A stretch of DNA of 34,171 nucleotides, from positions 1 through 34,171 of IMG/VR virus record IMGVR_UViG_3300042542_003122; one strand, given 5' to 3'. The notes under the pieces are model-generated. The model was not told the origin of the DNA and ran no database searches. It saw nothing but the letters and a program-made list of their open reading frames with translations. Below, piece by piece: positions 1 through 34,171 of the stretch. The first letter of the stretch is position 1. The number at the start of each line of letters is the position of its first letter. This DNA comes from a virus. The translations under genes and the position numbers were made by a program.

Positions 1-382
1 AGTCGGTGTCCAGTTGCAGAACAGCCAACGTGCCGCCAGGAGTGGTAGCCGTGCCGCCCAGCGTAGCGCGGATGGCGTTGGCCGCACCAGAGATGGTGCC
101 CGTGGTGTTGATCGACGTGCTGATGTGAGCGCCGTTGATCGTGCCGCCCGTTGCCGCACCTGCACCAGTAACGACGGAGAACGCACGCAGCGTCTCGCCG
201 GAGCCAGTCGAGGTAAATGCCAGACGGTTGTACGACAGGCGGGTGTCGCCCGTCGTAGCCGAAGTGGTGGCGTAAGACGAACTGATGTTGCCAGCGGTCG
301 TGACGGAAATGGGACTAGACGCAGTGCCGCCAATGAAACCATTGTTCGACGCAACTGGGCCGGAGAAGGTAGTGCGAGCCAT
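1..382 (-). CDS. Virion structural protein candidate (3' end beyond window)
   Basis: The minus strand is open from an ATG at 382 to the window edge, giving at least 127 residues. GAGGAA lies 6 nt upstream of the ATG. The protein begins MARTTFSGPVAS and is very rich in Gly, Thr, Ser and Ala, with alternating polar residues suggesting beta structure, as in phage decoration or fibre proteins. It lies downstream of the capsid gene and endonuclease, in the late operon. I recall similar MARTTFSGPV starts near capsid genes of environmental phages, but no specific function can be assigned. The C terminus is missing because the window ends. Confidence 0.7.
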   Translation of the reverse strand, partial: MARTTFSGPVASNNGFIGGTASSPISVTTAGNISSSYATTSATTGDTRLSYNRLAFTSTGSGETLRAFSVVTGAGAATGGTINGAHISTSINTTGTISGAANAIRATLGGTATTPGGTLAVLQLDTD

Positions 383-471
383 CGCATATTCCTCAAATTG
401 CGCTTGCTGTCTGTGAGGTCAGTCCGCCAAGCCGGTCAGCAAGCAGGTTTGGAATCTTGGGACTTGCGTAT

Positions 472-1203
472 TTATACACCGGGGCCTGGGGCAGCGTCAA
501 CGTATTTAAAGCACCAGCCCTTCAAAGGCCCCCGAGTTAAGGGTTTGCCTGATTTCAAAGCGCGGTTAACTGTGGAGGGTTTGAGGTCTAGGGCTTCCCG
601 CAGCGCCTGAATACTGGGATATGTCGTGACGCTACCGGCAGCGTCACACACCGCCACTGCCTTGCTGACCTTGGCGCCGTGGTCGGGCCGCTTCTTGCCG
701 TACCAGAAGTTGCCTTCGCCGGACAGGGTGGCGCTGATCTTGGCTCGAACGGCGGCGGGTTTCGGTTTACCAACCCAATGCCGACGAATTTTTTCTATAT
801 CTTCCGGCGTGTGTTTGCGGCCAGTCGATGCAGTCTTTATAGCTTCGCGCGCTTCAGGCGTATGACGATACCCCCAAGTCGGACTTGCCTCACCGCCCAC
901 ACCGAGCATGGGGGCCGTTGCGTCCACTCCAATGTTGTAGCAGTAGTCCTGGCCAACGTGCTCCTTGAGCCAACGGTTCTCCGCTGCAAGAAGGTCGGCG
1001 TCTAGCGCAAGTTCTTCAACCACGACAAAGACAAACGCCTGTTCGCCGTACTTGACCCATGCCGCTTGCAGGTGGCGGTTGTTGTGCTTGCCGGTACGCA
1101 ACTCGGAAAAGTGCCGCGTCTTGCGGCGCTTCAGGTCTACCGCGCTGCCGACGTAGAACTTGTTGTTGATGACGTTGATGATCTTGTAGATGCCGCGTGC
1201 CAT
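472..1203 (-). CDS. GIY-YIG homing endonuclease with NUMOD repeats
   Basis: A 243-aa protein expected to nick or cut DNA and spread its own gene. The GIY-YIG nuclease domain is at the N terminus: G4-I5-Y6, then Y17-V18-G19, basic residues 25-30, and a catalytic-type Glu near 75 (AENRW). Residues about 110-180 contain repeated HTPE/GRKHTPE and GKKRPDHGAKVS segments typical of NUMOD3 DNA-binding motifs. The end (VCDAAGSVTTYPSIQALREAL...) looks like NUMOD1 with a small helix-turn-helix. The ATG at 1203 is chosen because AAGGAG precedes it by 6 nt and the GIY motif starts at once; a longer frame upstream lacks such a signal. It sits between the capsid terminator and the next virion gene, as a free-standing homing gene. 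Confidence 0.9.
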   Translation of the reverse strand: MARGIYKIINVINNKFYVGSAVDLKRRKTRHFSELRTGKHNNRHLQAAWVKYGEQAFVFVVVEELALDADLLAAENRWLKEHVGQDYCYNIGVDATAPMLGVGGEASPTWGYRHTPEAREAIKTASTGRKHTPEDIEKIRRHWVGKPKPAAVRAKISATLSGEGNFWYGKKRPDHGAKVSKAVAVCDAAGSVTTYPSIQALREALDLKPSTVNRALKSGKPLTRGPLKGWCFKYVDAAPGPGV

Positions 1204-1251
1204 CAATGGCTCCTTGTGGTTCGACACAGGTAACGCCCCGCATCTTGGACA

Positions 1252-1281
1252 AGTGTACCACGAACTTAAACAGTAACACAA
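1252..1281 (-). promoter_or_regulatory. Possible promoter for the GIY-YIG gene
   Basis: On the minus strand TTGTGT (1281-1276) is followed after 18 bp by TACACT (1257-1252). This sits between the capsid terminator and the endonuclease start, where an independent promoter would be useful. The -35 match is weak (3 of 6), so this is only a candidate. The -10 context TACACTTGTCCA resembles the TACACTGTCCA of the stronger candidate near 14094. Confidence 0.3.
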
Positions 1282-1285
1282 GCAT

Positions 1286-1310
1286 AAAAACAAAGGGGGC
1301 CGAAGCCCCC
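1286..1310 (-). terminator. Intrinsic terminator after the major capsid gene
   Basis: On the minus strand a perfect 6-bp stem GGGGGC / GCCCCC closes a stable TTCG tetraloop (1310-1295) and is followed by TTTGTTTTTA. It lies about 30 bp after the capsid stop codon. It would end or attenuate the head-gene transcript before the homing endonuclease. The same 16-base hairpin recurs at 27307-27322. Confidence 0.8.
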
Positions 1311-1341
1311 CCTGCAACCCGCATAAATGCTAGGTTTTTGC

Positions 1342-2271
1342 TTAGGCTCCGGCAGAGCCCCAGATTCCGAGCGGATCGCTCCATCCAAAGCTGTAGCGCT
1401 CGCGGGCCTTGTAGCGCACGTTGCCGGTGTCGAAGTCACCGTCCATCGAGGTGCCCATAGCGACACGCTCGAAGTGCTTCAGACCGTTAGGCACGTCCGT
1501 GGTCAGGAACCAGGCGTTGACGTCGGTCAAGAAGTGGTTGACGGTGAAGCCACCGGGGATCGCACCCATCTGCTTGATAGCGTTGATGTCGTTATCAGCA
1601 GTGGCCACGCGCAGTTCGGTGTCAAGCAGGCGCTTGGCAACGAACATCAGGCTGGGCGGAATGACCAGCTTGACCGGCTTGGCGGCGATCAGCAGACCGC
1701 GTTCGTCCGTCCACGCAGCGATCTGGATCACAGCGTTTTCGAGCGAAGTCTCGTTCAGGTCCACGGCAACAGACGGGCTGTTGTAGTTCACACCACCGGA
1801 AACCAGGGGGTGACCCACGCGAGTGGCCGAAGAGTTGACGCCGAACAGCGACACGCCGTCACCACCGGGGTAAGCGCCGTTGAAGCCGTTGTTCAGAACG
1901 GCAGCGGCCTTAACCTGCTTGGTGTAGGACATCGCACGGGCCAGAGCCTTGGTGTAGCGGGCAGACAGACTGTCATACAGGTTGTCTTCCACTGCTTCCT
2001 CGGTGATCGAGAAGCCAAGGGCGATAGTCTCGTGGTTGTAACGAGCGGTGAAGGCTTCCTGCGCATTGTCATACGCGATGGCCTGACCTTCGTTCTTCAC
2101 CGGAGCGGCACTGAAGCCAGCCAGCTTGGTTTCTTCTTCAAAGGAACGCTCGGACTTTTCAGTCTCGTAGATTTCCTTGTGCTCTTCGCCGTAGCGAGCG
2201 TACTCCATACCGAACAGAGCGTTCAGGCCGGGCAGGAGTTCCTTGAGTAGTTGGGCACGAGAAATTGCCAT
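1342..2271 (-). CDS. Major capsid protein, Mu gpT-like
   Basis: A 309-aa protein expected to build the icosahedral shell. Sequence features recall the Mu gpT-like major head subunit family of the HK97 fold: an N-terminal helical segment (MAISRAQLLKELLPGLNALF), a Glu-rich stretch near 30-50 like an N-arm/E-loop region, ITEEAVEDNLYD followed by a long helix with many Ala and Lys, a central P-domain-like segment with LVIPPSLMFVAKRLL, and the C-terminal ERYSFGWSDPLGIWGS. AAGGAG lies upstream of the ATG. Position after portal, scaffold and decoration genes supports the call. An intrinsic terminator follows. Confidence 0.85.
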   Translation of the reverse strand: MAISRAQLLKELLPGLNALFGMEYARYGEEHKEIYETEKSERSFEEETKLAGFSAAPVKNEGQAIAYDNAQEAFTARYNHETIALGFSITEEAVEDNLYDSLSARYTKALARAMSYTKQVKAAAVLNNGFNGAYPGGDGVSLFGVNSSATRVGHPLVSGGVNYNSPSVAVDLNETSLENAVIQIAAWTDERGLLIAAKPVKLVIPPSLMFVAKRLLDTELRVATADNDINAIKQMGAIPGGFTVNHFLTDVNAWFLTTDVPNGLKHFERVAMGTSMDGDFDTGNVRYKARERYSFGWSDPLGIWGSAGA

Positions 2272-2287
2272 TTCAGATCACTCCTTA

Positions 2288-2896
2288 TCAGGCAACGCCA
2301 GTTGCATTCGTGTACGAATGCTGGCCGATGTTGAACTTCACCAACACATCGGTCTTGGCATCACCAACAGTCGAGAACGGACCGTTGACAAAGCCGACCA
2401 GACGGAAGCCCGCAGTGAGGGCTTGCGTCGTGGCGCTCAGGGCCGACAGCGAGTTGCCCGAAGTGGTGGAACCACCCGTGCCTGCCGTACCGCTCTGAGC
2501 AGCGGCGAAGAGCATGTTTTGACCCAGTTGAGTCTGCGTCACAGGACCATCGGCCTGGGCTTGGAACACGGCGCGGTCGTCGTCGATGACGAAGGCCACA
2601 GCGTTCAGCGAACCCGAGGGATAGTACTGCGAGAAGACCGTCTGGCCTTGCGCGTTGACGTACGAGCAGCCCACGAAGACACCGATGGTGCCAGCGGGGA
2701 ATGCGTCGCCGGTGCCACCAGTCTCAGTCACGAGGCGGATGTAACCGTCAGTGTGGATTTTCACCACTTGGCCGTAGAAGAGGTTGCTCGAATAGCCGGC
2801 GGGGTCAATCAAAAATTGACGCGTTTCGCCTGCGTACGGCAGACCGTCAACTCGGTTTACAGCCCGTAGGCCGTAGGGAGCAGCAGTAGATGCCAT
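2288..2896 (-). CDS. Head decoration / capsid-associated protein candidate
   Basis: A 202-aa protein directly upstream of the capsid gene (16-bp gap). It begins MASTAAPYGLRAVNRVDG and contains FYGQVVKIHTDGYIRLV, a central beta-rich section with IGVFVGCSYVN, and a flexible Gly/Ser/Thr stretch near 135-155. The pattern APxGLRxVN...FYGxVV is one I associate with a small structural protein encoded beside gpT-like capsids in environmental phages. Decoration or stabilisation of the capsid is inferred from position and composition. AGGAG lies about 9 nt before the ATG. Confidence 0.65.
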   Translation of the reverse strand: MASTAAPYGLRAVNRVDGLPYAGETRQFLIDPAGYSSNLFYGQVVKIHTDGYIRLVTETGGTGDAFPAGTIGVFVGCSYVNAQGQTVFSQYYPSGSLNAVAFVIDDDRAVFQAQADGPVTQTQLGQNMLFAAAQSGTAGTGGSTTSGNSLSALSATTQALTAGFRLVGFVNGPFSTVGDAKTDVLVKFNIGQHSYTNATGVA

Positions 2897-2911
2897 TTAA
2901 GGACTCCTAAG

Positions 2912-3370
2912 TTACTTTGAACCAGAACCGAACCCACCTCCGCGCGTCGTGCTGGACTTGCGGTCCGAGAACAACGGCATCCGTGGATCATTGTTTCGCA
3001 TGAAGTGGTTGTCCACTGAGTCCATCTGAGCCTGTGCTTGACGCCCGTAATAGTCGTCCCGTGAGCGTGCGAGTTCAGCGGGCATCTTGCAGAGCATGAG
3101 GCCACCAATTTCCACGTTCCCGGTCTTCTCGTTACCCGGCAGCATAAGTTCAGGATGGTCAACCGCCTTCACCGGCTCCCAACCCTCGCGCATCTTTTTG
3201 GATACGTTGGTGGGGTCAGACTGACCCAAGATGTGCGTCGCAACCCAGCGATACACATACCCCGGCTCAGGTGTCGGATCGGGCAGTGAACTCGAAGGTG
3301 TGTACACCATACGAGCAGATTTTTCGCGTGACTGCATGTCACGGGGGATACGGTTTTGAGTTTCAGCCAT
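2912..3370 (-). CDS. Hypothetical virion-region protein
   Basis: A 152-aa protein between the scaffold-like and decoration-like genes; its start overlaps the stop of the upstream gene by 8 bp. The recognisable stretch is YVYRWVATHILGQSDPTNVSKKMREGWEPVKAVDHPEL followed by VEIGGLMLCKMPAEL, a pattern conserved in head clusters of many environmental phages but without a known function. The C terminus is basic, Gly/Ser-rich and probably disordered. A structural or assembly role is inferred only from the operon. Confidence 0.65.
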   Translation of the reverse strand: MAETQNRIPRDMQSREKSARMVYTPSSSLPDPTPEPGYVYRWVATHILGQSDPTNVSKKMREGWEPVKAVDHPELMLPGNEKTGNVEIGGLMLCKMPAELARSRDDYYGRQAQAQMDSVDNHFMRNNDPRMPLFSDRKSSTTRGGGFGSGSK

Positions 3371-4319
3371 TTTGGTTCTCCAGTTTTGCCACTTGTGCAG
3401 CGTATTGCTGCGGGGTCAGGCCCAGCTTTTTCGCCAACGCAACTTGCGTTTGAGTCAGTCGAATTTTTCCGACACCCGTAGTGCGAGTGGCGGGAGCCAC
3501 GACCGTTGTGGGCTTCTTTTGAACCTCAACCGTCTTCGGCTTGTCTTCGTTACCGCCGAATAACTCGGGGAACTTCGACTTCATGCGACCATCGATCTGG
3601 TCGAAATACTCATCGGAGCGGGGATCAGTACCCCCGGTGACTAGCTTTTGATGCAGCCCTAGTGCGTAGCTGGTGTATTCCTCAAACCCCGGTTGCCCGA
3701 ACCACTGGTTTTTTGCCTGCCAGCGCAGGGATTTCTCGTCGGGTTGAACCTGAGTTTGCGGTTGTTGCTGAGTTTGTACCGGAATTTCCGTGGGCTGTAA
3801 AGCCTGCGGACGGAATCTTTTTGCTTCTTCGACTTTCCACTTGGCCGCAGCGAGTTCCTCCTGAGCCGCAATGATGGCGTCGGTATCAAACGCCTCCTGT
3901 GCAGCCTTGAGGTTTCGACGGGCAGTTTCCAGTTCCGTCTCAGCTTCCTTGCGGGCGCTCGAAACCAGAACCTCCTGGCCCTCGTTGTAACTCTTCTTCA
4001 GCCGGTTGTTTTCATCGATCAACTGCTGTGCAAGACGCTCAAGCTCGGCTTTTTCCCGGGCTACAGCCTCTTTTTGACGGCGTTCGTCGTGACGTGCGTG
4101 GGTCAACTCCTTGATCCGCGACTGCACGTTGGCCGAGTAAGACTCGATCTCTTCTTCGGTCGGGTCAGCGACCTCCCGCTCCAGAGGCTTACGGCCACGA
4201 TCACGCTCGGGCGTGTCGTCTACGACCTCAATCTCGACGTCGGTTTCACCCGAAGTCTCGACTTTGACTTCGTTCTCCTGCTCGTCAGGGAACTTGTACT
4301 CTTCCTTATCAATCGCCAT
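3363..4319 (-). CDS. Scaffold-like coiled-coil head protein
   Basis: A 318-aa highly charged protein. The first 60 residues are acidic. Residues about 60-185 form a long predicted coiled coil (KELTHARHDERRQKEAVAREKAELERLAQQLIDENNRLKK and ETELETARRNLKAAQEAF). A Gln/Pro-rich linker follows near 195-215, then a compact C-terminal part ending LGLTPQQYAAQVAKLENQNG. Coiled-coil proteins between portal and capsid genes are usually scaffolding proteins that guide procapsid assembly; the C terminus would be the likely capsid-binding end. GAAGGAG precedes the ATG. Confidence 0.7.
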   Translation of the reverse strand: MAIDKEEYKFPDEQENEVKVETSGETDVEIEVVDDTPERDRGRKPLEREVADPTEEEIESYSANVQSRIKELTHARHDERRQKEAVAREKAELERLAQQLIDENNRLKKSYNEGQEVLVSSARKEAETELETARRNLKAAQEAFDTDAIIAAQEELAAAKWKVEEAKRFRPQALQPTEIPVQTQQQPQTQVQPDEKSLRWQAKNQWFGQPGFEEYTSYALGLHQKLVTGGTDPRSDEYFDQIDGRMKSKFPELFGGNEDKPKTVEVQKKPTTVVAPATRTTGVGKIRLTQTQVALAKKLGLTPQQYAAQVAKLENQNG

Positions 4320-4330
4320 CTTTCACTCCT

Positions 4331-4771
4331 TCAAGCGCGGGTGAGTCCGCGAGGGTCTTGCACAACAGCATCAACTTGGTCATCGTTGATGAGACGGAAC
4401 TCCTTGCCGAAAATCTTGAACCGGGTACCCGAGTAGGTACGCACCAGCACGAAATCTCCGGGTTTACACCAAGCTCCCGTGGGGAAACGCTCGGGGTCTT
4501 TGTAGGCCGAGGGGCCTTGTTTGAGCACGAACAGCACCGTGGTGGCGTGTTCTTCCTGCTTCATGTACGTGTCGGCCTTGATCAGGCTGGAGTTCTCAAA
4601 CGTGTCTGAAACGTCCGGCACGATGCACAGCAGTTTGTGCCCTGCAGGCTCTGGAAGGGCTGTGGCCTTCTCTTCAGGGGCGAGGTTCTCGTCCTGTTCG
4701 TCCTGGGGCTGAATGGTCTTAGGCAGGCTGATGCCTGGGGGGAGGATGATTCCCGCTTCACTCGTCTGCAT
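4331..4771 (-). CDS. GroES-like co-chaperonin candidate
   Basis: A 146-aa protein. After a disordered acidic N terminus (1-40), residues about 42-140 follow the order of a GroES/Cpn10 fold: PAGHKLLCIVPDV, a loop region with a mobile-loop-like stretch, FVLKQGPSAY, then WCKPGDFVLVRTYSGTRFKIFGKEFRLINDDQVDAVVQDP. That last part parallels the GroES block VGDIVIF...GVKSEKID.EEVLIMSESDILAIVE. By analogy with T4 gp31 it could partner host GroEL to fold the capsid protein. ATG 4771 is chosen because the GroES-like part needs no more; it overlaps the upstream gene by 14 bp, suggesting translational coupling. No strong Shine-Dalgarno is visible. Family call is moderate. Confidence 0.65.
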   Translation of the reverse strand: MQTSEAGIILPPGISLPKTIQPQDEQDENLAPEEKATALPEPAGHKLLCIVPDVSDTFENSSLIKADTYMKQEEHATTVLFVLKQGPSAYKDPERFPTGAWCKPGDFVLVRTYSGTRFKIFGKEFRLINDDQVDAVVQDPRGLTRA

Positions 4772-4952
4772 CTTCGGCTTTCTTTGCAAGGTCAAGGATG
4801 TAACGCTCTGCCATCGCCAGACCTTGGATGACGCCGCAGAGCTTCTGGTATTCCTCAAAAGTGCGACACGAACCCCCCGCCAAGTCATCGGCGTAGTTGT
4901 TCATGTCGGTGCGTATTTGTTCGCGCAATACGCGTGCGAAGTCTTGGATCAT
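4758..4952 (-). CDS. Small conserved phage protein between portal and GroES-like genes
   Basis: A 64-aa protein, MIQDFARVLREQIRTD..., predicted all-helical, containing RTFEEYQKLCGVIQGLAMAERYILDLA. Short proteins with the pattern ADDLAGGSC.(S/T)FEEY...GVIQGLAxAER are common just downstream of phage portal genes, function unknown. The ATG overlaps the portal stop as ATGA (4949-4952), and its own 3' end overlaps the GroES-like gene by 14 bp, so the three are likely translated as a coupled set. Confidence 0.75.
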   Translation of the reverse strand: MIQDFARVLREQIRTDMNNYADDLAGGSCRTFEEYQKLCGVIQGLAMAERYILDLAKKAEDADE

Positions 4953-7411
4953 TTAGTGGGCGTTTCCCTTCGTCGTTGTTGGGCCTCTTGCGCTTTGGCC
5001 TTTGCGATGTCGATGCCCATGCGGACACCTTCACGTTCTTGTTGCGCGACGAGCATCGCCTTGTCCTTCTCGATGTCGGACTGCGTCTTCATGGCGCGAA
5101 GCTGCAGGTCGCCCTTGACGCGCTCCTGCTCAAGCTCTTGCTTGTCGGCCATCGCCGAGGCGTCGAGCATGATCTTCTGCGCCTTGAGCTTGAGTTCTTC
5201 CTGACGCAGCATCAGTTCTTGCTGCTGCATCTGGATCACCGGGTCTTGCGCTTGCTGCTGAGCCTGCATCATCGCGGCCTGCTGCTGACTCTGCGCCACC
5301 ACCTGCTGTGCAGCCTGCGCCATCATGGTGGACAGCGCGATCTCCACCTGCGGCGGCAGCTTCTCGTCCTCGGGAGGCAGCGGCATGCCCAACTGCGCTT
5401 CGATCTGCTTGCGCATCTTGAAGCCAATGTGCTCAGCAATGTGCGCTTGCAGCGACGCAGCCAACTGCTGCGCCTGCGGGTTCTGCCCCAACTGCGCGGC
5501 GATCAGCGGGTCTTGCATCATCATGTTGTGCACGGCGATGTGAGCGTCGTGGTCTTGATGCAAGAACGCCTTGACGGGCTTGAGCTTGAGGATGTTCTGG
5601 TTCTCGGTGACCGGGTCGATGGGCTTCTGGTCTTCTTCCAGCGGCACGATCTTCTCGGCGTTCTTGATACCCAGAACGGCCAGCATCCCCCGGTGAAGCT
5701 CAGGCAGGTTGTAAATCTGCGGAGCCATCTGCGCCATCTGGATGGCGGCTTGGAACTGAACGACGCGCTGCGACATCGTGGCAGCGTTGGGGTCACTCAC
5801 GGGGATGACATCGACCAAGTCGTAGTCAGCCTGCTTGGCACGCTTCGTCCCGTACTCGGGGTCGTAGGTGTAGTCCGGGTCCGTGTAGTCGCGGATCAGG
5901 TTCTTCAGGAGCTTGAACTCCTGCTTGAGCGAGAAGTGCGTACGGGCCTGGACGGCGGTGAGGACTTTGAGTTGGCGTTCGAGCAGGGCTAGGGTCGTAC
6001 CCACGGGCGCCTGCGCCGACATGTCGGCCACCTTCATGTCTGCGGTGGCAGCGAAGCGACGTCCTTCCTCAACGATGTTGCCCAGCAACTGGTACAGAAC
6101 GCCGGACGGCTCCTTGTACGGCAGCGGCAGGATGCTGTCGCGGATGTTGCCACTAGCGACGTCCACGTCGCGGAACTCGCCCGGAGCGATGGGGGTGTCA
6201 TCGCCCTTGATGCGCAGCCCTCGGCTCTTCAAACCCCCCGGCAAATTGCTCAGCGTGCCCGCATCCACCAGTTGTCTCATCAGAGACGTTGCGGATTTGG
6301 CGAACCCGCCAATCAGGTGGAACAGACCAAAGCCATACGCTCCGAAGCCGGGGACGTACTGGTAGTGCACGAAGTGCTGGCGCTTGAGTTTGAGTGGGTC
6401 GTCCTCACTCCAATTTCTCCGTATGGCCAACACATCGTTCGTGCCCTTGATCATGGTCACGACGTACGGCAGCGCGATCTCAGAGTCTTCTCCTTCGCCG
6501 TACTTGTCTTGCTTGATGTTCAGGTCTACGTGAATCTCGAAGAGCGTGAAGCGGTCGTCGTTGAGATCGCGGAAGCCCGTCTCTTTGTCCTTGGCCTGCT
6601 GGATGTCGGTCTTGTTCTTGTCCGGCTCGCCAAGCTCGATGTCTCGATAAAAGCCCGCCGCCTGCAGCTTGATGATGTCGTTCTTGGTTTTCCGCATGAC
6701 GTGCGTCAGGCGGTAGCAGGTGTCCATGTCGGTGGCGCCGTACGGCAGGATGATGTCCTCCGCAGGCACGAACATGCTGACTTGTCGGCCCAGGTTCGGG
6801 TCGTAATACACCTTCTTGAACGCCGAGCCCGTAGCGGGCAGCGACCAGAGCATGCGCTCGTGCTCAGGCCGGAACTCCTTCATGACCTCGGTCAACTCGA
6901 AGTTCATGTCGTCCTCGACGCGGATCGCCGCCTCCTTCACGTCGGGCGTGTCCTTGCCAATGATCTTTGTTTTGACGGGACCCTGTGCGGGGAACGTCTC
7001 GGTGATCATCTCGGACTGGAACTTGACCACGGCTTCCGTGATCATCGGGTGGAACACACCGCAGGCGCCGTTCCACGGCTCCGTCCGCTCTTCGATCTGC
7101 AAGCCCAGCAGCTTCAAGCCATCGACGTACGCCTTCTCCCACTCTTTGCGGGAGCCCACGTCTTGGGTGATGTCGGCAGACAGATCGGAGCCAAGCCCTT
7201 CGATGAAGGACTCTGGGAGTTCCTCCGCTAGGTTCGCATCGAACCCACCGCCCTCGGGCTCCTCCGGGGTGAGGCTGATCTCTAGCCCATCGATGCCAAT
7301 ATTGACCTCGTCTGGGTTGATGATCTCGATCTCCAACTCAGGCTCAGCCTGCGCCATCTCTTCCAGACCCACGGGCGCGCCGTACAGCGCCTTGTCGATG
7401 TTCGTTGCCAT
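4949..7411 (-). CDS. Portal protein, large P22-like type
   Basis: An 820-aa protein expected to form the dodecameric portal at one capsid vertex, through which DNA is packaged and ejected. It begins with an acidic region (residues 20-60), then a conserved block EWEKAYVDGLKLLGLQIEERTEPWNGACGVFHPMITEAVVKFQSEMITETFP typical of podovirus-type large portals. The middle holds FRDVDVASGNIRDSILPLPYKEPSGVLYQLLG and MSAQAPVGTTLALLERQ, matching the portal stem/clip helices. The last 150 residues are Gln/Ala-rich helical coiled coil (AQQQAQDPVIQMQQQELMLRQEELKLK), like the P22 barrel. AGGAAAGG precedes the ATG. TerL lies 16 bp upstream. Confidence 0.88.
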   Translation of the reverse strand: MATNIDKALYGAPVGLEEMAQAEPELEIEIINPDEVNIGIDGLEISLTPEEPEGGGFDANLAEELPESFIEGLGSDLSADITQDVGSRKEWEKAYVDGLKLLGLQIEERTEPWNGACGVFHPMITEAVVKFQSEMITETFPAQGPVKTKIIGKDTPDVKEAAIRVEDDMNFELTEVMKEFRPEHERMLWSLPATGSAFKKVYYDPNLGRQVSMFVPAEDIILPYGATDMDTCYRLTHVMRKTKNDIIKLQAAGFYRDIELGEPDKNKTDIQQAKDKETGFRDLNDDRFTLFEIHVDLNIKQDKYGEGEDSEIALPYVVTMIKGTNDVLAIRRNWSEDDPLKLKRQHFVHYQYVPGFGAYGFGLFHLIGGFAKSATSLMRQLVDAGTLSNLPGGLKSRGLRIKGDDTPIAPGEFRDVDVASGNIRDSILPLPYKEPSGVLYQLLGNIVEEGRRFAATADMKVADMSAQAPVGTTLALLERQLKVLTAVQARTHFSLKQEFKLLKNLIRDYTDPDYTYDPEYGTKRAKQADYDLVDVIPVSDPNAATMSQRVVQFQAAIQMAQMAPQIYNLPELHRGMLAVLGIKNAEKIVPLEEDQKPIDPVTENQNILKLKPVKAFLHQDHDAHIAVHNMMMQDPLIAAQLGQNPQAQQLAASLQAHIAEHIGFKMRKQIEAQLGMPLPPEDEKLPPQVEIALSTMMAQAAQQVVAQSQQQAAMMQAQQQAQDPVIQMQQQELMLRQEELKLKAQKIMLDASAMADKQELEQERVKGDLQLRAMKTQSDIEKDKAMLVAQQEREGVRMGIDIAKAKAQEAQQRRRETPTK

Positions 7412-7427
7412 GTCTGGCCTTTCCTAA

Positions 7428-8969
7428 TCAGTAGTACGCCGCCTTGCGTGGCGCGAAGTAGCGTTGTTCGTCTTGCTCGTCGGATTCGAGGCTGATGAAG
7501 CCCCCTTGACGGAAGCGCAGGAGCGCCTGTGTCGTAGTGTCCACGAAGTCGTCGTTCTCGCCTACAGGGAACGCCGCCATCTCCTCGATCACCTCCCGGG
7601 CCCAGCGCGTGTCGGGCGCCCAGACTTTCCCAGAGAAGAACAGGTCAGCCACCGCGTTCATCCGCACCACCTTGTCGTTGCCACGCGACGGTGTGTACTC
7701 GGCCACGGGGATGCCCATATTTCTCAACTCATATATCAAAGGCGCACCCGCTGCCTTCTTTTCCACGATGAACGCATCCGGCTCCCACTCTTTGTAGTGC
7801 TTGAGCGCGACCTGTTTCAACTCGGGGAACGCCATCCGGTCTTTGAACGCGTCCAGCAGAATCAACTGCGGGGCGTCGCCCTCTTCCTCGTTGTAGAACA
7901 CGCCCCACGTGGTGCAGGCGCTGAAGTCGGAGGTGGTTTTTGTCTCGAACGCCGTGTCCCAAGACTGGATCACGTACTCGCACCGGGGCGGGTCGTCTTT
8001 TGGCCACATCCGCCAGTGATGCCGCCCCACGATGGCAGAGGAGTCTGCCGTAGGCTGCTGCATATATTGCGCGTTCCAGAACCTCGGGTCGAGGTTGGCC
8101 TTTTTGGACTTGAGTTGGTCCAGTGGCCACTGCTCTGGCCACAGAGATTTCTCTGTGTCGGTGCCTTCGTTCAGGATGGCCGGGAGTTCTACGATCTCCC
8201 ACTGATCGGCGTCGGGGTTTTTGGTCTGGTAGTCGATGAGACGCCCGGTGAGGTCGAGCAGCGACCACCGCGTCATGATGACGATGATGGCGCCCCCTGG
8301 CATCAAGCGTTGCAGCGGGCCTGTTTGGAACCAGTTCCACGCCGTGTCGAACGCGAGGCGGCTGTTTATTTTTACGTCTTGCTCAGAATGAGGATCGTCA
8401 ATAACGAACAGATCAGCACCGCGACCAGCCAGAGCACCACCGACACCAGCAGCGTAATACTGGCCTCCCTTGGAGGTTGACCACTTCCCGGCGGCTTTTT
8501 GGTCTTCGGCAACACAGGTTTCGGGGTACAACTCAGCGTATTCGTCGCTGGCGATCAGGTTTCTGATGCGCCGACCAAAGTCTTCGGACAGGCCCGCCGT
8601 GTGCGTGCCCATGATGATCTTCTTCTCTGGGAAGCGCCCCAGGAAGTATGCGGGGAAGAGGTAGCTGGAGAATTCGGACTTACCCATACGCGGGGCGATG
8701 TTGATGATCACCCGCTTTTTCTTGCCCGCAAGCACGTCCTCAAAGATGCGCGCCAGCTTTTTGTGGTGCGGACCCACCTTGAACCCCGGATAGACGTGCT
8801 TGGCGAACTCAATCAGGCTGGTTTTGGCCAGTTGGCGCGACAACCTGCGCTCTTTTTCCTCCAGAGCCTCAAAAAGCTCGACTTTCTCCTGCAAAGACAG
8901 CGTCGGCAGCGCCGCCTGGAGCGCCGCAAGCTCGCGCGGGGTCAGGCTAGTTAGATTCTGCAGGTTCAT
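7428..8969 (-). CDS. terL: Terminase large subunit (DNA-packaging ATPase/nuclease)
   Basis: A 513-aa terminase motor protein. The ATPase domain has Walker A APRMGKS at 92-98, Walker B LFVIDDP at 187-193 with adjacent acidic residues, and the coupling-type segment IIVIMTRWSLLDLTG near 228-241. The C-terminal RNase H-like nuclease has the expected acidic residues: SWDTAFETKTTSDFSA (D338), IVEKKAAG (E403), and ENDDFVDT (471-478). Length is normal for the family. The start overlaps the TerS stop by 23 bp, so translation is probably coupled; there is no clear Shine-Dalgarno of its own. Confidence 0.95.
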   Translation of the reverse strand: MNLQNLTSLTPRELAALQAALPTLSLQEKVELFEALEEKERRLSRQLAKTSLIEFAKHVYPGFKVGPHHKKLARIFEDVLAGKKKRVIINIAPRMGKSEFSSYLFPAYFLGRFPEKKIIMGTHTAGLSEDFGRRIRNLIASDEYAELYPETCVAEDQKAAGKWSTSKGGQYYAAGVGGALAGRGADLFVIDDPHSEQDVKINSRLAFDTAWNWFQTGPLQRLMPGGAIIVIMTRWSLLDLTGRLIDYQTKNPDADQWEIVELPAILNEGTDTEKSLWPEQWPLDQLKSKKANLDPRFWNAQYMQQPTADSSAIVGRHHWRMWPKDDPPRCEYVIQSWDTAFETKTTSDFSACTTWGVFYNEEEGDAPQLILLDAFKDRMAFPELKQVALKHYKEWEPDAFIVEKKAAGAPLIYELRNMGIPVAEYTPSRGNDKVVRMNAVADLFFSGKVWAPDTRWAREVIEEMAAFPVGENDDFVDTTTQALLRFRQGGFISLESDEQDEQRYFAPRKAAYY

Positions 8970-9639
8970 CGGGTGTCGGCTCGTCGTTTTGCGGAGCCTC
9001 GTCCACTACATCCTGGCTTTCCGCCACATCAATCACGTCCGTGACCTGCATGAAGCGGTTGATCTTGTCCTTGATCTTGGCTTCGATCTCGGCGTCCGAC
9101 AGGGTGTTGTTTTTAACTTCGACCCTTTCTGTAAACAAGGCCACTTCTGTCACCCGCCCGAGCATGTCGAGCGCCTTCAGGCGGATTTTTGCGTCGGGGT
9201 GCTTGGTTTCCTCAAGGATTTGGCTCACGGCGTAGCCGCGAAGCTCCTTGGCCTGCTCCACAAACTCCCAGTCATAGGCGGTCAGCATCCCCGTCAGGTG
9301 CCGGACGGCAGGCGGGGTCTTGAGTTGCATCAGCGCCTTGCGCTGTTCCTCGGGGGTTTGGGTGGTCAGCGCGGAAAACGCTTGTTGGGCGGCAGCAGTG
9401 GCGGCTGCGGCTTGGGCTTGGTCTGTTGTGGGCGCCCCCATTTTCTCCAACCAGTCAGCGGTATTTAGCTGAGCGGCGACGATGTCGTCTGGCGTGGCCT
9501 GAGTTAAAGGAACCACGCTCTGCGGCGTAGCCGGTGGAGGGGTGAAATCCAGCAAGTGTTCAAGCATTTCCAAGCGGGGCTTGTGACCGAATAGCGCCGA
9601 GTGTATATTCGCAACCGGCATGTACGCAAGTTGGTTCAT
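8947..9639 (-). CDS. terS: Terminase small subunit candidate
   Basis: A 230-aa protein, first gene of the leftward operon. An Ala-rich middle (AQAAAATAAAQQAFSAL) is followed by a helical region ELRGYAVSQILEETKHPDAKIRLKALDMLGRVTEVALFTERVEV, the pattern of small terminases encoded ahead of this TerL type. It would recognise phage DNA and recruit TerL. The C terminus is acidic and Pro-rich, perhaps a TerL contact. GGAGGAGAAAGC immediately precedes the ATG; this is the only minus-strand gene with the GGAGAAAGC cassette so frequent in the rightward arm. Confidence 0.75.
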   Translation of the reverse strand: MNQLAYMPVANIHSALFGHKPRLEMLEHLLDFTPPPATPQSVVPLTQATPDDIVAAQLNTADWLEKMGAPTTDQAQAAAATAAAQQAFSALTTQTPEEQRKALMQLKTPPAVRHLTGMLTAYDWEFVEQAKELRGYAVSQILEETKHPDAKIRLKALDMLGRVTEVALFTERVEVKNNTLSDAEIEAKIKDKINRFMQVTDVIDVAESQDVVDEAPQNDEPTPDEPAESN

Positions 9640-9673
9640 GCTTTCTCCTCCATCAGTTGTGAAGGCTGATCTT

Positions 9674-9703
9674 GCCCCGGCTGCAAAGCGCGGGGCTTTT
9701 TTT
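9674..9703 (+). terminator. Intrinsic terminator reading rightward
   Basis: GCCCCG (9674-9679) and CGGGGC (9691-9696) form a stem with an 11-nt loop, followed by TTTTTTT. The orientation stops transcription travelling left to right, that is antisense to terS and towards the early arm. No rightward gene lies upstream within the window. Confidence 0.6.
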
Positions 9704-9722
9704 CGTGGGTGTGTGTCAAAGG

Positions 9723-9752
9723 TTGGACTTAGTTTTGTTGAGTTTTTATAAT
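9723..9752 (+). promoter_or_regulatory. Sigma-70-like promoter, rightward
   Basis: TTGGAC (9723-9728), an 18-bp spacer, then a perfect TATAAT (9747-9752). A dyad ATACC-GGGG-GGTAT follows directly at 9753-9766, covering the expected transcription start, which suggests operator control. It points to the early arm, with a leader of about 280 nt before the first gene. Confidence 0.5.
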
Positions 9753-9930
9753 ATACCGGGGGGTATTTATTTTAGTTTTTGATGGGGGTGGGGGGTTATT
9801 TTTGAGTATTTGGGGTGATTTTGGGAAAAATAGTGGGAGCGGGTGGAGATTAGTGTTCATGTGGCATGGCCCCGTCGCTGCCAATATCGGGGGGTGGGGG
9901 GTAGGTGGGGGTCGGAAAACCCCGATTTTG

Positions 9931-9945
9931 GGGTCACGGTGACCC
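9931..9945. promoter_or_regulatory. Dyad site 1 (GGGTCACGGTGACCC)
   Basis: A perfect 15-bp odd-centred palindrome 99 bp upstream of the first early gene. It overlaps the right arm of the neighbouring dyad AAAACCCC-GA-TTTTGGGG. First of five copies. Unlike three of the others, it lacks a T-rich tail, favouring protein binding over termination at this copy. Confidence 0.75.
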
Positions 9946-10044
9946 GATTCTGGGCATGAAACTGGGTTTAGAAAGGGGGTTTCGTATACTGGATTTACTC
10001 AGTGGGGATTGGCCCTGCCGAGTATTAACTTTTCGGAGATAACC

Positions 10045-10446
10045 ATGAGCAAGCAAGCAGCATTCAATACCCTCAACAAGTTCGCCACCGCCCGTGTGCA
10101 GTTGATCCAGGGAATGATCGACGCGGGATACCCCACCGCCGAGGACGCCCGCAATGTCGTGATCGAGTGGGCCTGTGCCAAGACCGGCGCCGAGTTCCGT
10201 TGGAACAAGGACGAAACCAAGGCCATGCTCGTCTCGTCACACCCCAAGTACGAGGCCGCCAAGACCACGGTGCGCGATGTGATGCTCAACCTGCAGGGCA
10301 CCACGCGCCGCCAAGCGTCGAGCGGCAAGGCCGAACCCACCAAGACCCGCGTGTCTGCCGAAGAGCGCGCAGCGTTCGAGGCGTTCCTGGCCGCGTGCGG
10401 CGATGCTGGCCGTGCCCTGACCGTGTTCAAGGCCCTGACGAAGTGA
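10045..10446 (+). CDS. Hypothetical early protein, Ala/Lys-rich
   Basis: A 133-aa soluble, basic, mostly helical protein, first gene of the rightward arm. ATG 10045 is chosen because GGAG lies 6 nt upstream; an earlier in-frame codon at 10009 has no such signal. It reads as two helical parts, QAAFNTLNKFATARVQLIQGMIDAGYPTAEDARNVVIEWA and VSAEERAAFEAFLAACGDAGRALTVFKAL, joined by a Lys/Arg-rich linker with TTRRQASSGKAEPTKTR. No family is recognised. Its position next to the control region would suit a regulator or host-takeover protein, but that is inference. A dyad site follows its stop codon by 4 bp. Confidence 0.75.
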   Translation: MSKQAAFNTLNKFATARVQLIQGMIDAGYPTAEDARNVVIEWACAKTGAEFRWNKDETKAMLVSSHPKYEAAKTTVRDVMLNLQGTTRRQASSGKAEPTKTRVSAEERAAFEAFLAACGDAGRALTVFKALTK

Positions 10447-10450
10447 TTTC

Positions 10451-10465
10451 GGGTCACGGTGACCC
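10451..10465. promoter_or_regulatory. Dyad site 2 (GGGTCACGGTGACCC)
   Basis: Perfect palindrome, extended to 17 bp by flanking C and G, 4 bp after the stop of the first early gene and followed by TTTC. It could act as a short RNA hairpin attenuator or as a protein-binding site. Confidence 0.75.
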
Positions 10466-10548
10466 GTTTCTGTGGCGAGAACCCTCAGCGTGAGGGGGCT
10501 ACGCCGATTCCAGCCCATCCCGGGCAGCTTTTGACAAAGGAGCGAACC

Positions 10549-10719
10549 ATGCTTGAACTCAAGCAGACGCTCGGTAAGGCCGCGCTTTACCGACGCGAAA
10601 GCTACAACCACCGCACCACGCCGCTCGTCGAGTGGATCGTCAAGGTAGGCGACCGCATCGTCCGCGAGTGCACCACCCGCAAGGAAGCCCTGACTTGGCT
10701 CAACATCTACAAGGACTGA
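10549..10719 (+). CDS. Small hypothetical protein
   Basis: A 56-aa protein, MLELKQTLGKAALYRRESYN..., with AAAGGAG upstream of the ATG. It contains PLVEWIVKVGDRIVRECTTRKEALTWLNIYKD, an alternating strand then helix pattern typical of small phage accessory proteins. It lies between dyad sites 2 and 3 and is separated by only 3 bp from the next small gene. Function unknown. Confidence 0.65.
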   Translation: MLELKQTLGKAALYRRESYNHRTTPLVEWIVKVGDRIVRECTTRKEALTWLNIYKD

Positions 10720-10722
10720 ACC

Positions 10723-10899
10723 ATGCCCCACATCAACCGCCACCAACAGCGTGCCCTGCCCCTGCGCGGGGCGCATCCCAACCCCAAGGCACAGGAAGAC
10801 CTGCGCCGCATCCGCGAGCGCCTGATCCGCGAGATCGAGGAGCGCGAAGGCAAGGCCGAGATCAAGTACTGGGAGCGCAGGACTTGGCTTTGGAAGTGA
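10723..10899 (+). CDS. Small basic hypothetical protein
   Basis: A 58-aa protein beginning MPHINRHQQRALPLRGAH and ending YWERRTWLWK. It is strongly basic with a central charged helix rich in Arg and Glu (RRIRERLIREIEERE). The start lies 3 bp after the stop of the preceding gene, with which it is probably co-translated. Dyad site 3 lies 6 bp after its stop. Nucleic-acid binding is possible from charge alone; no family is recognised. Confidence 0.6.
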   Translation: MPHINRHQQRALPLRGAHPNPKAQEDLRRIRERLIREIEEREGKAEIKYWERRTWLWK

Positions 10900-10905
10900 G
10901 AAAAC

Positions 10906-10920
10906 GGGTCACCGTGACCC
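10906..10920. promoter_or_regulatory. Dyad site 3 (GGGTCACCGTGACCC)
   Basis: Perfect arms with C as the centre base, extended to 17 bp by flanking C and G. It is preceded by AAAA and followed by TTTCC, 6 bp after a stop codon, so it can form a terminator-like hairpin as well as a protein-binding dyad. Confidence 0.75.
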
Positions 10921-11003
10921 GTTTCCGTCTACTTTGTCGCCCGATCAAGGGTCGGATGACACTTCGTTTGACAAAAATCCACTTGTCCAGCGTTTACCCC
11001 GTC

Positions 11004-11243
11004 GTGGACAGGTGGTGGGTAGCGTAAGTCGTTGATTTCGTTCGGTGTCCTCTCTCTACTACATATATATCTATATCTTTATATGTATGTAGTAGTAATG
11101 TATTCGTGTGTGTAAAAGAGAGTCTCTCTTCCACTTCCTTTTCACTAACTGTGCACTGGCCACGCCGAACCTGATACATTTTTAGCTAGTCAAGTGACTT
11201 GCTGAGCAAGATCATGCACTTATGCTACCCACCACCTGTCCAC
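11004..11243. repeat. 25-bp inverted repeat bounding a 190-bp AT-rich core
   Basis: The left arm 11004-11028 (starts GTGGACAGGTGGTGGG) and right arm 11219-11243 (ends CCCACCACCTGTCCAC) are reverse complements at 24 of 25 positions. The outer flanks, 10995-11003 and 11244-11252, match as a direct repeat at 7 of 9 positions, which could be a decayed target duplication or chance. No transposase is present. Confidence 0.85.
11056..11095. repeat. AT-rich 15-bp stem-loop
   Basis: CTACTACATATATAT (11056-11070) pairs with the segment 11081-11095 across a 10-nt loop, with one G-T wobble. It lies inside the 25-bp inverted repeat in the most AT-rich part of the window. It has no T-run on the plus strand. 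Confidence 0.7.
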
Positions 11244-11305
11244 AACCCTGTCAACCTTGGACGCACCCGGCCATTTCTGGCCACTTTTGACCCAAAGGAG
11301 CCCTT

Positions 11306-12076
11306 ATGACTCGCCCAACTGCGTCTCGCGTGTGCCCTGAGTGCGCCACCGAGCGACCCCTTCAAGCCTTCCGCCGATGGCGTGGCGCGCACCGTGTGCT
11401 GCACGAGGTGTGCAATTTCTGTAGTCCCGAGCGCAAGCTCAGCGAGATGAGCGAGCAGGATCGTGCCGCCGCGATAGCAGCGCGCAAGCCTGAGATGTAC
11501 GCCATCGAGCGGGCCAAGCGTGCGGTGGAGTACAGGAAACGGATCATGGCGGGCGACGCCATGCGACGCACCACCCACCTGCGCAAGATGGAGCGGATCA
11601 AGAACTGGAACGCGGCCATCGGCAGCGCCATGCGCGAGGAACTGGAGAGCGCGAATCGCAAGCGGGACTCGTACCTGAACATGGCTGCGGAGTACCGCGA
11701 CCCCAACCCGAAGGTGCGCCCATCGTCGGCCAAGTCAGCATCGAGCGTGAGGTTCGGCGCTTGGGCTGCGGATACCTGGATACCTTTCTACACGCGGTAC
11801 GCCGAGATACTGGAGCGGGTGAAGGACGAGATTAAACATCGCGCTCATACCCTGGGCGCACCGATTAAACCCACGGAGGAGGAGACGAAACTCGAAACCT
11901 ATATAAAACCTGAAGAACTAATTGAATTAAAAGACCTTTATTCCAAGGGCACAGTTATTCCCGGCGTGCGCAGTCGAATACCTTGGGTAATCGAAGGCCG
12001 ATATGCCAAAACCAGACAGCGCAAAAAGAAAACGGGTCACAGTGACCCGAAAACCAACGAAGGAGAAAGCAAATGA
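11306..12076 (+). CDS. Zinc-finger hypothetical protein
   Basis: A 256-aa protein with AAAGGAG before the ATG. A four-cysteine zinc site is at the N terminus (C10-x2-C13 and C36-x2-C39), like those before HNH or DNA-binding domains, but no HNH residues follow. Residues 50-130 are long basic helices. The 3' part (from about 11880) shifts to AT-rich codons (Lys, Ile, Glu), unlike the first two thirds. The last codons encode TGHSDPKTNEGESK, which also carries dyad site 4 and the ribosome-binding site of the next gene. Its stop overlaps the next start as ATGA. Function unknown; DNA binding is likely. Confidence 0.7.
   Translation: MTRPTASRVCPECATERPLQAFRRWRGAHRVLHEVCNFCSPERKLSEMSEQDRAAAIAARKPEMYAIERAKRAVEYRKRIMAGDAMRRTTHLRKMERIKNWNAAIGSAMREELESANRKRDSYLNMAAEYRDPNPKVRPSSAKSASSVRFGAWAADTWIPFYTRYAEILERVKDEIKHRAHTLGAPIKPTEEETKLETYIKPEELIELKDLYSKGTVIPGVRSRIPWVIEGRYAKTRQRKKKTGHSDPKTNEGESK
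12034..12048. promoter_or_regulatory. Dyad site 4 (GGGTCACAGTGACCC), inside a coding region
   Basis: Perfect arms with A as centre base, within symmetric flanks AAAAC...GAAAA. This copy lies inside the 3' end of the zinc-finger gene, and is read as GHSDP. It is followed by A rather than T residues on the plus strand, so it cannot be a rightward intrinsic terminator. Confidence 0.75.
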
Positions 12077-12254
12077 AGGTACGAGACTGGGAGTGCGGGT
12101 GTGGCCACGCGTGGACTGCCCCGGTAGTGCTCGCCAAGCACACGCCCAACCTGTCGGGTGAGGCCACGCAGTGGTGTCCCCGGTGTGGCCAACGCCCAGT
12201 GATGGGCTCACCTGTGAGAGAAGTTCAACCAACCGAAGGAGAAAGCAAATGAAG
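12059..12254 (+). repeat. 20-bp direct repeat flanking a small zinc-ribbon gene
   Basis: GAAGGAGAAAGCAAATGAAG occurs at 12059-12078 and again at 12235-12254, each preceded by ACCAAC or ACCAACC. Each copy encodes the C-terminal EGESK of one gene and the ribosome-binding site plus ATGA start of the next. The 176-bp unit between equivalent positions is exactly one small gene. Confidence 0.85.
12073..12252 (+). CDS. Small zinc-ribbon protein
   Basis: A 59-aa protein with C8, C10, C35 and C38 (ECGCGHAW and WCPRCGQ) spaced as a rubredoxin/zinc-ribbon-like knuckle pair. It overlaps its neighbours by ATGA at both ends (12073-12076 and 12249-12252). Its ribosome-binding site AAGGAGAAAGC is inside the upstream gene. 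Its C terminus VQPTEGESK echoes the upstream protein end TNEGESK because of the direct repeat. Zinc binding is likely; partner unknown. Confidence 0.75.
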   Translation: MKVRDWECGCGHAWTAPVVLAKHTPNLSGEATQWCPRCGQRPVMGSPVREVQPTEGESK

Positions 12255-12890
12255 ATCAGTGTGACGAGCAAGCTCGACGGCATCAAGTCGTGGTCGCTTG
12301 AGGCGTTGGATACCTGCCCGGGTTCGATTGGTTCTGATGGTGCGCTAGTACCTGCCTGCAGCGGGTGCTACGCCACCACCGGGAACTACAGATTCAACAA
12401 CGTCCGCGCACCACGCATCCACAACAAGGAGGACTGGCGCCGTCCCGCGTGGACCACGGACATGGTGGCTGCGCTGCAGGGGGAGAAGTTCTTCCGATGG
12501 TTCGACAGCGGCGATATGTACGCGCTGCCCTTGGCCAAGAAAATCCTGGCGGTGATGCGCCAGACGCCCGACACCAAGCACTGGCTACCCACACGGATGG
12601 CGAAGTTCCCGAAGTTCGAGGCGGTGTTGAGTGAGATGCGGGCGCTGCCCAATGTGGCCGTTCGTTTCTCTTCCGACTCGGTGTCCGGGGACTTCACCCC
12701 TGGCGTGCACGGCAGCACGATATTCAGTTCCCAACGCCTGCCGCGCTCGGTGTTTATTTGTGGTGCGTACAACCGCGAAGGCAAGTGCAGCGGATGCCGC
12801 GCCTGTTGGGACAAGTCCATCAATGTCATCGCCTACCCCGCACACGGCAGGAAGATGGCCAAGGTCATTCAGATTTCCGGGTCACGGTGA
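12249..12890 (+). CDS. Gp88-like cysteine-rich phage protein
   Basis: A 213-aa protein starting MKISVTSKLDGIKSWSLEALDTCPGS. Landmarks are CPGSIG (about 23), VPACSGCYATTGNYRF (about 35-50), FFRWFDSGDMYALPLAKKIL, KHWLPTRMAKFPKF, VAVRFSSDSVSG and a terminal CSGCRACWDKS. This order matches what I know of the phage gene product 88 family; the CxGCYA motif also recalls the Gp37/Gp68 (DUF5131) proteins, which are related to radical-SAM enzymes. An iron-sulfur or zinc site is likely; biochemical function unknown. AAGGAGAAAGC precedes the ATG, which overlaps the previous stop. Its TGA lies inside dyad site 5. Confidence 0.75.
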   Translation: MKISVTSKLDGIKSWSLEALDTCPGSIGSDGALVPACSGCYATTGNYRFNNVRAPRIHNKEDWRRPAWTTDMVAALQGEKFFRWFDSGDMYALPLAKKILAVMRQTPDTKHWLPTRMAKFPKFEAVLSEMRALPNVAVRFSSDSVSGDFTPGVHGSTIFSSQRLPRSVFICGAYNREGKCSGCRACWDKSINVIAYPAHGRKMAKVIQISGSR

Positions 12891-12893
12891 CCC
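12879..12893. promoter_or_regulatory. Dyad site 5 (GGGTCACGGTGACCC)
   Basis: Perfect palindrome that contains the TGA stop of the gp88-like gene (12888-12890) and is followed by GTTTTTA. This is the most terminator-like copy: a 7-bp stem, a 3-nt loop and a T-run. The next gene has its own ribosome-binding site 10 bp downstream. Confidence 0.75.
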
Positions 12894-12914
12894 GTTTTTA
12901 AGAAGGAGAAAGCC

Positions 12915-13202
12915 ATGAAAGTAATCGAATCAACCACGCTCAAGCACGAGCAACCCACCTTTCACTTCCTGATCACATCGGTCTGGGAGTGGCGCTCAGG
13001 CACAGACCTCAACGAGTTGATGACCTGGGCCAACAAGCGCAAGAACACCTACTGGGTGTGGTATGTGCCGGTGTCCGACGACGCGAGCTACAACATCGAG
13101 TGGTACCAACCCCAAGTCCCTGGCAGTTTCGTCCTGGCCAATGTCGAGTTCGACAATCGTGGACGCATCGTAAAACCCAAGAAGGAAGAGGCAACAGCAT
13201 GA
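12915..13202 (+). CDS. Hypothetical protein, Trp-rich
   Basis: A 95-aa protein with AAGGAGAAAGCC before the ATG. It contains TSVWEWRSGTDLNELMTWANKRKNTYWVWYVPV and later YNIEWYQPQVPGSFVLANVEF, a compact alpha/beta pattern unusually rich in Trp and Tyr. The C terminus is basic. Similar short proteins occur in phage early regions, but no function is known. Its stop overlaps the next start (ATGA). Confidence 0.7.
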   Translation: MKVIESTTLKHEQPTFHFLITSVWEWRSGTDLNELMTWANKRKNTYWVWYVPVSDDASYNIEWYQPQVPGSFVLANVEFDNRGRIVKPKKEEATA

Positions 13203-13402
13203 AAGACACCACATACGCCACAGAAGACGGGCGCTTCACCGCAACTGTTTCGTTCAACGCAAGCGAGACGACATGGGGGTACCACGTGCACTTTGCAGTG
13301 GACGACGTGATCACAGACACCGCACGCTTTCACACCAAGGAAGAGGCGCAGCACACAGCCCGCTTCTGGGTCGAACTGATGGCCAAAGCACAGCAGGTGT
13401 AA
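13199..13402 (+). CDS. Small hypothetical protein
   Basis: A 67-aa protein coupled to the previous gene by ATGA overlap at 13199-13202. The sequence reads as beta strands (RFTATVSFNASETTWGYHVHFAV) followed by a helix (EEAQHTARFWVELMAKAQ), a common layout for small single-domain phage proteins. No family recognised. Confidence 0.65.
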   Translation: MKDTTYATEDGRFTATVSFNASETTWGYHVHFAVDDVITDTARFHTKEEAQHTARFWVELMAKAQQV

Positions 13403-13418
13403 CTCAAGGAGCAACAGC

Positions 13419-13649
13419 ATGAAAGACAACATCACCGCACTACCCGTGCGCCCAACCACGGACGACGAATACCTCAGCGCCTCGCTGCTCATGGAGCGCA
13501 TAGGTGGGGGCTTCGCCGGACGCATCGGCGGCGCATACATCTGCGCTGACAGCCACAACAAGGAGCGACTCAAGGCGGCGTTCCCCGACCTGTTCACGCG
13601 CTACTACGCGATGCACCTCAGCCAGAAGAACTGGATAGGCGCAACATGA
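13419..13649 (+). CDS. Small hypothetical protein
   Basis: A 76-aa protein beginning MKDNITALPVRPTTDDEYLSASLLMERIGGGFAGRIGGAY. AAGGAG lies 6 nt upstream. The second half is helical with a basic, aromatic end (ERLKAAFPDLFTRYYAMHLSQKNW). Its stop overlaps the start of the next gene (ATGA at 13646). Function unknown. Confidence 0.65.
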   Translation: MKDNITALPVRPTTDDEYLSASLLMERIGGGFAGRIGGAYICADSHNKERLKAAFPDLFTRYYAMHLSQKNWIGAT

Positions 13650-13825
13650 AGGTCAAGGAACTCATCGAGCACCTGCGCCACGCGGTCGATCCCGATACTG
13701 AGATGGTGCCGGGTATGACCTACCGCCAAGTCATCGAGGAACTGAGCAAGCGCGACCCCGAGACTGAGGTCAGCGTGCGCGACGGTGACAGGGTCTACAC
13801 CATCGAGCGTGGCCCACTGCACTGA
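13646..13825 (+). CDS. Small acidic hypothetical protein
   Basis: A 59-aa protein starting MKVKELIEHLRHAVDPDTEM, ending SVRDGDRVYTIERGPLH. It starts inside the previous stop (ATGA) and ends 12 bp before the next gene. The KELIEHL...DPDTEVxVRDGD pattern occurs in many small phage and plasmid proteins of unknown role. Confidence 0.7.
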   Translation: MKVKELIEHLRHAVDPDTEMVPGMTYRQVIEELSKRDPETEVSVRDGDRVYTIERGPLH

Positions 13826-13837
13826 AAGGAGAAAGCA

Positions 13838-14050
13838 ATGAACGAAGAAATCAACGAACTGATCAACCGCCTCAGCGCAAAGGAACGCGCTGACCTGCTC
13901 GACAGACTCAGACAAATAGATCGAAAGCGCGCAGCAAGCGACGCGCTGACCTTGGCCAGCCTGATCACGCACCACTTCAGGACGCTGGGCATGCACGAGG
14001 AGGCGGAGTACATGGCCAACCTGCAGCACCGCCTGTACGACCTGACCTGA
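13838..14050 (+). CDS. Small helical hypothetical protein
   Basis: A 70-aa, probably all-helical charged protein (INELINRLSAKERADLLDRLRQIDRKRAASDAL), with AAAGGAGAAAGCA before the ATG. The last gene before the promoter at 14071-14099, so it may end the first early transcription unit, although no good terminator is seen. Function unknown. Confidence 0.65.
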   Translation: MNEEINELINRLSAKERADLLDRLRQIDRKRAASDALTLASLITHHFRTLGMHEEAEYMANLQHRLYDLT

Positions 14051-14068
14051 AATTTTTTTCACCCAAGT

Positions 14069-14090
14069 CCTTCCCACAGGTCTGGGAAGG
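14069..14090. repeat. 8-bp inverted repeat inside a promoter
   Basis: CCTTCCCA (14069-14076) and TGGGAAGG (14083-14090) are perfect complements around CAGGTC. The left arm covers the candidate -35 and the right arm fills the spacer up to the -10. No T-run follows on either strand, so an operator is more likely than a terminator. Confidence 0.7.
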
Positions 14091-14099
14091 GTGTACACT
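14071..14099 (+). promoter_or_regulatory. Sigma-70-like promoter before the DUF932 gene
   Basis: TTCCCA (14071-14076), a 17-bp spacer and TACACT (14094-14099) with a nearby TG. It would drive the DUF932 gene from a leader of about 55 nt, probably with downstream genes. The inverted repeat at 14069-14090 overlaps it. Confidence 0.5.
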
Positions 14100-14162
14100 G
14101 TCCACTTCTGGACACCCGTCGCCGCTGCGGATCAGCGGCAATCTCAACTAGGAGAAAGCAAC

Positions 14163-15137
14163 ATGGCACATCAAATCCACATCAACACCACCGGTACCGC
14201 CTCTTACGCAAGCACGCAGCGGGAATGGCACGGCCTGGGGCAACTGATGCTGCCCGGTCAGTCCATTGAGAAATGGCAAGAGGAAGCCGGTATGAACTAT
14301 GAAGTGCAGCGCGGTTATGTGCGCTACGCCACCGAGCGTGGCCAGTCGGCTGACGCCATGAAGGTAGTGAAGGACAAGGTGGTGCTGTTCCGTTCGGATA
14401 CGAAGGATGCTCTCGGAGTCGTCTCGGATAGTTATAAAGTTGTTCAGCCCCGCGAAGTCCTTGAGTTCTTCCGTGACTGGGCCACGGCAGGTGGGATGAC
14501 GATTGAGTCAGCGGGTGTGCTGTTCGGGGGTAAGCGGTATTTTGCGACTGCGAAATTGGCGGAGGGGGTTTGTGTTGATGGGTACTCCGACAAGGTTGTG
14601 CCCTACGCTCTGCTCAGCACCAGTGCTGACGGGAGTCTTGCGACGGAAGCACGGTGGACGACGGTGCGCGTGGTGTGCAACAACACGCTCAGCATGGCGC
14701 GGGGTGGCAAGGCTGCAGTGCGGGTGACCCACCGCAGTGAGTTCAAGCCCGAGGAAGTGCGCGGCGTGATGGAGACAGCTAATACAGAATTCCGCTCCTT
14801 TATGGAGACAGCGCGCTTGCTGTCGGGCATCAAGGTTGCCCGTCCCTTGGCCGAGGATTTGTGTGTTCATTTGTTCAAGGGAAACAGCACCGACACCGAC
14901 AAGGTGCGAGAAACCCGAGGCTTCATCCGCGTGATGGAACTCTTCAACGGTGCAGCCAAGGGCGCGATGCTGGAGACAGCGCAAGAGACTGCGTGGGGTT
15001 GGCTCAACGCGGTCACCGAGTACGCTGACCACCACATCCGCGCTCACTCGGATGAGAACCGCACCGCCTCTGCTCTGTGGGGCCAGGGCGACACGCTCAA
15101 GAACCGTGCGGTGGAGTTGGCTCTGGCTGCAGCGTGA
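14163..15137 (+). CDS. DUF932 phage/plasmid-like protein
   Basis: A 324-aa protein of the DUF932 family (phage/plasmid-like protein TIGR03299), widespread on phages and plasmids; biochemical role not established. Hallmarks are the N-terminal STQREWHGLGQ, the block VVLFRSDTKDALGVVSDSYKVVQPREVLEFF, LSTSADGSLATEARWTTVRVVCNNTLSMA, and the terminal WGWLNAVTEYADHH...ASALWGQGDTLKNRAVELA. ATG 14163 follows AGGAGAAAGCAAC; the frame is open further upstream but crosses the promoter. It is flanked by its own promoter and a hairpin terminator, so it may be a separate highly expressed unit. Confidence 0.9.
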   Translation: MAHQIHINTTGTASYASTQREWHGLGQLMLPGQSIEKWQEEAGMNYEVQRGYVRYATERGQSADAMKVVKDKVVLFRSDTKDALGVVSDSYKVVQPREVLEFFRDWATAGGMTIESAGVLFGGKRYFATAKLAEGVCVDGYSDKVVPYALLSTSADGSLATEARWTTVRVVCNNTLSMARGGKAAVRVTHRSEFKPEEVRGVMETANTEFRSFMETARLLSGIKVARPLAEDLCVHLFKGNSTDTDKVRETRGFIRVMELFNGAAKGAMLETAQETAWGWLNAVTEYADHHIRAHSDENRTASALWGQGDTLKNRAVELALAAA

Positions 15138-15170
15138 AGCCCGTCTCTTTCACTATCAACATCTCTTCTT

Positions 15171-15197
15171 CCGAGGGCTTGCGCCCTCGGTTGCTTC
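15171..15197 (+). terminator. Hairpin terminator after the DUF932 gene
   Basis: A perfect 8-bp stem CCGAGGGC / GCCCTCGG with a TTGC loop (15171-15190), followed by TTGCTTCT. It starts 34 bp after the stop. The T-run is imperfect, so termination may be partial. Confidence 0.55.
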
Positions 15198-15238
15198 TGT
15201 CTAAACTTGGACTTCCCATAACCACAAAGGAGAAAGTA

Positions 15239-15751
15239 ATGACCGAAACCGTCACAACCCCAACCAAGACCAACAAGGCGGAACTCATCCGCACCCTGCT
15301 CAAAGACAAAAACAAAACCCGCGCACAGATTGCCGACGAGGTCGGCTGCAGTAAGCAGTACGTCTTCAGCGTGCAGAACGCTGCCCGCGTGCGGGCCAAG
15401 AAGGCCAAGGCCAAGCGTGCGTACGAGCGCAAGTTGGAGCTTCTCAACGGTGCACCCAAGCGCAAGTACACGAAGAAGGCTGAGTCAGTAGCTGCACCGG
15501 CTGCAGCGCCTGCGCCAGCGCCAGCGCCAAAGAAGTCCCTGGCTGAGGAGCGCATCATGCTGATGTGGGATCGCAAGCGGCTGAAGGATGAGTTGGCTGA
15601 CGCTGCGGAGAGCATGCTGCAGATGCGCCAGGAGATACGCGATCTCAGGGAGCGCCCACCGATCCAGATCGAGGTGCCCGTGCTTCAACCCATCTCTCAC
15701 TTAACCTTTTGGCAGCGCCTGCGTATCCTGTTCCTGGGAGGTGCAGCATGA
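15239..15751 (+). CDS. HTH-containing basic protein
   Basis: A 170-aa protein with AAAGGAGAAAGTA before the ATG. Residues about 14-45 (AELIRTLLKDKNKTRAQIADEVGCSKQYVFSVQNAAR) form a clear resolvase/sigma-like helix-turn-helix. A very basic Lys/Arg stretch and an Ala/Pro linker (APAAAPAPAPAPKK) follow, then a coiled-coil segment (ERIMLMWDRKRLKDELADAAESMLQMRQEIRDL) and an amphipathic end LTFWQRLRILFLGG that might touch membrane or a partner. Probably a DNA-binding regulator. Its stop overlaps the next start (ATGA). Confidence 0.7.
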   Translation: MTETVTTPTKTNKAELIRTLLKDKNKTRAQIADEVGCSKQYVFSVQNAARVRAKKAKAKRAYERKLELLNGAPKRKYTKKAESVAAPAAAPAPAPAPKKSLAEERIMLMWDRKRLKDELADAAESMLQMRQEIRDLRERPPIQIEVPVLQPISHLTFWQRLRILFLGGAA

Positions 15752-15942
15752 AGTTCTACGAGATCGAACTCAGGCGCGAGTCCTACATCACCGTTGTCGT
15801 CAGCGCCTACTCTGAAGATGAGGCAGCGGAAAAGCTCATGAACAACCTGGAGGATTACGTCGATGGCGACGCCGACGAGGCCAACTGGGACATCACTGAC
15901 ATTCAAGAAGCGGAACGAACAGAGGAGGACAGAGCAGAATGA
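15748..15942 (+). CDS. Small acidic hypothetical protein
   Basis: A 64-aa protein MKFYEIELRRESYITVVVSAYSEDEAAEKL..., strand-strand-helix with a very acidic C terminus. The start at 15748 is set by the ATGA overlap with the HTH gene; it ends with ATGA overlap into the PGDYG gene. The opening resembles small phage proteins with an EIEVRR.....V.V.A.s.deA..kA pattern, function unknown. Confidence 0.7.
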   Translation: MKFYEIELRRESYITVVVSAYSEDEAAEKLMNNLEDYVDGDADEANWDITDIQEAERTEEDRAE

Positions 15943-16220
15943 AGTTTAGGAAAAAGCCCGTGGTCATCGAGGCCGCACAGTGGTTCAAACACGGGGATCA
16001 TCCTGCGGTTTACCCGGCAGTATCAAAAGGGGTCGAGACTTGGTATGCCGAGCAGGTTGGGGTGGACTCTGCCGATCTTGGAATGATCGACACCTTGGAG
16101 GGGCCGCATTACGTCATCCCCGGCGACTGGATCATCACTGGCGTGAAGGGTGAGCACTACCCCTGCAAGCCAGACATCTTCGAGATGACCTACGAAAGAG
16201 TAGAGGAGAGAACCGAATGA
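15939..16220 (+). CDS. PGDYG-type phage protein
   Basis: A 93-aa protein starting MKFRKKPVVIEAAQWF and containing IDTLEGPHYVIPGDWIITGVKGEHYPCKPDIFEMTYE. This is the common phage and prophage family I know as PGDYG (motif PGDWIITGVKGE ... YPCKPDIF). The family is a small beta-rich domain of unknown biochemical role. Both ends overlap neighbours by four bases. Confidence 0.9.
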   Translation: MKFRKKPVVIEAAQWFKHGDHPAVYPAVSKGVETWYAEQVGVDSADLGMIDTLEGPHYVIPGDWIITGVKGEHYPCKPDIFEMTYERVEERTE

Positions 16221-16378
16221 AGACACGCGCATTGAAACTGGTACGTGAGTTGTTCGCCGTGGACTACGTACCGCTGCACACGCAGCGCCACAACCAACGG
16301 CAGTGGGTCAAGAGCGTTCGACAACTGGGTGACCGATGGCTACTCGCAAAACCACTCGACCTGCCCAAGAAGCACTAG
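16217..16378 (+). CDS. Small basic hypothetical protein
   Basis: A 53-aa, strongly basic protein (MKTRALKLVRELFAVDYVPL...) starting inside the stop of the PGDYG gene (ATGA). It has no recognisable family. Its last 43 bp are shared with another small frame starting at 16336. Confidence 0.55.
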   Translation: MKTRALKLVRELFAVDYVPLHTQRHNQRQWVKSVRQLGDRWLLAKPLDLPKKH

Positions 16379-16497
16379 ACCCCCCGCCCAAGGTCTGGCC
16401 CTTCCCAACGTGGAAGGGCCGACCATACAAATCCAAGCGGCAACCCAGACAACAAAAACCCGATCCGGTGGCGGGCATCCCACCGGCATTCATCTAG
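16336..16497 (+). CDS. Overlapping small Pro/Lys-rich ORF
   Basis: A 53-residue frame, MATRKTTRPAQEALDPPPKVWPFPTWKGRPYKSKR..., starting inside the previous gene in another frame and filling what would otherwise be a 130-bp gap in tightly packed DNA. The ribosome-binding site is weak (GGGTGA). The basic, Pro-rich composition is plausible for a small phage protein, but could also be chance. It ends 9 bp before the next gene. Confidence 0.4.
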   Translation: MATRKTTRPAQEALDPPPKVWPFPTWKGRPYKSKRQPRQQKPDPVAGIPPAFI

Positions 16498-16506
16498 GAG
16501 AAAGCA

Positions 16507-16761
16507 ATGAGCAACATCAACAACATCCGTAACCTCAAAATCCGCCTCGCCATCATCGGCATCCAACTGTGCGCAGGCATCGCGCTTTTGGCGTCGATAC
16601 TGACTGCCCTTCCCGCGTATGCACGAGCAGGCACGCTGATCAAGTGCGACTTCATCAGCACCCAACAAGGCCCGCGCTACGTGGGCACCTACTGCGTGGA
16701 CTTCGCGTGCCAATACACGACCACGCGCATCTTCACTTCGTACTGCCCGTTCAGCCTGTGA
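16507..16761 (+). CDS. Secreted or membrane-anchored small Cys-rich protein
   Basis: An 84-aa protein with AGGAGAAAGCA before the ATG. Basic N terminus, then a hydrophobic stretch LAIIGIQLCAGIALLASILTALP and a signal-peptidase-like AYA (37-39), leaving a 45-residue mature part with four cysteines (KC, YC, AC, YC) that could form two disulfides in the periplasm. It may act at the host envelope, for example in superinfection exclusion, but that is speculation. No family recognised. Confidence 0.65.
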   Translation: MSNINNIRNLKIRLAIIGIQLCAGIALLASILTALPAYARAGTLIKCDFISTQQGPRYVGTYCVDFACQYTTTRIFTSYCPFSL

Positions 16762-16771
16762 GGAGACAGAC

Positions 16772-16894
16772 ATGCAACGACTGAATGAAGACGGCTTGGA
16801 GGACTTGGGCTGGCTCGCCGCCATGCTGGGCGCGATTGGCTTCCTGTTCTTCGCCATCGTTTACTTCCTTCACTGGGCGGGGGTGTTGCTATGA
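16772..16894 (+). CDS. 40-aa single-span membrane protein
   Basis: MQRLNEDGLEDLGWLAAMLGAIGFLFFAIVYFLHWAGVLL. An acidic N terminus is followed by one membrane helix (about 14-38). GAGGAGA precedes the ATG; the stop overlaps the start of the sigma-like gene (ATGA at 16891). Could be a holin-like, inhibitor or signalling peptide; nothing in the sequence decides. Confidence 0.6.
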   Translation: MQRLNEDGLEDLGWLAAMLGAIGFLFFAIVYFLHWAGVLL

Positions 16895-17619
16895 ACAACG
16901 ACGGCGAATACCGCATAGACCTCAAGGTCAGGAACAACCTCATCCTCAACGCGATTGAAGCTGCGGGCTACGCAAATGTGGCGCAGTTCTGTAAGGCTGC
17001 GAAGCTGTCGCAGTGCCGGATAGGTGATTTTGTAAACCTGAAGGCGTCCCCGATGGGCAAGAGTGGGGAGATCACTCCCAGTGCCAAGCGCCTCTGCGAT
17101 TTCCTCGGGCTGCTGCCGGAAGACTTGTGGACGCCTGAGCAGTTGCTGTTTGTGCTGCCTACCAACAAGTCGCACTTCAGCATGAGTCACAAGGAGATGC
17201 TGCTGACCCTTGCACGGCACACAGGAGAGTTGCTTGAAGCCCCCGACCTCGATGCTGGCCTGGAGGAGGAAGACAGGCAGCGGGTTGTGTCCGAGGTGCT
17301 CGACAGTCTCAAACCGCAGGAGGCCAAGGTGCTGCGCATGCGCTTTGGCATCGGCACGCAGAGCGACTACACGCTGGACGAGGTGGGTGCCAAGTTCGAC
17401 GTCACCCGTGAGCGCGTACGCCAGATCGAGACAAAGGCCATCCGCAAACTCAAGGAACCTGAGCGCGTCAAAGCACTGCGCGAGTGTGCGAACCTCGCCC
17501 CACGCGTGGACTTCGACGCCATCAAGCAAGCGCATGAGTGGGCCAAGATGAATCCCGACGAACGCGCTGCGTGGGAAGAAGAGCAGCGCAAGAAAGAAGA
17601 AGCGAGGAAGACTGCATGA
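16891..17619 (+). CDS. Probable HTH plus sigma-70 region 4 regulator
   Basis: A 242-aa protein. Residues about 131-199 are a clear sigma-70 region 4: LDSLKPQEAKVLRMRFGIGTQSDYTLDEVGAKFDVTRERVRQIETKAIRKLKEP, nearly the RpoD/RpoS motif that contacts the -35 element. Sigma regions 2 and 3 are absent, so it cannot by itself melt a promoter like a complete sigma factor. Residues about 14-80 look like an XRE-type HTH. The C terminus is a charged helix (DERAAWEEEQRKKEEARK). It may bind -35 elements or the RNA polymerase beta flap and redirect host polymerase. Start and stop both overlap tiny membrane-protein genes. Confidence 0.8.
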   Translation: MNNDGEYRIDLKVRNNLILNAIEAAGYANVAQFCKAAKLSQCRIGDFVNLKASPMGKSGEITPSAKRLCDFLGLLPEDLWTPEQLLFVLPTNKSHFSMSHKEMLLTLARHTGELLEAPDLDAGLEEEDRQRVVSEVLDSLKPQEAKVLRMRFGIGTQSDYTLDEVGAKFDVTRERVRQIETKAIRKLKEPERVKALRECANLAPRVDFDAIKQAHEWAKMNPDERAAWEEEQRKKEEARKTA

Positions 17620-17735
17620 GATGGCTTGGTGACTTGTTCGCCCTGGCCTGGGCGGTGTCCATCCTGCTCGTGATCTTTCTCGGGCCGTTCGTGGCAGTGG
17701 CGGTGTTGGTCAGTTATTTGTGGGGGATGATATGA
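17616..17735 (+). CDS. 39-aa hydrophobic membrane peptide
   Basis: MRWLGDLFALAWAVSILLVIFLGPFVAVAVLVSYLWGMI is almost entirely hydrophobic and spans the membrane at least once. It starts in the stop of the sigma-like gene (ATGA) and ends in the start of the next. Function unknown; the third tiny membrane protein within 1.3 kb. Confidence 0.6.
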   Translation: MRWLGDLFALAWAVSILLVIFLGPFVAVAVLVSYLWGMI

Positions 17736-17959
17736 AAAAGATTAAAGACGGCGGACCTGCTTTTTCAGCAGCCGCGTTTGATCAAAACGACAATGTGCTG
17801 GAGTGGCAAAGCGGTATGTCCCTGCGCGACTACTTCGCTGCCAAAGTGCTGCAGGGTTTTTGTGCAGACCCAAACTACAACTGGAGTTCAACCAGCAAAC
17901 TCGCCGTCAGGTGCTACGACATTGCAGACGCCATGCTAGAGGCGCGGAGGCAGGGATGA
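17732..17959 (+). CDS. Conserved small phage protein (GMSLRDYFAA type)
   Basis: A 75-aa protein with GGPAF near the start and SGMSLRDYFAAKVLQGFCADPNYN in the middle, ending YDIADAMLEARR. This GGPAFP...GMSLRDYFAAKALQG arrangement is very common in phages and prophages of proteobacteria; function is not known. The start at 17732 fits the ATGA overlap, and the stop overlaps the next gene. Confidence 0.8.
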   Translation: MKKIKDGGPAFSAAAFDQNDNVLEWQSGMSLRDYFAAKVLQGFCADPNYNWSSTSKLAVRCYDIADAMLEARRQG

Positions 17960-18144
17960 CTCCACAAGAAATCATTCACATCAAAGCCGCCAAGTACGCC
18001 AACACCTGCAAGGAGCAGTTCCTTCAAAAGGTCAAGGAGGGAGTCATCGAGCCCCGCACCAAGAAGATGGAGGGGTGGATATGGATGGCCCACTACGAAG
18101 GCTACAGGGATGCGCTGCAAGACCAAATGAAGGAAAGCACATGA
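17956..18144 (+). CDS. Small hypothetical protein
   Basis: A 62-aa helical protein MTPQEIIHIKAAKYANTCKEQF..., with WIWMAHYEGYRDALQDQ near the C terminus. ATGA overlaps at both ends place it in a coupled chain of small genes. Family unknown. Confidence 0.65.
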   Translation: MTPQEIIHIKAAKYANTCKEQFLQKVKEGVIEPRTKKMEGWIWMAHYEGYRDALQDQMKEST

Positions 18145-18407
18145 CCCGCGATGACATCATCCGACTGGCAGTCGAGGCAAAACTTGTTTGTCATTGGGAC
18201 GGCGGCTGTGCTTCCGCTTGGGTGGAAGGGCACGACCTGACACCATACCTTGAACGCTTCGCCGCCCTTGTTGCCGCTGCCGAGCGTGCTGAAGTAGAGC
18301 GTTTACGCGCTTTGTGCGAAGAGATGTTGAGCGAACTTTTTGTATACCGCGCATCCGAGAACCTAAAAGATGTGACCGCAGCCATCAGAGCAAGGGGGCA
18401 GGAATGA
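18141..18407 (+). CDS. Small hypothetical protein with acidic helix
   Basis: An 88-aa protein starting MTRDDIIRLAVEAKLV. The pattern RDDIIRMAREAG...., then LERFAALVAAAERAEVERLR, is typical of short prophage proteins of unknown function. Coupled by ATGA at both ends. Confidence 0.7.
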   Translation: MTRDDIIRLAVEAKLVCHWDGGCASAWVEGHDLTPYLERFAALVAAAERAEVERLRALCEEMLSELFVYRASENLKDVTAAIRARGQE

Positions 18408-18691
18408 GCGGCGACCACAACGCAAATCAGAAGCCAACCAAGGAAGAGCGCGAGTACCACCGCAAGCGCGGGGCCGAGATACTGGCGCAGATACAGGCAG
18501 CGAGAGAGCCCAAGGAAAAGCGGGGGGTGTCTGAGAGATCGGTGCGGGTGACCATCGGCATGATGAGAACCCTCGCAAACAACATCCCCATCAGCCCGTT
18601 CCATTTACACGCCGCAGACCAGATGGAGCGGATGTTGGACGAACTACTTCGACTGAGGAAAAGAAATGACCGACAAGAAACTGAAACTTGA
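18404..18691 (+). CDS. Small charged hypothetical protein
   Basis: A 95-aa, mostly helical charged protein (REYHRKRGAEILAQIQAAREPKEKRGVSERSVRVTIGMMRTLAN...). It starts in the stop of the previous gene and its end overlaps the next gene by 26 bp in another frame. No family recognised. Confidence 0.65.
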   Translation: MSGDHNANQKPTKEEREYHRKRGAEILAQIQAAREPKEKRGVSERSVRVTIGMMRTLANNIPISPFHLHAADQMERMLDELLRLRKRNDRQETET

Positions 18692-18869
18692 GATCGTACC
18701 TGGAGCCTTCGACAACTTCGACGGCACGCAGGAAGAACTGGACGAGATGATGGCCGCGATTAAACAGATGATGGAAGACGGCACGCTATTTGAGAACTCG
18801 ACAGAGGTTCCGCCGGAAGAAGCCGAACTCATCTGGCAGCGGCTTGGCAACATAAAGGATCGGCAGTGA
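18666..18869 (+). CDS. Small acidic hypothetical protein
   Basis: A 67-aa, strongly acidic protein (MTDKKLKLEIVPGAFDNFDGTQEELDEMMAAIKQMMEDG...). The pattern LEIVPGAFDNFDGTQEELDELIAEI is one I recognise from small phage proteins without known function. It starts 26 bp before the previous stop; its TGA overlaps a GTG start of the next gene. Confidence 0.75.
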   Translation: MTDKKLKLEIVPGAFDNFDGTQEELDEMMAAIKQMMEDGTLFENSTEVPPEEAELIWQRLGNIKDRQ

Positions 18870-19276
18870 GCCCACCCAACCAAAAGGGCAAGCGCATGAT
18901 CAAGATCAACGCGATAACGCAGGCCCACCTGATCAAGCTCCTCCTCGAAGGCACCTACACCTGCCAGGAACTGGCCAACGAGACGGGCCTTCACTACGTG
19001 ACCGTACTCCAATACACACGCGAACTCCACCGTGCGGGCGCCGCCCACATCAGCGGGTGGGAGAAAGACCCGCGAGGCCGTGATCTGGCGAAAATCTACA
19101 AACTTGGTGAGGGCAACGACAAGCGGCGTCATCGCAAGTCCGACGCAGAGAAGCAGGTCGCCTACCGCGCCAAGAAGAAGCAGATCAAACTAATGGAGAT
19201 GTTGACATCATGCAGTGCCCCGAGTGTGGAGCGAGAGCCCACGCCCTTGAAGTTAGAGCCACAACTGGTGGCCTGA
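18866..19276 (+). CDS. Winged-helix-like DNA-binding protein candidate
   Basis: A 136-aa protein read from GTG 18866, which overlaps the previous stop (GTGA) and follows AAAGGA. ATG 18896 is an alternative 10 residues later. Residues about 15-70 (AHLIKLLLEGTYTCQELANETGLHYVTVLQYTRELHRAGAAHISGWEKDPRGRDLAKIYKLGEG) form a helix-turn-helix followed by wing strands. The C-terminal part is very basic. Probably a phage transcription regulator. Its 3' end overlaps the zinc-ribbon frame by 67 bp. Confidence 0.75.
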   Translation: MSPPNQKGKRMIKINAITQAHLIKLLLEGTYTCQELANETGLHYVTVLQYTRELHRAGAAHISGWEKDPRGRDLAKIYKLGEGNDKRRHRKSDAEKQVAYRAKKKQIKLMEMLTSCSAPSVEREPTPLKLEPQLVA

Positions 19277-19521
19277 AGAGAAGGAGATACGAGTGTCAGA
19301 CGTGCGCGTTTCGATTTACGACAGTGGGGACACCGCAGGACCTGCGGCTGGACATGCACAACAACCCGCACCGCCACGAGCAAACGATACGCAAGTCGCG
19401 GGCAACCACTACAAGCAGTTCCAAATCGAACCCTGGGACGCCATCATTGACTGGAATCTTGGCTACCTGGACGGCAACGCCGTCAAGTACCTCAGCCGGT
19501 GGCGACACAAGAACGGAATAG
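19210..19521 (+). CDS. NrdR-like zinc-ribbon frame, overlapping DUF3310 gene
   Basis: A 103-residue frame whose first 40 residues are a convincing zinc ribbon: C3-x2-C6 and C29-x2-C32, ending RRRYECQTCAFRFTT, as in the NrdR N-terminal domain. GGAG lies about 11 nt upstream. After about residue 50 the sequence becomes low-complexity Thr/Ser and lies entirely over the DUF3310 gene in another frame (19293-19521). The N-terminal domain is probably real and translated; the tail may be carried only because of the overlap. Confidence 0.6.
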   Translation: MQCPECGARAHALEVRATTGGLKRRRYECQTCAFRFTTVGTPQDLRLDMHNNPHRHEQTIRKSRATTTSSSKSNPGTPSLTGILATWTATPSSTSAGGDTRTE

Positions 19522-19589
19522 AAGACCTCAAGAAGGCGCGTCACTACATCGACAAGCTGCTTGAGGTAGAGCAGGCAAAGAAATCATAG
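19293..19589 (+). CDS. DUF3310 protein
   Basis: A 98-aa protein from GTG 19293 with AAGGAG upstream. Residues 35-92 are a canonical DUF3310 domain (NHYKQFQIEPWDAIIDWNLGYLDGNAVKYLSRWRHKNGIEDLKKARHYIDKLLE). DUF3310 proteins are common in phages and have been described as nucleotide-kinase-like, but the activity is uncertain. The N-terminal 34 residues are Ala/Pro/Gln-rich and overlap the zinc-ribbon frame. A structured 174-bp gap follows. Confidence 0.88.
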   Translation: MSDVRVSIYDSGDTAGPAAGHAQQPAPPRANDTQVAGNHYKQFQIEPWDAIIDWNLGYLDGNAVKYLSRWRHKNGIEDLKKARHYIDKLLEVEQAKKS

Positions 19590-19763
19590 GCGGCGCGTTG
19601 GTTTGGTAACGGTGGCAAGCCTTGCAGATGCGACCCACTATTACCGCTTGCACAGTGCCGCCTGAAAGTACTTGCTGCGCAAGCATCCGTTTACCTAGAC
19701 CGAGGGGGCTAGGAATCTGCATCACCCCCTCACCTTCACCACCCACAACTACAGGAGAAAGCA
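19590..19763 (+). other. Structured non-coding gap or leader
   Basis: A 174-bp gap, the longest between 15240 and 30850, with several nested inverted repeats: AGGCGGC / GCCGCCT (19588-19594 with 19657-19663), an inner GGTAA..GTGG / CCAC..TTACC stem (19605-19615 with 19635-19645), CTTGC-TGC-GCAAG (19671-19683), CCTAG / CTAGG (19694-19698 with 19709-19713), and an alternative GAGGGGG / CCCCCTC (19702-19708 with 19725-19731). It ends in AGGAGAAAGCA before the next ATG. It may be a structured leader or a small RNA. No convincing protein frame. Confidence 0.5.
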
Positions 19764-20249
19764 ATGGAAATAAGCACCACAATCGAAGCGATGCGTCGCC
19801 ACTGGGGCGAGACGATACGCCACGGAGGCGGATACTGCCCTGTGTGCACCCGATGGGGCAGCATCTACAAGCGGGGCATCAACCGCACGATGGCGCGCTC
19901 CCTGATCTGGCTCAACATGCAGCAGGGTGACGAGGACGGGTGGGTAGACGTGCCCGCCACCGGCCCCAAGGATGTGCTGCGCACCAACCAGTTGTCCACC
20001 CTCAAGTGGTGGGGGCTGATCCAGCGCAAGCCCAACGACGATCCGAAGAAGCGTTGCTCTGGCATCTGGCGCGTGACAGACAAGGGCAAGGACTTCATCA
20101 GCAGCGCCGTCCGCGTGCCCAAGTACGTCTACACCTACAACGACGAGGTTGCTTTCTACGGCGATGAAACCGTGGCGCTGAGCGACTGCTTCCTCGACAA
20201 CTTCGACTACCGAGAAGTGATGGGTATTCCTCATGGCAGCGACGCCTGA
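19764..20249 (+). CDS. Hypothetical protein with winged-helix features
   Basis: A 161-aa protein starting MEISTTIEAMRRHWGETIRHGGGYCPVCTRWGSIYKRGIN. A CPVC knuckle is followed by TMARSLIWLNMQQG...LRTNQLSTLKWWGLIQRKP...GIWRVTDKGKDFI, which looks like a winged helix (LKWWGLI...WRVTDKG). Members of this type are common in phages; function unknown, DNA binding plausible. AGGAGAAAGCA precedes the ATG. The 3' end overlaps the VRR-NUC gene by 17 bp. Confidence 0.75.
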   Translation: MEISTTIEAMRRHWGETIRHGGGYCPVCTRWGSIYKRGINRTMARSLIWLNMQQGDEDGWVDVPATGPKDVLRTNQLSTLKWWGLIQRKPNDDPKKRCSGIWRVTDKGKDFISSAVRVPKYVYTYNDEVAFYGDETVALSDCFLDNFDYREVMGIPHGSDA

Positions 20250-20541
20250 AAGCCGTGTGAAGAAGCAGTGCGTGACACTGCTCAATGCCCATAAGGTTTA
20301 CTACTTCTTCCCCGTGGCCTCGGGCTACGGTAGGGTGGGCATCCCCGACATCATCGCCTGCTGCGATGGCCACTTCCTGGCCATCGAGTGTAAGGCAGGC
20401 AAGAACAAACCCACCGCTCTGCAGGAAGCCGAGATGCTCAAGATACGCACTGCAGGCGGCACGACCCTCGTGATCAACGAGGACAACATCAACGAACTAC
20501 AGGGGTGGTTAGATGCTAGGAGGCAGCTACATGAACAATGA
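20233..20541 (+). CDS. VRR-NUC domain nuclease
   Basis: A 102-aa stand-alone VRR-NUC protein of the PD-(D/E)XK superfamily. Catalytic-type residues fit: GIPDIIACCDG (D39), FLAIECKAG (E52, K54) and ALQ (Q64). The N terminus ESRVKKQCVTLL is the usual E-containing first helix. In phages such short proteins are thought to cleave structured DNA such as Holliday junctions. It precedes the polymerase gene, fitting a recombination or replication-intermediate role. It overlaps both neighbours. Confidence 0.92.
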   Translation: MAATPESRVKKQCVTLLNAHKVYYFFPVASGYGRVGIPDIIACCDGHFLAIECKAGKNKPTALQEAEMLKIRTAGGTTLVINEDNINELQGWLDARRQLHEQ

Positions 20542-20803
20542 AGATTACGGGCGCTACATGGAGGCGGAGGTCGCCAACATGGAGCCGGAGAAGAAGGAGG
20601 CGCTGATCCACGCCATCAAGACGCTGTTCCGCGCCTTCTCGGAAGACAACACGCAAGGCGTGCTCATACTGCTTGAGAAGGGTGAGTGCATGACGACGAT
20701 GGGGCTGAACGCCACGTACGACGAGTCGGTGCGCATAGTCAACACGGCACTCAACGTCTTCATCGAGGACGCGATCACGACAGAGACAGAAACAAAACAC
20801 TAA
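20531..20803 (+). CDS. Small acidic hypothetical protein
   Basis: A 90-aa acidic helical protein (MNNEDYGRYMEAEVANMEPEKKEALIHAIKTLFRAFSEDNTQGVLILLEKGECMTTMGLNATYDE...). GGAGG lies 7 nt upstream of ATG 20531, which is preferred over an upstream in-frame start. It overlaps the VRR-NUC gene by 11 bp and precedes the polymerase by 8 bp. Function unknown. Confidence 0.65.
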   Translation: MNNEDYGRYMEAEVANMEPEKKEALIHAIKTLFRAFSEDNTQGVLILLEKGECMTTMGLNATYDESVRIVNTALNVFIEDAITTETETKH

Positions 20804-20811
20804 GGAGAAGC

Positions 20812-22785
20812 ATGAGCCTACCTTTTGATCAGATCATTGCAATTGACTTCGAGACGCGTTGGAGCAGCAAGGAGTACACCCTCTCGAAGATGACAACGGA
20901 GGAGTACATACGCGATGCACGTTTCAAGGCCTTCGGTGCTTGTGTCCATATACACGGAAGCGACGAACCGACTAAGTGGATTGGAGGATCAGACCTACCT
21001 GAGTACGTTTCTGGAATCGACTGGGGACGAACAGCCGTGCTTGCACATAACGCCCAGTTCGATGTATCCATCCTCTCTTGGTGCTACGGGGTGCAGCCAG
21101 CCTTCATCTTCGACACGCTGTCGATGGCGCGAGCTTTACGCGGCGTGGAGGTTGGCAATTCCCTCGCACAACTGGCAAGCGATTTTGGCCTTCCCCCCAA
21201 AGGGCGAGCCGTACATTCGACCGATGGACTGGAAGAGCTTACAGACGAGATCGAGCACGAGTTGGCCGAATACTGCGCGCACGATGTTTATCTGTGCGAG
21301 TCCATCTTTGCAAGACTGGTGGTGGGATTCCCTGCCAAAGAGCTTAGGCTCATCGACCTCACCCTGAAGATGTACACGAGGCCGCTGCTGGAACTCGACA
21401 GGGGGATGCTGCAAGCGGCCATCGTAGAAGAAAGGGAAGCCCGTGAAGGACTGCTACAGAGGCTCGGCGTGGATGAGGCTGCGCTTGCGTCAAATGATAA
21501 GTTTGCTGCGCTCCTCGAACAAATCGGAGTTCCTCCGCCGATCAAAACCAGCAAGACCACGGGGCTTGAAACGTACGCGCTTGCGAAAAATGATGCCCTC
21601 TTTCAGGCGCTGCTCAACAGCGACAACGAAGACGTGATACTGCTGTGCCAAGCACGGCTGAAGGTCAAGTCCACATCTGAGCGTACGCGTGCACAACGCT
21701 TCCTCGACATTGCGCACCGTGGCCGGTTGCCGGTCCCGCTGAGTTACTTCGGTGCAGGCACCGGGCGGTGGACGGCGAGCAAGGGGTCGGCCATCAACAT
21801 GCAGAACCTCAAGCGTGGCAGCTTCCTGCGCAACGCCATCATGGCGCCCGAGGGCCACCTGCTGGTGGCCGGTGACCTCTCTCAAATCGAGCCGCGTGTG
21901 CTCGGCGTGCTGTCGGACAACACGGCGCTGTTGGATATTTTCCGCTCGGGCAGCGACGCCTACGCCCAGTTCGGTGCACAGATGTTCGGCATCCCGGGCC
22001 TGACCAAAGACACGCACCCTGTGGAGCGGCAAGCAGCCAAGAGCGCGCTGATCGGGGCGGGCTACCAGTTGGGCTGGGCGTCGTTCGCTGCGCAGCTTCT
22101 GGTGGGGTTCCTGGGCGCCAAGCCGCTGCGCTACACCAAGGAGGACGCCAAGGTTCTGGGCGTCACGGGCGAGGACGTCAGGCGCTTCCTTGAGTGGGAC
22201 GAGAACCTCAAGAAGATGGAGGCCATCCCGCACACCTGCTCCACCCTGGAGTTGGCCATCCACTGCCTAGCCGCCAAGGCCATTATCGACAAGTACCGCG
22301 CCGCCTCGCAGCCCGTGGTGGAGTTCTGGAACCTGTGCCAGGAACTGATCGAGTACAGCCTGTACCGGGGCAAGGAATACAAGCACAAGTGCATCACGTT
22401 CCGCAAGGAAGAAATCATCTTGCCAAGCGGCATGGCGATGCGGTATCCTGATCTCCGCCAGGACAAGGATGAGGGTGGTCGATCCCAGTGGTCGTACGCT
22501 GACGGCAAGAAGCGCGTCAAGTTGTACGCCGGGAAGATCACCAACAACATTGTTCAAGGCACGGCGCGCTGCGTCATGACAGACGGGATGCTAAGGGTTG
22601 CGAAGAAGTACCCTTTGGTAGGCACGGTGCATGACGAATTGATCGCCGTGATACCGGAAGGAGACGAAGATTACGCTAAGACTTGGGTCTTGGCGCAGAT
22701 GACTATGGAGCCGCCATATTTACCGGGCATCCCGCTTGATGCGGGAGTCGGTGTGCACAAGCGGTATGGAATGACCAAAGACTAA
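20812..22785 (+). CDS. Family A DNA polymerase with 3'-5' exonuclease
   Basis: A 657-aa replicative polymerase of the phage PolA type. The exonuclease domain has AIDFET (D12, E14), AHNAQFD near 79-85 and YCAHDVYLCE near 153-162. The polymerase domain has GTGRWTASKGSAINMQNL near 320, motif A VAGDLSQIEPRVLG near 352-365, a phage-type motif B RQAAKSALIGAGYQLGW, and motif C VHDEL (H607, D608, E609). The 5' nuclease of bacterial PolI is absent, as usual in phages. AAGGAGAAGC precedes the ATG. It heads the DNA replication block. Confidence 0.95.
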   Translation: MSLPFDQIIAIDFETRWSSKEYTLSKMTTEEYIRDARFKAFGACVHIHGSDEPTKWIGGSDLPEYVSGIDWGRTAVLAHNAQFDVSILSWCYGVQPAFIFDTLSMARALRGVEVGNSLAQLASDFGLPPKGRAVHSTDGLEELTDEIEHELAEYCAHDVYLCESIFARLVVGFPAKELRLIDLTLKMYTRPLLELDRGMLQAAIVEEREAREGLLQRLGVDEAALASNDKFAALLEQIGVPPPIKTSKTTGLETYALAKNDALFQALLNSDNEDVILLCQARLKVKSTSERTRAQRFLDIAHRGRLPVPLSYFGAGTGRWTASKGSAINMQNLKRGSFLRNAIMAPEGHLLVAGDLSQIEPRVLGVLSDNTALLDIFRSGSDAYAQFGAQMFGIPGLTKDTHPVERQAAKSALIGAGYQLGWASFAAQLLVGFLGAKPLRYTKEDAKVLGVTGEDVRRFLEWDENLKKMEAIPHTCSTLELAIHCLAAKAIIDKYRAASQPVVEFWNLCQELIEYSLYRGKEYKHKCITFRKEEIILPSGMAMRYPDLRQDKDEGGRSQWSYADGKKRVKLYAGKITNNIVQGTARCVMTDGMLRVAKKYPLVGTVHDELIAVIPEGDEDYAKTWVLAQMTMEPPYLPGIPLDAGVGVHKRYGMTKD

Positions 22786-22799
22786 ACAAAGGAGAAAGC

Positions 22800-23105
22800 A
22801 TGCCCAACATCCCCGTCCGCATCCGCGTAGGCAAGCAGATGTATTCCGTTGACGTGGTCGAGTCCATGCGCCGCAAGGCGACGATGGGCCGCACCTACTA
22901 CGACCTGGGTCGCATCGAGATCGGCGCCAGCAGCAACCTCACTGGGCGCAAGTTCACGGACGCCGAGATCGACGACACCTTCTGGCACGAGGTCACACAC
23001 GCCATCCTCTACGACATGGGCCACCGCCTGTACAACGACGAGCACTTTGTCACCGAGTTCTCAGGGCGCCTTGCCAAGGCCATCAAGTCAGCCAAATTCA
23101 AATGA
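22800..23105 (+). CDS. Small HExxH zincin-like protein
   Basis: A 101-aa protein with FWHEVTHAIL (H63, E64, H67), a zinc-metallopeptidase motif, near the C terminus, and GxIxI strand segments before it, as in minimal SprT/zincin folds. Short proteins of this type occur in phage replication modules with unknown substrate. The third zinc ligand is not obvious; H76 or H82 (LYDMGHRLYNDEHF) are candidates. AAAGGAGAAAGC precedes the ATG, and the stop overlaps the next gene (ATGA). Confidence 0.8.
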   Translation: MPNIPVRIRVGKQMYSVDVVESMRRKATMGRTYYDLGRIEIGASSNLTGRKFTDAEIDDTFWHEVTHAILYDMGHRLYNDEHFVTEFSGRLAKAIKSAKFK

Positions 23106-23773
23106 GCGAAACAAACATCACGTGGAGCCACAGCGGCTTGAAGGACTTTGAGGGCTGCGCTCGGCGCTACCACGAGGTCAAGGTTCTCAAGAACTACCCG
23201 TTCCAAGAGACGACGCACACCATTTACGGCAAGGACGTGCACAAGGCCATCGAGGACTACGGCAAGGACGGCACACCCATCCCCGAGAAGTACGCGCAGT
23301 TCAAGCCGGTGGTGGACGCGGTGCTGAACAAGCCGGGGCGCAAGTTGTTCGAGCACGAGATGGGCGTGACCAGGGACTTGCAGCCGTGTGGCTTCAACGA
23401 TCCCAATCGTTGGGTGCGCGGCATCGCCGACCTGCTGATTATTGACGACGACAACCTGTCGGCCAAGGTGGTGGACTGGAAGACGGGCAACAACAAGTAC
23501 CCCGACCGGGATCAACTGATCCTCATGTCCCTCATGGTGTTCACCCACTTCCCCCACATCAGGCAAGTGAAGTCGGCGCTGTTCTTCCTCGTCAAGGAGT
23601 CGATGACCACCCACGCCATGCTGCGCGGTGAGGCTGAGGAAGCATGGTGGCGCTACCGTGAGCGTGTGGCCAAGCTCGAAGCAGCGCACGCCACGGACGT
23701 GTGGAACCCATCACAGTCCCCTCTGTGCGGATGGTGCCCTGTGGCCACCTGCACGTTCAACCCCAAGCACTAG
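23102..23773 (+). CDS. Cas4/RecB-like PD-(D/E)XK exonuclease with Fe-S cysteines
   Basis: A 223-aa RecB-family nuclease. Motifs: HSGLKDFEGCARRYHE (C19), GKDVHKAIE (H47), the acidic FEHE region (84-86), GIADLLII (D110), VVDWKTG (D125, K127) and Q138. The C terminus PLCGWCPVATC supplies C209, C212 and C217, which with C19 make the four-cysteine iron-sulfur cluster of Cas4/AddB-type nucleases. It probably processes DNA ends for phage replication or recombination. No CRISPR array or cas1/cas2 is nearby, so CRISPR adaptation is not implied. It starts in the previous stop. Confidence 0.92.
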   Translation: MSETNITWSHSGLKDFEGCARRYHEVKVLKNYPFQETTHTIYGKDVHKAIEDYGKDGTPIPEKYAQFKPVVDAVLNKPGRKLFEHEMGVTRDLQPCGFNDPNRWVRGIADLLIIDDDNLSAKVVDWKTGNNKYPDRDQLILMSLMVFTHFPHIRQVKSALFFLVKESMTTHAMLRGEAEEAWWRYRERVAKLEAAHATDVWNPSQSPLCGWCPVATCTFNPKH

Positions 23774-23782
23774 GAGATAGAG

Positions 23783-24094
23783 ATGACTTTTTTGAATTCG
23801 ATGGATGAGTTTACTAGTGGGCACCTGAGTGCGCAGTGTCATGTTTGTGGCAAGGATATTCGCCAACATCACCCCGCTGTAGCGCACGACGGAACTGTTT
23901 ATGTGGATGACAACAGAGTAAGTTTTGGGGGGTACGCACGAGGCACGCTGCACCTGCATACTGAGTGCGCAACGATCCTGATCCTGCGCTTGGCCGCAGA
24001 CGTGATGCGGCAGAAACCTTCGTCTGAAGACTTGGTGCCGCACCGTGTAGTGGAGTCGCTTGCGCACGCCCGAAAAGAATCCGAACTTCGCTAG
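23783..24094 (+). CDS. Cys/His-rich hypothetical protein
   Basis: A 103-aa protein. SAQCHVCGKDIRQHHPAVAHDG and LHLHTECATI suggest a zinc site (C19, C22 and a later His/Cys pair). The rest is helical. GGAGATAGAG precedes the ATG. Codons here are somewhat more AT-rich than in the adjoining nuclease gene. Function unknown. Confidence 0.65.
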   Translation: MTFLNSMDEFTSGHLSAQCHVCGKDIRQHHPAVAHDGTVYVDDNRVSFGGYARGTLHLHTECATILILRLAADVMRQKPSSEDLVPHRVVESLAHARKESELR

Positions 24095-24102
24095 GAGCGA
24101 TC

Positions 24103-24333
24103 ATGGCCACGCGTGACTACAAGAAGGAATACGCCGAGTACCACGGCAAGCCCGAACAGATCGCCAACCGAGCCGAGCGCGTCAAGGCGCGGCGCGTGAT
24201 GGAGAAGACGGGTGCAGCCAAGAAGGGTGACGGCAAGGACGTAGACCACATCAGACCGCTCAGCAAGGGTGGCACCTCCGCGAAGACCAACCTGCGCATG
24301 CGCAGCGTCAAGGCCAATCGCGGGGACAAGTAA
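24103..24333 (+). CDS. HNH endonuclease
   Basis: A 76-aa minimal HNH protein. The core is VDHIRPLSKGGTSAKTNLRMRSVKANRGDK: D48-H49, N63 and the terminal N72-R73, the phage-type HNH arrangement with Asn in place of the third His. The first 40 residues are basic helix (DYKKEYAEYHGKPEQIANRAERVKARR). It could be a stand-alone nicking enzyme for DNA metabolism or a mobile gene. AGGAGCG precedes the ATG. Confidence 0.88.
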   Translation: MATRDYKKEYAEYHGKPEQIANRAERVKARRVMEKTGAAKKGDGKDVDHIRPLSKGGTSAKTNLRMRSVKANRGDK

Positions 24334-24347
24334 CAACAGGAGAAAGC

Positions 24348-25916
24348 ATGGAAGTCGTTGAGAACCGGTTGCTCGTCTTCAAGACGCGCAACCCGGATAA
24401 GTATTCCCTCATCCCCAAGAGCAAGGCACTGCCCCGTGAAGGTGGCGGCTACGACGTAGCCGTGTACTGGGGCCTGGACGAAGCGCGTGTGCTGCGCAAC
24501 CTGGGGGTGAAGAATGTACCGTCTCCCATCTACGGGCGCTACGAGTGGCCCGGGCGCTACACGCCGATGTCCCACCAGAAGGAGACTGCCTCCTTCCTCA
24601 CGCTGCACCGACGTGCATTCGTGTTCAACGATCCCGGTACGGGCAAGACGCTGTCTGCTCTGTGGGCAGCAGACTACCTGATGAAGCGTGGCGACGTTAG
24701 GAGGGTTTTGATTTTGTGTCCGCTGTCGATCATGCACAGCGCCTGGATGCAGGACTTGGGTAACAGCGTCATCCATCGCAGCGCGGTGGTGGCGCACCAT
24801 GCCCAGGCCGCACGGCGGATCGAACTGATCCAAGAGAACTACGAGTTCGTCATCATCAACTACGAGGGCCTGAGCCTGATTGCGAACGAGGTCAAGGCCG
24901 ATGGTAGGTTTGACTTGGTGATCGTAGACGAGGCCAACGCCTACAAGAACCCGCAGACCAAGCGGTGGAAGGCGCTGAACTCCATCATCAAGCCCGACAC
25001 ATACCTGTGGATGATGACCGGCACGCCTGCTTCGCAGAGTCCTGTGGACGCCTACGGTCTGGCCAAGCTGGTCAACCCTAACGGGGTGCCCAAGTTCTAC
25101 ACCGCATGGCGCGATGCCGTGATGAACAAGATCACGATGTTCAAGTGGGCGCCTAAGCTCGACGCTGCCGACAAGGTGTACGAGGCGCTGCAGCCCGCCA
25201 TCCGCTACAGCAAAGCGCAGTGCCTAGACCTGCCGCCCGTGGTGACGATGACCCGCGAGGTGCCGCTCACGCCGCAGCAGGCCAAGTACTACAACCTGCT
25301 CAAGACCCAGATGCTGGTCATGGCTGCAGGCGAGACGATCACGGCAGTCAACGCTGCCGCTGCGTTAAATAAACTCCTGCAAATCTCAGCAGGCGTGGCC
25401 TACACCGACAACAAGGAGGTGGTTGAGTTCGACGCTACCCCGCGCCTGAACGTCCTGATGGAGGCGCTCGAACAGACGGACAGGAAGGTGATCATCTTCG
25501 CCCTGTTCCGCTCCGCCATCGACGCCATCAGCGAGTACCTCAACAAGAACGGGATCGCCAACGAACAGATTCACGGCGGCGTGACGGCCACCAAGCGCGG
25601 CGACATCATCAAGCGTTTCCAGACGCAGCCCAACCCGAGGGTGCTGGTCATGCAGCCTGCGGCTACAGCGCATGGCATCACGCTGACCGCTGCCGACACG
25701 GTGATTTTTTATGGCCCTCTCATGAGCGTGGAGCAGTACACCCAGTGCATCGCACGGGCTGACCGCAAGGGACAGAACGCCGACAAGGTGACCGTCATCC
25801 ACATCGAGGGCTCGCCCGTGGAGAAGAAGATGTTCAAGGCGCTCACCGCCAAGGTGGACGACAACGCACTGCTCGTTGACCTGTTCAACAGCGAAATTAA
25901 AGAAAGGGGGTTGTAA
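24348..25916 (+). CDS. SNF2/superfamily 2 helicase
   Basis: A 522-aa SF2 ATPase. Motif I FNDPGTGKTLSALW near 93-106, motif II VDEANAYKN near 193-201 (DEAN rather than DEAH), motif III MTGTPASQSP near 223, and the C-terminal helicase half with VIIFALFRSAIDAISEYL, motif V-like MQPAATAHGITLTAADTVIFYG and motif VI QCIARADRKGQNADKVTVIHI. It is shorter than cellular SNF2 proteins, as phage versions are. It likely remodels or unwinds DNA during replication or recombination. AGGAGAAAGC precedes the ATG. Its stop overlaps the next promoter. Confidence 0.93.
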   Translation: MEVVENRLLVFKTRNPDKYSLIPKSKALPREGGGYDVAVYWGLDEARVLRNLGVKNVPSPIYGRYEWPGRYTPMSHQKETASFLTLHRRAFVFNDPGTGKTLSALWAADYLMKRGDVRRVLILCPLSIMHSAWMQDLGNSVIHRSAVVAHHAQAARRIELIQENYEFVIINYEGLSLIANEVKADGRFDLVIVDEANAYKNPQTKRWKALNSIIKPDTYLWMMTGTPASQSPVDAYGLAKLVNPNGVPKFYTAWRDAVMNKITMFKWAPKLDAADKVYEALQPAIRYSKAQCLDLPPVVTMTREVPLTPQQAKYYNLLKTQMLVMAAGETITAVNAAAALNKLLQISAGVAYTDNKEVVEFDATPRLNVLMEALEQTDRKVIIFALFRSAIDAISEYLNKNGIANEQIHGGVTATKRGDIIKRFQTQPNPRVLVMQPAATAHGITLTAADTVIFYGPLMSVEQYTQCIARADRKGQNADKVTVIHIEGSPVEKKMFKALTAKVDDNALLVDLFNSEIKERGL

Positions 25917-25938
25917 TCGACTCTGGACACTGTATACT
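25911..25938 (+). promoter_or_regulatory. Sigma-70-like promoter before the SSB/primase genes
   Basis: TTGTAA (25911-25916, overlapping the helicase stop), a 16-bp spacer, then TATACT (25933-25938), followed within 30 bp by the AAGGAGAAAGCA cassette and ATG. It could boost the SSB-like and primase genes separately from the upstream chain. Confidence 0.5.
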
Positions 25939-25965
25939 CTTAGACACAAAGATAAGGAGAAAGCA

Positions 25966-26355
25966 ATGACTGAAGAAACCATCCCGATGGACAAGCTCGT
26001 GCGCATGTACACCAAGATGCGCGCAGCCATGCAAGACCTCGACAAGCAGATCGAGAACATCAAGGAGCAGCAGCAACAGGTGAAGAACGCCATGAAGGAT
26101 CAGATGCAGGCGCTCGGTACCAAGTCTGTTCGCACCGACTTCGGCACGATCACGCTCAAGGAGAAGTCCCGGTACTACACGCAGGACTGGGACAGCTTCA
26201 AGAAGTTCATCGTCGAGCATGATGCCGTCGATCTTTTGGAAAAGCGCATCGCGCAACTCAACATGCAGACGTTCTTGGACGAGAACCCCAGTCTGCATCC
26301 CCCTGGACTCAGCAGCCTTGCTGAGTTCGATATCGCTGTTACCAAGCCTCGTTAA
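25966..26355 (+). CDS. Coiled-coil hypothetical replication-region protein
   Basis: A 129-aa protein. Residues 8-50 form a coiled coil (MDKLVRMYTKMRAAMQDLDKQIENIKEQQQQVKNAMKDQM), followed by SVRTDFGTITLKEKSRYYTQDWDSFKKFIVEHDAVDLLEKRIAQ and a terminal LHPPGLSSLAEFDIAVTKPR. This layout occurs in phages next to SSB-like genes; the end pattern PPGL......vTv.kP is familiar, function unknown. AAGGAGAAAGCA precedes ATG 25966. Confidence 0.75.
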   Translation: MTEETIPMDKLVRMYTKMRAAMQDLDKQIENIKEQQQQVKNAMKDQMQALGTKSVRTDFGTITLKEKSRYYTQDWDSFKKFIVEHDAVDLLEKRIAQLNMQTFLDENPSLHPPGLSSLAEFDIAVTKPR

Positions 26356-26367
26356 GGAGAAAGCACT

Positions 26368-27300
26368 ATGAGCAACATCGCTCTTTTTTCTGGTTCAAAT
26401 GTTCCCGCCTTCGCCAAGAAAGGCGAACTGTCCGACCTCGCCAAGTCCCTTGCGGGTGGCACTGGTGGTGGCGGCGGCAAGCGGGTGTCGATCAAAGGCG
26501 GCGTCTTCCGTCTACTCGTAGGTGGCAAGGAGGTCGCTGCAATTGATGAACGCTATCTGGACGTGGTTGTCGTCAACGCTGCCCCCAAGATCGGTCGTAC
26601 CTTCTACGCCAAGGCGTACGACGGTGAGACGCTCTCTGGCCCGGACTGCTGGTCTGCGGATGGCGAGACGCCTAGCCCCGAATCTGCGAACAAGCAATCG
26701 GATCGCTGCGCGACCTGCCCCCAGAACGTCAAGGGCTCCGGTATGGGCGAGTCTCGTGCCTGCCGGTTTAGTCAGCGCCTCGCTGTTGTTCTTGCTAATG
26801 ATATTGACGGCGATGTGATGCAGCTTCAACTGCCCGCCACGTCGATCTTCGGCAAGGAGGAAGGCGACAAGCGCCCGCTGCAAGCCTACGCTCGCTACCT
26901 CGCCGCACAAGGCGTGAGCCCCGAGACGCTGGTCACCCGCATGCAGTTCGACACCAAGGCCGAGGCGCCCAAGCTCTTCTTCAAGCCGATGCGTTGGCTG
27001 ACCGAGGAAGAGTACGAAAGCTCCGTGCGCCAGGGCCAGACCGAAGACGCCAAGCGCGCCGTTACCATGACGGTAGCAAAGACGGACAAGGTCGCGGCTC
27101 CCCTGGCCCTGGAGGGCACCAAGCCCAAGGCTAAGGCGGTGACGATGGAAATGCTCAAGGAAGCAACTGAGTCGCTGCAAGCAGCAGTAGCCGAAGAAGA
27201 GAACGCCCCGCCGACCAAGCGCAAGAGCAAGTCGGAAGAACCCGCAACCGCAGGCAAGCCGAATCTGGCTAAGCTCGCGGCTCAGTGGGACGATGAGTAA
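26368..27300 (+). CDS. Single-stranded-DNA-binding protein candidate
   Basis: A 310-aa protein. A Gly-rich loop (GGTGGGGGKRVSIKGGVFRLL) starts an OB-like beta region; a zinc-like pair C..C (RCATCPQNVKGSG...RACRF) lies near 112-132; the tail is disordered Lys/Glu/Ala/Pro and ends WDDE, an acidic tip like those by which SSBs recruit partners. Proteins of this pattern are frequent beside phage polymerase and primase genes. The SSB role is inferred from tail and position. AAGGAGAAAGCACT precedes the ATG. A TTCG-loop hairpin follows the stop. Confidence 0.6.
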   Translation: MSNIALFSGSNVPAFAKKGELSDLAKSLAGGTGGGGGKRVSIKGGVFRLLVGGKEVAAIDERYLDVVVVNAAPKIGRTFYAKAYDGETLSGPDCWSADGETPSPESANKQSDRCATCPQNVKGSGMGESRACRFSQRLAVVLANDIDGDVMQLQLPATSIFGKEEGDKRPLQAYARYLAAQGVSPETLVTRMQFDTKAEAPKLFFKPMRWLTEEEYESSVRQGQTEDAKRAVTMTVAKTDKVAAPLALEGTKPKAKAVTMEMLKEATESLQAAVAEEENAPPTKRKSKSEEPATAGKPNLAKLAAQWDDE

Positions 27301-27306
27301 TCAACC

Positions 27307-27324
27307 GGGGGCTTCGGCCCCCTT
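27307..27324 (+). terminator. TTCG-loop hairpin after the SSB-like gene
   Basis: GGGGGC-TTCG-GCCCCC (27307-27322), identical to the capsid terminator hairpin, here followed only by TTCC. It probably gives weak termination or protects the 3' end of the upstream mRNA, since the next gene starts 8 bp later. Confidence 0.45.
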
Positions 27325-27329
27325 CCACC

Positions 27330-27611
27330 ATGTCCTATTCAGTCAAGACTGTTAAGGCCGTAAAGGCATCACCCAAAACGCTCGGGAGTCAACTCGGGCG
27401 TTGGGCCGTACATTTGGACTTCTCGGTCATCCGCATCGCCCAGATCACGGGCGCATCGCGTCAGACTGTATACAACTGGATCACTGGCAAGAACACCGTG
27501 CTCGCGCCTTATCGGCCTGCCGTTGAGCAACTGCTAGAGATTCTGATGAAGTCCAACGATAACGAACAAGCATGGAGCAAAGCATGTCAGGAATTCAGTA
27601 TCAAAGCCTGA
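27330..27611 (+). CDS. Small HTH DNA-binding protein
   Basis: A 93-aa protein with a helix-turn-helix at about 33-60 (SVIRIAQITGASRQTVYNWITGKN) followed by LAPYRPAVEQLLEIL, like XRE/Cro repressors. The basic N terminus has SVKTVKAVKASPKTLGSQLGRW. No Shine-Dalgarno is visible because the TTCG hairpin ends 7 nt before the ATG; translation may be weak or depend on coupling. It could regulate the replication genes. Confidence 0.75.
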   Translation: MSYSVKTVKAVKASPKTLGSQLGRWAVHLDFSVIRIAQITGASRQTVYNWITGKNTVLAPYRPAVEQLLEILMKSNDNEQAWSKACQEFSIKA

Positions 27612-27781
27612 GCGACGACGAGTTCGCTCGGCAGATTCAATCCATCATCGACAAGGCGGGCGTGTTGCCGTCTGAAGCCATTGTGGAACTGGCCTACCGT
27701 GTGGACAACGGCGGGCGAGACAAAGAGCACGAACGGGCGCGTACCAACCCCAACCAACTGCCGCTGCCCTTCAACGAATAA
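27584..27781 (+). CDS. Small hypothetical protein before the primase
   Basis: A 65-aa protein, MSGIQYQSLSDDEFARQIQSIIDKAGVLPSEAIVELAYRVDN..., ending NQLPLPFNE. ATG 27584 is preferred because GGAG lies 8 nt upstream; an ATG at 27572 is possible. It overlaps the HTH gene by 28 bp and ends 12 bp before the primase gene. The C-terminal QLPLPF resembles a beta-clamp-binding motif (QLxLF), a suggestion only. Confidence 0.65.
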   Translation: MSGIQYQSLSDDEFARQIQSIIDKAGVLPSEAIVELAYRVDNGGRDKEHERARTNPNQLPLPFNE

Positions 27782-27793
27782 CTCGGGACATTC

Positions 27794-30673
27794 ATGGAAC
27801 CGCTAGATTTCTTAGCGGCGGTTTTGCCGTCTCCGGGTCACGGGTATTACTGTGCGGCAGAACTCTCCTCACCCAAAAAACAGCACGTCTTCACCGAAGA
27901 CTTGGCTGAGATACCCACACACGCACGAAGCTGGCTTGAGGGGCAGCAGGATGTGTATTTCGCGCTTGCTACGTTTGCGGATCGGGGTAAGCGCACCGCC
28001 GACAACGCCGAGTACATCAAGTCCCTGTTCATCGACATGGACGGGTACGAGAGCCGCGAGGCTGCTCAGTCCGCACTTGATGCGTTCCTAGCCGATACTG
28101 GGCTGGACGCCTATGGCAACCCGTGGATCGTCGCCTCTGGCGGCGGGCTGCACTGCTACTGGCCGTTCGACAAGCCCCTGACTGTAGCCCAGTGGAAGCC
28201 CATCGCGGAGGCGTTCAAGCGCCTGTGCAAGCAGCGCGAACTGGCCATCGACAACACGGTCACGGCGGACGCCGCCCGGGTGCTGCGCATCCCTGGCACC
28301 AAGAACTTCAAGAAGAAATACGGCGAGCCCAGGCCGGTGGAAGTCCTGTCGCAAGGCGCGGCTGTCCTCGATGCTGACGAGTTCTTCGCCAAGCTCAGCA
28401 GTTTGTTGGGCACAGCCGTGCCCACCCCGGCGCCGCTGATCGACCTCCCAGGCAAGCGCCCCATCAACGCCACCAAGACGGGCGTGCAGATGCTGGCCAA
28501 CAGTGTCGTGCGTTTCGGCACGATCATGAAGCGCACCAGTAGCGGGGACGGCTGCGCGCAGTTGGCCCACTACGTGGAGAACGCCGAGGACGACGGCATG
28601 GAGCCGCTGTGGCGCGGGCTGCTGAGTCAGGCCAAGTACTGCGCGGACGGGGACAAGGCGGCAGTCATGCTCAGCCAACTGCACCCGTACGACGAAGACC
28701 GGATGCATGCCAAGCTACGGGATATTAAAGGCCCCTATCCCTGCATCAAGTTCGATAGCGAGAACCCAGGCGTTTGCCAGAACTGCAAGCACTTCGGCAA
28801 GATCACCAACCCCCTGGCCCTGGGCCGGGAGGTCATGGCCGACACGTCGGAGAAGGAACTGGAGATAACCCCGGCTGACCCGGACGATCCCGATGCGCCC
28901 ACCATCAAGGTGGTACGACCTACGCCCCCCAGGGGATACGCCTACGGGGTCAACGGCGGCGTGTACGTCGAGAAGATGGTCGAGGACGCGGACGGGAACA
29001 AGCGCAAGCAACAGGTGATGATCCTGCCCTACGACATGTTCGTGGTGGACATCCTGAACAAGGAGAACGAGCACACCGTCCACATGATCGCGCACCGCCC
29101 AGGCAAGCCTGCGGATGTCCTGTTCCCACAGAAGGCGTCGGTCAGCAAGGACGAGTTGATCAAGGCCCTGGCCGCGCAGAACATCATGGCCTCGTACGGG
29201 TCAGGCAACGACAAGAACCTGTTCGAGTACGTCCGGGCCTGCGTCGAGGAGGCCAGCGTCAACAAGAAGACCGTCAAGATTCCCGGCCAGTACGGGTGGC
29301 AAGAGGACGGCACCTTCGTCTACAGCGGCAAGATTTACCTGCCAGACGGCACCACCCGCACGGTGCCCATGCCCGACCTGCAGAACATCACCCGCATCAC
29401 GCGCTCGGCGGGTAACCTGGAGAAGTGGCGGCGCTTCCCACAGATGCTGATCAAGCGGGAGTTGTACGACCTGCTAGCAATCTCGTGCATCTCCTTCGGC
29501 GCACCGCTCATGCGCTTCACCCAGATGCCCTGCCTGACGTTCCACGCAGGCTCAACCCAGTCGGGTACGGGTAAATCCTTGGCGCTGTCGCTGCTCAATT
29601 CGGTGTGGGGTCACCCGGTGCGATATCGCACAGGCAAAAGCACCTCCCCCGTTACGATGCAGCAGCGGATTGGCAATCTTAACTCACTCCCCTTCACATC
29701 GGACGAAATCACGCACAAGTCGCGCCACGACATGGAGTGGTTCCCGGGCATGGTGTTCGACCTGTCCGAGGGCCAGGGCAAGGAGAAATCGGAGGTTCAC
29801 CACAACCGCGAGCGCATCAACCTCGTGTCGTGGGCGACCCTGGCGCTCTTCACGTCCAACACCCACATGCAGGACTACATGGCTGGTGTGCGAGCGCACA
29901 CTTCCCAAGGCGAGTTGCTGCGGATGCTGGAGTGGACGCCCGAGGAGAAGCTGAACTGGACGCCCGAGGAAGAGCAGACCATCCGCGTCCTGCAGGAGAA
30001 CTACGGTGTGGCCGGTGAAGCCTACGTGCGCTGGCTCGTGCAGAACCAAGAGACGGCTGAGCGCGTGACCCGGGAAACCATCGCCATGATCAAGCGCGAC
30101 TGGCAGATGACCGGGGACGAGCGTTTCTGGGCCGGTGGCTGCGGCGCGATGATTGCAAGCGCCATCCTCGTCTCGTCCAAGTACGCAGGCATCATCGACC
30201 TGCCTGTCGCGGAGATCATCAAGAGTCTCAAGCGCATGGTGGACAAGGCCCGCCGCGTGGTGCGCAACGGCGTGCGCACGGCAGAGGATGTGCTCAACGC
30301 TTTCACCCGTGACAGCTACGGTCAGTTCGTCGTGATCAAGAAGAGCGACGGCAAGGTGTTGGCTGCACTGGGCAGCGGGGAGATCATCGACCAGACGATC
30401 ACGCGCAACAAGGTGTTGGGGCGCGTGGAGCACGAGATCGAGGTGGCCGGGTACGTGGACTACTTCATTGAGGAGCAGGTCATCCGCTCACACTGCGTGG
30501 CGATGTCGTTCGGTTACGAAGACTTCAAGAAGCAACTAGAGCAGATCGACGGCTACACCGTGTCGTACATGCGCAAGGACATGATGGCCCGCACCAGGGG
30601 GCCGCAGATGCGCATCCGAGCCATGTGCATCAGGCGCAGGGTTGAGCGTGAAGCTGCCGTGGACGACGCTTGA
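27794..30673 (+). CDS. Primase-helicase (AEP-type primase plus DUF927-like ATPase)
   Basis: A 959-aa multidomain replication protein. N-terminal archaeo-eukaryotic primase-like part: FIDMDGY (79-85, catalytic acids), ASGGGLHCYWPF (114-125), and IDNTVTADAARVLRIPGTKNFK (152-173). A Cys cluster, CIKFDSENPGVCQNCKHFG near 317-335, is a probable zinc site. The C-terminal half resembles DUF927/phage helicases: FHAGSTQSGTGKSLALSLLNSVWG with Walker A G586-S595, and LPFTSDEITHK after it. It would both prime and unwind at the fork, with the family A polymerase. No strong ribosome-binding site; it starts 12 bp after the previous gene. Confidence 0.88.
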   Translation: MEPLDFLAAVLPSPGHGYYCAAELSSPKKQHVFTEDLAEIPTHARSWLEGQQDVYFALATFADRGKRTADNAEYIKSLFIDMDGYESREAAQSALDAFLADTGLDAYGNPWIVASGGGLHCYWPFDKPLTVAQWKPIAEAFKRLCKQRELAIDNTVTADAARVLRIPGTKNFKKKYGEPRPVEVLSQGAAVLDADEFFAKLSSLLGTAVPTPAPLIDLPGKRPINATKTGVQMLANSVVRFGTIMKRTSSGDGCAQLAHYVENAEDDGMEPLWRGLLSQAKYCADGDKAAVMLSQLHPYDEDRMHAKLRDIKGPYPCIKFDSENPGVCQNCKHFGKITNPLALGREVMADTSEKELEITPADPDDPDAPTIKVVRPTPPRGYAYGVNGGVYVEKMVEDADGNKRKQQVMILPYDMFVVDILNKENEHTVHMIAHRPGKPADVLFPQKASVSKDELIKALAAQNIMASYGSGNDKNLFEYVRACVEEASVNKKTVKIPGQYGWQEDGTFVYSGKIYLPDGTTRTVPMPDLQNITRITRSAGNLEKWRRFPQMLIKRELYDLLAISCISFGAPLMRFTQMPCLTFHAGSTQSGTGKSLALSLLNSVWGHPVRYRTGKSTSPVTMQQRIGNLNSLPFTSDEITHKSRHDMEWFPGMVFDLSEGQGKEKSEVHHNRERINLVSWATLALFTSNTHMQDYMAGVRAHTSQGELLRMLEWTPEEKLNWTPEEEQTIRVLQENYGVAGEAYVRWLVQNQETAERVTRETIAMIKRDWQMTGDERFWAGGCGAMIASAILVSSKYAGIIDLPVAEIIKSLKRMVDKARRVVRNGVRTAEDVLNAFTRDSYGQFVVIKKSDGKVLAALGSGEIIDQTITRNKVLGRVEHEIEVAGYVDYFIEEQVIRSHCVAMSFGYEDFKKQLEQIDGYTVSYMRKDMMARTRGPQMRIRAMCIRRRVEREAAVDDA

Positions 30674-30854
30674 GAAGGGGCAGGGGTTCTTCATCCCTGC
30701 CCTAGACCTCGACGCCACGCGTGAGGCGGGGCTACTGGCTGCAGTCAAGGCCCGCGTTCTAGACGCTCAAGCCTTGTACTGCCTCCACAACGGTATGCAG
30801 GGCGTCCTGTTCTACCGCAAGCCTACTTCTGATACCGGTCGTAGAGCGCGATAA
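30642..30854 (+). CDS. Small hypothetical protein at the convergence point
   Basis: A 70-residue frame from TTG 30642 (GTG 30648 is an alternative), overlapping the primase 3' end by 32 bp. It reads MSVKLPWTTLEKGQGFFIPALDLDATREAGLLAAVKARV...GVLFYRKP, a compact sequence like short phage proteins with GKGFFIP..D. It fills the gap after the primase, and its last 32 bp overlap the end of the opposite-strand polyvalent gene. Confidence 0.6.
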   Translation: MSVKLPWTTLEKGQGFFIPALDLDATREAGLLAAVKARVLDAQALYCLHNGMQGVLFYRKPTSDTGRRAR

Positions 30855-33800
30855 ACGGAGCGGCGATCCGCTGCTCTGCCGAGTCGATACGGGCCAGGAT
30901 TTCATCCTTGCGCTCCGTGGACATGTTGGGCGCAGCCCGCACCTGACGCCGCAGCTTGGCCAGTTCACCCAGTTGCTTCTGCAGTGCGCCGCTAGTCTCG
31001 GCAAAGGCCAGACGGTCTGCGTACTCCTGAGCGAACAGCTTGGCGTCTGCCATGCGCCCGTCCTCGATGAGCTTGTTGAGCGAGCCCTTGGCCTGCTCAA
31101 TGTCCTTCATCCGCTCATAGGCGCCGTCGAGTGTGGCGCGGCCCTCCACAGGCTGGAACAGCCCGCCGATGAACGGCATCTTGCTCGGCTTGGTCGTGGG
31201 TTCCTGCACATTGTCCGCCTTGGACGCAAGCAGGGGGTTGGCCAACTGCACCAGGGCGATGCCCAGACCACCCGTGTAGCCACGGATCAGGTAGTCCACC
31301 TTGATGGGCGTGAGGCCCAGGTCGCCCGTGGCGCCGCCGATGAGTTTAGCGATCTCAGTCGTCGTCTCACGGTAACGCTCGGTCGGCAGCATGCGCTGCT
31401 CACGCGCAGACTCAATGTCTCCGGCAAAGAACGACTTGCCCAGTACCACCTCGGTCAGCGGCTTGATGGCCTGCGGCAGCGCAAACGGATTGCTCTGCAT
31501 GAGCAGCTTGCCCATGCCTTTGGTCAGATCGTCGCCCTTGTCGTCGGACGCCATCTTGTTGAAGATGGCTTCGGGCAGCGCCTTGAACAGGTAGCCCAAC
31601 TCAAACGGGATCGGCACGCGCACGGGCTCGGATACGCCTGGGACGTACACAAACCAGTTGGCCAAACGCTCTTCAGGCTTAGCCCGCTTGTACGCCTCAT
31701 CGTCCTGCATGACGGCGGCGTAGCCCATCGTGCTACCGGCCATGAGCAAGCCACGCATGACGAGCTTCTTGCGAATCTCCAACTGCTCGTTGTACGGCAT
31801 GTCGCCCTTGAAGGCGCGGTACAGAACGTCCAAACCCTGAATCTGGGCGTTGAAGAAGGGGATCATCACGGACAGCCACCGCATACTGGGCGACAGGCCG
31901 CGACGGCTGAAGTTCATCGACTCCAGGGTACGCAGCAGCGCCTGCTGCTCGCTCATGCCCTTGGCAATCGAGTCGTTATAGACGACTGCACGGGTGGCCG
32001 CATCGCCTTGCATAGCGAACGCGTCGGCCTTGGCCATCGTCTTGTCCCATAACGACTTGCCTGCGGTGAGGTCGCGCATGAACATTTCCATGTCGCGCTG
32101 ATCGCCTGTGAACACGTTGCTGCTGATGGCGCCTGCCGACATGAGCTTGGCTTCGGCTTCGCTGCGTCCGGCCACCATCTTGCCCAGTTCGCGCATGGCA
32201 TCCAGTACCGGCACGCCGCTCGTGGCGTTTGTCAGCCAGACGTTGAGCGGATCGCGGATGATCTGGCGTACCGCATACACCGGAGCGCGCGTCACGAACT
32301 TGCGCAGCACATCTGCCGGGTAGCCCATCATCTCCACGAGCATCGGCATGGCGGTCTTGATACCCTCCATGCCCTTGACGATCAACTCCGCCGGGATGCC
32401 AAACTGGTCTTGATCAATGACCGCAAAGTGGTCTTCGCCCTTGACCTTGAAGCGCACGGTGCTGCTGCCTGCAGGTCCAGCGCCGCGCCCCATCTTGCTC
32501 ACAATGCCCATCTTGTTGAGCGTGAAGGCGGAGTCCTTCACCATCTGGTTGCGCAAACCCATGCGCGTGATGATGTAGGCGTTCTGCACGGCGCTCGTGA
32601 AGGCGGGCATGATCTGGTCAGAACCACCCTTGAGTTGCTGCAACTCCGGCTGATCCTTCACGTTGCCGATGCGGATGGGGCGCTCCTTGTCCACATACAG
32701 GTTGAGCACGTCGCCATCGACGCGGTAGTACGGGATGTAGGGCGTGCTCTTGAGTTCCGCAGCCTTGGCAGCGGTCATCTCGCCGGTCTGAACCAAGAAG
32801 TCGATCAGGCCGTTGTTGAACTCCTGATAAATCTTGTTGGCTTTCTCGAACGCAGCCTTCATCTTGGGATCGGCGTTCAAGCGCGCCATCACCTCAGCGT
32901 GCTCTTTCTTGGCAAGCGCGGGGTTCTTCAGGTTGAGCTTCTCCCAACCCTTGACCTCTGCCCGTAGCCCCGCCACGTAGGCGGTAAACATGGCTTCGGC
33001 TTCTGTGGAGTTCTTGATCCCCGACTCGTTGAGCGCCTCTGCGGCGCCCATCAGCGTAGCCCCAGGCTTGCTGCGGTAGATGTACTCCATCCCGCCCGCC
33101 ACCTTGTTGGCGATCCGCTGCACCGGCCCGTTGGTCAAGAACTGAGCGGCGTACTGGCTAACCTGCTGACCGAAGCGCAAAGAGAACTCAGCGTTCTGGG
33201 CCTCAAGCGCAGTGATCTGGCCCTTGGCCAAGCCACGCTTAAACGCCTCAGAAAGTGCCGCGTCTTTGTCAACATACTGAACGCGACCCGACAGGCCCAT
33301 GATGTTGCCAAACAGCACGTCGCGCAGCCGAGGCTTCTCAGCCACGAAAGACTTGGCGATGTTGACATCTTCCCGGTATTGACGGAATGCGATCTGTCCG
33401 TCTGCTGAGCGGTAGGCTCCGATGCGCTTGTCGGCAAACGCCTTACGCGATTCGCGCAGCATGTAGAAGATGTCGGAGGTGCTGAGTTTGGCCGTCTCCA
33501 TCATGCCCATGCGGCGCAGACTGGAGCGAACCATGCCTACAAGTTCCTTGATCCACCGACCGGCCTTCTCTCGGAAAGACGCGGTGACACGCGCCTCTTC
33601 GGTGTGGGCGATGATCTCGCGCAGGGCTTGCAGGCGTTGAATGTCTTCGCCACGCCCGATAGCACTCATGGCGTCCATAGCCGACTGGGCTTCAGCGCGC
33701 AGGTCAGCACCGCCTACTTCTTCAGCCAGCTTGAGAACATCGGTCTTGTTGGCGTACGCCTGCAAGCGGTCGATGCCGATGAGGGTGTCAATGCCGTAGT

Positions 33801-34171
33801 GGCCGACCAACTCGTGGGCAATCGTAGCCTCAAGGTCTTTGAGGTTGGCGTGGTTCTCGCCAATCACCAGCACCGTGCCGTCGCTGAACACAGCGCCTTG
33901 AACGTCGGCAGGATCGGCCTTCTCTTTGGCCATCTGGTTCAGCAAGCGTACGGGCACATCGCGCACCGTGGGCGCGTAGATGAACTTGACGTTTGAAGGA
34001 AGCTCCTCCTTCACTTTCACTATCAACTTCTCTGCTTCTGCCGCATCAACTTGTCCGCCCTCGGCTTCACGTTTGCGATACGCAGCCCCAACATCGTCAT
34101 CAAACTCGCCGCGCTCACGGGCGCGCGCTTCCTCAATGTCCCGAGCCAATCGAATCTGCTCGGCTTCCGTA
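30823..34171 (-). CDS. Giant polyvalent internal protein, C-terminal part (5' end beyond window)
   Basis: At least 1115 residues, open to the right edge; a TTG at 34149 lies mid-frame and is not a credible start. Near the visible N-terminal end is ATIAHELVGHYGI (33799-33816 encodes HELVGH), matching the metallopeptidase domain of phage polyvalent proteins (MPTase-PolyVal). A long helical middle follows with EFNNGLIDFLVQTGEMT...STPYIPYYR, then VTRAPVYAVRQIIRDPLNVWL and IPFFNAQIQGLDVLYRAF...VRVPIPFELGYLFKALPEAIFN, which fits the LPD38 large-polyvalent domain, with a membrane-like segment GLLMAGSTMGYAAV. Such proteins are packaged and ejected into the host with DNA, acting as multi-enzyme internal proteins. 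It probably ends the leftward late operon. Confidence 0.8.
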   Translation of the reverse strand, partial: TEAEQIRLARDIEEARARERGEFDDDVGAAYRKREAEGGQVDAAEAEKLIVKVKEELPSNVKFIYAPTVRDVPVRLLNQMAKEKADPADVQGAVFSDGTVLVIGENHANLKDLEATIAHELVGHYGIDTLIGIDRLQAYANKTDVLKLAEEVGGADLRAEAQSAMDAMSAIGRGEDIQRLQALREIIAHTEEARVTASFREKAGRWIKELVGMVRSSLRRMGMMETAKLSTSDIFYMLRESRKAFADKRIGAYRSADGQIAFRQYREDVNIAKSFVAEKPRLRDVLFGNIMGLSGRVQYVDKDAALSEAFKRGLAKGQITALEAQNAEFSLRFGQQVSQYAAQFLTNGPVQRIANKVAGGMEYIYRSKPGATLMGAAEALNESGIKNSTEAEAMFTAYVAGLRAEVKGWEKLNLKNPALAKKEHAEVMARLNADPKMKAAFEKANKIYQEFNNGLIDFLVQTGEMTAAKAAELKSTPYIPYYRVDGDVLNLYVDKERPIRIGNVKDQPELQQLKGGSDQIMPAFTSAVQNAYIITRMGLRNQMVKDSAFTLNKMGIVSKMGRGAGPAGSSTVRFKVKGEDHFAVIDQDQFGIPAELIVKGMEGIKTAMPMLVEMMGYPADVLRKFVTRAPVYAVRQIIRDPLNVWLTNATSGVPVLDAMRELGKMVAGRSEAEAKLMSAGAISSNVFTGDQRDMEMFMRDLTAGKSLWDKTMAKADAFAMQGDAATRAVVYNDSIAKGMSEQQALLRTLESMNFSRRGLSPSMRWLSVMIPFFNAQIQGLDVLYRAFKGDMPYNEQLEIRKKLVMRGLLMAGSTMGYAAVMQDDEAYKRAKPEERLANWFVYVPGVSEPVRVPIPFELGYLFKALPEAIFNKMASDDKGDDLTKGMGKLLMQSNPFALPQAIKPLTEVVLGKSFFAGDIESAREQRMLPTERYRETTTEIAKLIGGATGDLGLTPIKVDYLIRGYTGGLGIALVQLANPLLASKADNVQEPTTKPSKMPFIGGLFQPVEGRATLDGAYERMKDIEQAKGSLNKLIEDGRMADAKLFAQEYADRLAFAETSGALQKQLGELAKLRRQVRAAPNMSTERKDEILARIDSAEQRIAAPFIALYDRYQK

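Follow-up and report, generated by a model that had tools for sequence, protein, structure and literature searches.

What does a long inverted repeat do in the early region of a tailed phage, between two genes and around a core that encodes nothing recognizable? The window, that is, the whole stretch of DNA analyzed here, is a 34,171-base virus record. Its minus strand carries terminase, portal, capsid, and GroES-like genes and its plus strand genes for DNA polymerase A, an SNF2-type helicase, a PD-(D/E)XK nuclease, a DUF927/primase-helicase-like protein, and a sigma-region-4 protein, a structural and replication gene set that identifies a tailed phage, here a lytic-type freshwater one. When the terminase was searched against bacterial and archaeal genomes, a single contig (52% identical) was returned, located in a betaproteobacterial MAG. 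The sigma-70 region 4 domain protein of the phage (16891 to 17619) is possibly an early-to-late transcription switch. The element lies between two plus-strand genes, one ending at 10899 and the next starting at 11306, and no conserved gene was recognized in between, as the initial annotation had proposed for the core. It is placed about 1 kb into the early region, which is read rightward and has a promoter-like site at 9724, and shares this early/replication arm with DNA polymerase A, the helicases, and primase.

The inverted repeat described in the initial annotation was confirmed. The left arm (11004 to 11028, plus strand; GGACA at 11006 to 11010 and an inward TAGCGT at 11020 to 11025) pairs at 24 of 25 positions with its inverted copy 190 bp away (11219 to 11243, minus strand; TGTCC at 11237 to 11241), and the outermost 20 bases of both arms match perfectly. 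Beyond these limits, a weaker match runs both outward and inward to give extended arms of 59 nt (10985 to 11043, plus strand, and 11204 to 11262, minus strand; 76% complementary). Extended arms were also seen in relatives L009 and L011. That the pairing exceeds chance was borne out by 500 first-order Markov shuffles of 1.2-kb regions of relatives, all of which scored 13.5 or less, and no second inverted repeat scoring at least 15 (span up to 450) was found in the 34-kb window. The core between the arms (11029 to 11218), a candidate duplex-unwinding region, is indeed AT-rich, with a GC content of 39.5% compared to 58.8% window-wide, and the lowest-GC 100-nt stretch of the window is at 11051 to 11150. 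The core also contains the 15-bp hairpin noted previously, which is imperfect (11056 to 11070 with 11081 to 11095, 93%; CTACTACATATATAT / ATATGTATGTAGTAG) and includes a ATATATAT motif at 11063 to 11070. In its right half, a pyrimidine-rich tract (11123 to 11145, plus strand) was read by eye, and relatives have similar tracts. On the plus strand, the sole mismatch of the arms and that of the hairpin both read G-T.

Our searches drew on IMG/VR, a phage collection, and a genome collection. With the terminase as query, related viral contigs were found by the hundreds, and the 228 loci that matched it provided 121 non-redundant upstream regions. These relatives are environmental contigs that share descent, and clustering lowered their redundancy but left some. 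An ungapped scan 1.7 to 2.9 kb upstream of the terminase gene (TerL) with a score cutoff of 15 detected an inverted repeat in 61 of 98 relatives, compared to 0 of 121 at 0 to 1.2 kb, 6 of 73 at 3.0 to 4.2 kb, and 0 of 500 shuffles. The motif TATATAT was present 1.6 to 3.0 kb upstream of TerL in 84 of 98 relatives (2/98 and 5/71 in control intervals). Altogether, some 2 kb upstream of the terminase gene, 89 of the 98 non-redundant relatives had inverted arms (62 relatives), the TATATAT core (84 relatives), or both. The gene-free element was put at 240 to 310 bp, and spans across relatives are mostly 270 to 390 bp, with arms that stay in register and gap-free for as much as 133 bp. Three complete or near-complete genomes, G001, G003, and G004, contain no other long inverted repeat, and in these the element also coincides with the lowest-GC 150-nt window; in G002 and G010, this minimum is at the expected place. 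The conserved unit is of the kind expected of an origin: a non-coding AT-rich core between repeats of a protein-binding type, present in one or few copies per genome and linked to replication genes on the same arm.

Among named relatives, no comparable element was found in the 6 kb upstream of TerL in HTVC023P, HTVC027P, 023Pt_psg01, and Pag-Yong1 (terminase 44 to 52% identical), and two papers on such pelagiphages make no mention of a replication origin or inverted repeat. Phage DSL-LC04 (OR003939.1, 61.5 kb) has one inverted repeat scoring at least 15, intergenic between divergent genes at 20562 to 20764, which is possibly a distant counterpart. Contig L170 has an inverted repeat with 87-nt arms at 2192 to 2478 of its region upstream of TerL, with the top score seen (62.0); both of its arms read partly like a gene start, and it was excluded from the element family as different in kind.

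These comparisons bear on the two readings that the initial annotation had left in competition, a replication origin and a MITE-like, non-autonomous insertion bounded by terminal inverted repeats. An insertion would account for the inverted ends and for the flanking 9-mers of the window (TACCCCGTC / AACCCTGTC), which do match at 7 of 9 positions as previously observed. However, the near relative L009 has TACGCCGTC there (6/9), and the flanks resemble a continuation of the inverted repeat more than the target duplication that had been suggested. The element also occupies one place in 89 of 98 relatives, is single copy in complete genomes, and keeps its position while its arms differ between relatives. 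Because no empty site was found among the relatives and the position is conserved, we rejected the insertion, whose probability we regard as practically nil; the same two observations favor the origin.

We then asked which sequences make up the arms and core, counting boxes over 31 element sequence clusters. CCGCATG occurred 29 times compared to 0.4 expected and was oriented inward in 26 of the 29 cases (plus in the left arm, minus in the right), with an extended consensus of roughly A-CCGCATGAATACTAGCGT. TATCTA was similarly ordered, with 34 plus-strand copies on the left, 14 minus-strand copies on the right, and none opposed. TAGCGT/ACGCTA was found in 22 of the 31 clusters, and TGTCC was in excess (62 observed versus 14.2 ± 3.6 in shuffled elements) in mixed orientation. 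Within the core, TATATATA stands left of center, and the right side, judged by eye, has an alternating purine-pyrimidine stretch and a pyrimidine tract. The core repeat CTATCTATC was observed 20 times compared to 0.1 expected. A DnaA box had also been proposed near the arm end; CTGTCCACA at 11236 to 11244 does match at 7 of 9 positions, but across the element family such boxes show no enrichment (for TTATCCACA, 1 observed versus 2.5 expected with up to one mismatch, and 38 versus 30.4 ± 5.0 with up to two). An origin built on DnaA boxes was discarded on these counts and because no phage DnaA was found in six genomes, and a DnaA-trio was discarded since a core repeat of period 4 is more widespread among relatives than one of period 3. 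Searches of the six genomes found no integrase, DnaA C-terminal domain, or ParA.

Immediately to the right of the element in the window is a gene (11306 to 12076, plus strand) for a 256-aa basic protein with a pI of 9.9, an N-terminal 4-cysteine zinc finger, and long helices. A gene for a basic protein of 200 to 330 aa directly follows the element in 42 of 55 loci examined, starting 1 to 74 nt past the arm at nearly all loci, and the product was basic in all 42 cases (pI 9.2 to 10.5). These proteins form two families, A1 with the 4-cysteine zinc finger (including the window) and A2 without it, which were joined by profile comparison (E = 3.2e-6, probability 88). Predicted structures, of fair confidence (mean pLDDT 82 and 87), consist mostly of long helices. 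The linked protein had no significant fold neighbor in the PDB, matched no known initiator fold and no Pfam family, and had only marginal hits in PHROGs. Linkage and charge suggest that it may bind the repeats, making it a candidate element-binding or initiator protein. The 959-aa DUF927/primase-helicase-like protein (27794 to 30673, plus strand; 49 to 100% identity across the clade), possibly a helicase loaded at the element, was considered and rejected as the reader of the arms: it is 99 to 100% identical in G001 and G002, whose arms are unlike those of the window, and a protein that is unchanged across phages with largely unrelated arms is unlikely to read them.

The linked protein is fast evolving and is inherited along with the element. 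Over 1,128 pairs, element similarity had a partial rank correlation of 0.50 with the right-hand gene and 0.17 with the left flank. Between the window and relative L031, the shared k-mer fraction was 0.24 to the left of the element, 0.03 within it, and 0.02 to its right, and homology of the window to L016 and L031 stops at 10967 and resumes at 12025. As the sequence of the boxes changes in step with the linked protein, the two behave as a specificity cassette that can be swapped. A palindrome, CGGGTCACCGTGACCCG (10905 to 10921), lies just left of the cassette, and another, CGGGTCACAGTGACCCG (12033 to 12049), lies at the end of the linked gene near the point where homology to L016 and L031 restarts. 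Both belong to a 17-bp intergenic type, CGGGTCANNNTGACCCG, that stands at gene ends (9930, 10450, 10905, 12033, and 12878) and has 6 matches with up to two mismatches compared to 0.2 expected. Close relatives have another palindrome in the same role (GCGACAAATGTCGC in L013 and GGGGACAAATGTCCCC in L015). The copies at 10905 and 12033 adjoin seams of gene exchange, and palindromes of this type could be terminators, operators, or recombination seams.

The turnover of the arms allowed us to weigh whether the element acts as DNA or as RNA, that is, as a structured non-coding RNA or mRNA leader whose plus strand would form a long helix that closes over an inner hairpin. Its predicted folds are very stable, and both helix mismatches in the window would be G-U on the plus strand; minimum free energy (MFE) scanning by itself was uninformative, as MFE follows GC content. 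Arm sequences differ even among phages whose replication proteins are 99 to 100% identical. Isolated arm mismatches comprised 127 transversions, 37 G-T, and 39 A-C, and after correction for composition both G-T (53 versus 38.1 ± 4.3) and A-C (96 versus 83.8 ± 6.3) were in mild excess. Among related elements, changes from paired states were one-sided in 896 cases (177 G-T, 251 A-C, and 468 other) and compensatory in 56, and both-sided changes numbered 155 compared to 66 under independence, counts that do not represent independent events. The excess of both-sided changes is as an RNA helix would predict; however, one-sided, non-wobble changes predominate, pairing is not kept through compensatory and G-U changes, and Rfam gave no match in the window or nine relatives. 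Because the changes are mostly one-sided and without G-U preference, what is selected appears to be paired DNA boxes rather than an RNA helix; these patterns are better accounted for by DNA boxes that both arms retain and that change partly in concert. One such concerted change was seen between L022 and L023, where the same one-base insertion is present in both arms of L023 (GGGTAGCG to GGGTAAGCG and GGGTAGTG to GGGTAAGAG). The RNA is retained as a rival on account of the mild G-T excess, and we hold it to be distinctly unlikely.

The main rival to an origin is a large operator/promoter region, at which the linked basic protein would sit on the inverted boxes and control its own early transcription, with the AT-rich core as promoter. 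The close spacing of the linked gene behind the arm at nearly all loci and the exchange of element and gene together are what such a region predicts, and a regulatory region would likewise be inherited with its gene, which counts against the origin. It predicts less well the large core, the most AT-rich DNA of the window, and dyad-symmetric boxes spanning 270 to 390 bp around about 100 bp of AT-rich DNA are large for an operator. In addition, a sigma-70 consensus scan found no promoter-like site inside the element of the window and a better one at 9724, before the operon, and the genes of the same strand upstream could be read through. On balance, we think an operator/promoter unlikely, if less so than the RNA. 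A site for DNA packaging (pac/cos) or site-specific recombination would be in keeping with the terminase gene about 2 kb away and with the ordered boxes, which resemble protein-binding sites. Yet a directional packaging start is not expected to have symmetric arms, contig ends found up to 5 kb from TerL are scattered and do not concentrate at the element, and two complete contigs that share a 123-base end overlap have their ends away from it. Recombination is countered by the lack of a tyrosine integrase in six genomes; a lambda-type attachment site and a partition site were set aside for the lack of this enzyme and of ParA in the same six. A packaging or recombination site thus appears very improbable.

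We conclude from these sequence comparisons that the element is most likely a phage replication origin that would act as double-stranded DNA. The combined arrangement, a dyad-symmetric origin exchanged as a cassette with the gene of its binding protein, we also consider probable. The linked protein, or a complex containing it, would bind the inverted boxes in both arms and bend or strain the DNA between them; the TATATAT core would then open, and the primase-helicase and DNA polymerase A would start there symmetrically, in both directions. Swapping of the cassette may be driven by competition with co-infecting relatives or satellites. GC skew had no clear switch at the element and was uninformative, because coding strand and skew are confounded; an AT-skew minimum lies 1 to 1.5 kb from the element but tracks the coding strand.

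The proposed origin shares features with several known systems, and we do not claim membership in any known origin family. In lambda and its lambdoid relatives, the gene for the origin-specific initiator O is inherited with the origin, and an AT-rich region lies beside the binding sites. The iterons of lambda lie within the O gene as direct repeats, whereas the boxes here are inverted around the core and upstream of the gene for an unrelated protein. As in bacterial oriC, an AT-rich region adjoins the boxes, and some element cores contain CTACTAC trinucleotides; unlike oriC, the element lacks DnaA-box enrichment, no phage DnaA was found, and the commoner core repeat, CTATCTATC, has period 4 rather than 3. 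At herpes simplex OriS, inversely oriented binding boxes flank an AT-rich spacer (PMC12543377). The likeness to OriS and UL9, inverted boxes around an AT-rich core in a dyad-symmetric layout, is one of plan only: OriS has three short boxes compared to box arrays of 60 to 130 bp, the virus and proteins are unrelated, and the box sequence of the element turns over between close relatives. In PLE, a non-coding repeat region is the origin, and modules are exchanged and iterons change under an origin-directed nuclease (PMC7145576, PMC8263062). Turnover of the element resembles this replication-module exchange and iteron change in the PLE satellites (PMC8263062), but PLE has RepA_N, which was not recognized here, and semi-palindromic direct iterons of about 30 bp.

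More tentatively, the element may represent an undescribed class of phage origin, in which long dyad-symmetric box arrays surround a TATATAT core and are recognized by basic, helical initiators of a new family, often with a zinc finger, and with origin and initiator repeatedly swapped or rewritten as a pair to give phage-specific replication. Few phages have a known origin, and among the abundant uncultured freshwater ones almost none does. Should the element be the origin, hundreds of metagenomic phages would gain a mapped replication start and a candidate initiator family without a fold match. The rapid change that it undergoes jointly with the neighboring gene would then record, in nature, a competition over the specificity of replication such as has been seen experimentally between phage ICP1 and its satellites.
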